A stretch of DNA of 64,000 nt, taken from contig OY253649.1 of NCBI GenBank assembly GCA_958009055.1, positions 1,451,298 to 1,515,297 of the forward strand, written 5' to 3'. Origin of the DNA: Choricystis sp. odSpoLacu1. Taxonomy: Eukaryota; Chlorophyta; Trebouxiophyceae. Position 1 is the first letter of the stretch. Every line of letters begins with the position of its first letter. The translations under genes and the position numbers were made by a program. The notes under the pieces were generated by a model. That model did not search any database, was not told where the DNA came from, and saw nothing but the letters and a program-made list of their open reading frames with translations. Of the stretch, positions 1-64,000 are shown in pieces.

Positions 1-825
1 GGGCGGCCATGCGACTACCATCCTGCACATCCGCGGGCAGGGGCGCGCGCGGCGGCGTGGCGGGGGTGTGGGGGGCGGTCGTCGCCGTGCGGCGGCGGCG
101 CGGCACGTGGCGCGGCGTGGCGGGCGCGGGTGGCGCGGGCGTCGTCGTCGCCGTCATCACCGGCGTCTGGGCAGCCGCCAACGCGGCCGCTTCGCGCCGC
201 GTGCGCGCCGGCAGCACGGCCGCGGGCGGCGGCGCGTGTGCTGGCGCCACGCGGCGTGCGCGGTCTCCACCCCCCGCCCCGCCCCGTGCCCGGGCGGCCG
301 CCGCCCCCGTGGCCGCGGGCACCGCCCCCAGCGGCTTGCCGTGGCGCAGGTGGGTCCACCACCGGTTCTTGGCCGCGTTGTCGGTGCGCCCGGGCAGCGA
401 CGCCGCGATAGACGCCCACCGGTTGCCCAGGCGGGCGCGCTCGGCCAGCAGGGTGGCATCTTCGTCGGCCTGAGGGTTGGGGTGGGGTGGGGCGTGTGTG
501 TTTGCGGGGGCGGGGGTGGGGCGGAAAAAACTCGCCAGCGCGCGCGTCGCCGCACCAACGACCCAATCTCACCACCCGTTTTCCCTTCCCCTCTCCCCCA
601 CCCTCCACTCTTCTCTCTCTCTCTCACCGTCCACGGGTCGGTACGGATGCCGGGGGCCAGTTGGTTGATCCAGCGCAGGCGGGCCGACTTGCCGCTGCGC
701 GCGAGCCCCGCGCGTGCGGCGACAGCACTCCACGGCGTGTCCGCCCCGGGCGGCGCCGCGGCCACCGCGGCGCGCAGGGCGGCGTCCTCTTCAAGGGTCC
801 AGCCACCGGCGGCGACGGCGGACAT
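1..825 (-). CDS. R2R3-MYB transcription factor (partial, runs off left edge)
   Basis: Two exons, 825-628 and 469-1 (open at the edge). The intron begins GTGAGAG and ends CAG, phase 0. Exon 1 (66 codons) carries MYB repeat 1, with the helix sequence ending SGKSARLRWINQLAPG. The WT at residues 65-66 opens repeat 2, which continues in exon 2 through NRWASIAASLPGRTDNAAKN and RWWTHLRHG. The GRTDNAAKN(R/H)W core is diagnostic of R2R3-MYB DNA-binding domains, so this is a nuclear sequence-specific transcription factor. Some hydrophobic and Trp positions of repeat 1 are replaced, which is common in algal MYBs. After the repeats the protein is low-complexity Ala/Pro/Arg and no stop is reached before base 1. 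The start codon was chosen because it lies seven residues before the first repeat Trp and no upstream in-frame domain sequence exists. Confidence 0.8.
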
Positions 826-831
826 GGGTGC

Positions 832-855
832 GTGTGTGTGTGTGTGTGTGTGTGT
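832..855. repeat. (GT)n microsatellite upstream of the MYB gene
   Basis: Perfect GT dinucleotide run immediately 5' of the MYB start codon (CA-rich on the sense strand of the gene). CA-rich leaders directly before ATG recur at several genes in this window. The rest of 826-1121 shows pyrimidine-rich sequence and nothing I can name. Confidence 0.9.
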
Positions 856-1121
856 TCGGAAGGTGGGCGAGACGGAAGGTGGGGGACACGAGTGCGTGCG
901 CCTTGTCATCGTTTTCTTGTCCTCGCTCTCTCTTCTTCGTCTTCCGCCCTGCCTCCCCAATCCACCCCTCTTCGCCCAATCATTTCAAGTGCGTCGAGAC
1001 TGCAAAGAAAATGCAGCTTTTCGTAACAAGGGGAAAAAGAGAAAAAACATTCAGTGCGCGCGGGCGTCGAAAACAAACAAAACGTTGTTGTTCACCCCCC
1101 CACCTCTTCCCTAAAGCCGCT

Positions 1122-2738
1122 TCACGCCACCACCATCGGCGTGGGCGCAGCCCCTCCGTCAGCAGCAGCAGCTGGAGGCGGCGGCGGCGGCGGTGGCGGT
1201 GGCGCCGCCGCGTCGCCTCCACCCGCCGCGTCGCCACCACCCTCACCCCCTCCTGCCACCGGCCCCACAAAGGGCGGCGCGTCCAGATCCTTCAGCTCGG
1301 CTTTCACCGCCCGCTCCCGTGCGGCAATGAGGTCCAGCTTGGCCCCCAGCTCGCGCAGCGGGGGCAGGCCTCCGGCTGTCAGCGCGGCTATGCAGGCGAC
1401 CTCTGCCTTCACCTCCCGCTCGCGCGCGGCCAGCATGGCCGCCATCGTGGCCAGGTCGGTCGTGGACGCGACCGGCAGCTTGGCAGTGAAATACGCTGTG
1501 TCAAAGGGGACGACCGCCCGTTCGAAAGTAAAGTCGGCCACCGCGCGCGGCGCACCGCTCTGGGGGCGCCCGCCGCGGCGGCGGTCGCGGTCGCGCGCGC
1601 GCGCAGACGGGCGGGGCGCGCCGCCCCCCCCCAGCCGCGAGGGTTGGCGCGGGGTGGGGCCCGCGCCTGTGGCGGCCGCGCCGGGGGGCAGGGCCAGCGC
1701 CAGGACGTCGATGGGGGGCGCGTCGGACATGCGAAAGTCGATGCCGACCCGCGCGCGCGCCATGCAGAACCACTCAAACTGTTCGTCCGGCGTGTTGAAC
1801 TGGTAGACGATGCAGTGGGCGTCGTCCTCGGGGCGGTAGTCGGTGATGACGCCTTCCGCCCACTCGCGCGGTTCGTCCGGCCAGTGGCGCCACACGCGCC
1901 GCCCGATCAGTGGGTTGACCCCTGGCACACTGGTGGCAGCCGCCATACCGGCACCAGGGGTGCCGCGTGTCGGCCGCCCCCCCGCCCGCAGGCCGCCCGA
2001 CGGCGTGGAGGCCAGGCGGGAGGGGGGCGCGGAGCGCGGCGCGGGCGCGAGCCGTGGCGCCGACGCGCCGCGCGACGCGCCGCCGCGCGCGAGCCCGACG
2101 GGCGGGGACGGTGACGCAGCCCGCTTCTTGGACCCTTTCTTGGAGGGGGCGGTGGCGGGTGCGGCGCGCGAGGAGGCGCCGCCAGGTGGGCCGCGCCCGG
2201 GGCCGGGCGTGCCTCCGAGCGGAGCCCCCGTGCGCGCGGCCTCCCGCACGCGCGTGATGGTGGCGTCTGCCAGCACGCGGTCCAGCAGGGCGACGTGCTG
2301 GTCGTGGCCGATGTCCAGCTCGGCGCGCAGGTCGGTGAGGAGGCGCTCTTTTTGCTGTGGGTGGAGGAAAAGAAAAAGAAACGTCGGTCGGCGTTTTTTG
2401 TTTTTTTGGAGGCGTAGGGTTGGCGCGCTTCCACACACACCACACGCTTGGGCAGCAATATACAATTCTTTTATCGATGGTGGCAGGCGGGGAGGCGGCG
2501 AGGGAGCGCGACCCACACGAACCCAAAACACCATTCGGGGGGCAGGCCGACGAAACGGCGGGAGGCTCTCTCCACCCGCCCCCTCCCTCCCTCCCTCCCT
2601 GCCGCGACCGCTGGCGCGTGTTTCCTCACACACACACACACAACGCACCCAGCTCATCTCGGACGCCGCCACCGCGCGCAGCACGGAGGAGTAGGCGTCC
2701 AGCTGCAGCCGTTTGAGCTGCGCCTTGGTCGCGGACAT
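1122..2738 (-). CDS. EMSY-LIKE protein: ENT domain plus Tudor/Agenet-like domain
   Basis: Two exons, 2738-2649 and 2354-1122 (440 residues, TGA stop). The intron is phase 0 and its acceptor is CAG before CAAAAAGAG. Residues ~6-75 form an ENT domain: LKRLQLDAYSSVLRAVAASE, then, across the intron, KERLLTDLRAELDIGHDQH. After a basic, Ser/Pro-rich linker (~75-175), residues ~178-245 form a Tudor/Agenet-like fold with GRRVWRHWPDE, WAEGVITDY and YQFNTPDEQFEWF. This order is that of plant EMSY-LIKE (EML) chromatin readers, which bind modified histone tails and act in transcription and immunity in plants. The C-terminus is Ala/Pro/Gly-rich with a predicted helical stretch around 340-400. Nuclear location is inferred. 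It is transcribed away from Sec63 with a 266-bp gap. Confidence 0.8.
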   Translation of the reverse strand: MSATKAQLKRLQLDAYSSVLRAVAASEMSWVRCVCVCEETRASGRGREGGREGAGGESLPPFRRPAPRMVFWVRVGRAPSPPPRLPPSIKELYIAAQACGVCGSAPTLRLQKNKKRRPTFLFLFLHPQQKERLLTDLRAELDIGHDQHVALLDRVLADATITRVREAARTGAPLGGTPGPGRGPPGGASSRAAPATAPSKKGSKKRAASPSPPVGLARGGASRGASAPRLAPAPRSAPPSRLASTPSGGLRAGGRPTRGTPGAGMAAATSVPGVNPLIGRRVWRHWPDEPREWAEGVITDYRPEDDAHCIVYQFNTPDEQFEWFCMARARVGIDFRMSDAPPIDVLALALPPGAAATGAGPTPRQPSRLGGGGAPRPSARARDRDRRRGGRPQSGAPRAVADFTFERAVVPFDTAYFTAKLPVASTTDLATMAAMLAAREREVKAEVACIAALTAGGLPPLRELGAKLDLIAARERAVKAELKDLDAPPFVGPVAGGGEGGGDAAGGGDAAAPPPPPPPPPPAAAADGGAAPTPMVVA

Positions 2739-3004
2739 ATCGGAGTGCGTGTGTTTGGTGTGAAGGGTGGGGGGACAAGCACACTGCACACGTGTGCCGG
2801 GTGTGGGTGGGGAGGGGGCAGCGCGGTGAAGACGCGCGCCGCCGCCAGATTTGGGGGCCGAAAGAAAGACGAGCGCGAGAGTGAGCGAAAGAGATTTGCG
2901 TTCACTCTCTTCGCGCGCTTCGCGCTTCCCCCTCCCCGGCGCGCGCACGCCCGCAAAGCACAGACACACACACACGTCCCCCCCCCCCCACACACAAACA
3001 CACC
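2739..3004. promoter_or_regulatory. Divergent promoter region, EML(-)/SEC63(+)
   Basis: A 266-bp gap between two start codons on opposite strands. It is rich in GTGTG/CACAC runs and ends in a poly-C plus CACA leader directly before the SEC63 ATG. I see no TATA box. Shared promoter function is inferred from geometry only. Confidence 0.4.
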
Positions 3005-5449
3005 ATGTCGTCCTCCGACGTCGGCCCCCAGGAGGGCAACACGAGTCTGTTTGCTGTGTTTGCACTGGCGATGTCGTGCCTCGTCCTCCTCCCGTACACG
3101 GTGTCCCGCCTGGCGGCGCTGTCCGCGCCCGATGATGATGAGCGGCCGTGGGAGACGGTGAGTGCGTTGGATGGAGGGGAGCGGGGTGTGGGAGGGCGGG
3201 TGCCTTAGTTTTTCCGCGATGCGGAATCACGCAATGGGCGGGGGTCTGCTTCGATCGCGGCTCTGCCCCGCCCGCCACCACACCGCCACACACCGCAACC
3301 CACGCCTCACACACTCTTCCTCCCCCCACCCCACACCATAGAACAAAACCAAGCCTTCGCGCGGCAAACGCCTCCTCGCCGCGCTCACCTCGCGCAAAGC
3401 GCTCTCCCTGTGGCTCCTGTGGGGCGCCTGGCTCGCGCTCGCCTTCTACGCGTCATCCACGGTCAAGAGCGAGACCCCGTTCGACCCGTGGGACATTCTG
3501 CAGCTGCAGCGGGGGGCGACGGCCGCCGACGCGCGTCGCGCGTACCGCAGGCTGTCGTTGATCTACCACCCGGATAAGAACCCCGACCCGGCTGCGTCTA
3601 AATTCTTTGCGGAGAGCATCACCAAAGCGTACAAAGCGTTGACGGGTGAGTTGGGGATGGGGAGATGTGGTGAGAGAGTCTGGTAATGGGAAAAAACGAG
3701 AGACAAACAAAAACCCACACCCCTTTTCCTTCCCACCCTCTCTCAGACGATGCCGCCCGCGAAAACTACGAAAAGTACGGCCACCCCGACGGTCCCCAAG
3801 GCATGCGCATGAACATCGCCCTGCCCGAGTGGGTGTTTGCCAAGGACGCGCGCGCTGCGCCCTGGCTGCTCGGCGTGTTGATCGTGGGCGGCATTCTGAC
3901 CCCCCTCCTCATCGCCGTCGTCTTCCTGTGGCGCTCCTCCAACGCGGTAGGTCTGGCCGACGTCAGTGGGGAGACGATCGACATCTTTCTGCGGTCCAAG
4001 TGGTGCGTCAAGGAAGCCCACACGGTGCGCGCGATTCAAGACACCCTGGTCATGGCGTTTGAGTTCATCACCCGCCCCTGCCCGAGAGGCCAAGCCAACG
4101 CCATGGTGGCCCTGCAGCGTGACGTGAGCACGTTGCTACGCCCCGATTTGAAGGGAAAAGAAGTGTGGTGGAAACGGCGCGCGTCCATCCTCAAGAGCGA
4201 GTTCATCTTCATCGCCCACACCCACCGTCACTCGCTGCCTGCTGAATTGTCTGATGACGCCGCCTTCCACCTGGCCAAAGCGCCGGTGTTGCTGACCAAA
4301 ATCGTGGAGATTGCGCGGATTCCGCGCGTGTATGGGTGGCCGTACGGGTGGCTGGCCCCCACTCTTGGCGCCATCGAGTATGCGCAGTGCCTGGCGGCCG
4401 CCATCCCGCCCGCCGTGCGTCGCCCTCTGCCCGGCACCAAGGGGTTCTACGACGCCGCCCTGGCGGCGTTGCCGCACCTGGACGCCGACGGCCTCAAAAG
4501 ACTCGCCCGCCGCAAGCTGCGCAACGTGGCCGACGTCGCGTCCCTCCCCCCCTCCGACCGGGCGGCCGCCCTGGCGGATGCAGGGCTGGACGCCTCCCAA
4601 GCCGCCGACGTGGACGCCGCCCTGGCCGCCCTGCCCCGGTTGACGGTGGTGGGCGCGACCGCGGCTGTTGACGGCGCGGACGACGACGCCGTGCGCCCTG
4701 GCGACGTCGTCACCGTGTCCGCCCGCGTCCTGCTGACGCGGGCAGCGCACGGCGGACCTGGAGCCGCGCCACCAGCCGGCAAGGTGGCCGCCTTTGCGCC
4801 GCACGCGCGGCGCCGTGTGACAGAGCGGTGGTGGGTGATTGTCGGCGACGCCGCCACCAACACCTGCTTTGCGGTGTCCCCCATTGACCTGCGGGAAGCT
4901 GAAAAGGCGGCGTTCCACCCCAATGTGCGGGCGGCGTTGGCGCAGGCGGACGGGGATGAAGGGTCGACCGTCGCGCTTGCCGCGGCCGCGGGCGGCGCCA
5001 CCGTTTCGATCACCTTTGACGCGCCCGGCCCCGGCAAATACGATCTGACGCTCCACCTGTTGTGCGACGCGTGGGTGGGCGCGGATGCGGTGGCCCCCGT
5101 CACCCTGCTCGTCTCGGAGGTGACCCGCGCGGAGAGGGAGGGGCGCGCCGCGCCGACCGTGCGTGCTGTGGCAGCGGCCGCAGACGACGACGCGGCGGAG
5201 GGTGATGACGACGCCGACGCCGCCCCCGCCGCCGCCGACGATTCAGACGCGTCCGACTCGGACGACCGCGAGTGGGACTCAGAGGAGAGTGGCACGGAGG
5301 CGTCATCCGACGATGAAGCCGTTGTCGCGGCGCGCGCGCTCGACCGCGCACGCGCGGCCGCGCGCACGGCGGCCGCGCCGGCTGCTGTTGCGCGGCCGGC
5401 GGTGGGGTCGTCCGCGGACAGCGAGATCGAGGCGGCGGCGGATCAGTGA
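3005..5449 (+). CDS. SEC63: Translocation protein Sec63 (ER J-domain protein)
   Basis: Three exons, 3005-3157, 3342-3645 and 3747-5449 (719 residues). Sec63 is the ER-membrane J-protein that partners the Sec61 translocon and recruits lumenal BiP/Hsp70. Visible order: TM1 at ~14-34, TM2 at ~72-89 (LSLWLLWGAWLALAFYAS), a lumenal J domain at ~98-158 with the catalytic HPD in YHPDKNPDP, TM3 at ~191-214 (PWLLGVLIVGGILTPLLIAV), then the large cytosolic Sec63/Brl region. The tail from ~500 is strongly acidic (runs of Asp/Glu/Ser such as DDSDASDSDD), as expected for the Sec62-binding tail. The three-TM topology and the length match the family. Intron 2 is phase 1 and rebuilds the Asp codon of ALTDDAARENY. 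A weakly conserved Ala-rich insertion lies in the Brl region. Confidence 0.92.
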
Positions 5450-5652
5450 AGAAGAGAGAGAGGATGGTGTTTGTGAGGGTGTGGCAAAAAAACGATCGCC
5501 TTGTCTTTTTTCTGTCCGTGTGACCCTGCGTTCTCCCATAGCGCACACGCCCTGTTTTTCAATTATCACGTAGACGGGACTCTGGCTACAGCTATAAAAC
5601 AAGATGTGTTCTGGAGAGAGCGCCCTCTCTCTCTCACAATTCTCTCTCTCGC

Positions 5653-7563
5653 TCACCACCGCCCGCCGTGCCTTCGGTGCCTGTGTGTATTCACAGGCGC
5701 GCCCAGCCCGCCCGCATCATAGTCCGCCCGCCGCATCGGGTCGCGCAGCAGTTCATAGGCTGCCCGCGCTCTGGCAAAGCGGGAGGCGGCTCGCGCTCTG
5801 GCGGCTGTGTCCCCGGGGGGTTGGCGGTCGGGGTGCAGCCGCAGCGCGGCCTCGCGGAACGCGGCGCGCACGGCCTCTGGAGTCGGTGGATCCCCCTCCA
5901 GCGCCAGCCCCAGCGCCCGGTAGTGGCCGTGGTGGTCGCGACGGGTGGCGGGGGCGCTCGCCACACTCCCCATGAACGGGGGCGCGTCCGCCCCCCCAAA
6001 CCGCTCGCGCCGGCGCGACGCGGCCACCGCGTCGGCCGCCACCCGCGCAGCCGCCGCGGCGGCCGCCGCCCTCGCTCGCGCCGCCTCAAGCCGCCGCCGC
6101 CCCGCGTCCCTCCACAGCGCGTCCGCCCAGGCACGGCGGGAGGGGGCGTGCCAGTGCCAGCGGTCGGCGTCCGCCCAGCGGCGCCACTCGGCGGCCTCAT
6201 ACTCTGATGCTGCTGCGCCGTGTGCATCCCCTGTGGGGCCCAGCCCGCCTGCAGCCGCACGTTCGAATGATGCATCCTCAGCCGCCAGGCGGGCGGCTTC
6301 GGAGGCTTCACGCAGGGCGTGGGTGGAGGCACGGGCGGCCAGGCCGCCGGCTGCCGCCGCGAGGAACGACGTCAGCGCCAGGGACGCGGGGTCGGGGGGC
6401 CAGCCGCCCATGGCGGTCGATGCAACCAGCGCCACGCCGCCTGCTCCCGTGGCGCAGGCGGCGCGCACGCGAGCGGGGGAGAGGTGGCGCTCTCCTGCCA
6501 CTGATTCAGCGTCGAGTCCCGATACCAGTGCTTGAAACATGGCAGGCCGGCGCGACCCCGCCGCATCCCGCCTCTCGCCCAGCGCATACGTAAACAGGTA
6601 CGCAGGCAAATACACGACGCGCGCCCGCCGGCGCACGGGGCGCAGGCGCACCTGCACATCCGCGGGGTCGGAAGCGCCGCCGTCTCGGCGCGCGAGGGCG
6701 CGTGCCGCCGACCCCGCCTCCGCGTCGCGCAGGGCGTGCAGGCACAGGCGCCAGGCGACGCCTTGGCGCATGTCGCGGGGGGCCAGGGGCACGTCGGACG
6801 CGCCGCCCGCCCACGCGACGTCTCGCGCGACGCCCACAGCAGCCTCAGCCGCGCGCAGGGCGCGGGCGCGCGCCAACACGCCCGGCACCGCGGCCGCGCG
6901 CACCAGATCGCGGCGCAGTGCGTAGGAGGCGCACACCTGGGTGGCGGCCAGGGTCCACGGGTATTCACGGTACCCGCGCGCGTGCCACTCGGAGGGGGGG
7001 GCGTCCTGGCTCGAGGGCAGGCGCCTGTAGTCGACGTGCAGGCCCACTTCGAACAACCAAAACGGTAGCAACAGGGCACGCACCGCGGGTGGGGGGGGGC
7101 GGCGCGTGGGGGCGGGGGGTGGCTGGTCGTCGGCGAGGGGCGTGCGCGACACGTCCACTGCGCCCGTGAGCAGGCCGCGTGGAGACAGCCAGCCTGCCGC
7201 GTGCCACTGCTCAAACCTGCGTTTGGCGTCCTCCAGGGAGACTTGGAAGGGGACGACGCGGGGTTGGAGCGTGCCTCGGCGAAAGTCTGTGCGGGAGAAA
7301 GGTTGAAAAAGGAATGAGAAAAAAACGTGCTCTCCCCCCCCCCCCCCCCCGCCCAGTCTTTTGCCCGCATCCAAACACCACAACACACACACACACACAC
7401 AACACTGCTCACCCTGCAACCACGTGTTGACGGGCGGCGGCAGCGGCTCGTCGTCGCCGTCGCCGAGCGCGGCCGCGTCGGACGAGACGCGCCGCGCGCG
7501 ATGCACTGTCGCGCGTGCCGCCGCCGCCGCACAGGAGCGGCGGCGGGTCACCGACCTCAGCAT
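5653..7563 (-). CDS. Organelle-targeted protein with C-terminal J domain
   Basis: Two exons, 7563-7413 and 7286-5653 (594 residues, intron phase 1). The N-terminus MLRSVTRRRSCAAAAARATV is Arg/Ala/Ser-rich without acidic residues, typical of a mitochondrial or plastid presequence. The last ~90 residues hold a J domain: HYRALGLALEGDPPTPEAV, then ALRLHPDRQPPG with the HPD tripeptide, ending YELLRDPMRRADYDAGG. The middle contains two hydrophobic patches (LLPFWLFEVGLHVDY; VYLPAYLFTYALGER) and long Ala/Arg helices. I do not recognise the middle. It resembles other plant and algal type C J-proteins that combine a presequence, a unique domain and a terminal J domain. Role inferred: Hsp70 co-chaperone at an organelle membrane. 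The 3' end faces SEC63. Confidence 0.7.
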   Translation of the reverse strand: MLRSVTRRRSCAAAAARATVHRARRVSSDAAALGDGDDEPLPPPVNTWLQGEQCCVCVCVLWCLDAGKRLGGGGGGGEHVFFSFLFQPFSRTDFRRGTLQPRVVPFQVSLEDAKRRFEQWHAAGWLSPRGLLTGAVDVSRTPLADDQPPPAPTRRPPPPAVRALLLPFWLFEVGLHVDYRRLPSSQDAPPSEWHARGYREYPWTLAATQVCASYALRRDLVRAAAVPGVLARARALRAAEAAVGVARDVAWAGGASDVPLAPRDMRQGVAWRLCLHALRDAEAGSAARALARRDGGASDPADVQVRLRPVRRRARVVYLPAYLFTYALGERRDAAGSRRPAMFQALVSGLDAESVAGERHLSPARVRAACATGAGGVALVASTAMGGWPPDPASLALTSFLAAAAGGLAARASTHALREASEAARLAAEDASFERAAAGGLGPTGDAHGAAASEYEAAEWRRWADADRWHWHAPSRRAWADALWRDAGRRRLEAARARAAAAAAAARVAADAVAASRRRERFGGADAPPFMGSVASAPATRRDHHGHYRALGLALEGDPPTPEAVRAAFREAALRLHPDRQPPGDTAARARAASRFARARAAYELLRDPMRRADYDAGGLGAPVNTHRHRRHGGRW

Positions 7564-7709
7564 GGTGTGGTGGAGCGGGGGTGGTGGGGCCGCCGCATGT
7601 GTGTGGGCGAGCGATAAAGCGAACACGTTGTGATGGCAGGAGCGCGCGAAAAAACAAACGCGACCCCCCTCTCTCTGCGCCACCCTGTCCCTCGTGTCTC
7701 GCTCTCACT

Positions 7710-9051
7710 CTACCCACACCCTTCCAACCGCACCGCCTGCGCCTCCGCTCCATCCGCGGCGGCGTGCAGCAGTGCCACGCGGGCGGCGCGGTAGGAGGTG
7801 GCCAGGCGTGCGTGCTCTCGTCGAGACCAGTCGCTGTCGCTGTCGCTGCCTCCGCCATCATTCACCGCCTCGATCAACGCTGCCAACGACCGGCAAGCAG
7901 CCGCCACATCACGCGCTGTGGCCGCCTCATCTGCGGGCGTCATCTCCGTCTCCACGTCATCAGGCGCCACTCGCAGCGCCGCCCCCGCGCGCGGCGGCGC
8001 GACGCACCACACGACACTGGCGCCGTCTGTTTCCAGGGCGGGGTCGCCCCCTGGTTCAGCCAGCACGCGCACGTGGGCCAGGGCTAGCGCGTGGAGACCG
8101 TGCGCCGCGTCGATCACCAGGGCGCGACCGGGGGCGATGCGCGAGATGTCTTCAAAAATCTCGGAGACGGGGCCACCGAGGGGCGGGGCCGGACAGAAGC
8201 CATACCCTCGCACCAAGTCGCGCAGCGGTCGGGCGCCATAGTCCAGGCAGACGGGGGCGAGAGAGGGCAGGGTGGTGGTGGAGACCAGGTCAACAACGGT
8301 GGGCGCCCCGTCGCTGCCAACAACAACAACCAAGCGCAGCACGCAGGCGCCGTGGGCACGGCCACCATGTTGAGCCAAGTCCACGCACGGCAGCAGCACG
8401 CGCTCCAGGGAGGACGCGGTGGTGGACAGGTCGACACCGACCAGCCTCAAGTCCAGCGCGCGGGACCGCACCAGGGCGTGCGCCCACAGAAAGGAGGGCA
8501 GACTGACGGGCGTGTCTGCGCCCTCTCCGAAAAGCGCACCCCACACGCGGGTCACGCGGTCCCGCTCACGACGGATAGCCTGCTCAAAGGGGGGGCACGC
8601 CAGTTGGGTCAGTTCCTTGTCACTGAACAGGGTCACGTCGGTGGCAGCGGGTCCATGCGGGGCTGCCGCCGCAAACGGCTACCCTGGCGGTGCGGGCAGC
8701 AGGGCTGTGTAGGCGTGGCGAGGAGAGGTGGGGCCGCGCGCCGCGTCGGCCAACAACGCAAGACAGCGTCAAGATCGAGGGGTGGGGCACATCCTGGCTG
8801 CACAACACACGCTTCAAGCGATCCAAATCGCCACGCAACAGGGCACGCACACCGGGGCAGCGCAACGCGGAGGTCGGGGTGCAGGCCGCGGACAGCGGCA
8901 CTCGGACGAGAGTCGCCCCCGCATCAACATCAACCGCGGTCACCAGGCCTCGCTCCGCCGACGTGGACGTCGTGTCAGTGAGGGTGACGCAGGCAGCTTC
9001 CCCGCCGGCGGCGGCCAACCAGGCCTGCAGCGCGGTGAAAGGAGACGCCAT
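7710..9051 (-). pseudogene. SET-domain methyltransferase (LSMT/SETD-like), frame disrupted
   Basis: The sequence reads as a Rubisco-LSMT/SETD3-6-type protein N-lysine (or histidine) methyltransferase. An N-terminal part from ATG 9051 includes SAERGLVTAVDVDAGATLVR. A C-terminal part, open from before 8636 to 7710, includes SET motifs LLPCVDLAQHGG (NHS-like position) and CLDYGARPLRDLVRGYGF (the DYG..N..LL..YGF motif). The family-typical connecting block (ALLADAARGPTSPRHAYTAL) is present at ~8750-8690 but lies in the frame of the C-terminal part. A +1 frame change is therefore needed near 8760. An in-frame TAG occurs at 8681-8679 after that block. No convincing intron removes both. It is either a recent pseudogene or carries sequencing errors. 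The NHS motif is altered, so activity would be uncertain even if intact. Confidence 0.55.
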
Positions 9052-9146
9052 GCGTCAAAATTCGACGGGCAAAACTTTTTTTTTTTTTTTTTCCCGTCGT
9101 TTTCAACTCTTTTCCGAAATCACACACCCACACACCACCACCACCA

Positions 9147-10007
9147 TCACGTCTTCCGCATCTTGTTGCCCACCCCACCCGCCGTCCCCACCACCGCCCG
9201 CACGTCGGCCAGGCACACGCCCGCCGCTTCGTCCGTCTCGACCCCGATCTCGTCAAAAAGAGACTTGGGGTTGCGGTCCATGTTCTCCGTGATCGCGTCC
9301 CAGCACTCCTTGAACGCGGCCCGCCTCTTGGCCCACGCGGACACCGCGTCGGCCGCTTTTTTTTGGGCGGCCGCCATGTCGGCCGCGCAGACGCGCGGCG
9401 CGCTGCTGTCGCCGCGCAGGGCGGCCACCCGCTTCTGCAGGTCGGGCAGGGCCGCGTTGGCGGCGGCCAGGCGCTCGCTGACTTCAGCGGGGGACGGGCC
9501 CGCGCTGGCAGCGGCCAGGGCGGCTTTGAGCTTGGCGGCGCGTGCGGCGGCGGCGGTGACCGCGTCCTGCAGCCGGGCTTTCTGGGCGGCCAGGGCCGCC
9601 GCCGCCGCCGGGTCGGGGCCCGCGTCCGTGGACTGGGGTGCCCAGTAGATGCGTGATTTGCCGAATTCCTGTTGTGTGGGGTGTGGGGGAGGGTGGGTGG
9701 GAGGGGGAGCTAGCGGAGCACGACCCCTCCCCTCCGTCCCCTCTCTCATCCTTCTCACCTTGACCGTCAGCTTGCCCGACGCCGCCAGCGAGTCCAGCGA
9801 GCGCGTCACGCCCGTCTTTTTGAGGCCATACTGGGCCAGCATGTCGGCGACGCCCTGGGAGAGGAGGAAGGTGGTGTGGTGCAGGTCGTGCAAATCGTGC
9901 GTCGGGTGGTGTCCGTCGCTCGCCTCTCTCTCTCCCTCTCCCATTCTCACCTGGGCGCCGTACGGGCGGTTGGCCTCCAGCATGAACTGCAGCACGCGGG
10001 CGTCGGC
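9147..10007 (-). CDS. HOP2: Hop2 (PSMC3IP) homologous-pairing protein, 5' exon unresolved
   Basis: Three exons are clear: 10007-9951, 9854-9759 and 9668-9147, all phase 0, ending in TGA. Together they encode ADARVLQFMLEANRPYGAQ, then GVADMLAQYGLKKTGVTRSL, then LAASGKLTVK and EFGKSRIYWAPQ. This is the winged-helix start of Hop2/TBPIP (A...VL.Y....NRPY / LD.LA..GK...K.YGK..IY). A long coiled coil (~75-160) and a C-terminal domain with FKECWDAITENMD follow. Hop2 works with Mnd1 to stimulate Dmc1/Rad51 strand exchange in meiosis, so the lineage is probably capable of meiosis. The start codon must lie in a small upstream exon between about 10010 and 10180. ATG candidates exist (e.g. the one reading MVRRWSAF), but none joins in phase convincingly, so the 5' end is left open. 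Confidence 0.8.
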   Translation of the reverse strand, partial: ADARVLQFMLEANRPYGAQVRMGEGEREASDGHHPTHDLHDLHHTTFLLSQGVADMLAQYGLKKTGVTRSLDSLAASGKLTVKVRRMREGTEGRGRAPLAPPPTHPPPHPTQQEFGKSRIYWAPQSTDAGPDPAAAAALAAQKARLQDAVTAAAARAAKLKAALAAASAGPSPAEVSERLAAANAALPDLQKRVAALRGDSSAPRVCAADMAAAQKKAADAVSAWAKRRAAFKECWDAITENMDRNPKSLFDEIGVETDEAAGVCLADVRAVVGTAGGVGNKMRKT

Positions 10008-10437
10008 CTGGTGGGGTGGGAGGGGTGGGGAGAAAAAAAGCGATTGGCATTTCAATTTTTGGCGGCGCGCGTGCCGCGCCCTCTCCCCTCGTTGGCCCGG
10101 GTTTGCGCCTCGGACGGTGTCTGCGGTGCGTGTGAGTGCGTGTCACACGGAAAGCCGACCAGCGGCGCACCATGGTGGGGGAGTGGGGTGGTGGAAAGGA
10201 CGCGACGCGCGCGCGGGTGTCGTGTGGTGTGTGGGGGGTGTCCGCGCCGTGCGACACGCAGGGGTGTGGGAGAAAGAAGAGGTGGTGCGGTAGGGAGGCA
10301 GCGGTTGGGTGCCGAGGGGTGGGTGTGGTGTGCCGAGGGTTTGGCCCTGCGCGGTGAAGTGTGACGGGCGCTCGCGGTCACGCTCACACTTTGACCGTCC
10401 TCCACACCCACCCACCCCACCAACCCCCATCATTGAC

Positions 10438-10632
10438 ATGACTGACGCACAGCGCGCTGAATTGAACGAGGCGGTCGCTGCTGTGACCGCGGCTGCGGAC
10501 GCTACGCGCGCGGCGCGCGCCGCCGTGGAGGCAGCCAGCGGCCGCGTCCGCGGCTGCGTGGTCGCCGCCGTCGCGCGCGCCCTGCCGACCGCACTGCCGG
10601 AGGTGACGCGTGTCGTGTTTGCGCAAGTGTAA
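10438..10632 (+). CDS. Small Ala-rich helical protein, 3' end uncertain
   Basis: Reading frame from ATG 10438 to TAA 10630-10632 (64 residues), starting MTDAQRAELNEAVAAVTAAA and predicted to be one long amphipathic helix. Function not recognised. The stop codon sits inside a strong 5' splice consensus (GTAAGT at 10629-10634), so it may be intronic and the gene may continue in a downstream exon. Alternatively, the same frame stays open past the TAA for 24 coding-like codons to TGA 10705-10707. The CA- and C-rich leader before the ATG resembles that of the other genes here. Could be a small kinetochore, BLOC or dynein-type coiled-coil subunit; this is speculation. Confidence 0.4.
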   Translation: MTDAQRAELNEAVAAVTAAADATRAARAAVEAASGRVRGCVVAAVARALPTALPEVTRVVFAQV

Positions 10633-10854
10633 GTGCGTGAGAACGCGCAGGCGGCGGCGGACGCGCTGCGCGCGCTGGGGCGCCGCCACGTCCGCGGCGC
10701 GCAGTGAAAGGTGGGCCGCCCCCTCTGCTTTTTTCATCCACCCTCCACCCTTTTTCTTTTTTCTCGCTCACGCACCCAGTGTCCTGAAACCAGAGTGCAC
10801 GCACCTACAAAACCCCAAGCAAAAAATCAGAGTGCAAACAAAACACACACGCCT

Positions 10855-11272
10855 TCATTTCACCCCACCCCTCGGCCCCCGTATCTCCCCCTCCTCCGCC
10901 ACCGTGTCTACGTGGTGCTCCTCCACCGTCATCCTGTAGTTGCCCCTCTCATTCAGCTGGGCCTGCACCACGTACGTGCGCAGAAAGTCGGCCGCTTCGT
11001 GCGCGTCGGCGACTGCGGACGTGGCAGCATCACCGTCCGCGCCCGTCGCTTGGTCAAACTTGGAACGCAGCTCGCTTTTGGAGGCTGTCAACGCGTGTGC
11101 ATCGTTTTTGAAGGCTAGGTGTGGGTGCGGGGAGGGGTGGAGGTGAGCGCGTGTTTTTCGGTGCGGCTAGCCACCCTCTTTTCTCCACCAAACCCCTTCT
11201 CTCACCCTGGCGCGCTGCACGCAGCACGTCCCGGTACGCGGCCAGCGCGGCCGGCGTCGGCGGGCGCGGCAT
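10855..11272 (-). CDS. LYR-motif protein, LYRM7/MZM1-like complex III assembly factor
   Basis: Two exons, 11272-11206 and 11114-10855 (108 residues, phase 1 intron). The N-terminus has the LYR-type signature AAYRDVLRAARQAF, followed by KNDAHALTASKSELRSKFD and, later, ADFLRTYVVQAQLNERGNYR. The FKNDA...ELR..F and LLRT.V.Q.....N.Y.M pattern is that of LYRM7/Mzm1. This mitochondrial matrix chaperone stabilises the Rieske Fe-S protein before its insertion into complex III. Length and single-domain build match the family (about 100-125 residues). The C-terminal tail is Glu/His-rich. It is head-to-head with the PMT gene (120 bp between the ATGs). Confidence 0.75.
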
Positions 11273-11392
11273 TTGTGGTCGTGTGTGCGAGTGCAAAAAA
11301 CGAGAAATGAGAGTGAAAACGGCTAACACTACCCTTTTCCTTTTTTCCCGCCCCCGCGTCCCCCCACCACCTCTCCCACCCTGGAGCCCGCC
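11273..11392. promoter_or_regulatory. Compact divergent promoter, LYRM7-like(-)/PMT(+)
   Basis: Only 120 bp separate the two start codons, and the gap is pyrimidine-rich on the PMT strand. Any promoter elements must be shared or overlapping. No TATA box is seen. Confidence 0.4.
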
Positions 11393-11908
11393 ATGACGGG
11401 GACAGTGCACACGTGCGCGGGCAACACGGATGAGCGGGCCGCCATGAAGAGCTTCTGGGAGGCGCACTCCAAGAGTGCGACCGTGGAGGAGATGATGCTG
11501 GACTCCAAAGCCGCCACCATCGATGCAGAGGAGAGGCCCGAGGTGAGAGGTAGAGAGAGGGTGTTGCACGGCGTGCCTGGCACTGGCAGGATGGGCGAGG
11601 AAAGTCGCACGTGCCGCGCGGGGGCGGCGGAAGATCACAAGGTGCGGCCGCGACCTGGCGCGTTTTTTTGTCAAGGCGGCTGGCGCAGACAGCCGCCGGT
11701 TGGCGCCCCGCCTGCCGTGCCGACCGTCGCTCTGTGGATGTGACATGCTTTGTGGCTCAAAGGGGGGGGCGTGGTGCGGCAGCGGCGTGTGCGTGGGTGT
11801 GGGTGGAGGCAGCGGGCGGCTGTGTGTCGAGACGTCAATGGGGGGCGGCCTGTCGCCTCGACCCTCTGCCTGCCCCTTTGGCCGCCACCACAACGCACGT
11901 GCGCGTGT

Positions 11909-11940
<32 letters not shown>

Positions 11941-13510
11941 CACACACACACGCACACACACACACACACGCACACACGCACTTCTCTCTCACGCCTCCCT
12001 TCCTTCCCACCTCACCAACCCACAGGTCCTGCGTTTCCTGGGCCCCGTCGCCGGCTCGCGCGTCGTCGAGCTGGGCGCCGGCATCGGCCGCTTCACCCGC
12101 CCCCTGGCCGCTGCCGCGTCCTCCGTCATCGCCATCGACTTCATGCAGAACTTGATAGACCAAAACGAGCGCGACAACGGCGACTGCGCCAACGTCCAGT
12201 TTCGGTGCGGCGACGCGACCGAGCTGGTGCTGCCTCACTCCTCGGTCGACGTCCTCTTCTCCAACTGGTTGCTCATGTACCTGAACGATGGCGAAGTCGC
12301 CAAACTGGCGGCCGACGCGTTGACGTGGGTCGCCCCCGGCGGCTGCGTCTTTTTCCGCGAATCCTGCTTCCGCCAGTCGGGCGACGCGCCGCGCGCGAGT
12401 AACCCCACCCACTACCGCGACCCGCGGTCCTACTTTGCCCTGTTTGACGGTGCCGAAGTGCGGCTGGAGGATGGTGGTGGTGATGAAACTGCCGCCAAGT
12501 GGGCGCACTGGGAGCTGGTGGCGTGCCGCTGCGTCGAAGCGTACGTCCGCCTGAAAGCCAACCAAAACCAGCTCTGCTGGAAGTGGCGCAAGGTGGTGAC
12601 CGTGGGCCGCCGGGAGAATGCGACGCCACGTTCGTTCCTGGACGGCGGTCAGTACACGCAGTCCGGCATTCTGCGCTACGAACGCGTGTGCGGGCGCGGC
12701 TACGTCGCGTCCGGTGGCGAGCGCGCGCAGGCCGACGTGGTCCTCCCCCGCGTTGTCGAGGCCATCACCTCCTCCCCCTCCCGCGTCCTGGACATCGGGT
12801 GCGGCCCGGGCGGTGGTGCCATGGCCCTGTCCTCCGCCCTGCCCTCCGCCACGGTGCACGGCGTGGACGTCAGCGTCAACATGGTGCTGCTCGCCATGGC
12901 GCGCGCGGCCGACGCGCGCGCCGACGCGGTCACCTTTGAAGTGGGTGACGCCGCCACCGTGCCCCTGGCGGGTAGCGCATACGATGCCGTTGTCGCGCGT
13001 GACGTGCTGCTGCACGTGAAAGACAAGGGCGCTTTGCTGAAAAGGTTGCTGGCGTGTTTGAAACCCGGCGGCCGCCTCGTGCTGACCGACGTGTGCCGCG
13101 GCGACGCCGACACGCCGCCCTCGTCCGCGTTCTCCGCCTACATCGATGCCCGCGGCTACGACGTGCGCACCCTGGTCGACTATTCGCGCCTGCTCGAGGG
13201 CGCCGGCTTTGATGGCGTCACCGTGGACGACGAATCCACCCGCTACCGCGACGCGCTCGCCTCCGAACTCACCGCCCTGCGCGCCGATGAAGCCGGTTTC
13301 ATCGCCGAATTCTCGCGCGCCGACTACGATACCATGGTGGCCGGGTGGGCGGACAAACTGGCGCGCGTGACCAGTGGGGAGCAGAGGTGGGGCGTGTTTG
13401 TGGCCACGGCCCCTGGCAAGGAAAACGGAGTGGCCAACGGCAACGGCCACGCTGGCAACGGCCGCGTCAACGGCACGAACGGACACGCCGCTAATGGTGG
13501 CGCCCATTGA
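11393..13510 (+). CDS. Phosphoethanolamine N-methyltransferase, plant-type two-domain
   Basis: Two exons, 11393-11542 and 12026-13510 (544 residues), with a phase 0 intron of 483 bp. The protein has two tandem SAM-dependent methyltransferase domains. Domain 1 (~50-280) has motif [16 protein letters not shown] and post-[10 protein letters not shown]. Domain 2 (~290-515) has [16 protein letters not shown] and HGVDVSVNM. The linker includes [20 protein letters not shown] (the YE..FG.G(F/Y)(V/I)S motif of PMTs). This is the plant/nematode PEAMT architecture, which methylates phosphoethanolamine three times to phosphocholine for phosphatidylcholine synthesis. SAM-binding Gly residues are intact in both domains. 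The C-terminus has an Asn/Gly/His-rich tail ([12 protein letters not shown]) absent from canonical enzymes. Cytosolic location inferred. Confidence 0.9.
11909..11981. repeat. (CA)n microsatellite inside the PMT intron
   Basis: CA dinucleotide array with periodic CG interruptions, inside the only intron of the PMT gene, ~45 bp before the acceptor CCCACAG. Confidence 0.95.
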
Positions 13511-13767
13511 AGAGAGAGAGGGAGAGAGAGGAAGGCACGCAGACGTGTTTGTACCGCTTTTTTTTTTCTTTATACGTTAGGTCAGTTTTTTTGGCCATCC
13601 ATCCCCACCCCCCAGTGCATTAGTCCGTGGTTTGGAAAGAGGACAGAGCTCCCCTTTCGTCTCCTCTCTGTTGCACAAACAGTGTGAAAAATAAACATCC
13701 ACAAGATGAGAGATACCGATTACGAAATAAAAAACGCAATCCAATCCAACCCCATTCCTCTCTCTTT

Positions 13768-15468
13768 TCAACCATGCAGCAACGCCGTCACGGCGGGCAG
13801 GTCGGGCACCGCAACGTCTGCCGTGGCAGACGCAGCGGGCGCCGGCGGGGCAGGGGCGGCAGCAGCGGGCGCGGGCGCGGACTGCGCTTCGAGCGTTTCG
13901 TCGGCGGGGGTTTTGAGGCTGGCCTCCTCAGCCGCACCTGCTTCCGCCGCCGCCACAGCGTCAGCCTCGGCTTGGGCGGCAGCCAGGGCGGCTTCCACAT
14001 CATCCAGCTCGGCAGCTTCAGCGATGGCGGCCTCCAGGTCGGCAGTCTCCGCGGCGGCGGGCGACACCACGGCGGCGACATCATCCGTGCTGTCCACAAT
14101 GATCATGTCGTCCTCAGAGTCGGTGGCGGAGTCAACACCGAAAGAGTCGTCCGCGTTGGTCGCCTCGCCATCAAACTCGTCGGCGTCGGTCACGTCGGCG
14201 TCGGCGGCCGCCGAGATCTCGTCGCCCGCAACAATGGCGACCACGGCCGCGTCCGCGTCGGCCCCGATGCGGGCGGCGGCGTCGGTCAGCATAGCTTGCA
14301 TCAGCTGCGCGTCGGACGCGGCGTCCACGTCGGTATACACGCGGGCGGCGGCGTCGCCAAGCAGGGCTTGAAGGACGTCGTCGTCGTCGGCCGCATCGGC
14401 CGCTTCGTGCGACCGGGACACGGGGCCTGTCACGTCGGCGGCGTCAGTGTCGGCAGCGTCCGCGTCGGCAGCGTCCGCATCGGCAGCGTCCGCGTCCATC
14501 TGGGCGGCCAGCGCGTTGATGTCGTCCAGCTCGGCGGCGTCTTGGTCGGCTTGCGCCGAGTCGGCGTCGTCCGCGTCCATCTGGGCGGCCAGCGCGTTGA
14601 TGTCACTCAGCACGGCGTCATCGGCGTCCACGCCGGCCGCATCCAGCTGGGCGGCCATCACTTCGATCTCGTCCAGCGCGGCTTCCACCGCGGCGGCCTG
14701 GGCCGCATCGACGGCGCCCGCGTCCATCTGGGCGGCCAGCGCGTTGATGTCGTCCAGCTCGGCGGCGTCTTGGTCGGCTTGCGCCGAGTCGGCGTCGTCC
14801 GCGTCCATCTGGGCGGCCAGTGCGTTGATGTCGGCTTCCACCGCGGCGGCCTGGGCCGTGTCGTCCGCCGCGGCCTGGGCCGTGTCGTCCGCCGCGGCCT
14901 GGGCCGCCACATTAGCCGCGTCCGCACGCTCCAAAAACTCGTTGACCGCGTCCGCGACCCACTCGCCCTGGGTGGCGGCATCGTACGCGGTCCACTGGGA
15001 GGCAGATGCCTCCTCCTTGCTCTGCACCGCGTCCAGCTGGGCCAGTGCCGTGAGCGCGGTCGCGGTCGACTGAGGCGCGGGCGCCGGCGCGGCCACTTTG
15101 GCCTTCTTCACAGACACCGCGGGCGCCGTCGCGCGAGGCAGCACGGCGGGCGGCGCGGCCGCCGCGTCGACCGCGGTCGCGGTGCGCGTGTCCAGGGGCG
15201 GGCGCGGCGCGGCCCAGCGCGTGGTGGTGGACGCGGCCGCAGGGCCGGGAGCATACTCGGCGACACGGGCCGAGTACGTGTCGGTGTGGGCCTTGGAAAA
15301 CGCAATCGAGGCGGCCGCGGCGCGGGCTTCAGCATCGTCGGCGGTGGTGGTGGTGAAGGAGAGCGGCGCGACGGCGGGGGTCGGCGCAAACGCGCCCGCG
15401 GGCTGCGCGGTCGCGGCGGTGGCCAGCGCCAGGGCGGCGGCCGCCAGCAGGAGGGCGCAGCGAGGCAT
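13768..15468 (-). CDS. Repetitive acidic Ala/Asp protein with plastid-type leader
   Basis: Single exon, 566 residues, TGA stop. It starts MPRCALLLAAAALALATAAT, a clear signal peptide, followed at ~27-31 by AFAP. A signal peptide followed by Phe in an A-F-A-P context is the bipartite leader of secondary red plastids. The same region could instead be an ordinary secretory signal. Residues ~190-390 are built from imperfect repeats of DDINALAAQMDA plus DDADSAQADQDAAEL, giving long acidic amphipathic helices. A shorter AAQAAADDT repeat precedes them. Cysteine is almost absent. I recognise no family. Possible roles (lumenal scaffold, linker or storage protein) are conjecture. The opposite strand also has a long ORF, which is a by-product of GC-rich codon periodicity. 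Confidence 0.65.
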   Translation of the reverse strand: MPRCALLLAAAALALATAATAQPAGAFAPTPAVAPLSFTTTTADDAEARAAAASIAFSKAHTDTYSARVAEYAPGPAAASTTTRWAAPRPPLDTRTATAVDAAAAPPAVLPRATAPAVSVKKAKVAAPAPAPQSTATALTALAQLDAVQSKEEASASQWTAYDAATQGEWVADAVNEFLERADAANVAAQAAADDTAQAAADDTAQAAAVEADINALAAQMDADDADSAQADQDAAELDDINALAAQMDAGAVDAAQAAAVEAALDEIEVMAAQLDAAGVDADDAVLSDINALAAQMDADDADSAQADQDAAELDDINALAAQMDADAADADAADADAADTDAADVTGPVSRSHEAADAADDDDVLQALLGDAAARVYTDVDAASDAQLMQAMLTDAAARIGADADAAVVAIVAGDEISAAADADVTDADEFDGEATNADDSFGVDSATDSEDDMIIVDSTDDVAAVVSPAAAETADLEAAIAEAAELDDVEAALAAAQAEADAVAAAEAGAAEEASLKTPADETLEAQSAPAPAAAAPAPPAPAASATADVAVPDLPAVTALLHG

Positions 15469-15933
15469 CGTGGTGGTTGTGTGGCTTGTGTGCGTGCGCC
15501 TGTGTGTGCGTGTAAGAGAGGGTTGGAAGAGGAGCGGAGACCGGTGCGCGCGCGCGCGCGAAATTTCGCGCGATTTCGTTTGTGGCCGCCCTGCGTCGCG
15601 TAACCGTTGGTCGCTGGCGCGATAAAACTGTGCCACACGAAAGCGTGAACCCCACTCGCCACGCATCTGCAGGAGTGGGGCCAAACGGGGGCCACCAGGC
15701 GGGCGCGCTGCCCTCCGAGCGTCGCAATCGCAGGGTGCGGGCAGGGGCAACACGCGCGCTGGGCACCACAGCCCCCCGCCACCTCTGCCTGATGGTGGAG
15801 CACACACACGCGAGCGACGTGTGCTTCAAACACCAGCGCGCAACTGAGAGCCCCACCTGCCAAAGACGCCGCGTTTGAAGAGAAAGTGGAAAGGAAGTGT
15901 TGTTTCTTTGCTCGTCCACACTTGACTGAGAGA
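15469..15933. promoter_or_regulatory. Divergent intergenic region (465 bp)
   Basis: Lies between the plastid-type repetitive protein (-) and the GGCT-like gene (+). Near 15550 there is a GCGCGCGCGC run with nearby CGCGAAATTTCGCGC, a 15-bp inverted repeat (about 15556-15570) that could be a protein-binding site. No ORF with coding character is seen. Confidence 0.35.
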
Positions 15934-16698
15934 ATGAGACCCGTCCGCGCCTCCCTCCGCCCAGGCGACCCCCTGCCCGACCGCGGGGGCGGCCTGCCCG
16001 ACCTGCGCGCCATCACCGGCCCAGACGTTTGCTTCAAGCTGGAGGGGTACGGCAGCCTGCTGTCGCCAACGTCATCCAAAGCGACGTTCCCCGAGCTGAC
16101 CCGCTTTCGGCGTGGCGTGCTGCCCGGCTACAGGCGCGTGTTTGCGCACACGACGGCCGTGTTTCATCAACGTGGCGTGGCCCGGCCTGAGACACGCGAA
16201 ATCGCGTCGTTGTCGGTTGAGCCGTGTGTTAACGGCACGCGCCTGGCAGTGGCTCTCTTCGACGTGCCCACCACCAACGACGTGGCGGCCGCCCTGCTGG
16301 AGCGGGAGCACGAGTTTCAGTTTGTGGCGGTGGCGGTGGAGGATGAGGAAGGTGAAACACCCACCCTGGCGCTTGCCTGTGCGTCTTGGAACGACGACGA
16401 CTACCGAGCGCAGCGCGTCGCAGATGAAACCGCTTGGGCCGCCCGCTACCATGGCACCTACCCCGACGGCACGTCCTACGCCATTGACGCGGTGTGTTCG
16501 GATCCCAATGTGCTGCCGTGCCGTCCTTACCTGCGGCACGTCGTGCTGGCCGCGCGGGCGCTGGGTGTGGAGGCCTGCGTCCTGGACAACACGGTGCTGG
16601 CCGACCGCAGGACGACGGTGCGGCAGCACTTGGCGAGGGATCCAAGTATTATGGAGGAAGGACCGCCAAAGGGGCTGGAGACGAGGTATGGTGGGTGA
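15934..16698 (+). CDS. Gamma-glutamylcyclotransferase-like protein
   Basis: Single exon, 254 residues, TGA stop. Near residue 35 the sequence LEGYGSLLSP resembles the (F/Y)GYGSL substrate-binding loop that opens GGCT/AIG2/ChaC-like domains. GYRRVFAH follows at the position where these proteins have R.F.. strands. A long insert and a C-terminal region with YLRHVVLAARALGVEAC and VLADRRTTVRQHLA are not typical. GGCT-fold enzymes release 5-oxoproline from gamma-glutamyl peptides or glutathione. The catalytic Glu cannot be assigned with certainty, so I infer only the fold. No targeting signal is seen. The ATG was chosen as the first in frame after an A-rich leader. Confidence 0.5.
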   Translation: MRPVRASLRPGDPLPDRGGGLPDLRAITGPDVCFKLEGYGSLLSPTSSKATFPELTRFRRGVLPGYRRVFAHTTAVFHQRGVARPETREIASLSVEPCVNGTRLAVALFDVPTTNDVAAALLEREHEFQFVAVAVEDEEGETPTLALACASWNDDDYRAQRVADETAWAARYHGTYPDGTSYAIDAVCSDPNVLPCRPYLRHVVLAARALGVEACVLDNTVLADRRTTVRQHLARDPSIMEEGPPKGLETRYGG

Positions 16699-16756
16699 AG
16701 AGAGCAGCAGCTGTCGTCGTCGATTTCACACCCCTCCGCATTTTGAGGCCTGCACT

Positions 16757-17464
16757 ATGCGTCGACCCGTTGCCGCCTCCCTCGCCATCCTCCTCCTGGC
16801 CGCCGTCGCGCTGGGCGACGGCGGTGCGTGGACGCCGACTCCAGACGCGGCGGCAGCTGCCGCGCCTGCGCCAGCCGACGCGGCCGCGCCGCCGGCTGCT
16901 GACGTGCAGGCGCCTTCTCCCGACGCGCCCACCCCTGCTCCCGCTGTGGCCGATGCACCAGCCCCTGCACCTGCCGACGCGTCTCCTTCCTGCAACGCCG
17001 TCAACGCCACCTGCTGCCCCGCTGGCTCGCCCGGGTCGCCGCCCGACCGCCCCGCCGCGCCGTGGTGTGCGGGCGCAGGGTTGGTGTGTTTTGCGGCTTA
17101 ACCCGGGCCTGGTGGCCCAGACGCACTGCCCGTGTGCTCACCGTTTCCCACAGAATGTGGTGACACGGGGTCACGCTGTTGCCCGGCCTCCTACCACAAC
17201 CCGACCGACCGCCAGCTGCCGCCGCGCTGCAAAAACGCCAACGACTACTGTGGCGGCCCCTGGGACGCGGGCGTTTGCACCGCCAACGTGGCCGACTGTG
17301 GGACGCAGGGGGCGGAGTGTTGCGTCGGGCCGTCCGAGGTGGCCACCGTGTGCACGTGCAAGGAGGGGCTGGGGCTGGTGTCGTTGACCGCCAAGACGTG
17401 TGGCGCGTGCCCGCCTGGCCAGGCGCCCGCGCCGTTTGTGTCGTCAGTGTGCACCGAGAGTTAG
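16757..17464 (+). CDS. Secreted Cys-rich protein with Ala/Pro stalk (intron borders unresolved)
   Basis: Signal peptide MRRPVAASLAILLLAAVALG, then an Ala/Pro/Asp low-complexity stalk (~25-80), then a Cys-rich C-terminus. Its first part (CNAVNATCCPAGSPG, ending WCAGAGLVCF) runs into a TAA at 17099-17101. The second part, open from ~17132 to TAG 17464, continues the same pattern (ECGDTGSRCCPASYHNP, CKNANDYCGGPWDAGVC, CGTQGAECCVGP, CTCKEGLGL). An intron of roughly 50-80 bp between ~17080 and ~17152 must join them. The acceptor is probably CCCACAG at ~17153, but no donor matches perfectly. Repeated C-x(5-6)-C-C knots suggest an extracellular or cell-wall protein. Family not recognised. Confidence 0.55.
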
Positions 17465-17541
17465 GGTTGGTTTGTGTGTGAATGCGGCTGCTGTGTGTGT
17501 GTCTTAAAATGTCATCTCCATTCTTTTCAACCAAAACAGCA

Positions 17542-19038
17542 CTAACCTCCCTCCCCCCTGCGCCGCGCTGCTTTCCTTGCTTCCTCCACCGCCAGCCCGT
17601 CAAACATGGTCAGGCCCACGCCCATGGCTTTCAGGTCTTCGGCGCCCCACCTCTGGGCCAGCAGGTCCCAGCACCAGGAGGCGCCGCGGCCCCTCAAGTC
17701 AGCGAGTGCTTTCAAATTCAGTGCGTGAGACACGACGTCGCTGCGCGTGGCCACAGCCAAAAAGGCGACCACATCCCCCGCGTCACGCACGTTGTGCATG
17801 GCGCGGTCGCCATGCAGCACCATGTTGGGCCACAGGGCTTCATCAGCGTCTGGGGCGACGCCGCCCAGCAGCGTGACTCGATAGTTGAGCCACCCTCCTG
17901 GCCGCGGTTCATCAGCTGGGCGGAACCGGGTGCCGAAGGGGGCGCGCGCGAAGGGGGAGGGCGCGCCAGGCGCGGTCGCCGTCGCTTCATCCAGTGGGGT
18001 GACGGTGAGGTAGAGAGCGGGGGCGCGCGGGTCGTCGGCATCAGGGGCGAGCGTGGGCGCGGGGAACGCAGGCGGAGAGGGTTGCGTGTCTGCTTCCGCT
18101 TCAACGCTTGCCTGCTGCTGCTCACCCTCTGGCAGCTTGACCGCCAGCCACAGCCCCACCGCGGAGGACGGGTCCAGGTCGGCGGCCACGCGCACGCGCC
18201 CGCCTGCGGCTGCCGCCGCGGCGCCCGCCTCCAGCAGCAGGGCGTACGCGTCCCCCAGGTCGGTCTCACCCGACCAGTCCAGGGAGCGCGTGTTCCAGGT
18301 GACGCCGCCGGGGGGGGGAGGGCGGGAAGGAGTGGTGGTGGAGGGCGCGTCGACATCAGAGGCAAACGATTCGGTCGGCACCGCGGCAGCAGCCACGACC
18401 GCCGACCGGCGGGGCGACAGCGGGCCATCGGCAGTTGCCGCCAGCTGGCGAGACATCACGGCTGCTGCGACCGCAGGCGTGGGGGCGGTCGTGCGCGGCG
18501 GTGGTGGTGGTGGCGCGCGTGGCCTGTGCGCGACCGGGGGCAGCGGGTCCCCGCGCGCCGCAAACCCCAGGGGCGGGGGTGGCGGCGGCGGGGGGGGCGG
18601 CCTGGCGGCGTATTGCTGTGGCGGTGGTGGCGGTGGCCTGGTGGTGACAGGCGGCGGTGGCCGCTGTTGCCAAGCCTGCGGCAGCGCGCCAGGGCGCTGC
18701 GGCGCCACCCCTCCCGGCCTCCACCCAGGGGGTGGCGGCCCAGCCGGTGGCGGCCTCCATCCAGCAGGCGGCTGCTGCGCCGGTGGCGGCCGCTGCACCG
18801 CCCACGGCGCAGCGCCGGTCGGCGGCGGTCCCGCCACACGCGGCAGCGGCGCCTGGGGCACTGCGCGCGGGTTCGGCCGAGGCTGCGCACCGGGAGGCGG
18901 CCCTGGACGACCCTGCACACTCCGTGACGCAGGCGGGGGGGGCCAGGTCCCCCCTGGCCGGGGCTGCTGCTGCGGGGGCGGGCGCATCAGAACGGGGCGC
19001 GCCAACGTGTGCAGCAGCAGCGTGGCCCACCGCCGCAT
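17542..19038 (-). CDS. Proline-rich protein with unassigned C-terminal domain
   Basis: Open frame of 498 residues ending TGA. The N-terminal ~200 residues are Pro-rich (runs of 6-10 Pro, PPAGWRPP-type motifs), as in WW/SH3 ligands or formin-like FH1 stretches. Residues ~250-495 form a globular region with hydrophobic strands (GRVRVAADLDPSSAVGLWLA, ALYLTVTPLDE, WLNYRVTLLGGV) and end in a helical part WDLLAQRWGAEDLKAMGVGL. I do not recognise the domain. The beta-rich first half could be a C2- or jelly-roll-like fold. The start is uncertain: Met residues at 1 and 18 are both possible. Confidence 0.5.
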   Translation of the reverse strand: MRRWATLLLHTLARPVLMRPPPQQQPRPGGTWPPPPASRSVQGRPGPPPGAQPRPNPRAVPQAPLPRVAGPPPTGAAPWAVQRPPPAQQPPAGWRPPPAGPPPPGWRPGGVAPQRPGALPQAWQQRPPPPVTTRPPPPPPQQYAARPPPPPPPPPPLGFAARGDPLPPVAHRPRAPPPPPPRTTAPTPAVAAAVMSRQLAATADGPLSPRRSAVVAAAAVPTESFASDVDAPSTTTPSRPPPPGGVTWNTRSLDWSGETDLGDAYALLLEAGAAAAAAGGRVRVAADLDPSSAVGLWLAVKLPEGEQQQASVEAEADTQPSPPAFPAPTLAPDADDPRAPALYLTVTPLDEATATAPGAPSPFARAPFGTRFRPADEPRPGGWLNYRVTLLGGVAPDADEALWPNMVLHGDRAMHNVRDAGDVVAFLAVATRSDVVSHALNLKALADLRGRGASWCWDLLAQRWGAEDLKAMGVGLTMFDGLAVEEARKAARRRGEGG

Positions 19039-19353
19039 GCAGTGGCAGGAGGGGGTGGAGTGGGTGAAGAGTGGATTGGTGCGCGTGTGGGGGGCACCAA
19101 GAGCTGCACAGACGCGGGTATGTGCGCGGGGACAACGTTTCCCGCCTGTGGCAACCGATGCAAAAACGAGTCGGCTCCACTTTTTCGACAGCGTCGTCGC
19201 CCTTCACACAAAAAAGGGCGACCCCATTCGTTTCCCTTTTGTTCGCGCGGCGCGGGCCCGCGCCGCCCCGCCTGTGTGCGCCCCTTCCCTTCCCGTGTCG
19301 CCCACCGTCCAATCCTCACCATTCCGGGTTGGAAGGGCGCGCGCCACGCCGCG
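19039..19353. promoter_or_regulatory. Divergent intergenic region (315 bp)
   Basis: Between the Pro-rich protein (-) and the ABCC transporter (+). GC-rich; I see no distinct element. Confidence 0.3.
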
Positions 19354-22300
19354 ATGGCAGCCACCCACCGACCGCCCTCCTGGCCGCTCGACCGTGTGTG
19401 CGCCCACTGGCGGCGAACGGTGCGTTGGTTGTGTGTGTGTGTGGGGGGTGATGGTGTACACGCAGATCAAACAACAAGGCAGGCAGAGGGCCGGCAAAAC
19501 CGACACCAACTACTCCCTCTCCCCCCCCCGCCTTTCCACACCCAGGACCGCGTCGCCTGCGTCGCCGACGTCGCCCTCGTCGCCGCCCCAGCCGCCGCCA
19601 CGGGCGTGGTGGCGGTCATCGCACTGCTCATTCGCCTGTGCAGGCGGGCGCCGCCCCCATCCACCCGGTTTGGATTGGGACGAAGCGTCGCAGTCGCTGC
19701 CGCCGTCGCGGCTGCCACCCTCGGCGGCGCGTACAGCGTCTCTGCCCCGCTGGCCGAGTCTGCAGTGGCAGGCGCATCCGTCGCAGTTAGCTTCACTCTG
19801 TTCGCCCTCTCGGTCGCGGCTCGCTCCCCGCGCGGCGACGTCATTCTGTCGTCGGTCGCCGCGGCGTCCGCGTGCGCCGCGTGCGCCGCTGCAGGCTGGC
19901 TCGTCCACCGCAGCCGGGATGGAGGCGCCATCGCCCTGCTGCGAGGTGTCGCAGCAGCCCAGCTGGTGGCGGCGTGGGCCCTGTTTGCGGGCAGTGGGGG
20001 GAGTGGACCGCCGTCTCCCTCGCCGCGCCCGCCCCCTACCCGGCGCGCCACGATCCCGCGCATCCTCTCCCCCTTGATCGCGTTTGCCAAACCGCTCATC
20101 GACACCGCGTCCGCGAGGGGACACCTGGATGACGCATACCTGCCTGCCGTGCCGCGTGGCGACGCACCCCTCGCTGCTGCGTCCGCCCTGGCGGCCGCGT
20201 GGAGCGCTGAGCGCGCGCTGGCCGTGCGCCGCGGGCGGACGCCCTCGCTCGCGCGCGCGCTCACGTCCGTCCATTGGCGCGAGTGGGCGGTGCTGGGCAT
20301 CGTCAAAGTGGCGGGCGATGGCCTGAACTTTGCGGGGCCTCTCCTGCTCAAAGAGCTGGTGTCGTTTGTGGGGCGGGACGAGTGGCGGCGTGAACGTGAC
20401 GACGCCAACGCGTTTCACCATCGCCCGCCCCCCTCCCACGGCCTCCTCCTGGCCGCCGCCCTGGCCGCCGCCGCCGCCACCAAGGCCGTGCTGTCCACGC
20501 ATTACTCGTTCGGCATGGCTCGTTTGTCCGCCAAAGCGAGGGCGGGGCTGGGGGCTGCAGTGCATGGCGCCGCGCTCACAACGCGCGCTGCCGTCGCTGC
20601 CACCGCCCGCCTCGACGACGGCGCGCTGTCCACCCTGGCCACCGTGGACGTCGACCGTGCCGTCAACGCGCTGCCCTCCCTGCACGAAGCCTGGGGCCTG
20701 CCCCTGCAGGCGACAATCGCTTTGGCCCTGCTGTTTGCCCAGGTGCGGTGGGCCGCGGCTGCCGGCGTCGCCGTCGTTGCGGCTGTTGTGCCCGCCAACC
20801 GTGCCCTGGCCATCCGCATCGAGGCCGCGTCAACTTCCATGCTGGCCTGGAAGGGCGTGCGCCTGGCCGCCGTCGCAGACCTGCTGCGCGGCGTGACCGC
20901 GGTCAAGGCGGCGGGGTGGGAGCCCGCGCTGGGAGCGCGCGCGCGCGCGCCGCGCGCACGCGCGAAGTGCGCGCCCTGGCCGTCCGCAAACTTTTGGACG
21001 CGTTGTGCGTGTACTCGTGGGCGGTGACGAGTCTGCTGATCATGGTGTGCACGTTTGGCAGTGCGGCTTTGGCGGGCGTGCCGTTGTCGAGTGCGAGGGC
21101 CTTTGCTGCGCTCGCGCTCTTTGGCGCGCTGGTCGCCCCCCTCAACTCGGCGCCCTGGGTCGTCAGCGGCCTGGTGGACGCGCGCGTGTCCATGAAGCGA
21201 CTGCAAGGCCTGCTGGAGACGGCGGGCGATGGCGTGGTGGGGCTGGACGTGGGGGAGGAGGGCGAAGAAGATGACGACGGCGACGACGACACCACCCCCT
21301 CCCCCTCCCCCTGGTCCCCACCCACCATTCGGTCCCCCCTGCTGGCCGGCACTTCGCCCGCCGCATCCCCTGCATTTGGTGTGGCCGCTGGCGCTGTGGA
21401 CGGAGACGCGCCTCCGTCCCCCTCGCGTTGGAACTGTCGCACATCGACGCAGCGTGGCACATCCCCCTCTCATCACCCCGCCCGCCCCACCTCACCCTGG
21501 CCGACGTGTGCCTGGCCATCCCCGCGGGCACGCTGGCTGTCGTCGTCGCGCCCCCGGGCGCCGGCAAGTCGACGCTGCTGGCTGTGGCAGCGGGTGAGCT
21601 TGCGCCATGGCGTGGCCGCGTGCGCGTGGCCTCCCGCCCTGTGTACTTGCCCCAAACCCCCTGGTTGGCAGGCACCAGCGTGCGTGCCAACGTGGTGGTG
21701 GGCGCCCCCTTTGACCCACGCCGCTACGCCACCGCCCTGGCCGCCGTCTGCCTGGACGCCGACGTCGCCGCCTGGCCCGCGGGCGACGCCACCCCCGCCG
21801 GCGACCGAGGCGCCTCCCTGTCGGGCGGTCAGCGCGCCCGCGTCGCCCTGGCGCGCGCCCTGTACTGCCGCCCCGACATCCTGCTGGCGGACGACCCGGT
21901 GGGCGCGCTGGACGCTCGCGTGGCGGCGACCGTGGTTGCACGCGCGCTGGCGGGCCCGTCCGCCGCCCTGGCGGGACGCACCCGCGTGGTGGCGTCCCAC
22001 CATGCTGGCCTGATTGCTGCGGCAGACGTCATCGTGCGGCTGGCGGGTGGGCGGGTGGTGTCTGTGGCGCCACCGACGCCGACCGAGCGCGCGGCGGGGG
22101 CGACCACGGCTGCCGACGCGGGGCCATCGTCACCATCATCCGCAGATGAACCAGACGCCATCGATGACTCCAACAACCTGCTGATCACAGCCGTGTCTGG
22201 TGTGCTGCCGCCCTTGGCCACCGAGCCCGAAGAACACCGTGAGCGCGGCGCGGTCGCGCTGTCCGTGTGGCGTGCCTGGCTGGCGGCCGCGGGTTGGGGC

Positions 22301-24676
22301 CTGGTGGCGGCCACCCTGGTGTCGGTGGCCGCCATGCAGGCGACTCGCAATGGGGGCGACGTCTGGCTGGCCAAGTGGGTGGGTGCAGAGGACTCGGGTG
22401 TGCGGAGTGGGGTGCTGCCAACCCCACCACCCACGCTCACCATGGGCGACGCCACCCGCTACTACGTCACCGGCCTCGTCACCATCGCTGCCCTCAACTC
22501 GGTGGCCGCCCTGGCCCGCGCCTTCACGTTTGCTGCAGCCGGCCTGCGCGCCGCGCGCTCCCTGCACGACCGGTCGCTGGCAGCCATCCTGGCCGCCCCC
22601 CCCGCCTGGTTTGGCGCTCACGCCGCCGGCCGCGTGCTCAACCGGTTTGGCGCCGACGTCGCCGCCGTGGATGACGGCCTGCCCTTTGTCGCCAACGTGG
22701 CGCTGGCCAACTTTGCCGGCCTGGCCGGTGCCATCGCCGTCATGCTAGGCGCCCAGCCCGCGGTCGCGCCCGCCGTGCTGCCCATGGCGGCCGCGTTTCG
22801 GGAGCTGCAGTCCCGCTACTCGGCTGCAGCGCGCGAGGTGCGGCGCCTGGATGCCGTTGCGCGGTCGCCCGTGGTGGCCGGCGTCGCCGACGCGGCGGCG
22901 GGCGGCGCCGTGCTGCGCTCCCTCCCCGGTGCCCCCCGCCGAGCGGTGCACGCGCACGCGCGTGCACTGGAGGCATCCCAGCGCGCCTCCCTGGCGGCGG
23001 CGGCAGCGTCCGCCTGGCTGTCGGTGCGGCTGCAGATGATGGCGGCCGCCGCGGTCGGCGCGGCCGCGGGGGCTGCGGTTGCCGCGCACGCGGGCTGGCT
23101 GGGTGGCTGGGCGGCTGCAGGTGCGCGCGCTGGGGCGGTGGGATTGTCCTTGGCCTACGCCCTGCCTCTGACAGGACTGCTGGCGGGCGCATTGACCGCG
23201 GGCGCGGAAACAGAGCAAGAGTTGATCGCGGTGGAGCGAGTGGACGAGTTTGCACGCGTCCGCCCCCAGCCTCCCCGCCTGCCGCCGCACGGCGCCCCGC
23301 CAGGAGCCCCGCTACCGCCTCCCCCCACTGGTCGGTGGCCGACAAGAGGCTCAGTCACATGGGATCGAGTCGTGCTGCGCTACGCGCGCGGCGGCACGGC
23401 TGCCCTCGCCCGCGCGTCGCTGCACGTGCGTGGCGGCACCAGTGTCGGCATCGCGGGGCGCACGGTCGCCGGAAAATCTTCTCTCGTCGCAGCCCTGCTG
23501 CGCCTGGCTGAAACAGAGGCTGGCGTCGTCGCCATCGACGGCGTGGACGTGCGCACTGTGCCTCTGCGCCGCCTGCGCGCGGCGGTCGCGCTCGTGCCTC
23601 AGACGCCATTCCTTTTCGAGGGCAGCATCCGCGACAACCTGGACCCCGCCGGCGCCCACACGGATGGCTCCATGGTGGCCGCCCTCAAAGCGGTGGGGCT
23701 GTGGGACGTGCTGGCTGGCACCGCCCTGGCGCAACGCAAAGCGGCGGCAGCGCGCGCGGCGGCCGACGACGACGACGCGGTCGCCGCGTCCACGCCGCGC
23801 GCCGTCGTGACGGCTGTGCGGCGGGCGAGGCCGCCCCCCACGGGTGGACCGCCACCGCCGTCGCCATCGCCATCGCCGCCCACTCCCGGAGCATGGCAGC
23901 CGGCCAGCCTGCTGGCGGACAGGCCGCCGTCGGCGTTGTTGCGTGTTGGCGTGTCGGCGCCTGCTGCAGCGCGCGGCACCACACGTCCCGCGCCTGCGCC
24001 GACCGCGGCGTCCATGCCACGGTCGGCGGCGCTGCCCGTGTCCAGCCGCCCACGCACACTGTCTCGCACGTCGGGCGGGCTGGCCATGGCGTTGGCAGCT
24101 TCGTCGCGGGGGGGTGGTCGGGGTGGCGCACTGGCCGCGGCCGCCGACGCCGAGCCTCGGCCGCCGTCTGTCATCCACCCGCCCTCGTCGCCCAGGGCGA
24201 CTGCTACGCCGCGTGGGCCGCCTGCCTCGCCCGCCCCCCCCAGGATCGAGTTTGTGAGGGATGATGGTGTCAGTGCTCCCACCGCTGCGCCACCCACAAC
24301 CCCCGGCCTCGCCCAGGCCCTGCTCTCCCTGCACCTGGGCGGCGCGCGTGGCGTGGGCCTGTCCGCGGGCCAAGCCCAACAACTGTGCCTGGCCCGCGTC
24401 CTGCTGCGGCGGGCGGCGGTGGTGTGCCTGGACGAAGCGACTGCTGTTGCCGACCGCGCCAGCGCGGCCTCGCTGCAGGCCGCGGTGCGGTCGTCCCTGG
24501 ATGGCTGCACCGTCATCCAGGTGGCTCACTCGCTGAATGTTGTCCTCGCGTGTGATGTCGCGGCCGTCATGGAGGGTGGCGTGGTGGTGGAGGCGGGGCC
24601 GCCGGGTGATTTGCTGGCGGACGAGGGGTCGGCGCTGGCGAGCATGTGTCGGGCAGTGGGCGTGGTGACGCAGTGA
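19354..24676 (+). CDS. ABC transporter subfamily C (MRP-like), two frameshifts
   Basis: Exon 1 is 19354-19419. Exon 2 starts at 19546 after a phase 0 intron. The family order is TMD0-TMD1-NBD1-TMD2-NBD2. About five hydrophobic segments in the first 200 residues form the MRP-specific TMD0. NBD1 has Walker A APPGAGKST, signature LSGGQ and Walker B ILLADDP. NBD2 has Walker A GRTVAGKSS, Q-loop VALVPQTPFLFEGSIRDNLD, signature LSAGQ and Walker B VVCLDEATA. The NBD2 Walker A has Val where Gly is usual, and a ~200-residue low-complexity insert splits NBD2. The frame breaks twice: inside a (GC)n run at ~20936-20952 (VRALAVRKLLDAL continues in another frame) and at a five-C run at 21418-21422. Conserved sequence resumes directly after each break, so assembly indels are likely, but a pseudogene is not excluded. 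Probable role: export of glutathione or organic-anion conjugates at a plasma or vacuolar membrane. Confidence 0.75.
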
Positions 24677-24768
24677 GAATGAAAGTGTGTGTGTGTTTTA
24701 ATCTTGAGTTTCATTGTGTTTTTTGTTGCTGTTTAATTTACTTTCTCGTTTCCCCGAACAACCATCTC

Positions 24769-26764
24769 TTACCACCGCGGCGCAGCCAGTTTGGCGCGCT
24801 TGGACTGCGCGCGCGTGCCGCCCCCACCCGCCGGCGTCAGGAAGGCGCCACCCGGTGCGCCGCGGGCTGGCGGAGCCTTGGAGAAGGGGACAGAGGAGGG
24901 CGCGGTGAAGCGTCGAGTGGTGGTGGGCTGCGGTGGCTGTTGCTGGGGCGGCGGCGCGGCAGCCACGTCGTCGTCCTCCCCCAGCTCCATGCCCTCCAAC
25001 GCTGCGCCACCACCACCACCGCTGCCTCCACCCCCCGTCAAAGGCGCCAACAAGGGCAGCCTCCCGTCCGGCCCAGCTGTCACCAGGAGGCGGGCGCGTG
25101 GCGCGTCCACGCCCGCGGCCGCGGCGAGCGCGACCCCGTTGCGCGGCGGCAGGGCGCCGGCTGCGCCGACTGTCACCCCAGCCTGCTCGCCAGGCGGCAG
25201 CACCACCGCCGCCCGCACAGCGGCTGGTGCGTCACGCGCTGCCATGCGCAGCAGGTCGGCGGCGCGCGCACCGATGGGGGTGGAGGCGTCCAAGCCGGCG
25301 GAGGCAGCAACTGCGGCCGCGGCAGTGCGGCCACGCATCAAATGATACAGCACAGCGTGGGCGGTGCCGCCAGCGGAGACTCCAGCAGGGGACGCCAACC
25401 AGGCCAGGTAGGCGCCTTCTTCAGCTTCGGACAACGGTAGGCCGGACACGGAGGCGAGCGCGCGTTCGCGAGCCGCCCAGCGGGCGAGTGCGGTCGTCAG
25501 TGTGGTGACCGTCTCCCCACGGTCGCTAGGACTCGCGGCAGCCGCCGCTTGGCGTGCCTCCAAATATGCCTCCGTCAACAGGCCACACTGCAGGCGGGCG
25601 TCCAGGCAGGCCACTGCTTCTGCGAGGCAGGGAGTCGCGGAGGCGCGCGCGCGCGCGCAGCAGCGTGAGCGCAGCGCCCGGGCGCCCAGCCGCGGTCAGT
25701 GCCGCCCCCAGTTGCCAGGGTGTGTCGGGGGCTGCTGCCAGGGGCACAATGTCGACGGCGGTATCCAGGGCGGCTGCGCCCGCGGCGCCACCCGCGGTGG
25801 CTGCGTCTACAAGCGCGGCCAGCCGCCAGCGCGCGACGCGCGCGGCGGGCGCGTTGATTCGAGCCCCCAGGGCCGCCAGGCAGGGAGGGGGGACGCCTGC
25901 GTCGGCCAGGGTGGCTGCCGCCAAGTCGAGTTTGGCGTCAGCTGCGGCAGCGTCGGCCGCCCCCGTCAAAAAGATGGGCAGCAGCGCGCCGCCCAACGGC
26001 AGCGAGGGTGGATACTCCATGTCCACGCCCGCGTCCCGCGCCAGGCGGTCCAGGAACAGGGTATGCTCAGTGCCCCGCACCGACGCGCGTCGGCGGGCCA
26101 CGTCGGCCCTCCACTCGGCGTCGGTGCGCCCCCCGTCGGTCCGCGCGTCTGTGGTGGCCCAGTCCAGGATCGATGCTGCTCGCGCCAGACGCAGCGCATC
26201 GGCGTGCAGGTCGGCCGCGGTGGCATCCGAGCTCGCGCTGCCGCGGTGCAGGGACGCAGCGATGGCCACCAAGCCGCCGACGCGCGTGGCGACGGGCGCC
26301 AGCGCGCGCGCGGCCGCCTCGCAGTTTTCGATCCCCGCAGCCGCCTCCAGCTCGCGCCGGGCGCGGTCCAGGGCGGTGCGGCACCAGGCTTCCACGCAGG
26401 CGCCGTCGGCCAGGTAGGCTTCGGTGGGGTCGCTGGGAGGGGAGAGGGTGGCGGGTGAGCGTCAAACACACACAGTCCCCACCCACACGCCTCTTCCCTC
26501 TTCTTCCTCCTACCTGGACGTCACCAGCGGGTCACCGCACACTTCGGCCACATAGTCCAGCACGATGCACGCCAGGCCGGAGGCGAGCGCCGCGTCGAAG
26601 AGTGCGCCCAGCGCGGCAACATCATCGCCCGCGGGCACGCGCGCCACGACGCGGGCGGCCGCCAGGTCGTCCGCCAGGCGGCGCAGGGTGCGGATGCCGG
26701 CATCCAGGCGCAGCAGGTCGCGGGGAGGGGTGGTGGTGAGGGCGGCGAGGGGGTGGGGAGGCAT
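24769..26764 (-). CDS. ELYS-domain nuclear pore protein (HOS1/ELYS-like), one frameshift
   Basis: Exons 26764-26514 and 26432-24769 (phase 2 intron of 81 bp). The central part matches the ELYS-like domain shared by plant HOS1 and animal ELYS/MEL-28: ALTAAGRPGAALTLLRARA, then EAVACLDARLQCGLLTEAYL, LPLSEAEEGAYLAWLASPAG and HAVLYHLMRGRTAAA. The frame changes inside a (GC)n run at 25643-25658, between the first two blocks. One dinucleotide or one base of indel restores it. The C-terminal ~120 residues are low-complexity and basic (Pro/Gln, Lys/Arg; KAPPARGAPGGAF), suiting a nuclear protein. In animals ELYS seeds pore assembly on chromatin; in plants HOS1 is a pore-associated factor. No RING finger (as in HOS1) is seen at the N-terminus. 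Confidence 0.6.
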
Positions 26765-26989
26765 GATTGCGATGGGCGCGTGCGCGCGCCAGTGATGTGT
26801 GAATCGGGGAGAGGCGCAGCGCCGATGGCAGGGCTCACACTGCCGATTTGAGCGCGTGCTTGGCGCTGCGCGCCAGGGGTGGGGAGGAGGGGCGTCTGAG
26901 CGGAGGGGAGTGCGCCAAGACAAAAAGAGGTTTTGGTGTCTTCTTTCGCTCAGCGCAGAACCCTCAATCAGTCACCTTTTTTGTCTACT
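26765..26989. promoter_or_regulatory. Divergent promoter region, ELYS-like(-)/PRX-TRX(+)
   Basis: 225 bp between opposite start codons. It contains a near-palindromic GCGCGTGCGCGCGC stretch near 26778. No other element is recognised. Confidence 0.3.
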
Positions 26990-28253
26990 ATGAGCCGCCG
27001 CGCCGTGTCCCTGCTCCCGCGCCTTCTGGGCGGCCCCAGCCGCGGCTTGGGCGTTGGCCTACGCGCCAGCCGCATGCTCGCCTCGCACGCGGTCACCGCC
27101 CTGGCCCCCCGCCGCGCCATGGTCGTTGCCGTCCCCCCTCACTCTACCCGCGGCTTTGCGGCCGCCCCGTCCGACACCGACGACGACGTGGAGGAGTGCG
27201 ACGTCGACGTCCTCTACCCCGCCCCCCAAGCCTTTGTGGGGGAGCAGGCCCCTCGCTTCGACGCGCCCGCGTTCATCGATGGCGACGTCGGCCGCGTCAA
27301 GCTGGATGACTACCTGCGCCAGGGCAAGTATGTGTGCCTGTTCTTCTATCCCAAAGGTGGGTGATGTTTGTGTGTGTGCGGTGTGGGGAGCAGTTTGAGA
27401 AGAGTGTGTAGTGGTTGTCTCCCTTGCCGACTCACCAAACCCACCCCCTCTCTTCTCAGATTTCACGTACGTGTGCCCCACCGAAATCATCGCCTTCTCC
27501 GACCGCGCTGCCGAGTTCGAAGCCCTCAACTGCCAAGTCATTGGCGCCTCCACCGACACCGAGGAAACGCACGCCGCGTGGACGCGTGTGCCGCGTTCGC
27601 GCGGCGGCCTCGGCCGCATGGCCATCCCCCTGGTGGCCGACGTCACCAAATCCATCGCCGCTCGGTACGGCTGCCTGATTGAATCCTCTGGCATCGCCCT
27701 GCGTGGCTTGTACATCATTGCCCCGGACGGCGTGCTGCAGCACGTGACGATAAATGCGCTGGGCGTCGGCCGCTCCGTCGACGAAACGCTGCGCACTTTG
27801 GCGGCAATCCAGCACGTGGCCGAGCATGGAGAGGTCTGCCCCGCCGGATGGGAGCCTGGTGACGACGCGATGAAGGCGGGCAAGGAGAGCGCGAGCTACT
27901 TTGCAGCGGTGGGCGACAACGACACCTTTGACGGTGGCCCGCACGACGCGGTGGTGGACGCGGCGTCCCTGGACCGCGTGCTGGCGTCCCACCCCAAGGT
28001 GGTGGTCGACGTGTTTGCGCCGTGGTGCGCCAAGTGCGCCCAGATCAGCCCCCACGTGGATGCGCTGGCCGCGTCCCACCCGGGCGTCAAGTTTGTTAAA
28101 GTGGATAGCCAGGCCAACAAAGAGTTTGCGGCCTCCCTGGGCGCCACCGCGCTGCCCACGTTCAAGCTGTACGACGGCGGCAAGGAGACCGCCACGGTGG
28201 TGGGGTACAAGAAGAAGCTGCTGGCGGACGCGGTGGCCAAGCTGGCTGGGTAG
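26990..28253 (+). CDS. Mitochondrial-type 2-Cys peroxiredoxin fused to thioredoxin
   Basis: Two exons, 26990-27356 and 27460-28253 (386 residues), phase 1 intron splitting the Asp of FFYPKDFTYVCPTE. Residues 1-~60 are Arg/Ser/Ala/Leu-rich with no acids, a mitochondrial presequence. Residues ~75-270 are a typical 2-Cys (AhpC/Prx1) peroxiredoxin: peroxidatic Cys at ~128 in DFTYVCPTE, Arg in the GRSVDETLR region, resolving Cys at ~249 in GEVCPAGWEPG. Residues ~285-386 are a thioredoxin domain with DVFAPWCAKCAQI (active site WCAKC at ~310-314) and the cis-Pro loop ATALPTFKLYDGG. The Trx part could reduce the Prx disulfide in cis, giving a self-contained peroxidase supplied by Trx reductase. The single frame, with no stop between domains, makes the fusion certain at sequence level. 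Confidence 0.92.
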
Positions 28254-28364
28254 AGATGAGAGAGCGGGTGGTGTCGGAGCGCACGCGGATGAAAAAAGTT
28301 TTATGTCGAAACGAAACACACATGCTTAAAGGGAACCTCTCTCCACCCACACAACCACCAAATC

Positions 28365-28719
28365 CTACTGTATCGCGGCCACCGCCTTGACAGCAGCGTC
28401 ATCCAGGTCGTCCGCGGGGATGATGGCCACATCGGAGGCAGCCAGAATCTGTTTGCCAGCTTCCACGTTGGTGCCCTCCAGCCGCACGATCAGCGGCACG
28501 CGCACGCCCACCTGCTTGGCCGCGTTGACGATTCCGGCCGCGATGACGTCGCACTTCATGATGCCGCCAAAGATGTTGATCAGCAAAGCTTTGACGCGGG
28601 GGTCGGCGGTCAGAATTTTAAAGGCTTCCACCACCTGCTGCTCCGACGCATTGCCGCCCACGTCCAAAAAGTTGGCGGGCGACGCGCCGTGCAGCTTGAT
28701 GATGTCCATGGTGGCCATG

Positions 28720-28752
<33 letters not shown>

Positions 28753-29867
28753 GAGCCGTCCAGGCCGATGTAGTTGAGGTCGGACTTGGCGGCCGCGACT
28801 TCGCGCGCGTCTTCTTGCGACGCGTCGCGCAGAGCGAAGATGGCTTTTTGCCGAAACGCGGCGGCGTCGTCAAAGCCCAGCTTGGCGTCAGCCGCGATGA
28901 GAACGCCATCCTCGGTTTCGGCCAGGGGGTTGACTTCAACCATGGTGCAGTCGCACTCGGCAAAAGTGCGGTACAGGGCGCGCACCTGGTCGGCAGCAGC
29001 GGCTTTGTCGCCCGTCACACCCAGCGCCGTCACAATGGACGCCGCCTGTGCATCCGTCAGGCCGAGGCGGGGGTCGACCGGGGTCTTGTGGATTTTGTCG
29101 GGGTGGGAGTGGGCCAGGTCCTCGATCGAGGTGCCGCCTGGTTGAGCGAGGGAGAGGGGTGGTGGGGTGAGCGAGCGAGGGAGGCAGCAGGCGACTGTCC
29201 TTGCACCACCCCCTCTCTCTCTTACCTTCCGAACACGCCACCACCACCGGCCCCGCGCTCTTGCGGTCCAGCAGGATGGCCAGGTACATCTCGCGCGCCA
29301 AGGCCAGCTTTTTGGCGATCAACAGCGTGTTGACAGGCTTGCCCTCGGCCCCCGTCTGCTTGGTGACCAGGGTGCCCCCCAGCATCCGTTCAGCCAGGGC
29401 GGGCGCGTCCCTGGCCTTCACAATGTGGACACCACCCTGCAGGCCGTTGGTGAAGTGGCCCAGGCCGCGGCCGCCTGCGAGGATTTGCGACTTGACGACG
29501 ACGTCGGCGTCCGGGTTGCCGTCCGTCATGGCGGCCGCCGCGTCCGCCACCTGGTCCAGGGAGAAGACGGGGACGCCGGGAGGGACGTTGACGCCGCGTT
29601 CGGCCATGACTTGGGCGCCCTGTGTGAGTGTGGGGTGGGGGGTAGGCCAGGGTCGATGGGTGCGCCATGTGCCCTTCTCCATCGCGGGCTGCTGCTGCCC
29701 CCCCGCGTGCGACCGCGCGCGCGCACACACACACACACCACGTCACACATCACAGACACCACCCACACTCTCACCTGGTACTCGTGGATGTTGAGCCAGC
29801 GGCGCTGGTCGTGCGCGACCGCGCGCGCGGCCGCGCGGCCGCGCCGGGCGAGCGTGCGCAGCAGCAT
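28365..29867 (-). CDS. Succinate-CoA ligase beta subunit, mitochondrial
   Basis: Three exons, 29867-29775, 29619-29226 and 29137-28365 (419 residues, TAG stop). Residues 1-~23 are a mitochondrial presequence ([18 protein letters not shown]), followed by LNIHEYQ, the canonical beginning of mature SucC. An ATP-grasp nucleotide-binding domain follows ([26 protein letters not shown]). The CoA-ligase half contains [33 protein letters not shown] and [16 protein letters not shown]. The GGRGLGHF glycine-rich site, NPLAE and [11 protein letters not shown] are complete. It catalyses the nucleotide-forming step of the TCA cycle with the alpha subunit; ADP versus GDP specificity is not called. A truncated copy of this gene lies at ~58.1-58.4 kb. 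Confidence 0.95.
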
Positions 29868-30174
29868 GGGGGAGGGAGGGTATGTGTGGGAGGCGGAGCT
29901 CAAACGCTGAGCGAGAGGGGGTGCTTGAACGCCCGCGGCCTTCTGCGTTCGCAGCACACAGGCGGGCGTGAGAGAGCTGATGGGGAAGAGTGTCGTGCGA
30001 CGAACAATTGAAACCGTTTTGTTTTCCCCGCTGCTGCTGCTCCCCCCCGCGCGCAGCCAGCATGCAGCCCCGGTGAACCCATCCTCCCTCCCTCTCCGCA
30101 TCACGCGGGGTCGCGGGCGTGGGCGAGCGCGCGCAACTCTCTTTTTTTTTCCCACCAACCCATCCCAATCCCCC
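29868..30174. promoter_or_regulatory. Divergent intergenic region (307 bp)
   Basis: Between the succinate-CoA ligase beta gene (-) and the LisH gene (+). It includes a poly-T/pyrimidine tract just before the LisH ATG. No other element is recognised. Confidence 0.3.
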
Positions 30175-31188
30175 ATGTCCGCCCCCCCCGCCACCGTGTC
30201 TGAGGCTGACTTGGCGGTCTTAGTGCTGCAGTACCTCCAGGACAATCCCGGGTTTGGGCGGGCGGCGTCCGCTTTTCAACGGTGAGTAAGAGTAGGGTGT
30301 GTGGGGTGGGTGGCAGCGGGTGCGCTCCCCTCCTCTCTCTCACCTTCACTCCTCCCCCCTACAGCGACGCCAAACAACTGCTCTCCTCCATCGCCCCCCC
30401 CCCCCCCCCGCGTCAAACCCCTGGCCGACGTGGTGTCGGAGTACGTGGCCCTGGTCGCGGGCGCGCGCGCGCGCTCCGCCCTCGCGGCCGCCCACCCCGC
30501 CCTCGCCACCGTGCTGGCGTCGATTGATGGTGCGGCGGGGGCGCCGGCCGTGCCGGAGGATGTGTTTGGGGTGAGGCGGGCGGGTGGTGGTGGTGGGGCT
30601 GGGCCCCCTTCTGCGCCGCCACCCCCGCCCCCGCCCCACGAACACGAAGACCCTGCCGCCCTGCGCTCGCCCCGGCGCGCCCTGCGCAAGCGACCGCCCG
30701 CACGCTATGTGCCACCACCACCGCACCCCGCAGGCCTGGACCCCGCGGCTTCGTTGCACTGGCACCAGCGCGCGGGGTCCCTCGCCTCCCCCCCCCCCGA
30801 CGGCACGGCCTCCATCGACCTCCTGCTGGATGCCCCCCTGTCTGCGGACGCGCTCTTAGCCCTGCTGGCGGATGATGATGCCGCCGCCCGATTTGCCGCC
30901 AGCCTGGCCCCCCGCCTGGCGGCCGCGACGGAGGCTGCCGATTTGGTGGCAGATCCCGAGGTCGCCACCCTGCTGCAGCCGTTGGTGGGAGGGGGTGGGG
31001 GTGGAGGAGGAGGTGGTGGTCTCCGTCGGAGGCCGTCCATGCCGCCTCCACCGCCACGGCCGTCCCGGTCGGCGCGGGAGGGTGGCGGGGGTGGTGGTGG
31101 TGGTGGCGACACGGGTGCCCCCGCCGACAGAGCCGACATCGACGACGACCGCCTGGAAGCGTTTCTGGGGGGGTTGTCATATGATTAG
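30175..31188 (+). CDS. LisH-domain protein, poly-C frameshift
   Basis: Exon 1 is 30175-30281 and exon 2 starts at 30365 (phase 2). Residues ~9-40 form a LisH dimerisation motif: DLAVLVLQYLQDNPGFGRAA, then FQRDAKQLLSS. The next block, RVKPLADVVSEYVALVAGAR, is in a different frame. The switch lies exactly within a 16-C run (30394-30409), so an indel there (assembly or polymorphism) is the simplest explanation. The remainder is Pro/Gly-rich with one Ala-rich helical region (LLLDAPLSADALLALLADDD) and ends DRLEAFLGGLSYD. LisH proteins are usually scaffold or chromatin/cytoskeleton regulators. The downstream domain is not recognised. Confidence 0.55.
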
Positions 31189-31399
31189 ATATGTGAAAAA
31201 CACTGTGCAACTTGTATGTGGAGGAGAAGGAAAACACTTGTCTCGTCGGAGGGTTGAGCGGGCGAGGGAGAGTCGGTAGGAAGAGCAAAAAGCAGCACCT
31301 CACTCTCGACGTGCCGTTTGTTTTCTTTCGTGTGCACGCTGCCCCCGCCGTCTGTTCCGTCCCATCGCACACGCACGCACACACACACACACACCACAC

Positions 31400-32331
31400 A
31401 TGCGTGCCTTGTCTGCCAGGCCGGCGGGTCAGGTGAGATTGGAGGGGGAGAGAGACAGGACGCCAGCGCACCCGACGCGTCGGGCAGCTGCGTGCTGCCC
31501 CGCCCGCGGCTCGCGGTACACTCCTCCGCCCCCAATTCGTACACACACACACGCACACACATCCAACTGACACACCCTCTCCCTCGCACCCCCCTTTTTT
31601 CCCCTGCAGCTGGCGCCGTCGCGCCGGTCGACCGTCAGCGCGACGCGGCGCGTGGTGTGGTGAGTGACAGGAGCCAGCGACCGGTTTGTGATTTGTGACG
31701 GTGCATTGAGCAGGGCTGGGGCTGGCGGCAGCGGTAATGCGGAGAAAAAAGAGCCCCCGATGGGCCGGAGCCCACACACCACACACACCCGACCCTTCCC
31801 TCCCAAACCCACACCCACAGCTCCGCCATTGCCGTCGCCCCACCAACTCTCCCCTTCCGCGTGGGGCACGGCTTCGACTTGCACCGCCTGGAGGAGGGTC
31901 CCTACAAGCTCATCCTGGGCGGCGTCGACATTCCGCACGACCGCGGCTGCGTCGCGCACTCGGATGGCGACGCCCTGCTGCACACGGTGACAGATGCCCT
32001 GCTCGGCGCTCTGGGGGAGCCCGACATTGGGCAACTGTTCCCTGACAACGACCCCAAGTGGAAGGGGCAGACGAGCGACGTGTTTGTGCGGGAAGCGGTG
32101 CGACTGATGCGGGCGCGCGGGTACACGCTGGGCAACCTGGATGTGACCGTCATTCTGCAGCGGCCCAAGCTGTCCCCACACAAGGACGCGATCAAGGCCA
32201 ACCTGTGTGCGTTGCTGGATGCGCACCCCAGTGTCATCAACGTCAAAGCCAAGACCCACGAAAAAGTGGACTCCATGGGGGAGGGGCGGAGTGTGGCGTG
32301 CCACGCGGTCGTGTTGTTGGTCAAGGTATGA
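31400..32331 (+). CDS. ispF: 2-C-methyl-D-erythritol 2,4-cyclodiphosphate synthase
   Basis: Three exons, 31400-31432, 31610-31659 and 31821-32331 (197 residues; all junctions keep frame). The N-terminal ~40 residues (MRALSARPAGQ, LAPSRRSTVSATRRVV) are basic, Ser/Arg-rich and acid-free, like a plastid transit peptide; no signal peptide is seen in this model. The enzyme body is canonical: RVGHGFDLHRL (metal-binding Asp and His), GVDIPHDRGCVAHSDGDALL, then DIGQLFPDNDPKWKG, and the C-terminal VNVKAKTHEKVDSMGEG-type loop. IspF closes CDP-ME 2-phosphate to MEcPP in the MEP isoprenoid pathway and is plastid-located in algae. The first two exons are short and rest on splice consensus plus frame, so a different or extended leader is possible. 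Confidence 0.88.
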
Positions 32332-32537
32332 TGGGAGAGGAGAGGAAGAAGTGTAGTGTTTGTGCGTCGGCCCTCAAAACAAAAACCAAGAGAAGCTGGG
32401 CGCCGATATCTCCGCCACAACCAAGTGTTTTTTTTTTTTTTTTTTTTCTGGTGCGCGAGCGCGCGACGTTTGCCCCCCTCTCTGCGTGGCCTTCTCCCTC
32501 CACACACACACACACACCAGCCTAGCTCTTCCAAATC

Positions 32538-33433
32538 ATGTCGCGCCTGCTTGTTGTGACTGTGGCCATGCTGGCGCTGGTGGGCCGGGCCTCCGCGGTT
32601 GGTGAGTGTTTTTTGGCAGCGATGCGGCTCCAGTGCAGTGTGGCGGTTGGTGGCCTGCGAGCCCGCACTTGGGGCTGGTCACGCGCTGCACGACAGTGTG
32701 AAAGCTTGCACCATGGCTCTGGATGCGTGGTTTTGACCGGGGCGCGCATGTGTGCGAGGAAAAAAACCGGAGGGGCGCTCTCGCACGGCCAGCAATGCCC
32801 GACGCGCGCGGTGCAAGCCTCGCGTGTGCTGCGCCTCCCTCCCCACGCCCGCTTCCCTTACCGCCCTTGTTCGGTGGCCATCAATCCACCTGCATTGGTG
32901 GCGCGGTCGGTCAGAGGGTGGGAGACGGCGTCGCACGCGGGGGCGCGTACCTAGCGATGCTGTCGCGACGCCAGCTTTCTTTCCCCTCGGAGCGTCTCAC
33001 CAACCTTTTTCCCCCCTCCCTCCCACTCCTCCCAGTCGACTGCGCCACCGAGGCCACCAAGCTGGCCCGCGCCTCCTGCGCCCCCCTGCGCGGCATCTTC
33101 TTCGAGCGGGGGGGCGGCGCCGCCGTGTACGGGTCGGCCACCGAGTGCTCCCAACTCAACGGCGCGCTGGACAAAATGCTGCAAGGCGCCGACATCCCGG
33201 CCGGCTGCTGCAAAGATGCGCGCGTGTTTGCTTCGGCGGGGTGCCCCTGCTCCCCCGAAGTCGCGGAACTGATCACGGGGCTGCGCGTGCTGCCTCCCGG
33301 GGTGGATGCTTCCCTCACCGTCTCTGGCATCATCAACCTGCTGCAAGCCTCCAAGTGCGCCACTGACGCATTTGGGGGGCCCATTCTGAACTCGTGCACG
33401 TCCAGCACGGGGTGTGCACCGGTGACGGCTTGA
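32538..33433 (+). CDS. Secreted Cys-rich protein A (10-Cys, tandem paralogue)
   Basis: Exons 32538-32601 and 33036-33433 (153 residues, phase 1 intron of 434 bp directly after the signal peptide MSRLLVVTVAMLALVGRASA). The mature domain has Cys spacing C-x(n)-C-x(n)-C-x(n)-CC-x(n)-CPC-x(n)-C-x(n)-C-x(n)-C, e.g. AGCCKDARVFASAGCPCSPE. The C...CC...CxC...C...C core resembles plant lipid-transfer/2S-albumin-like helical folds, with an added N-terminal pair. That assignment is tentative. It pairs in tandem with the gene at 33906-34681: same signal/intron/domain layout, ~45% identical by eye. Extracellular or lipid-binding role inferred only. Confidence 0.72.
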
Positions 33434-33905
33434 GTGGGGTGTGTGTGGGGGAGGATTTCGCTCGGCATGGTGCTCGCCCCGCCCCTCCCTTTTATAAAAC
33501 ATCGACTGCTGCGTTACCACCGCCCCCGTCGTGTGTGGAAACGCATGCGCTTTGCCACCAGCGTGCCGTGTGAATGGCGTTTGCCTTGCGTGGGCCGCAC
33601 TCACACACACTTTTTTTTTTTCATTGTGCGTGGCGTGCTTTGTTCAAACCTTTATTTTTTATTATGGCCTGTGTTTTGCCGTACCTGCGTGTGTGGGTGT
33701 TGAAGTGGCGTGTAAAGACTGGGGGGGGGGGGGGGGCTGGACCCCCCGCCACAAGAAAAAGGGAGCGTTTTTTGTGTGGGGAGGGGGGAGACGCGCAGAG
33801 GCGCGAGCGACGCCGAGAAAAACAACACACCACCAATTTGACAAACACTCTCGCCTCTCCGACGTTTTCGCCTTCCCCTTCCCCCCCGCCTTCCACACAC
33901 CCACC
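33434..33905. other. Intergenic spacer between tandem Cys-rich paralogues
   Basis: 472 bp with a TTTATAAAAC element at ~33491-33500, poly-T and poly-G runs and no coding-like frame. It probably holds the 3' UTR of the first paralogue and the promoter of the second. Confidence 0.4.
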
Positions 33906-34681
33906 ATGGCCCGTCTCGTTGCACTGTGTGCCATCGTCCTGCTGGCGACGGTGGGCGGCGCTGCGGGTGAGTCGCTTGGAGACGGTTGGAGGGACGGCGC
34001 GCAGGACGTCAGTCCTCGGACGACAGCAATGGGGGACACGCGTCGGTGTTGCGCGGGGCGCGCGCTCTCCCCGGCGCCCCTGCCCTCACCCGCCGCTTGG
34101 TGTCGTATGGTGTCGGAGGGGCGTGCGTGGCCAGAAGAATTGCGGGGGGAGCGGGGGCGGGGGGGGGGGGGAAGCCGCCGCGATGCGAAGCCGACGCGCG
34201 CGTCGGCCAGCTCGACGGCAGGTCGGCCAAGCGCGTGCCTCACAACAACAAAACGCACACCCCACACCCCGCCCCCTTCCGCCCTTCCCCATCCTTCCTA
34301 GCCGACTGCGCCGCTGAAGCCACCAAGCTGGCCCGCGGCTCCTGCTCCGTCATGCGGTCCCTGTACAATGTGGCCGCCAACTACGGCACCACGTCGGACT
34401 GCACCTCCCTCAAGTCTGCCCTGGACAAGTACGTCACCGGCTCCATCTCGGACGCCTGCTGCCGCGACGCGCGTGCCTTTGTCACCTCCGGCTGCGCCTG
34501 CTCCCAGGACGTGGTGGACCTGCTGGCCGGCCTGCGCGTGCTGCCCGCGGGCGCCGACCCCGCGCTCGCCGTCTCCGGCATCGTCAACCTGCTGCAAGCC
34601 TCCAAGTGTGCGTCCACCGCGACGGGGGGGCCCATTGTGAACCCGTGCACCGGGTCGCCCGGGTGTGCGGCGTCGGCGTGA
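33906..34681 (+). CDS. Secreted Cys-rich protein B (10-Cys, tandem paralogue)
   Basis: Exons 33906-33966 and 34302-34681 (146 residues, phase 1 intron of 335 bp). Signal peptide MARLVALCAIVLLATVGGAA. The mature domain aligns along its full length with the upstream gene: ADCAAEATKLARGSC, then SDACCRDARAFVTSGCACSQ, VSGIVNLLQASKCAS and GGPIVNPC. All ten Cys are kept. The same intron phase and position in both shows a tandem duplication of the whole gene. Divergence is spread over the protein, so the duplication is not very recent. Confidence 0.72.
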
Positions 34682-35345
34682 GATGAGGGAGGGAGGGTGC
34701 GTGAAGGGAGTCTCATCACCTCGCCCGCGAAAACCACCACCACCACAACATCATGACCATCCCCCCCTCCCCCCCCCCCCCCCTTTCTACGTGTTTGTGT
34801 TGCCCCCACTCATTTCCATTCCAAAAAAAAGAAAACACTTGCCTCCTCAAACTAAAGCAAGGGGGCGCGAGGAGCGGCGCGCCAGGTGGACGCCCCCCCC
34901 CCACACGCCCACGCTTTCGCGCCGCTGCTCGCCCCCTCTTTTTGGGACCCGTTTTTTTTCGTTGAATTAAATCACCTTGAGCTTTTATTGTGGAAAAAAA
35001 AAACGTTATGTGCGCGCCGCTGCTGTGTGGCCTGTGTTTCAGGATCCAGCGGTCTGGCCGCTGGTGTGTGTAAAAACAGCCTGAGAGTGGCGCGCGCTTT
35101 TTTTAATGCAACGGTTGTTGTCACAGGGGGGGCCGTCTCTCATTGTTTACACCAGCAATCGTGGGGGGGGGGAAAGGTACGATTTACGGGGGCAAACAAT
35201 CGTCACGAAAAAGCTGGGTGCAAGGGGGAGGGGGGGGGGAGCGAAAGCAGCCTCGCTCCACCCACGCACACACACACACACTCACACCCACACACAGACA
35301 CACACACACACACACAGACACACACACACACACACACACAGACAC

Positions 35346-35381
<36 letters not shown>

Positions 35382-35480
35382 ACACGCACACACACACACA
35401 CACGCACACCCCCCGGTTTGCAGAATAGTAGGTGTAATAAAGCGGGGCACAGGCCCCGCGTTAAATCGCTTTTTTTCCTT
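34682..35480. other. Intergenic spacer with poly-C and CA-repeat tract
   Basis: 799 bp between the 3' ends of the Cys-rich gene and the H+-ATPase gene. It holds poly-C, poly-G and poly-A runs and the CA array listed separately. The short open frames in it are low-complexity, and I see no gene. Confidence 0.6.
35265..35409. repeat. (CA)n/(CACAGA) microsatellite
   Basis: About 145 bp of CA dinucleotides with regularly placed CAGA and CGCA interruptions, giving a higher-order period near 28-34 bp. Confidence 0.95.
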
Positions 35481-38400
35481 TCACGCGTTTTCCACGTCGG
35501 CGCGCGGCGCGCCGCCGCACCCGCCACCACCACCCTGGCGCCCGCGCGACCGGTAGGTGCGCTCGCGCAGGGCGGCTTCCACAGCATCCAGCTGGGACTG
35601 AGCCTCCTGCAGCCCCGCCACACTGGACCGCATGAAGCGGCGCCGGGTGTCGTCGGCGCCCGGCTCCAGCGCCTCCAGCGCGTTTTGGGCCGCGATCGAC
35701 ATGCGGCGCAGGCGGACGGCGGGGTCGGCAGCGGAGCTGGGCACACCCGCCGGCGCGGCAGCGACGGCTTGACTGTGTGCGGCCGCCATCTCCAGCGACG
35801 CGCGGCGCTGCGGCATCGTCATGGACGACCGGCCCAGGCGGGGCACGACGGAGGGTTCGGCCGGGGTGGACGCCGCCACCGACGCGGTGCGCGCAAAGAT
35901 GGGTTCACTCTCGTGCACGGTGCGCGTGACCGCGTCAGACGCGGCGGCCAGCGTGGAGGCCGCGGTTTCGAGCGCGGCATCAGTAGACCCAGCGGCCGAC
36001 ACCTTGGCCAACGCTTGCTGCACCGACAGCGCGGCATCGCGCACGCGCAGCTCCAGCAGGCGGCCTTCGACCGTGCCGGCGGCGTCCACTGCTTGCTTGT
36101 CTTCGAAAGTGTCGGCGCCACGGACCGCGACCACAGCCCCCGTCCTCAGGCCAAACGCGTCAGCCGCCAGCAACAGTTTCCACGTAACCACCTTGAACAC
36201 GTCCTGCACCCCAAACCAGAAGAAGCAGTAGAGCAGCGTCCACAGCGGCCAAAGGGCGTAGGTGCGCGAGCGCAGGTCGAGGTCGGCGTCGCCGACGGCA
36301 CCCGGCACGCCGCCCTCGGGGATGGCGCGGGACAGGCCTAGGACGGGGATGTCGGACAAGAGGTTTCGCAGCAGGGAGGCTGATGGGGCGGGCCAGAAAG
36401 AGGCCAGCATCGTCGTGACAAAGAGCGAGATGACACTGGCAATCGACAGCACGGGGTGCGGCGCCGACGTCCAGCCCCACGACTGCTCGCGCGCCGCAAA
36501 CAGAGTCAGAAACGACATCGCCCCCACCACCAAAAACATCATGGACGCCAGCTTGGCTTGGGGCAGGGCGGGCAGGCCCAGCTTGGCAAACAGGGAGGCC
36601 GGGTGGGAGCTGTCCAGGGCCCAGTGCAGCAGCAGCAGGGAGCCGATGGTGGGGGGTATGGCCAGCACGGAGGCCACAGCAAACAGGGAGCGCAGGTTCC
36701 AGCGTTCGGGGCGGGGGGAGAGTTTGACGGTGTCCTTGCCGATGAAGACAAAGGTGCCGTCGTTGAGCGCGGTGATGAGCAGCAGCAGGAGCACGGGCAG
36801 CGAAAAGTATTTGGGGTAGGCGACGTTGTAGTTGGATGGCTTGATGGCAAACACGGCGATGAAGAAGAAGGCGACCAGGTAGAGGGTGGCGGCGCTGTGG
36901 GGGCGTGGGTGGGTCAAGAGAGGGAGTGTGAGAGAGAGTGTGTGGGCGCGCGCGCGTGTGCGCCCCCCTCGACCGCGCGCGCGCGCGTCACCGCCCCCCC
37001 CCCCCCCCACCACACACATTCTGTACAAAATGAAGTTGGAAATGCGTTTGAACACGATCCTAGCCTCACGGAACGCGACCGTGATGGCAGACAGGCCGGG
37101 CTCGGTGAGGACGATGTCGGCGGCCGCGCGGGCGGCGTCGGTCGCCCCCGCGACCGCGATGCCGACGTGCGCGCGCTTGAGGGCGGGCGCGTCGTTGACG
37201 CCGTCCCCCGTCATGCCCACAGCGAAGCCCGCTTGCCGCAGGGCTTCAACAATGGCGAACTTGTGCTCGGGAAACACTTGGGCGAAGCCGTCCGACTTGA
37301 CCGCGCGCGGCGCCAGCGTCGTGCCGAGGTCGGACGGCAGCTCTCCGTCGGGGCCGACCTTGGGCCACTTGATTTCTTTGGCCGAAATGATGTCCGTGCC
37401 GAGGTTCAGCATGCGCATCGTTTCTTTGGCAATGACCAGGGCGTCACCAGTGATCATTTTGACGTCGACGCCCATTGACATAGCTTTCTCCACGACTTCG
37501 TGGGTGTCCGGGCGGGGCGGGTCCAGGAACGTCAACAGGCCCACCAGTTCAACAGGCGCAGCCTCTGCTTCCGCCTGCGTTGTGCAGACCGGCGTCGCGC
37601 CCACAGCCATGCAGCGCACGCCGCGCGACGCGTAATCATTGGCTTTGGCGTCGGCCTCGGCTTCGATGAATTTGGTGGCGGGCCCAGGCTTGGCCAGTTG
37701 CATGATGGCGTGAATCGCGCCCTTGGCGACGCGGCGGTAGCCGACAGACGGCGCGTGGACTATCGCAGACGTACGCTTAACCGACGCGTCAAACGGTTCT
37801 AAGTCGACGGTGGTCCAGCCCTCCTTGTTGATCGCTTCCAAATCAGCCGCGCCCAGCGTCATCGTGTCCAGCGCATCAGCCGGAGGCTCCAACCACTTGG
37901 CCGCCAGCGCGGCCAGCTGCAGGGTGGACGCTTTGTCAGCGCCAGGCACCCAGGTGGGGCAGTCTTCCTGGATGACCATCTTGTTGAGGGTGAGGGTGCC
38001 CGTTTTATCGGAGCAGAGGATGTTCTGTGTGTGGGGGGGGAGGGGTGGGAGGGAGTGTGTGTGAGTGGATGTCAAAAAAAAAAAGAAAGAACACCGCCGC
38101 CCCCGCCACCTTGTCCGAGACCGGAGTCCGTGCACTGAAAAAGGCAACGGGGTGTGCCACCTACCCCACAACACAACCACTCACCATGCCGGCCGCTTCC
38201 TCGATCGCGGACAGGCGCGTCACGATCGCGCCGTGGTGGGACAGCTGCTTTGCGCCCATGGCCAGAGTGGTGGTTGACACAATTTCGATGGTGATGGGAA
38301 TTGCGGAGACGAGAAGGACGACTGTGAAGGACAGAGCAGGCTTGATGGCTTCTTTGTCGTAACCAATCAGGTAGCCCAGGACGGCGCCACACAACACAAC

Positions 38401-39789
38401 GCTGCCAATGGTCAGCACCAGCGTTGTGGACAGAATGACGCGGCGCAGGGAGCCGCCGTCGTCGTTGGACCCGGCATTCAGCAACAAGGCGGTGCGCCCA
38501 AAGAACGTGTTGGACCCGGTAGCAATCACCGTGGCCTCTGCCTCGCCACGCACCACGGTCGACCCCATGTTGGCCGACCGGTTAGCGGCTTTGCCAGACA
38601 CGGTGACGGGCAGGGATTCACCGGTCAGTGCCGACGCGTCGACACTAATAATGCCGCCGTCTTCATTGACGCGCACGTCGGCCGGGATGGCGGCGCCGAC
38701 CGCGAGTTTGACCAGGTCGCGAGGGACGAGTTCGGCAGCATCGATGGTGTCCCACACGCCGTCGCGCTTGACGGTGGCGCGCGGCTTGAGGCCGGCTTTG
38801 AGGGCGGCGACCGCGTCGGCGGCTTTGACCTGAGGGTAGGTGGGGTGCGGGGGGAGGGTGAGAGGCGTGGATGCAGCAGCCGACCCACACCACCACCACC
38901 ACCAGCCCCAATCCACCTCACCGTCTCATAAAACGCGATGCCAGCATTGCAAAACTGGATGGCGGCCAACAAGGCGACGTCGATCCAGTCTTGCAGAGCT
39001 GAGGAAAAAAGGGGGGGGGGGGGGAAGCGGTTGGTTGCTAAAACTAAAAAACTGCTGCCTCTCAACCCAACACCATCCCTCCTTCCCCAACCTACCCAGC
39101 TCCACAATGATGGCGATCCACAGGGCGATGGCCATGGGGCTGATCAACAGTTTGCCCAGAATCTTGAGTTTTGACTTTTTCTTTTCGGCCAGCTCGTTGC
39201 GGCCATACTCGGCCAGCAGGGTGATGGCGTCTGGAGGGGAGGGGAGGGTTGGGAATGAGCAAGGGGGCGTTGGGAAAGGGCACGTGCGGTTGAACGAAAC
39301 GTCGGGTGTGTGGTGCGCGGCAGCAGCGCAACCGACCGTTAGGCGTCGAAAAGCAGACGCGCCCCCCCCGTCCTTCCACCCCGGCCGCGCCCACTCAGAC
39401 CCCCGTTTTTTCCCCAAATTGGCACAGCGACACATGCCCGCGATCCAGCAAAGGCAGCAGAGACTGGTAACAGGCGCCAACTGCCGGCCGAACACGGGCG
39501 CAAAGGTGAGCACATTTTGTTGAGTTTGCCCTAGTTTGTGTTTGGCGCGCTGCACCGCTGTGGCCAAGGCGCGACCCGAGCGCATTGCACCCAAAAATGC
39601 ATGCATAATCATGTTGCGCCGCCGTGGGGGTACGCGCGGGAGTGGGACGTAGCTGTGTGCGTCTGCACGCACAACCCCCCGACAGGCGCCCCCGCAACCA
39701 CTGCTGCACCTCTTTCTCTCTTTCTCACCTTTGGAGGCCAGGCCCTCGCTGTCCGCGAACGCTGCGCCGCCGTGGGCGGAGTCGTCCAT
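35481..39789 (-). CDS. Plasma-membrane H+-ATPase (P3A-type)
   Basis: Six exons: 39789-39729, 39230-39096, 38998-38922, 38829-38185, 38024-37018 and 36894-35481. They sum to 1113 codons in frame (1112 residues). P3A hallmarks in order: N-terminal ...LLAEYGRNELAEKKKSKL, TM1-2, actuator loop SALTGESLPVTV, TM3-4 with VVLLVSAIPITIEIV, phosphorylation site NILCSDKTGTLTLNK (Asp ~312), MITGDALVIAKET, hinge MTGDGVNDAPALKRAHVGIA, then TM5-10. It pumps H+ outward to energise the plasma membrane. The C-terminal extension after the last TM (~residues 900-1112) is ~200 residues, Ala/Ser/Thr-rich, longer than the ~100-residue plant R domain. It does not end in the plant 14-3-3 site (YTV), so regulation probably differs. 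Introns are clustered 5'. Confidence 0.93.
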
Positions 39790-40254
39790 GGTGTAGGGGA
39801 GGACGGGAAAGAGGGGGAGGTGGGAGGGAGAGGACAAAAGGAAGGATGTGGGAGTGAAGAAGAGGTGCGTACCACAGGCGAGCTGCGGCCGGCCAGTGAA
39901 GCCGCGTGGATATCGAGTCTCGGTTCGCACGGCCAGCGGGGTGTGGCGCCTGCTGTTGGTGCAAGAGTTTCACCGACCTTGATCTTTTTTCTCTGCACCC
40001 CCCTGGCCAGCTCTTTGGCAGGTGCAAAAGGTTGGAGAGTGGGGGGGTGGAGGGGCTCCCGGCGGCAGCAGAAAAAAACACAGTCTGCGATCTAGCGCAC
40101 ATTTTGGTGCGTCTTTGGAAAGCAGGTTAGACGTAATTTGACTCGAGCAGCGGTCGAACCGGAAGCGGGACAGGTTGGGCTTCGGGGCGGGCTGGTTTTG
40201 GCGTCTGGCGCGGAGAAAAAAAAAAACACACCTCGTCACATTTTTCGCTTCGCC
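39790..40254. promoter_or_regulatory. Divergent intergenic region, H+-ATPase(-)/LRR(+)
   Basis: 465 bp between opposing start codons, less GC-biased than flanking exons and with a poly-A stretch at ~40216-40226 shortly before the LRR ATG. No canonical TATA box is seen. Confidence 0.35.
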
Positions 40255-41799
40255 ATGCCGCCCCCAAACTACACCGTCCAGCCCGATTTGGCGGCCATCG
40301 TGGCCAAGGCCAAAGCGGCTCAAGCGGCGCGGGTGAGATTGGAGGGACAGAGAGGTGGGGGGGAGCGTTCGGCGTCGTCCCCCCCCCCCCCCCCCCCCTC
40401 CCCCCCCCCCATGCCGTCCCCCCTCGACCCGACCCGACCCCCCTCACACACCAGCCCAAAAACAACGCCGACACCACGCCCACGCCGGCCACACACCAAC
40501 CTCAACCACCAACTCTGCACCCGCCCGCCGACGCCGACCCCCAGGCCGCCGCGCTGTGGTCGATCGCGGCGGCCGCGCCGACGCTCGTGAGTGAACGTGG
40601 GTGGGGCGAGGCAGGCACTGCCGCCCGCGACTGGCGGGGCGTGGAAACGGATGCCAACGGCAACGTGACATCACTCGACGTGTCGGAGGGCGGGTTGACA
40701 GACCTACCACCTGGCGTGCTGCTTGCGCTGCCGTCTTTGAACACACTGCTGGCCTCCACCAACGCGCTGCGCACACTGCCTGGAGATGCTGCATCATTAC
40801 ACCAGCTGACCGCATTACACTTGGCCAACAACGCGTTGACTGAGTTGCCGGCTGTGGTGTGTGGCTTGCCAGAGCTGCGCGTGTTGGTGGTGGGGCTCAA
40901 CCCGTTGATAGAGTTGCCGATTGAGTTGAGCCGCTTGACTGGGCTCGAGTGGCTGGACGCCAGCGAGTGCAAGCTGGCCGAGGCAGGCGTGTGCGGGGCG
41001 TTGACAGCGCTGACACGGCTGGATCTGCACTCGAATCGGCTGGCGTCGCTGCCGCCCACGCTGGGGTGGTTAAAGCGGTTAGAGAGACTGTCGCTACACT
41101 CCAACGAGCTGGAGGAAGTGGTGGAGGAGGTGAGAGGTTTGGTGGAAAGGGTGGATGGCGGCAGAGCGAGCATTTTTTTCTTCTTTCCTCACAAACCCCA
41201 TTCCCTTCCCCCAACAGCTGGGCCAAGCCACCTCTCTCGAATGGCTGTCCCTCAACTCCAACAAGTTGACCCACCTGCCCGCCTCCCTGGGCGGCCTGAC
41301 CAACCTGACGCGTCTGTCGCTGCACATCAATTCACTGGCGTCCATCCCGCCCGCCCTGGGCGCGTTGACCAAGCTGGAAGCGTTGTCCCTGTTCACAAAC
41401 CAGTTGACCGACGTGCCAGACGAGCTGCTGGCGGGGCTGGGCGACTGTGTGCGCCTGTCGCTGTGGGGGAATGCGTTGACGCGCGTGCCGTCCACCATCG
41501 GTGCGATGACGTCGCTGCAGGAGCTGTGGCTGAACAACAACCAACTCGCTCAACTGCCTCCCACCATCGGCAAATGCACATCCCTGGTGCGCCTGTGGGT
41601 CAACGGCAACGCGTTGACCGCGCTGCCAGACGAGCTGGGCGACTGCGGTCATTTACAAGAGCTGAGTTGCGACGACAATCCGGGGTTGACGGAGCTGCCA
41701 GTGGGGCTTGAGAAAGCTGAAGCGCTGCGCAGGATTCAAGTGGGCAAAGAGTGCGTGCGGGTGCCGGCAGGGGTGCGGGAGGCGGTGGTGTGTGAGTAG
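40255..41799 (+). CDS. Leucine-rich-repeat protein (intracellular, Ras-group-like LRRs)
   Basis: Three exons, 40255-40332, 40455-41129 and 41218-41799 (444 residues, TAG stop; both introns phase 0). After a Pro-rich N-terminus (~30-70), residues ~95-430 are ~14 LRRs of the 23-residue type LxxLxLxxNxLxxLPxxI/L, e.g. LTALHLANNALTELPAVVCG and LEWLSLNSNKLTHLPASLGG. The regular xxLPxx turn and the absence of signal peptide or TM match PIRL/SHOC2/Ras-group LRR proteins, i.e. cytosolic scaffolds. No kinase, GTPase or NB-ARC domain is attached. Partner unknown. Confidence 0.85.
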
Positions 41800-42029
41800 A
41801 AAAAGAGGGGAGTGTTTTTTGTGTTGACACGGCAAGCAGAGTTTTTTTGTTTCACAAGCAAGGAACCTAACGAAACACACAAAATCTCGGTAAAGCTTGG
41901 GGAAAACAAAACGCGGCGAGGACTTAGCGAGGTGCTTGGTGTGTGGTGCGGGCGGGCGAGCTGGAGGCAGTGCCGAGTGCTCGCCACGCCTCTACTCTCC
42001 CTGCACTCGCCTCGTTTTTTTTTCCTCCA

Positions 42030-44161
42030 TCACACCACCCCCAGACCACTCAAAAACGCTTTCAAAAAGCCCAGCGTGCCCGCCGTGCCGTACGAGTTGC
42101 ACGTGGACGACGCGTAGCCGGGCGGACAGTCGACGTCGCGGTCGAAGGACCAGTAGTGGACGCCGGCGAGGCCGCGCGACCGGACGTAGGTGGACATGGT
42201 GGCGGCGTCGGCGATGGAGAAGACGTTTTCGGTGACGTCGTTGCCGCCAATCATGGGGGTGAGTTCGATGCGCGAGTACGGGACTTTGTAGTAGGCGGCC
42301 AGCGAATCAGCTGCCGCCGCTGCCGACGCGCCCATGTCGCACTTGCCGGTGGTTTTGTTGACGACGCAGACGTAAGGCCCGGCCGCGCCGTAGTCCATGA
42401 CCATCAGGTTGATGATGGCGGTGGAGGAGAAGCCGGTGGCGGCGATCTCTTTCATCACGGCATCCCCCTGCGAGTTCAGGTTGGACGCGGTCGTGTTGGA
42501 GCCCAGCGTGGCCAGCGTGAAGGAGAAGCGGAGGTTGGGGTATTGGGCGGCCGCGGCTTTGGCGCCGGCTACGAGGTTGGCGATGTCGGTGGTGGTCTGA
42601 GGGGGGGGGAAGGGTGTGGATGTGTGCGAGCGAGTGACTGCGACTGCTCCCAGCCCCTCCAACACACACACACTCTCTCACCTGGCCGGCTTCGATATCG
42701 AAATCAATGCCAATCATTTGGGGGGTGTAGTAGTACTGTGGGAGAGGAAGGTAGGAAGGAGAGGAAGGCGTGAGTGGGGAGGTGATGATGAAACACGCGC
42801 GCTGTCCATCGTCGACGCCCCTTCTCACCTGCACAAACGCCACAAACGACGCCGGCGACGCGCATGTGAACGCGCCGGCCGCACCCCCCGTCGACACAAT
42901 ATATTTAATGCCGGCGGCCGCCAGCGGCAGCACGGTGCCAGTTTTAAAGGCACCACGCGCGATGCCGGCCCAGTTTTCAGAGCCGCAGGCGCCCGTGGCA
43001 AATGCCAGAGTGACGGCGCGCGAGGACGCGGGCATGTTGGCCGTCAGAACGGTGGAAAGAGGAGTGAGCGTGCCCGTCACTTTCGTGGAGGCATTATAAT
43101 TGTTCCAGTTCGTGTTGATGCCGACGTCTTTGTAGGGGGAGAGGACGAAAGTGGTCGGCGGAGGAGGGGAAGGAGGCGTGGTCGTTGGCGACGGAGCCGG
43201 CGTGGTGGTTGGCGACGGAGCCGGCGTGGTGGTTGGCGACGGTGCCGGCGTGGTCGTGGGCGATGGCGCCGGCGTGGGAGCCGGGGTGGACGTGGGCGAC
43301 GGGGCGGGGGTCGGGCTGGATCCACAGGCGACGTTGGCTGCCCAGTCGCAGTACTTGAGCGCTGGCGCAAACAGTGTGCCAGGCGGGCACGCCGTCACCG
43401 CACCACCCCCCGCACCGCCACAGTTAATAAAAGACGCGCACGTCTTGTCCCACGGGTTGGCGGTGGGGCCCGACGTGGAGCCGCAGTAGGCGGTGATGCA
43501 GGGGGGAGTGGGGGACGTGCAGTTGGAGGGAGGAGGAGTGGTGGTTGGGGGCGGCGGCGGCGGCGGCTGCGTCGTGGGCGGCGGTGGAGGCGCGGTCGTG
43601 GGCGGCGGCGGCGGCGGTGGTGCCGTCGTGGGGGGCGGCGGTGGAGGCGGCGCAGTGGTAGGAGGCGGCGGCGGCGGTGGGGAGGGCGCCGGCGTCGGGC
43701 TGTGGAGGGTGTAGAAATGCGTCAACCCCCCCCTTTTTTTGGCCGTACACGCCATTCAAGCCTCCCAAACACCTCCTCACCTGGACGGGCACTTGTAGTT
43801 GTAGGACCAGTCGCAATACTTGGGGGTCGGATTAAAAACCAACCCCGAGGGACACGCCTGCAGCGCCCCCGCCGCTCCACCATTATAACACTGGATGTAG
43901 GACGCGCACGCGGCGTCCCACGGGTTGGCGTACAGAGAGTCGGGCTTGCCAGAGCAGAAGGAGGTGATGCAGGCGGGGGTGGCGGAGGTGCAGGGAGAGG
44001 TTGTGGCCTCGACAGACGCGTCGGCGGCCCAGGCGACGGACGCCAACGCGGCCAGGAGGATTGCCACGGCTTTGGGGGGGAGAGGTGGTGGGGTGTTGTG
44101 AGAGGGGAGTCAGGGTTGGTGACAAACCGGGGCGTGCGGTTGGGGCATGAAGCGGCAGCAT
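42030..44161 (-). CDS. GH18 chitinase with two peritrophin-like chitin-binding domains
   Basis: Six exons: 44161-44128, 44069-43781, 43699-42829, 42735-42682, 42596-42030, with the fifth intron-flanked piece (42735-42682) encoding the catalytic strand; in total five coding exons, 604 residues. Layout: signal peptide (VAILLAALASVAWA), CBM14-like module 1 (six Cys, ending CDWSYNYKC), Pro/Thr linker, CBM14-like module 2 (CITAYC, NPWDKTCASFINC, YCDWAANVAC), a second Pro/Thr/Ser linker, then a GH18 barrel. The barrel has the catalytic motif IGIDFDIEAG (DxxDxDxE variant, Glu proton donor), MVMDYG and HYWSFDRDV. It should hydrolyse chitin outside the cell, in wall remodelling, chitin fibril turnover or feeding. 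The first exon (MLPLHAPTARP) is short and rests on phase and acceptor fit. Confidence 0.83.
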
Positions 44162-44929
44162 GCGAGCGACACATCACGTCGCCAGAAGCGGCCAGCCAAC
44201 AATGTCAGCGTGTCAGTACGGGCTCCCCGTCATTGAAACGGGTGGCGTGGGGAGGGAAGCGGGTGCGGGCGGGAGCGAGGGGGGGCGCATCTTGCGATAT
44301 GGTATTGCGTTGCATTTGGGCGCGCGCCTCTCTCTCGCCGCCTCGCCACCTCGCACCTGGCACGCGCGTCATGGCGAGCGTGGGCGCGGGTGGGGAGTGT
44401 GGGGGAGGGAGCGTGATTTTTCTCAAGCGCAACGTTTTTTTTGTGCGAGAGTGGGAGTGTGGCGTCGCGGCGCTCTCCCGCCACAACACAACACGGCCCC
44501 CCAGACAGCCACCTCTCGCGCTCTCTCGTGACGTGCACTGCCGCGCTGCCGACGCTAAGTGTGTAGAAGGGAGCCTTTTTGTTCATAGTCACACTGGTAC
44601 AACGGGGCGGGAAGGAGGGTAGGGCGGGAAAAGGGAGCGGGTCAACGAGGGTGGGCATTGTGACGCTTGCGTGTCAAAGGTCAAGACTTTTGCTTCAAAG
44701 TCGCCAAACCAGCAAAGCTGGCAACGGGTGGCATCACCCTAAAGGGTGGGCAACCAGTTGTCTTTTTTGAAGGTTGATGTGTGGATTATAGGGCGACAGC
44801 ATGCGTCAGCGTGAAAACATGAGCGATGTTTGTGTCGACTTTAGGATACGAATATAAAAACGCGGTCGGAAGAAAGAGGAAAAAAAAAAACGTCGAAAAT
44901 GGGGGACAAAAATGTACAAACCGCGGGCC
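44162..44929. other. Intergenic spacer (768 bp)
   Basis: Between the 5' end of the chitinase gene and the 3' end of the next minus-strand gene. It probably contains the chitinase promoter in its left half. The right half (44640-44900) drops in GC and has A-rich runs. I see no coding-like frame and no convincing RNA gene. Confidence 0.5.
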
Positions 44930-46011
44930 TCACTCGTCATCGTCATCGGTCATAGACCCGCCGCGCCGCGCGTTGGCGATGCGCCGCGCTGACGCCACGT
45001 TGGTCACACATCGGCGCAGGCGTTGGTACTCGCCTGGCGACATGAGGACGAGGCCGCCATCGTCGTTTTGCACGAGCAAGTGTTCTGTGCGGCGCACACG
45101 GCCTCGGCGGCGGGGCGTCAGCAGCGGGCATAGAGGGCGCGCCCTCGTGAGATGTTCTGGGACCAGAGCTAAAATGAGCACCGCTTGGCTTCTGCCGCCG
45201 ACGGGAGGTGGGAGCAGTTGGTTGGCAAAGGGGCGCAGCAGGGGAGGCAGCAGGTCGATGTCGAAGCGGGGTGCGTCGTCGGCACGCGGCGCGGAGGCGG
45301 GGCGCGGCCTGCACCCGACCTCCGTGCCAGCACACTGGCCGCAGGGGGCGTGTCGGGCGGGATCGCCCCGCTGCAGTCGCTGCCAGTTGAGTGGACGGGC
45401 GACTCGCGGTTGAGGGGAGCGAGTTGGCGGATGGAAATGGAAGGCGGTGGCGGTGGCGGTGGCGGTGGGGGCGGCGGCAGTGCTTGCTCCGCCGTCGGCA
45501 ACACAACAACCGGGCCGGCATCGTCGCTGTCATAAGGAAAGTCAAGCCAGTCCATGTCTTCCAGGAGAGAGTCGTTAAAGCCGGGGGGCGGCGTGGGCGC
45601 GACCAGTGGCAGTGGGGGAGGCGACGCGACGTGCCCAGCCGCAACGGCCGCTTCGAAGTTGGCCGTGCTTGGGGAGGGCGGCAAGGGAGGCTCCGCCCCA
45701 GCAAAAACCACCTCTGGCGCACCTTTGGTAATGTTTGAAGTGCAAAGCGGCAGGTCGGGAGGGCGGTGAGTCCCGGTTCGGGGGGCGACCGGGGTGCACG
45801 CGTCTGAATTTGGCTGGAGGGGCGACGTCGCCCCCCCGGCAACGACGGCCACACAGTCGGCTTTCAACGCTGCCGCAAAAGCCACCAGATCGCTGAGACG
45901 AATGCATACATTCAACTCCCCGCTTTGGGGTATGGTAGTCGTGGCAGCAGATGCCACAAGGCCGGGCGCGGGGCCCACTGACGGGTGATGGCTAAAAATG
46001 GGGGGCGGCAT
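44930..46011 (-). CDS. Unknown acidic/basic two-part protein, copy 1 (one frameshift)
   Basis: Read from ATG 46011. The first part has a Pro-rich region with an acidic motif LLEDMDWLDFPYDSDDAGP and a poly-Pro run. The conserved C-terminal part continues in another frame from ~45330 to TGA 44930: FDIDLLPPLLRPFANQLLPP, then AVLILALVPEHL, a basic stretch RRRGRVRRTEHLLVQNDDGG, LVLMSPGEYQRLRR and an acidic end (TDDDDE). The junction needs one frame change near 45320-45345. Copy 2 at 50584-51147 shares the acidic motif and the whole C-terminal block, so the frame choice is supported by homology. No known domain is recognised. Acidic segment plus basic block suggests a nuclear or regulatory protein (inference). 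Confidence 0.5.
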
Positions 46012-46314
46012 TTTCGGTGGCGGTTGGCGCGAGGTTTTGCCGTTTCCGCCAGAGCGGGTGTCGGGAGCAATGTGCGCGAGTGTCAGGGGGGGTGAGCAGG
46101 AAGGTGCGGGGTTGAGCAGGGGCGCGCGGGCACGATAAGGGGAGAGAGAATGGGGGTGTGAGGTGGTACCGACGCCGCAAAGATTTTTTGGTTGCGGAGC
46201 TGATTTTGGGGGTTTGCCTCCTGTCCCGCCTGCTGGCCGACATGACGCAGTGTATCAAATCTGGCACAACTTTGGCAACGCACACCATGGTTTTACACGC
46301 CTGTCACGCCCCCC
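46012..46314. other. Intergenic spacer (303 bp)
   Basis: Upstream of unknown-family copy 1 and downstream of the PLAC8-like gene. I see nothing identifiable in it. Confidence 0.4.
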
Positions 46315-46953
46315 TCACACCTTGTCCATGACCTGCACAGCCGGTGCCGCTGCCGCCGCCGCCGAGCCCCACACGCCCCTGCTCTCAGCTCCAACCACGC
46401 CCTCGTTCACGGGAAGGTAGCGCAGAGTGCGTGCTTCCTGACACGCCGTGCACCAGCAGCAAAACACCCAGCGCAACCAGTCGCCGCAACATGATCCAGG
46501 CAATCCCAGCTTGCGCCGCATTTGGGTGCGGCGGTAGGCAGCCAGCGTGAGGCCCGCCAAAGCGCAGCCAAGCACGATGCCAGCCATGCAAACGTTGTAA
46601 ATGTTGACGCGATCCAGTATGGGCGCAACATCTGCCAAGTTTTGACTCGCGTCTTGGTAGGGGTTGGCCAGGTGCTGTGCGACGGCAACGTTGCCAATCA
46701 CGCTGCCAGCATAGAACACGTACAGGGGCACAGAAATCATCAACGCAAGCAAAAACGACCACAACACTGCCGCGCGGGGTCCGCCTCCACGCCAGCGGCG
46801 CTGGGCCACGCCCCACACACAGGGCAGGCACCCCTGCAGCACGGCGCTGCAGGCCAGCAAGTCGTACTCGCTGCACTCGCCACAGCAGTTGCAAAGGCCG
46901 CCGCGCCAGGCGCGGAGAGGGGTGGGGGAGGCTGAAGGTTGGGGAGGTTTCAT
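46315..46953 (-). CDS. PLAC8-family Cys-rich membrane protein
   Basis: Single exon, 212 residues, TGA stop. It has the PLAC8 pattern: WRGGLCNCCGECSEYDLLAC, then CLPCVWGVAQ near the N-terminus, and the distal GLPGSCCGDWLRWVFCCWC followed by CQEARTL (the Q-x-x-R/E-E element). Two hydrophobic stretches between them (AVLWSFLLALMISVPLYVF and VCMAGIVLGCALAGLTLAA) are TM helices. PLAC8/FCR/PCR proteins sit in membranes and affect cell size, Ca or metal handling in plants and fungi. The specific role here is not assigned. It is divergent from a paralogue at 47161. Confidence 0.8.
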   Translation of the reverse strand: MKPPQPSASPTPLRAWRGGLCNCCGECSEYDLLACSAVLQGCLPCVWGVAQRRWRGGGPRAAVLWSFLLALMISVPLYVFYAGSVIGNVAVAQHLANPYQDASQNLADVAPILDRVNIYNVCMAGIVLGCALAGLTLAAYRRTQMRRKLGLPGSCCGDWLRWVFCCWCTACQEARTLRYLPVNEGVVGAESRGVWGSAAAAAAPAVQVMDKV

Positions 46954-47160
46954 GTCAAAAATGTTTTGGAGAGGTGTGGGAGAGAGAGAGACACTAGACA
47001 AAACAAAAACGGGCGACGTCGCAGAGACGACGATGATTTCGCAACCGATTGGTCTCCAAAGAACAAAGAAACAAGGGGGCCTGTGCCTGCCGCGCGCCCC
47101 CCTACATCCATCCATAACTTTCAACCAGCTCGACCTCATCCCCACACACTTGCGCCCGCC
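46954..47160. promoter_or_regulatory. Divergent promoter between PLAC8-like paralogues
   Basis: 207 bp between opposing ATGs. The two genes encode related proteins, so the region could co-regulate them. No named element is seen. Confidence 0.35.
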
Positions 47161-47733
47161 ATGGACCCCGCGCGTGCGCCGCCAACCGCAACCACACCCC
47201 CACCACCCCTAACCGCGGCCTGGCGGGGCGACCTGTTCGACACCGCCGGCGTGGATGGCGACCCTCGCGATGCAGCCTACTTCAACCGTGTCATGCGGGG
47301 CGGCACCGCGTGCCTGTGGGGCGAGACGCAGGCCGCCGTGTTTGGCGGGTCGCCGCGCGCGTGGTCGCTGCAGTTGCTCGTGCCGATGGTCACGCTGATG
47401 ACTGTGTCGCTGGCGGGTGGGGTTGCTGTCGGCATTCTGTATTCGTCACCAGGTGTGCAATCGGTATCGCTGGCGGCACTGTTGGTGATGGTGGTGGTGG
47501 TCGTCGGCGCGACCACGTGGCTCATTTGGCTGGGAGCGTCGCAGAGGCACAAGCTGCGCATGAAGTATGGCATTCCGGGCACCGTGTGCGACGACTGCAC
47601 TGCATGGTCGTGGTGGGGAGCGTGTGCTGCGGCGCAGAAAGCGAGGACGGTGCGTGTGTTGGAGGAAGGGGGGGTGGGGGGGGTTGCAGGCCACGGTGTT
47701 GGCAGAAACCAGGTGGTTGGATCCAAGGTGTAA
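47161..47733 (+). CDS. Divergent PLAC8-like membrane protein
   Basis: Single exon, 190 residues, TAA stop. It aligns with the neighbouring PLAC8 protein in layout: WRGDLFDTAGVDGDPRDAAY and ACLWGETQ, two hydrophobic helices (LLVPMVTLMTVSLAGGVAV and LAALLVMVVVVVGATTWLI), then HKLRMKYGIPGTVCDDCTAW and GACAAAQKARTVR. Most of the N-terminal Cys of the family are lost here (the CNCC and LLAC positions are replaced), while the C-terminal CDDC is kept. It may therefore have lost metal or disulfide function. Head-to-head inverted duplication inferred. Confidence 0.65.
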   Translation: MDPARAPPTATTPPPPLTAAWRGDLFDTAGVDGDPRDAAYFNRVMRGGTACLWGETQAAVFGGSPRAWSLQLLVPMVTLMTVSLAGGVAVGILYSSPGVQSVSLAALLVMVVVVVGATTWLIWLGASQRHKLRMKYGIPGTVCDDCTAWSWWGACAAAQKARTVRVLEEGGVGGVAGHGVGRNQVVGSKV

Positions 47734-47745
47734 GGATCCAAGGTG

Positions 47746-47769
47746 TAAGAGAGAGAGAGAGATAGATAG

Positions 47770-47810
<41 letters not shown>

Positions 47811-47836
47811 TAGATAGATAGAGAGAGAGAGAGAGG
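47746..47836. repeat. (GA)n/(GATA)n microsatellite
   Basis: GA-rich and GATA-tetranucleotide array starting ~13 bp after the PLAC8-like stop. Just before it, the segment GGATCCAAGGTGTAAG is directly duplicated across the stop codon. Confidence 0.95.
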
Positions 47837-47899
47837 GCACAGAGACGGCAGGGGGACGGGGGCCTGTTTTTGTCACAACGGGCCAACTTTTGGCTTGCA

Positions 47900-48334
47900 T
47901 TACATTTCACACGTACAGTGAAACAGGTTCAGCATGTTCCACACGCAGCCGCCACCTGCTTTGTCTTTGCACCACAGACCCGCCCTGCAACCACCCCCCG
48001 CAAACACGCCGCAGCCAGCGCTAACGCCGTTTGGGCCGGTGGCTGGGTTGACGCCCCCATATTTGCACTCAGCTTTGACCAGGCTTGTGATTACGGGCAT
48101 TTGACCGTCGCGACATTGCATTTTCCCACCCGAAAAGTGTGTTTCACACCAGCAAAATCTGCCGTCGTAGCGAACTTGGCAGACACCGTAAGCTGGGTTT
48201 CCAGAAACGCAGACGAAATCGTTGCCGTTTGGGTATAAAACAGCGCCGGCGCACGGATCGCCGGTAAGGTGCCGTGCAGAAACAGCGCCGGCAATCAAGA
48301 ACAAGGCATAGGTAACGACAAAAGTTGTACGCAT
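47900..48334 (-). CDS. Small secreted Cys-rich protein
   Basis: Single exon, 144 residues. Signal peptide MRTTFVVTYALFLIAGAVSA, then mature RHLTGDPCAGAVLYPNGNDF. About 12 Cys follow (YGVCQVRYDGRFCWCETHF, MQCRDGQMP, CGVFAGGGCRAGLWC, FHCTCEM). No family recognised. Lower GC than the housekeeping genes. Residues directly after the predicted cleavage site (SARHL) are shared with the divergent neighbour at 48674. Likely extracellular or surface protein. Confidence 0.65.
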   Translation of the reverse strand: MRTTFVVTYALFLIAGAVSARHLTGDPCAGAVLYPNGNDFVCVSGNPAYGVCQVRYDGRFCWCETHFSGGKMQCRDGQMPVITSLVKAECKYGGVNPATGPNGVSAGCGVFAGGGCRAGLWCKDKAGGGCVWNMLNLFHCTCEM

Positions 48335-48673
48335 GAAGGCAAAGAAGGGCAGAGTTTCTTGCCAAAGAAAAAAGAAATACTGGAGTGGTCGAAAGTGGCC
48401 GTCAAGTAAAACCCAAAGAAGGCGTCATGTTGGCTTCACAATTGACAGCACCACCGAAGAACAACAACAACATCTCCCAGCCTTGAACATGACTCAGTAA
48501 ACTAACAAAGTGTCGATGGCAATGGCAAAAACAGCGGCCAAATGGGTCGCTTTTTGCGACCAACTTTTTTTTTTTTTTTTTTTTTCACACACCTTTTTTT
48601 TGTTTTCCAAAAAGTATCCCACACCAAACCCGTCTCTCGTTTTCATTTGCTTGCATACTGCGCCTTTCACCTC
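48335..48673. promoter_or_regulatory. Divergent intergenic region between two secreted-protein genes
   Basis: 339 bp, markedly AT-richer than the first 42 kb, with an 18-20 T run at ~48566-48585. Shared control is inferred from geometry. Confidence 0.35.
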
Positions 48674-50185
48674 ATGCGTGCGACAAAGTCTGTTGCAGTG
48701 CTGCTGTTGTGTGCGTTAGCGATGGCGTCTGCCCGTCACCTGAATGACTTTTTAAGTGACGGCGCAACTTCCTTTCAAAACAATGTCGCCAAACCCTTTC
48801 AGGAAAAAATAGTCCAACCCGTGCAACAAAAGATAGTCCAACCCGTCCAGCAAAACGTCGTCAAACCCATTAACAATGCATATGATAAGAACATCGGGGA
48901 TCCGGCCAAAAAAATCATTAACGGTAACAGCGGCACGACATTCTCTGGAGGCACTTCAATAAAAGCACCTGACGGAAAAGCGGTTGAACAAAAGTACAAT
49001 GAAGGCACGCGATCTGGAGAAAAATCATGGAACCAAGCTAAAACAGGCGCAACGCAAACGGTTTCCGACATGGGGAATGCTGAAAAACTGAAACAACAAG
49101 CACAGTCCTCGGCGGCTGGCCAGCTCGGAGAGAGCCTTAAGAACAAAGTCAACGACGTGGGCGATCATAATCCCGCTGTCCAGAAAATGATTAACACCGC
49201 CGACCAAACATACCAAAAAGGACAAACTGAGTTTGACAAATTCAAAAACTGTCAAGGCACAGCCTCGTGTACTGGGGTCTTGATCGAAGGAGCAAAGGCG
49301 ATGAACGCTCCAGTAGCCAACGCTGTAGTCGAGAACGTGTGCTCTGACCCACTTGCATCGTTTCTGGAGGGCGGTTGGCAACAGGGTGGCGTTGGCTCAA
49401 AAATTTGGGCCGGTCAAGGTGTCGCCAATATCGTGTTAGCCGTGTTTCCTGGAACGCAGGCTGCCGCCTTGCAAATGGTGTTGGACGAAATCAGAAAACA
49501 GGGCTCCCAACTGATGAACACATTTTCGGAGATGGCGGCTAAAATTCCAGGGCAAATGTTCAACTTGGAGTCGGAAATCAGCGAAATGTTGACTGCCTTG
49601 CTGCAAGGGAAGAGTCCCCCGACTCCAAAAATGCCCGGCCTTGACCTCAAAATGGCGGTTTTGCAGTCGAAGTGCGGCACCAACACACTGAAAATTGGCA
49701 CGAATCAACCCATGGACTCTGAAGGCAACAGGGGGGACGCGAGTCCAGGTCGATGTCGCATATGGTGTGTGAACCGGGGTGTCGAGTGGCACAAACGTGG
49801 TCGTATACTGCGCAGCTACGTCAGAGTTGGTCTTGGTAAGGTGGCGGCGCGAGTTGGCGTCGCCTGTATGGGTGTGCGGGGGGAAAGAGGAGGGGTGGTC
49901 AGGCATAAAAAGGCGACGAGGGCGACACCCTTTGTCTCACCAACGACGCAAGCTCACCCGACGCCACCCAACAAGCAATTAATATATAGAGATAACGTTG
50001 CATTGTGTGTGAGGAGGCGGGCAGAGGGATCGAGGCGAACAAAAATAGATAGCACGAGTGTGCGGACACATTGGGATGCGCACCAAAAAACGCCGCCAAA
50101 TGACGAGTCGAGGCCTTTTTTTGCAGTGTTGGCCCCTTTTGCAAAAGCCCCATTTTTCGTGCATTCATTCACCGCACTGGACTGA
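48674..50185 (+). CDS. Secreted repeat-containing protein, lineage-specific
   Basis: Open frame of 503 residues from ATG 48674. Signal peptide MRATKSVAVLLLCALAMASA is followed by RHLNDFLSDGATSFQNNVAK. Near residues 40-65 there are three imperfect repeats of EKIVQPVQQKIVQPVQQNVV. The body (to ~355) is Lys/Gln/Asn/Ala-rich and helical, with few Cys, and includes a hydrophobic segment KIWAGQGVANIVLAVFPGTQ. From ~49,730 onward base and residue usage changes abruptly (Arg/His-rich, GC-rich), so the true end, or an intron, probably lies there. No family recognised; extracellular or surface location inferred from the signal peptide. Confidence 0.55.
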   Translation: MRATKSVAVLLLCALAMASARHLNDFLSDGATSFQNNVAKPFQEKIVQPVQQKIVQPVQQNVVKPINNAYDKNIGDPAKKIINGNSGTTFSGGTSIKAPDGKAVEQKYNEGTRSGEKSWNQAKTGATQTVSDMGNAEKLKQQAQSSAAGQLGESLKNKVNDVGDHNPAVQKMINTADQTYQKGQTEFDKFKNCQGTASCTGVLIEGAKAMNAPVANAVVENVCSDPLASFLEGGWQQGGVGSKIWAGQGVANIVLAVFPGTQAAALQMVLDEIRKQGSQLMNTFSEMAAKIPGQMFNLESEISEMLTALLQGKSPPTPKMPGLDLKMAVLQSKCGTNTLKIGTNQPMDSEGNRGDASPGRCRIWCVNRGVEWHKRGRILRSYVRVGLGKVAARVGVACMGVRGERGGVVRHKKATRATPFVSPTTQAHPTPPNKQLIYRDNVALCVRRRAEGSRRTKIDSTSVRTHWDAHQKTPPNDESRPFFAVLAPFAKAPFFVHSFTALD

Positions 50186-50583
50186 CTGTATTTATACGCC
50201 ATCTAAACGTTCTCGCACAATGTGTTTTCGAGCATATTCTGCCTTGGTGGATTAGCTGGGGTCGCGCGCAGCGTGCGGTTTGACGATCCAAGCAAGAAAC
50301 GTCGCGATGTGGTTGTATTGCTTGATTATGAATGTTGCAGCCTATGCTGGGGCGGATCCTGGGCGCTCTAGAAGCGTTCGACTGCCAATGTGTTGAAGAA
50401 AACACGATTTGGTCGTTTTTTTTTTTCTACTGCGCGCCCGCGTGTCACGGCATCACACAAAAACATTGGACACTATTTTGGGGACCCGCGCAGGTCCAAA
50501 CTCCCCGTTTGAGTCCTGCCTCTGCGCCACTGTCGTGTGCGCCTCTCCCGCCGAGGTCGCCGGACGTTGCCGTTGCAGTGCCC
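50186..50583. other. Intergenic or 5' region of unknown-family copy 2
   Basis: 398 bp. The reading frame of the following gene is open back to 50332, so part of this could be coding or a first exon. GACCCGCGCAG at ~50483-50493 is a possible splice acceptor. Otherwise nothing is recognised. Confidence 0.35.
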
Positions 50584-51147
50584 ATGATGGAGGATATCGA
50601 CTTGTGGTCCATCCTGGACGGCGACAGCAGTGACGCCGACGGCAGCGATGAACATGCAACGCCAGAGACACCGCACGCTGGCAACACAACGCCAACTTTG
50701 CAAGCCGCCACGTTGGTGCGTGAGGGAAGTACGTCCAAAGTAGCCACCGAACCGCCATTTCCGTCCCCCGGCTCGTCGCCAACGTCGGCTCACAGCCTTG
50801 CAGTGACGGCATCAATTCTGGCACCCGGCGTCTCGCTGGACGACTTGCCACCCGTGCTGCGCGGCGTCGCCGACCACCTGCTGCCGCCGCCATGGGGAGG
50901 TCACCACTTGGCCGTGCCCATTGTTGCGCTGGTTCCCGATTACTTGATGCATGGTGGGTGCGCAGAGGCGGCAGCGTCTGAATCAAGGCACCGCGGCCGC
51001 CGCCGGCGGACGGGCTACATGCTGGTCCGGTGTGACGACGGCATGCTTGCCGTCGTGTCGTCGGCCGACTATCACTTGATGCGCCGCCGCAAAACAAACG
51101 CGGCATTCGTGGAGCGGCGGCGGCGGGGCAGTTTCAACGGTTGTTAA
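50584..51147 (+). CDS. Unknown acidic/basic two-part protein, copy 2
   Basis: 187 residues from ATG 50584 (the frame is open upstream), TAA stop. The acidic start MEDIDLWSILDGDSSDADGS corresponds to the acidic motif of copy 1 (44930-46011). The C-terminal block VSLDDLPPVLRGVADHLLPP, then LAVPIVALVPDYL, RHRGRRRRTGYMLVRCDDG, LAVVSSADYHLMRRR aligns with copy 1 without gaps over ~40 residues and then with one short gap. The pair defines a small family with an N-terminal acidic cluster, a variable Ser/Thr/Pro linker and a conserved hydrophobic-then-basic C-terminus. No known domain. Nuclear regulator is one guess. Confidence 0.6.
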   Translation: MMEDIDLWSILDGDSSDADGSDEHATPETPHAGNTTPTLQAATLVREGSTSKVATEPPFPSPGSSPTSAHSLAVTASILAPGVSLDDLPPVLRGVADHLLPPPWGGHHLAVPIVALVPDYLMHGGCAEAAASESRHRGRRRRTGYMLVRCDDGMLAVVSSADYHLMRRRKTNAAFVERRRRGSFNGC

Positions 51148-51233
51148 ATGGGTTTCACGTGGCGGCGGCGGAACGCCGCCGCAATGGGCGCCGGCCAGCA
51201 AATAGACAGAGCATCCTGGTGACGCCCGAAATA

Positions 51234-52364
51234 TTATTCGGTTTCTATGGGCGGCAAGGCGTGTTGGGAAGGGGCGGCGATGTCGAACTGGACATTTGGA
51301 GGGAAAGGAGTGAGTTTAAAAGAGAGGGAAGATGTTGTTTTTATTGCTGCCATGCAAATGACCCTCACCGATTTTAAAAGCCCCTTACATTCCAGCCACC
51401 ATTGCTGCTTGACAGTCAAAAATCGCCCCCCGCCCCTCCAGCCTAATGGCTTGTTATGTAGCAAACCTCGTGAGCGGCAAAAACGGATGGTGTGGTGGCC
51501 AGCGGGGGTATACAGTTGAGGGTGGGTGGTGGGTCGTGGTCGGCATTTTTCAAGTTGTGAAGTCAGAACGACTCGGGCGCAGGAGAGACTGCACCCGGGG
51601 TGCGGCGGCACCCAGGTGTTGGTGACAGGTGCAGGGTGGGTAGGTGTGGTGGGGGTCGTGACCAGTGTTGCGGTTTCGTAGTCTGTGTGCGGCACACGCG
51701 CTGGGTCGGGACAATCTTTGTTCGACGAACAAAGATTACGGTAATTTTCGGATACATGTTTTTCAAGATAGCACACACGTTTGCCATAATACGGTTGCGC
51801 CCACTTGAGGCGGTGGTTGTTAGCTATCATGGATTCTAGTTGATGTATGTAGGTGTCCGGAACAGCGATTTCATAGTCGTGAAAAACCACCCACTTTGAA
51901 CGGGCGCCTTGTGCAAAGCCGACGTTGTCCAAGAATCCTTTTGGAAAGATGCCGCCGCTGGTAAAATACGGCACGAAGACATACTCGAGCCATGACCACC
52001 GAATCATTGCGTCCGAGATGAGTCGCGTTGGCCCCTTTTCAACAATCTTGACTTGCACAGAGAGATTCGTGTTGCGCAAAGCTCGGTCCCACTGATTCAT
52101 CAACAGGTCAAAGTCAAACGTGCGCTGGTAGACGGGAATGATGACTCGAAGGTCGACGAGCTGCAGTTTGGACGCCTTTGTGTACAGCTGTCCATGAAGC
52201 GGCTGAAAGAGCCATGTCGGTGCAATGGCTGATTTGAACATGTAGCAAAGCATGTCGTCAACATTTTGATGTCCGCTGTACTTGCGGGCGTTGGAGACAT
52301 GACCCCAGCAAGCCAAAATCAGACACGCCGTGACAGATAGACTTTGCACGGTGGAAGGTTGCAT
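51234..52364 (-). CDS. Glycosyltransferase, GT7/galactosyltransferase-like (C-terminus atypical)
   Basis: 376 residues from ATG 52364. Hydrophobic N-terminus (VQSLSVTACLILACWGHVSN) acts as signal or anchor. A GT-A-like core follows: LRVIIPVYQRTFDFDLLMNQ, IVEKGP, FPKGFLDNVGFAQGARSKWV and VFHDYEIAVPD. This matches the order of the GT7 N-terminal domain (P.R.R...L, E...G..FN.G.L.N.G, HD.D..P), with HDYE in place of HDVD. After NLCSSNKDCPD the sequence becomes a Thr/Pro low-complexity stretch and lacks the catalytic GWG.EDDD region. It is either truncated or continues in an unrecognised exon. First of four glycosyltransferase-like genes in a row. Confidence 0.6.
   Translation of the reverse strand: MQPSTVQSLSVTACLILACWGHVSNARKYSGHQNVDDMLCYMFKSAIAPTWLFQPLHGQLYTKASKLQLVDLRVIIPVYQRTFDFDLLMNQWDRALRNTNLSVQVKIVEKGPTRLISDAMIRWSWLEYVFVPYFTSGGIFPKGFLDNVGFAQGARSKWVVFHDYEIAVPDTYIHQLESMIANNHRLKWAQPYYGKRVCYLEKHVSENYRNLCSSNKDCPDPARVPHTDYETATLVTTPTTPTHPAPVTNTWVPPHPGCSLSCARVVLTSQLEKCRPRPTTHPQLYTPAGHHTIRFCRSRGLLHNKPLGWRGGGRFLTVKQQWWLECKGLLKSVRVICMAAIKTTSSLSFKLTPFPPNVQFDIAAPSQHALPPIETE
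51713..51737. repeat. 25-bp perfect palindrome inside the GT7-like gene
   Basis: Twelve-base arms AATCTTTGTTCG and CGAACAAAGATT flank a single A. It lies in the coding frame (NLCSSNKD), close to the point where GT7 similarity ends. Confidence 0.9.
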
Positions 52365-52466
52365 GATTCGTTTTGTTTCTTTTTGGGAGAAGAGTGAGAG
52401 CATTATGCACAAAAAATTGTTGATTGAAAACCACACACTAAAAGGCAATCACCTCGCTGCAATCAA

Positions 52467-53690
52467 ATGACAGCATTCATGCGCACGTACCTTTTACTCG
52501 CCTGTGTGTCCCTGCTAGCGACGTTGACACATGGACTGCAAACAAGGGTGGTGCCTGCGTCCTCTATCAGCCATCAATCGCCCCACAAACTGCACACAGC
52601 TCTGGCACGGCGCTGCCTGTCACCATCTGCACGGCGCGTATCGTTTGCGTTGCCAGACGCTGGAGTGGCAGGTGGGTTTGGCGACAGGCTACTGGGGATG
52701 GTGACAACCTACTATGTCGCCATGATGACGGGGTCGAAGTTTTACGTCAACTGGACGCGGCCGTACGATTTAAAAGACTATTTTGATGTCGTGGATTGCA
52801 CAGTTTTTGACCAAGCTGGTGGGGGACGAAGGCTGATCAACAACCCACCACATGCCAATGGTGCAATCAACTTTGACGCCCCCGAGGTGCGTGCTATCGA
52901 TGTGTGGACCTACTTTGAAAATGGCAACTTTTTGCGGGACCTCGACCACGACATTCGAGTGGCCACCAACAGCAGACATTGGCAGGATGTTGTGCTCACA
53001 CCCTCGCTGACTGACGCGGCATGCGGGCTGGGGGTGAACACACTGTCGCGTCATCACTTGTTCAAGCTGGCACTGCGCTCGATTTTGCTTCGGCCTAAAC
53101 ACCATGTGGCGGCAGGGGCACTCTCAGTTTTGCACAGGTTGGCGACGGCATCACCACCCTCCAGTGCACGCCCGCGAACACGATGGTACGTGGGCGTTCA
53201 AATACGGTGCGGTTCTGAAGGCCGCCTGTCGTGGGAAGACCCGGCACGGCACAGCTTGATAGACGTGCCCTGCTTTGTGCGGGAGACGTTGCGCGCGTGT
53301 GGCTTTCGAGAGCAGTGTCCCATATTTCTGACGTCAGACTCGGCCAGCGTGTCAACTCTGTTTAAAGCTAAACTGGACCGCCAAACGCGCGACGCAGCTG
53401 CGTCCGGTGTGCCCGTGCCTGCCGTTGTGATAGCCGAAGCAAAAGGCCCCATTCTGCACACAGACAGGACCAACGTGTCCACGATGGATAACAACGCTTC
53501 CGACCCATGGTTGCGCTCCATTGTGGACTGGTGGTTGCTGCAGCACGCGTCAGCGCTCGTCATATCACGCAGCGGGCTTGGAGAGACAGCGGCATGGGCA
53601 TCGACGACTGCGCGCGCTGCCCGCCGGGTGGAACTAGGCGTGCCTGGCGCGTGCAACTTCTCCGATTTTGGCACGGATTCAGTGTTTTAG
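52467..53690 (+). CDS. Fucosyltransferase-like glycosyltransferase (GT-B type)
   Basis: Single exon, 407 residues, TAG stop. The N-terminal TM or signal is TYLLLACVSLLATLTHG. GGFGDRLLGMVTTYYVAMMT is the G-x-G-(N/D)-R-L motif that opens O-fucosyltransferase/alpha-1,2- and 1,6-fucosyltransferase folds. WYVGVQIRCGSEG corresponds to their H/Q-I-R-(T/R)-G donor-site motif, and ALVISRSGLGETAAW to the distal S.SGFG..A motif. Together these support a GDP-fucose-type GT-B enzyme. The usual His before IR is Gln here. Golgi lumen location inferred. Its start is 103 bp from that of the divergent GT7-like gene. Confidence 0.65.
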   Translation: MTAFMRTYLLLACVSLLATLTHGLQTRVVPASSISHQSPHKLHTALARRCLSPSARRVSFALPDAGVAGGFGDRLLGMVTTYYVAMMTGSKFYVNWTRPYDLKDYFDVVDCTVFDQAGGGRRLINNPPHANGAINFDAPEVRAIDVWTYFENGNFLRDLDHDIRVATNSRHWQDVVLTPSLTDAACGLGVNTLSRHHLFKLALRSILLRPKHHVAAGALSVLHRLATASPPSSARPRTRWYVGVQIRCGSEGRLSWEDPARHSLIDVPCFVRETLRACGFREQCPIFLTSDSASVSTLFKAKLDRQTRDAAASGVPVPAVVIAEAKGPILHTDRTNVSTMDNNASDPWLRSIVDWWLLQHASALVISRSGLGETAAWASTTARAARRVELGVPGACNFSDFGTDSVF

Positions 53691-53760
53691 TGAAGCAGTC
53701 TATATATGCTTTGCACCTGCCCTTTTAGTTTACAAACTTATTGTAAGCTACCAATCCCCG

Positions 53761-54489
53761 TTACACTTTATAGTCAGCGTCCACTTTCTCGATGTCGCTG
53801 AACCCTTGCCTCTGTCTCCCCAAACGAGGCTGCATGACGTACCAGTTTCCAAATGGTTGCTTGTGTTTCATAAACATGTCGATCGCAAACAGGTCCTTGC
53901 TGCGTGCGTCGCACTTACCTTCGTTCAGCAACCATGCTGACGACAGGTAGGTGCGCAACAATTCGTCATAGTAGTGACTGTTGACACCGTATCCAGACGT
54001 TGTTTGTGAGTCGAAGACTTTTGCAAACGAGGCGTGGGACGTGCTTTTGGCGACAATGACGCTGGAAGCCAGGTTGACTACATCCCAGTCGGCAGACGGC
54101 AAGGTAGCAAAGAATGCGTCCACGCTGCGAATGGCAGTGTCAGGGTCTTGGTCAAACATAAAGTCGTCTTCCAGCACCAAACATGTGCGCGCCCGCATGT
54201 CTTTGCACTTCTGAAGGGCCAGTATGTGGCTCAGTGTGCAGCCGAGAGGGGCGCACTGCGTTTCGACACCGTCCAGAATGTCCAACGTGTGCACGCCCAC
54301 AGACTGCAGCTCCTTTGTAATGAGGGCGCGACGGTCCTGTCTTTTGGTGAGGCTGATGACGATGATTCTATCAAAGTGGTGGAACCCGACCATGCGGACG
54401 ACTCTGTCCTTGCGACTGTGTTGGCAGTCGACAAAGTAACAAAGAAAGAGCAAGGATGATGCTAGCACGGCTAGTTTCGTTTGTGACAT
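53761..54489 (-). CDS. GT25-family glycosyltransferase
   Basis: Single exon, 242 residues. Signal or anchor TKLAVLASSLLFLCYFVDC. The GT25 signature is complete at its N-terminal half: FDRIIVISLTKRQDRRALIT, then LDGVETQCAPLGCTLSHILA and CLVLEDDFMF (the EDD of the metal site). The family includes LPS/LOS glycosyltransferases and collagen galactosyltransferases. Here a secretory-pathway sugar transferase acting on glycoprotein or glycan is inferred. The ATG at 54489 was preferred over one 15 codons upstream because the hydrophobic segment follows it directly. Confidence 0.8.
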   Translation of the reverse strand: MSQTKLAVLASSLLFLCYFVDCQHSRKDRVVRMVGFHHFDRIIVISLTKRQDRRALITKELQSVGVHTLDILDGVETQCAPLGCTLSHILALQKCKDMRARTCLVLEDDFMFDQDPDTAIRSVDAFFATLPSADWDVVNLASSVIVAKSTSHASFAKVFDSQTTSGYGVNSHYYDELLRTYLSSAWLLNEGKCDARSKDLFAIDMFMKHKQPFGNWYVMQPRLGRQRQGFSDIEKVDADYKV

Positions 54490-54907
54490 GGTTGCTTTAC
54501 AGCAGTGAAACGTGCTGCATTGTTGGATCCCCAAAGGTCCCGATTATTCGGGATCGGAAACTCGAATGAGTTTTCGATCCTGATTATGAAAAACAAAATT
54601 ACATCCATTGGCAATATTTGACGGCCACCATTTAGCACGCAATCACGAGTAACACGTGATTGGGCTCACTCCGAATAGCTCATTCCGAACGTAGCAAGAT
54701 TCACGTCGCCAGCAATTTGCGTCAGCGGATGACGCACACACCGGCACATTTTACGGCGCCGGCACCAGTTTTTAGGTAGCGCACAACTGTCGTAATTCCG
54801 CTGTTGCACCCACGTGTAATATCTACCACATATTCAACCACAGCGTTGAGTGACTTGTTACTGTAGCTCGGTCTCTCGCTCCCAAACACATCCAAAGTTA
54901 TCTGATT
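54490..54907. other. AT-rich spacer with two small inverted repeats
   Basis: 418 bp between two minus-strand glycosyltransferase genes. It holds GATCGGAAACTC-N4-GAGTTTTCGATC (~54564-54591, one mismatch) and CAATCACG...CGTGATTG (~54642-54663). Possibly a MITE remnant or regulatory hairpins. No ORF of note. Confidence 0.5.
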
Positions 54908-56083
54908 CTATGGGCCGCTGAATACGCGCTTCAGTCCGTCCAGTGTACAGTACTCGGCCTTTCGGTGCGCTGCCTCTCCAATCAGACACGCCCAGTAGTC
55001 CAAAAATAATTTGGGCGTGTTTTCATGAAGTTGCCTTAGTCGACGCGGTTCGAGCATAGTATGTACGCCCTCTCTGACGGTTGCTTTCGACATGACGCTC
55101 CAGTTTCTAAGAAGCAAGACAGGCAATCCTTCCCACAGACGATCCATGCTGCTAGAAAGCGTCACAACCACGCGCCCCAGATAAAGTGATTCCCATGAGC
55201 GATGTGTGTCCTTGCCATTACCTCTAGGAGCGATGACCGCTGCACTCGCAAGAATTTTGCGATAGAAATGAAATGCGTCGTGTCGACAGTTTTGGTCGAT
55301 CCAGGCCATGTCAGAGTCATTAATCATCTCAGCCAGCGGAACACGCTCAGAAGGGTAGGTACCTGGTGTGAAACAAGACACCGCGATATAGGCTTCGTCA
55401 ATGGAAACGACGTCAGCAGGGCTTAATCCATGCAAGTTTCCCACCATCGCTCCCGCGAGCATTTCAGGCACCATGCCATTGCGCGGCCATCTCCTATTTT
55501 CAAGAACTATGGGAATGCACGTCATTTTTGCGTGGTTCCCGTCACAGTTTTGCGAGAAAAGAGCTCGCAATTTGTTGTGGGAGAAAAAAAGGTGCGTTGG
55601 GCTAATGCCGTCGGCGTCGCCGTTGTGTGCAACGATGACGACAGGATGGATTGCATCATCAATACATGCACTGTCAGTCAACGCCTGCAGTTTCGTGCCA
55701 TCGTTGGCAACAAAAACGACGATTGCTTGGTTTCGACGCTGTCGCCGATCGATCAAGAGGTCGCTCGTCAGTCGGTAGCATGCGTTTGCAACGTCGGCGG
55801 GTGTGTCCACAACAATATCTGAAAGGCTGCGAAACCCATCGCCCGTCACGAAAGGGAAAGAGTGGCGGCGATCATCATTGTGCTCCGTGGTCTTGTTAAA
55901 ATTGACAAACGACCTTTGGTAGCTTAGAAAAGAGGACAATTGGCCGACTTTGTCGACGACGTCCTGATATTCCAGCAAGTGTGTAGATACTGGCGATGGC
56001 TCCCAAGACCGTGCGGCTTGGACACGACATGCAGTCCACTGAAAGAGAGTCAGATATTTGCAAAATCGTAACATGCTTTGCAA
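54908..56083 (-). CDS. Exostosin/GT-B-like glycosyltransferase
   Basis: Single exon, 391 residues. After a weak N-terminal hydrophobic stretch comes an unassigned half. The C-terminal half has AVIAPRGNGKDTHRSWESLY, then LGRVVVTLSSSMDRLWEGLP and VLLLRNWSVMS. The pattern (S/A)PRGNG.D.HR.WE(A/S)LY.G..(P/V)(I/V) and LP(V/I)L.....W is shared by exostosin-related and other GT-B transferases common in algae. Substrate unknown. Lower GC and different codon use from the 1-42 kb genes. The upstream 56084-56319 is AT-rich. Confidence 0.6.
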   Translation of the reverse strand: MQSMLRFCKYLTLFQWTACRVQAARSWEPSPVSTHLLEYQDVVDKVGQLSSFLSYQRSFVNFNKTTEHNDDRRHSFPFVTGDGFRSLSDIVVDTPADVANACYRLTSDLLIDRRQRRNQAIVVFVANDGTKLQALTDSACIDDAIHPVVIVAHNGDADGISPTHLFFSHNKLRALFSQNCDGNHAKMTCIPIVLENRRWPRNGMVPEMLAGAMVGNLHGLSPADVVSIDEAYIAVSCFTPGTYPSERVPLAEMINDSDMAWIDQNCRHDAFHFYRKILASAAVIAPRGNGKDTHRSWESLYLGRVVVTLSSSMDRLWEGLPVLLLRNWSVMSKATVREGVHTMLEPRRLRQLHENTPKLFLDYWACLIGEAAHRKAEYCTLDGLKRVFSGP

Positions 56084-56319
56084 ATGTCATCGAGGGAGTA
56101 AAATTCACTCAGATACTATGCGTTTACGGTTAACAAAAAAAATGTAAACATTTTGCAAATATGTACGTTTCACATGCTGTTGATTTGCGACTTTCATTGT
56201 TTGCAATCTCAAATTATTGCAATCTGTTTTTTTTTAAGCAAAGTGCCAGCCAGACATTTTTTACAGCCCCCTCATTTCACCACGTTTCTGTGGGGGCGCG
56301 GCAGGGAGAGACGGCCGCA

Positions 56320-56664
56320 ATGTCAGACGCGGAGCTTCCGGACGTCGCCGACCGAGAGCTGGCGGCACTGGAGCCCATGAGTGTCGACGCAGTGGACGCC
56401 GCCAGGCGGGTGGCAGCGGCCGCACACGAGGCGGTGCAAGCCGCCGCCCGTGCGTCTCGGGACAAGCGGCGGCGCTCCCCCTCACGCTCGCCCTCGCCCT
56501 CACCGCGGCCTCCCCGCAAGCCCAAGGAGGCCGCAGTGAGGCGGGTGGGCATGTACGGTTCGGTGGCCTCACTCGCGGAACGCGTGTATGACGACGTCGA
56601 GAAGCAAGTCCACTTTGACTCCGGGTTGTGCACGTCAAACACGCCAAACGCCATCGTGTTTTAG
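56320..56664 (+). CDS. Small RS-like basic/acidic protein, possibly partial
   Basis: 114 residues from ATG 56320 to TAG 56664. The acidic start MSDAELPDVADRELAALEPM is followed by an Ala-rich helix, then DKRRRSPSRSPSPSPRPPRK, an SR-type segment, and ends GLCTSNTPNAIVF. The frame after the TAG (HLRDVCARFGGHLHASTFFP) still looks coding, so the stop may be a mutation, an error or part of an intron. Nuclear/splicing association is inferred only from the SR segment. GC content returns to the high level here. Confidence 0.45.
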   Translation: MSDAELPDVADRELAALEPMSVDAVDAARRVAAAAHEAVQAAARASRDKRRRSPSRSPSPSPRPPRKPKEAAVRRVGMYGSVASLAERVYDDVEKQVHFDSGLCTSNTPNAIVF

Positions 56665-56807
56665 CATTTGCGCGACGTCTGCGCCCGCTTCGGTGGCCAC
56701 CTCCACGCGTCCACCTTCTTCCCGTCACTCCACCCCCCCTCCTTTCCCTCCAAACTCTCACCTCGTCAAACCAGCGCGCAATCCACGTCGTGACGGTCAG
56801 CAGAGAC

Positions 56808-56842
56808 CGTCAGTGTGGGCGGGGGTCCCGCCCACACTGACG
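56808..56842. repeat. Perfect 16-bp-stem inverted repeat
   Basis: Arms CGTCAGTGTGGGCGGG (56808-56823) and CCCGCCCACACTGACG (56827-56842) with a 3-base loop. It is flanked on the left by a second, smaller inverted repeat (GACGGTC...GACCGTC, ~56792-56811). The stem is very stable and sits at the boundary between the SR-like ORF and the VTC-like fragment. Confidence 0.95.
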
Positions 56843-57290
56843 CCGTGCTGAGTGCAGCGTCTGTCCACCCCGAGCCCGAGCGCGCCTGGTGCGACCTGCG
56901 CGCCCGGGCGGACGCGCTGGGAGCGGGCCTGGCGTCCCCTCCTGCCCTCGCGTCCGCGCGCCCCACCTGTGCCGACGCCGCCGCCGCTCGCGTCGCGGCC
57001 TGGCTGGCCGACGTCGCCGCCGTCGACGGCGGGCGGGATGCAGCCTTGGTGGCGGCCGCCAGCGGCCTGTGTGCGTCTGTGGCTGGCCTGACGGGTGGTG
57101 GTGGCGACGCGGCCGGGCCTCTGCCCGACGCGGCCCCCCTCGACACCTTTTCCCGCTCCACCTCTAAATTCTTCATCCGCCCCCACGCCGCCCCCGCCCT
57201 CAAGCTGGCCCTGGCCGCCCGCCTGCCGCTGTGCCTGCCGGGACGGCTGCGTTTGGCGTGCAGAGTGGCGGCAGAAGTGACGGTGGTGAT
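56843..57290 (+). pseudogene. VTC-domain (polyphosphate polymerase) gene fragment
   Basis: Coding-like frame without a start of its own. Toward its end it reads LDTFSRSTSKFFIRPHAAPA, LKLALAARLPLCLPG. This resembles the beginning of the VTC catalytic domain (F.R.T.K(F/Y)W(V/I)P......L...LP(V/L)), which in VTC4 follows an SPX domain. The preceding ~90 residues are Ala-rich helices. After ~57290 similarity stops and the sequence becomes pyrimidine-rich and low-complexity. I read it as a truncated gene or an exon of a broken gene beside the hairpin; an intact gene with unseen introns cannot be excluded. Confidence 0.35.
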
Positions 57291-57501
57291 GAGGCTGAGT
57301 GATGTGAGGGGGTGGGCGAGGCGTGGATTCATCAACCCCCCCTTCCTTTCCTCTCTCTACCACGTCCTCAGATCGGGGGATGTGTGGGAACGCGTTGGTA
57401 TGCCTCTCCCGCGGCAAAAACACACAAACCAACCCGCCCCCTCTCTGGCGCCGGGTGCACAGCGCAAACACGCCCTCACACGACGGTCGCACATGACCTA
57501 A

Positions 57502-58082
57502 AACAAAGCGTGAGGGGGTGGTGGGCTCACAAACCCTGCTAAAACTAAGGCACGAGGCAACCTCGGTCAGCGCGCTGCGATGCCTCTGGCCCGCGCTTCG
57601 CAACCGCCCTAGGCGCGCTCCCCCCCCGGCGCACCCTCTCTTTCCAACCCCGTCTCCACCAACCCACACCCCCCAGCTTTGCCGCGGTGGTCATTGTGCA
57701 GGCGAGACCGCAGGTGGTTTGAAGGAGAGCAGTGAGTGTGTGTGCGTGTGATGTTGTTGTCTTGTTTAGGGAGTTCGCAAAGCAATAACAAAGCAAGAAA
57801 AAAAAAAACGCCCGATCAACTCAGCTTAGTTGACACGCCCCTAATGAGTCGAACCACCCACACCTCTCCACACGTATCTGCAGCGTTGGCGACAGCCGCG
57901 CTACCCGCGCTGTCGCTGCCTCGTTGATGATTTGGCCGCGTGACGTGTTGTCCCTTTTTAACCCACCCCACCTGTTGAGGGTGATCGAATACGTAAGAAA
58001 AAATCGTAGAGGTGGTCTAAAGAGTCGACATGCGTAATAAAAGGTTGAAGTGGTGGCACGCACGCACACGATGCGTGCGTTC
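57502..58082. other. Subtelomeric spacer without recognised gene
   Basis: 581 bp, mixed GC content, several short frames with no coding character. Possible remnants of neighbouring broken genes. Confidence 0.5.
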
Positions 58083-58372
58083 TCAAGTCCGCCGGCAATT
58101 GATGACCATGATTGCCATGGCCAAACCGGCGCCGTTGACCATGCAGCCGATGGAGCCGTCCAGGTCGATGTAGTTGAGGTCGCTTTGGGCGGCCGCGACT
58201 TCGTTCGCGTCTTCCTGCGACGCGTCGCGCAACGCGAATTTTTATTTTTGGCGGGAGGCGGGCATCGTCGAACCCCAGCTTGGCGTCGGCGGCGATGAGG
58301 GTGCCGTCCACCGTCTCAGCCAGCGGGTTAACGTACACCATGGTGCAGCCGGTGGTCGCTTCATTCGGCACG
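58083..58372 (-). pseudogene. Truncated duplicate of succinate-CoA ligase beta
   Basis: Clearly derived from the gene at 28365-29867. The minus strand encodes [31 protein letters not shown] and, after a frame change, the [20 protein letters not shown] segment. Over ~58105-58205 the DNA matches 28705-28805 almost base for base. It has lost both ends, carries an internal deletion/frameshift near 58240-58260 and cannot make a working subunit. Its right edge lies within a few bases of the stop codon of the tandem-repeat surface protein, marking a recombination junction. Confidence 0.9.
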
Positions 58373-61300
58373 TCAAATCAAACACGCCACTGCCGAGTAT
58401 GTCAAAATGACCAAACCCGCGTTGCCACCGCTGGAAGAAGGACCGGCTGCACCAGCTGCAGCGGGGAGGGTCGTGGCCGACGCCCAATTCAATGAACCCA
58501 AGCCGCCCGGGCCGTCGAAACCGTAACGACCGTTGTTGCCTTCAGAACCCCCAGCACCAGAGGTGGGCCAGCCGTACTTATAATTGCTGGTGCTGCCGCC
58601 GCCACCTGAAAAAATGGCAGGTTGTGTGGATAGGGAAGAAAAAACAGCGCGGCTTTTCCGCACCGGTCAGCCACTTTGGAACTTACCTGAACCAAACCCG
58701 CCCCCACCACCACCGGCGAAACCATATGCGCCAGGGTTGCCACCGGTCCCTGCGTAGCCGCCTTGACCGGCAAAAGAGGAGTCACCGTAGAAATCGTAGG
58801 CTCCTCTACCCCCACCTAGGTAATAACCGCCAGTTGCAGGAGAAAAAAATTTAGAGTAGTAGGGAGACATTGTACCAGCAGCCCCGCCAGAATTTCCGGT
58901 TCCGCCGCGGCCGCCGACTGGGCTAGGTAGGGTTTGGCCTTTGCCTTCAGCACCTCCACCGCCACCTCCGCCGAACAATCCGGCGCCACCGCCGCCGCCA
59001 CTCTGATCGTTTCGATAGGCAGGCTTGGGGGTTTGACCATAAGGAGCGCCGCCGGCTCCGCCGCCGCCACCCACGACTACATAAAGATCGTCGCCTGGGT
59101 TGAGCGTAACCGTCGCACTCACAGGCGACGAGGAGTATCCCAAAAATGGTAAATTAAAAACGGATCTGCCGCCTGCCCCACCAGAGGACGCTGTGACGGT
59201 ATTGCCATTGATTTTGACGCCGCTGGAACCACCGCCGCCGCCGTATCCCCCGCCACCGGTGCTGCTACCAGCGCCCCCGCCGCCACCGACGGCGTCGACC
59301 TTCAGTTGCACGGACTCCGAGAACGGCGACTTGGAGTTCAGTTGGGTGGTCACGACCTTGGTGCACTGCACGAGCGGAGGGTCGACGACCGTCGCAACTT
59401 GCACAGGGGCCCCGCTCGACCCGCCGAACGACGTCACCACAGCCGTCAGGTTGCCCGAGCTCGTCGGGGCAGTCGAAAAAGTCACCGTCAGCTGGGTCGA
59501 CGTCGCCGACGTCACAGTGCCGGCGGCGCCCAGGTTGAGCGTCACCGAGTCGCCGGCAGCCGCCGGGTCGAAGCCGGTGCCGTTGATCACCAGCGCGGGT
59601 GCGTTGCGCGCCAGGTTGGCCACGCTCGGCGTGACGGCCGGAGGGTCGACGACCGTCGCAACTTGCACAGGGGCCCCGCTCGACCCGCCGAACGACGTCA
59701 CCACAGCCGTCAGGTTGCCCGAGCTCGTCGGGGCAGTCGAAAAAGTCACCGTCAGCTGGGTCGACGTCGCCGACGTCACAGTGCCGGCGGCGCCCAGGTT
59801 GAGCGTCACCGAGTCGCCGGCAGCCGCCGGGTCGAAGCCGGTGCCGTTGATCACCAGCGCGGGTGCGTTGCGCGCCAGGTTGGCCACGCTCGGCGTGACG
59901 GCCGGAGGGTCGACGACCGTCGCAACTTGCACAGGGGCCCCGCTCGACCCGCCGAACGACGTCACCACAGCCGTCAGGTTGCCCGAGCTCGTCGGGGCAG
60001 TCGAAAAAGTCACCGTCAGCTGGGTCGACGTCGCCGACGTCACAGTGCCGGCGGCGCCCAGGTTGAGCGTCACCGAGTCGCCGGCAGCCGCCGGGTCGAA
60101 GCCGGTGCCGTTGATCACCAGCGCGGGTGCGTTGCGCGCCAGGTTGGCCACGCTCGGCGTGACGGCCGGAGGGTCGACGACCGTCGCAACTTGCACAGGG
60201 GCCCCGCTCGACCCGCCGAACGACGTCACCACAGCCGTCAGGTTGCCCGAGCTCGTCGGGGCAGTCGAAAAAGTCACCGTCAGCTGGGTCGACGTCGCCG
60301 ACGTCACAGTGCCGGCGGCGCCCAGGTTGAGCGTCACCGAGTCGCCGGCAGCCGCCGGGTCGAAGCCGGTGCCGTTGATCACCAGCGCGGGTGCGTTGCG
60401 CGCCAGGTTGGCCACGCTCGGCGTGACGGCCGGAGGGTCGACGACCGTCGCAACTTGCACAGGGGCCCCGCTCGACCCGCCGAACGACGTCACCACAGCC
60501 GTCAGGTTGCCCGAGCTCGTCGGGGCAGTCGAAAAAGTCACCGTCAGCTGGGTCGACGTCGCCGACGTCACAGTGCCGGCGGCGCCCAGGTTGAGCGTCA
60601 CCGAGTCGCCGGCAGCCGCCGGGTCGAAGCCGGTGCCGTTGATCACCAGCGCGGGTGCGTTGCGCGCCAGGTTGGCCACGCTCGGCGTGACGGCCGGAGG
60701 GTCGACGACCGTCGCAACTTGCACAGGGGCCCCGCTCGACCCGCCGAACGACGTCACCACAGCCGTCAGGTTGCCCGAGCTCGTCGGGGCAGTCGAAAAA
60801 GTCACCGTCAGCTGGGTCGACGTCGCCGACGTCACAGTGCCGGCGGCGCCCAGGTTGAGCGTCACCGAGTCGCCGGCAGCCGCCGGGTCGAAGCCGGTGC
60901 CGTTGATCACCAGCGCGGGTGCGTTGCGCGCCAGGTTGGCCACGCTCGGCGTGACGGCCGGAGGGTCGACGACCGTCGCAACTTGCACAGGGGCCCCGCT
61001 CGACCCGCCGAACGACGTCACCACAGCCGTCAGGTTGCCCGAGCTCGTCGGGGCAGTCGAAAAAGTCACCGTCAGCTGGGTCGACGTCGCCGACGTCACA
61101 GTGCCGGCGGCGCCCAGGTTGAGCGTCACCGAGTCGCCGGCAGCCGCCGGGTCGAAGCCGGTGCCGTTGATCACCAGCGCGGGTGCGTTGCGCGCCAGGT
61201 TGGCCACGCTCGGCGTGACGGCCGGAGGGTCGACGACCGTCGCAACTTGCACAGGGGCCCCGCTCGACCCGCCGAACGACGTCACCACAGCCGTCAGGTT

Positions 61301-63230
61301 GCCCGAGCTCGTCGGGGCAGTCGAAAAAGTCACCGTCAGCTGGGTCGACGTCGCCGACGTCACAGTGCCGGCGGCGCCCAGGTTGAGCGTCACCGAGTCG
61401 CCGGCAGCCGCCGGGTCGAAGCCGGTGCCGTTGATCACCAGCGCGGGTGCGTTGCGCGCCAGGTTGGCCACGCTCGGCGTGACGGCCGGAGGGTCGACGA
61501 CCGTCGCAACTTGCACAGGGGCCCCGCTCGACCCGCCGAACGACGTCACCACAGCCGTCAGGTTGCCCGAGCTCGTCGGGGCAGTCGAAAAAGTCACCGT
61601 CAGCTGGGTCGACGTCGCCGACGTCACAGTGCCGGCGGCGCCCAGGTTGAGCGTCACCGAGTCGCCGGCAGCCGCCGGGTCGAAGCCGGTGCCGTTGATC
61701 ACCAGCGCGGGTGCGTTGCGCGCCAGGTTGGCCACGCTCGGCGTGACGGCCGGAGGGTCGACGACCGTCGCAACTTGCACAGGGGCCCCGCTCGACCCGC
61801 CGAACGACGTCACCACAGCCGTCAGGTTGCCCGAGCTCGTCGGGGCAGTCGAAAAAGTCACCGTCAGCTGGGTCGACGTCGCCGACGTCACAGTGCCGGC
61901 GGCGCCCAGGTTGAGCGTCACCGAGTCGCCGGCAGCCGCCGGGTCGAAGCCGGTGCCGTTGATCACCAGCGCGGGTGCGTTGCGCGCCAGGTTGGCCACG
62001 CTCGGCGTGACGGCCGGAGGGTCGACGACCGTCGCAACTTGCACAGGGGCCCCGCTCGACCCGCCGAACGACGTCACCACAGCCGTCAGGTTGCCCGAGC
62101 TCGTCGGGGCAGTCGAAAAAGTCACCGTCAGCTGGGTCGACGTCGCCGACGTCACAGTGCCGGCGGCGCCCAGGTTGAGCGTCACCGAGTCGCCGGCAGC
62201 CGCCGGGTCGAAGCCGGTGCCGTTGATCACCAGCGCGGGTGCGTTGCGCGCCAGGTTGGCCACGCTCGGCGTGACGGTTAGTGGCAACACTGTCGGCCAC
62301 GGCGTCGGCTTCGGCAATCGCAATTTTGCTGGGGCGACGGCGATTTTAAGGGTCGGCGCATCGATGGCAAGGGAGGCTTGGCCGTCGCTCGTGGTCGTCT
62401 TCTTGCAACCCGCCGTCACGGACGACACCCAACTCAGCGGCGGAGTGACGAGCACGCCGACGCCGCCCTGCGTGCCGCAGGTAACGTAGTTGGTGGGGAC
62501 GAGGGACGAGTTGGACTTGACGACAAATGAGAGCTCGCCGACCAGCCCCGTCGCCACGTCCACCGCCACGCGCAGCGAGGCGATGTAACCGTCGTCCGCC
62601 ACGACGAAAGAACGCGGCGCGCCCGCAGTCGAGCACAGAGGAGCGTCGGCGCCCAGCTGAAGGCCGACCACGTCGCCCGTCGCGTCGTCCACGAAGCACG
62701 TGACGGCGCCCGTGAAACGGGGCGCCGTCGCGTTTGGGGCGGCTGTGAACGCGCTCAGCTTGAGTGCGAATTCGGCAATCAGCGCGCTCTCGGTGGCGTT
62801 CAGGAGGGTCGCGGGGGAGTCGGCGGCCGCGGGGGAGGCAGCGACCAGCCTGGCGACTGAAGAAACGGAAGAGGGATGTCAAGAAGGTGTGGGTGGTGAC
62901 ACTTGCGCATAAACGTCGCCCGCCCGCGCGCGCGCGCGCAGTTTTGGGGGGGGGGGGGGGGGGCACGAGCTGGCCTGGGCGCTACTGGGGCGCCCAGGCC
63001 GTGAAGCTGCGCTACTGGGGCAATCGTGAAGCTGCCTTCACGATTGCGCCGTGGAAGCTGCAGCCTCCGTCCGCGTGGTTGCCCTGGTGTGTCCGGAACG
63101 TGTGCAATAAATACCCTCCACGTACCCCCGACTCACCGCAAGCCATCCACAGCGTCGACAGAAGCATGGGCGCGCGTAGGAAAGCAGACAAGCAACAGGG
63201 CGCCCCTGAGAAAGCTGGAAGGGTGGGCAT
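58373..63230 (-). CDS. Giant secreted IPT/TIG-like tandem-repeat protein with Gly-rich tail
   Basis: Three exons, 63230-63137, 62856-58687 and 58605-58373 (1498 residues, all junctions in frame). Hydrophobic leader (APMLLSTLWMACG, then VARLVAASPAAA) acts as a signal peptide. A ~180-residue N-terminal domain with several Cys follows. Then come 11 copies of an 88-residue unit (VTPSVANLARNAPALVINGT, GFDPAAAGDSVTLNLGAAGT, LTVTFSTAPTSSGNLTAVVT, VATVVDPPA). Each unit looks like an IPT/TIG immunoglobulin-type beta sandwich and has NGT and NLT glycosylation sequons. The last ~300 residues are a Gly-rich domain (GGGGGAGG, YVVVGGGGGAGGAPYGQ) ending in a hydrophobic stretch AGLVILTYSAVACLI. A surface adhesin or wall protein is inferred. 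The gene ends ~300 bp before telomere repeats. Confidence 0.8.
59377..62280. repeat. 11 x 264-bp tandem repeat (coding)
   Basis: A GAGGGTCGAC landmark recurs every 264 bp (59377, 59641, 59905, 60169, 60433, 60697, 60961, 61225, 61489, 61753, 62017). By reading, the copies are identical or nearly so at nucleotide level; the outer edges alone differ. 264 is a multiple of three, so copy-number change keeps the frame. Confidence 0.97.
62946..62963. repeat. Poly-G run in intron 1 of the tandem-repeat gene
   Basis: 18 consecutive G (poly-C on the sense strand of the gene), prone to slippage and assembly error. Confidence 0.9.
62972..63047. repeat. Two adjacent hairpins in intron 1
   Basis: Hairpin 1: GGCCTGGGCG (62972-62981) with CGCCCAGGCC (62991-63000). 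Hairpin 2: GCAATCGTGAAG (63020-63031) with CTTCACGATTGC (63036-63047). The linker GCTACTGGGG occurs in both units, so they look like a degenerate duplication. Confidence 0.85.
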
Positions 63231-63543
63231 GCGTGCATCGTGTTCAATAGCATGCGCGCGCGCAATTCCTCGCCGCCCCGCAACCCGCAACCAAATACTC
63301 ACTCCTGCGCGTGTACTCCGCTGACGCCCAAGCGACGGTGGGGGCGAGAAAGAGTGGTGTGGGCGAGGAGAGAGAGAAAGTTAGGGCACGATGATGGAGC
63401 GTTCGGTTTTTTGTTTCTTTTTTCCGTTAATTAGGGTTAGCAACCACAAGCACACCCTTTTCATCCCGCACACACACACACAATCAAGCGTCCTTGCCCT
63501 GCCCCATGTATTCATCCATTTCGCGGTCGTCCAAACACGCCTC
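63231..63543. other. Gene-telomere transition
   Basis: 313 bp between the first exon of the tandem-repeat gene and the telomere array. It must hold that gene's promoter (read leftward). It includes a short interstitial TTAGGGTTAG at ~63431. No other feature is seen. Confidence 0.5.
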
Positions 63544-64000
63544 AGGGTTAGGGTTAGGGTTAGGGTTAGGGTTAGGGTTAGGGTTAGGGTTAGGGTTAGG
63601 GTTAGGGTTAGGGTTAGGGTTAGGGTTAGGGTTAGGGTTAGGGTTAGGGTTAGGGGTAGGGGTAGGGGTAGGGGTAGGGGTAGGGGTAGGGGTAGGGGTA
63701 GGGGTAGGGGTAGGGGTAGGGGTAGGGGTAGGGGTAGGGGTAGGGTTAGGGTTAGGGGTAGGGGTAGGGGTAGGGGTTAGGGGTTAGGGTTAGGGTTAGG
63801 GTTAGGGTTAGGGTTAGGGTTAGGGTTAGGGTTAGGGTTAGGGTTAGGGTTAGGGTTAGGGTTAGGGTTAGGGTTAGGGTTAGGGTTAGGGTTAGGGTTA
63901 GGGTTAGGGTTAGGGTTAGGGTTAGGGTTAGGGTTAGGGGTAGGGTTAGGGTTAGGGTTAGGGGTAGGGGTAGGGGTAGGGGTAGGGGTAGGGGTTAGGG
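63544..64000 (+). repeat. Telomere: TTAGGG array with TAGGGG variant blocks
   Basis: Continuous G-rich telomere repeats to the window end. The first ~105 bp are TTAGGG. A block of TAGGGG follows (about 63652-63740), then alternating TTAGGG, TAGGGG and TTAGGGG, a long TTAGGG block (from ~63785) and a final TAGGGG block. G-strand on + at the right side is the orientation of a chromosome right end. TTAGGG excludes the typical land-plant TTTAGGG and Chlamydomonas TTTTAGGG types. Confidence 0.97.

Follow-up and report, generated by a model that had tools for sequence, protein, structure and literature searches.

A putative lectin-headed, TIG-repeat adhesin gene at an algal chromosome end, with unit numbers that differ among its paralogues

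What might an alga do with a gene that consists largely of near-identical repeats and lies right beside a telomere? The familiar examples of variable adhesins encoded next to telomeres come from yeasts and parasites, and a preliminary description of this locus had proposed a secreted protein in an arrangement of that kind. The window analysed here, a stretch of 64,000 nucleotides, forms the right-hand end of contig C1 (1,515,297 bases) in a genome of 14.6 Mb and 19 contigs. TTAGGG repeats are present at both ends of C1; at the right end, 63544-64000, there are 46 units of TTAGGG, 22 of TAGGGG and 5 of TTAGGGG. An algal host had been claimed, and this is borne out by 26 stretches of the genome that match light-harvesting proteins. 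One of them, looked at more closely, matches chlorophyll a/b LHC chains from solved structures (best 9vfj LHCI-2, then LHCII chains among others), and its reading as green-type suggests a green alga or an alga with a green-derived plastid. The mixed TTAGGG/TAGGGG/TTAGGGG telomere belongs to an organism whose light-harvesting proteins are read as green-type. From excerpts of published genomes, Chloropicon primus has the telomere unit CCTAAAAA and a mean GC of 57.5% (PMC6731263), on which grounds it was rejected as the source, and Pelagomonas has TTAGGG telomeres, 63% GC and six nuclear contigs (PMC9481584).

The gene is read on the reverse strand, away from the telomere, and can be modelled with three exons. 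The features of the locus are as follows.

63544-64000, forward strand: telomere of TTAGGG units mixed with the variants TAGGGG and TTAGGGG, at the end of contig C1 (from repeat composition)
63137-63167, reverse strand: putative exon 1, start of a signal-peptide-like N-terminus (MLLSTLWMAC...), from an ATG, a GT donor and a hydrophobic start
62857-63136, reverse strand: putative intron 1, GT-AG, 280 nt, from splice consensus joining the frames
58687-62856, reverse strand: putative exon 2, with the lectin-type head, the TIG array and the first part of the Gly-rich domain
62324-62752, reverse strand: N-terminal domain with four invariant Cys and a predicted beta-prism I (jacalin-type) fold
59375-62278, reverse strand: array of 11 IPT/TIG units, each 264 bp or 88 residues long and with two N-glycosylation sequons
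58687-59374, reverse strand: Gly-rich domain, exon 2 part, 48% identical to that of copy 2 on contig C14 and 47% to P0049
58606-58686, reverse strand: putative intron 2, GT-AG, 81 nt, from splice consensus and paralogue alignment, at the same position as in C14 copy 2
58373-58605, reverse strand: putative exon 3, with the remainder of the Gly-rich domain and the stop codon, which ends at 58373

The modelled protein is 1,477 residues long; translation from a further in-frame ATG upstream of exon 1 (63230, reverse strand) would make it about 1,498, where about 1,500 had been proposed earlier. Positions 63230 and 58373 are also the end points given in the preliminary description. Depending on the start codon, 313-376 bp separate the gene start from the telomere; the gene boundary had been placed about 300 bp away, and it is the start of the gene that lies there. 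Because 264 is divisible by 3, four of the six reading frames of the array are free of stops. The open frame is thus by itself no proof of coding, and the frame was judged by homology. The case for a coding gene is instead carried by protein homology, by GC3 and by the intron common to the paralogue. GC3 is 0.84-0.88 in the N-exon and the TIG unit; it is only 0.56 in the Gly-rich part, which counts against coding. Two further features of the window can be mentioned. The stretch 58100-58351, beside the putative adhesin gene, is 82% identical in DNA to 28700-28953, where a motif suggests a portion of a succinyl-CoA ligase beta gene; the stretch beside the adhesin gene looks like a decayed partial copy. 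The window as a whole has 66% GC; between 48001 and 56000 the value drops to 50-57%, and several long open reading frames are found there.

The repeats themselves are unambiguous. Tandem Repeats Finder reports 11.0 copies of period 264 with 100% matches at 59375-62277, and copy-by-copy comparison over 59375-62278 (reverse strand) gives 11 units of 264 bp. The array of near-identical in-frame units thus stands as proposed; the further statement that the units are identical in DNA holds for ten of the 11, the eleventh differing at one of 264 bases. The units had also been described as 88-residue Ig-like domains of the IPT/TIG type. Two window units together score 22.7 bits against Pfam PF01833, above the curated cut-off of 20.9, and one unit alone scores 17.3, below it. 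A further Pfam scan and the protein searches were made with a 685-residue query, the spliced protein minus nine of its 11 TIG units, and the Pfam scan of this construct gave no TIG line. Structure prediction gives the unit an E-set Ig-like fold resembling the IPT domains of MET and plexins.

The N-terminal domain is predicted to share its beta-prism I fold with jacalin-related lectins, and the nearest structures include the secreted lectins ZG16 and griffithsin. It differs from ZG16, banana lectin and griffithsin in being fused to a TIG stalk, in its low identity to them (10-19%) and in having no Pfam match: no jacalin line was found at E <= 1 in any of the 13 head members scanned. Membership of the jacalin family by sequence was therefore rejected, and the likeness is kept as one of fold only. 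Sugar binding by the head may be supposed from this model; a shared fold by itself shows no function. At the other end, the Gly-rich domain has no PDB match at E <= 1 and no Pfam line. The Gly-rich C-terminal part had been called a tail; it is Gly-rich, but a domain and not a free tail. Secretion, also proposed, is plausible from the hydrophobic, signal-peptide-like start, which is weak, with an Arg at residue 13. Hydropathy reveals no transmembrane stretch in the window protein. The C-terminus, LVILTYSAVACLI, is hydrophobic (KD 2.47 over 13 residues, hydropathy only), and its first half aligns with the end of the Gly-rich domain of C14 copy 2. There is no convincing GPI or transmembrane anchor.

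The N-terminal domain had been described as unique, which does not hold, as it recurs across the genome and in public proteins. A genome search at E <= 0.01 places the head at 13 stretches, the window's own included, the 12 others lying at 11 loci. Ten more genes, on contig C14, are absent from that search, their open frames holding the later part of the head only; a head profile built without C14-type sequence matches all ten at 50.8-53.9 bits. Most head loci of the E <= 0.01 search are internal, farther than 10 kb from a contig end. Paralogues do occur at other chromosome ends: members lie within 10 kb of at least the right and left ends of C1, the left end of C12 and the right end of C14. 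By their matches, the partners of the head include BNR/sortilin-type, LVIVD, Stig1 and Gly-rich modules. The C12-left gene (L027:3-1925) joins the head to an fn3 match of 24.3 against a cut-off of 25, and a gene at C8:749k has a sortilin match of 28.5 against 33. The C12-left gene runs towards the telomere, and its open frame extends into the telomeric repeats. On the same chromosome as the window gene, the C1-left gene (L009:642-3488) carries the head with a pair of TIG units; repeats named there by eye as FN3-like and LVIVD-like were rejected, with no Pfam match at E <= 0.01. Among 3,336 candidates in public data, eight proteins match the head at E <= 0.001.

The C14 genes give the clearest view of variation in the stalk. 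C14 (550,209 bases) ends in a telomere at 549753-550209, and the tandem row of ten genes in its last 86 kb, whose open frames span 463942 to 548305, reaches to less than 2 kb from the end. Their N-exons differ at 0-1 of 370 bases, while copies 1-10 hold 11, 11, 15, 9, 8, 12, 8, 17, 10 and 7 TIG units. The suggestion that repeat number varies is thereby upheld for ten near-identical paralogues with 7-17 units, which are paralogues and not strains, and the array frame is open in all ten despite the differing counts. Copies 9 and 10, with unit orders AdNFdyFdqD and AdNFdqD, differ by one three-unit block, which a three-unit duplication or deletion explains simply; in both, the 306-residue C-terminal part is 100% identical to P0003. 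Three public proteins compared (P0003, P0015 and P0017) match copies 10, 5 and 7, respectively, without a difference once the first residue is set aside. Each is listed with a contig of 658,541 bases. The difference from the 550,209 of C14 points to another assembly, from the same strain or one very near to it, which may have reads in common with the present assembly and so not be independent. P0007 and P0013, from a relative, have eight and five units in an otherwise nearly identical shared stretch and may be alleles, paralogues or assembly variants. Among 93 of the 95 C14 units (261 bp each; two divergent units were dropped), there are 36 distinct non-synonymous and 23 synonymous changes and no stop, a ratio of 1.57 against 2.43 expected, which points to mild constraint. 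Unit types vary mostly at residues 2, 11, 12, 14, 65 and 78-80. Between the ten genes (C14:455001-550209, L010-L019), further short TIG-coding stretches lie in eight or nine places. Eight belong to a single type, and every one of the eight contains a TAG stop; the stretches may be remnants, or exons belonging to another gene.

Relatives of the TIG units are found well beyond this genome. The protein search with the 685-residue query returned 170 proteins among 7,989 scored candidates; a TIG-like unit was found by regular expression in 114 of the 120 listed, and the head profile matched 12 of the 120. Candidates were limited to about 1,199 residues, so the absence of the window protein among them is meaningless. 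A scan of bacterial and archaeal genomes found 30 TIG loci, by title 17 in Planctomycetota, 10 in Verrucomicrobiota and three in Acidobacteriota. Their units are 47-72% identical to those of the window; unlike the window protein, all 30 lack the head profile at E <= 0.01 (best E 0.35). A tree of 71 TIG units leaves 37 of its 68 inner branches open and does not part bacterial from algal units cleanly. With a tree so poorly resolved, TIG sequence may have been transferred to or from bacteria, but such transfer is unproven. Five loci in viral-collection contigs (L062-L066) code for TIG units that share 61-65% identity with those of the query; an earlier pattern search of viral contigs gave 19 stretches with no relative among them. 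In the metagenome proteins P0032, P0033, P0034 and P0038, the same TIG units are joined to RCC1-type repeats, as labelled by Pfam.

We consider it reasonably probable that the window gene encodes a secreted, probably glycosylated adhesin of the cell surface or matrix, with a lectin-type head on an Ig-like stalk whose length changes by in-frame exchange of units. The putative signal peptide would export the protein, the jacalin-like head at its N-terminus would bind sugar, the eleven IPT/TIG domains would form the stalk and the Gly-rich domain would close the chain. Unequal exchange or slippage between units would add or remove whole domains with the frame intact, because each unit is exactly 88 codons, and its outcome may be seen in C14 copies 9 and 10. 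The position beside the telomere probably permits frequent exchange, perhaps also silencing, and repeat number would set the distance of the head from the cell. Several observations count against this reading: no clear anchor was found, the head lacks a Pfam jacalin match, the signal peptide is weak, and most head loci of the E <= 0.01 search lie away from contig ends.

Other readings must be weighed against this one. The protein could be a soluble defence or agglutinating lectin, released to clump bacteria, viruses or grazers, in which the TIG units only space the domains. The failure to find an anchor, the secreted lectins among the nearest folds of the head and the varied C-terminal modules joined to it (fn3 just below its cut-off) all suit such a protein. 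A long Ig stalk commonly serves to hold a head out from a surface, which speaks for an attached protein but is not decisive, and we regard release as unlikely. Alternatively, it could serve allorecognition or mating, with partners matched through variable Ig stalks, as a counterpart of Dictyostelium TgrB1/TgrC1; these are, in the excerpted preprint, self-recognition adhesins with extracellular TIG/IPT domains from a fast-evolving family (PMC12324515). The concentration of C14 unit variation at few residues would fit. However, Tgr proteins are transmembrane, a segment not found in the window protein, and the excerpt mentions no lectin-type head; the window units, moreover, are practically identical and so carry no sequence code, which leaves this reading quite improbable.

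A structural protein of the wall or matrix, its repeat number drifting without function as in any minisatellite and the telomere only raising the rate, is a third possibility: near-perfect unit identity requires recent amplification and nothing else, and the ratio of changes among C14 units is just mildly under random. Against drift, all ten C14 array frames stay open while their unit counts vary, and public protein searches find TIG and head sequences conserved in proteins from elsewhere. To this explanation we give little credence.

How far, then, does the favoured surface adhesin resemble known systems? The FLO/EPA-type arrangement proposed for it holds in part. Like the yeast Flo/Epa/Als adhesins, as excerpted in PMC8621652, the window gene lies near a telomere and combines an N-terminal head with an in-frame repeat stalk, which varies in unit number among paralogues. 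It differs in having a predicted jacalin-type head in place of PA14/GLEYA (neither gave a Pfam line at E <= 1 in the window protein), an Ig-fold TIG stalk, no convincing GPI signal and an algal host. With a different head, stalk and lineage, and with no anchor evident, the gene would work like Flo/Epa without being a member. Among the titles and abstract openings surveyed, none names a telomere-side variable adhesin system in algae. The nearest concerns self-flocculating Scenedesmus, where the excerpt suggests a part for fasciclin proteins with GPI anchors and refers to a jacalin-like protein assumed to act in Chlorococcum biofilm formation (PMC7590803).

A broader proposal, tentative and in our view rather doubtful, is that the alga has a chromosome-end system of surface variation, in which lectin-type heads are combined with exchangeable modules and Ig stalks are reset in length by unequal exchange near telomeres. 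Clones would then vary in how readily they stick or in how viruses, bacteria or grazers recognise them, and the layout of FLO/EPA would have been invented independently with a different head and stalk. Whatever the standing of this proposal, natural length variants of a lectin-headed, Ig-stalked family in an alga would make repeat number and chromosome-end location testable factors in algal clumping, infection or grazing.
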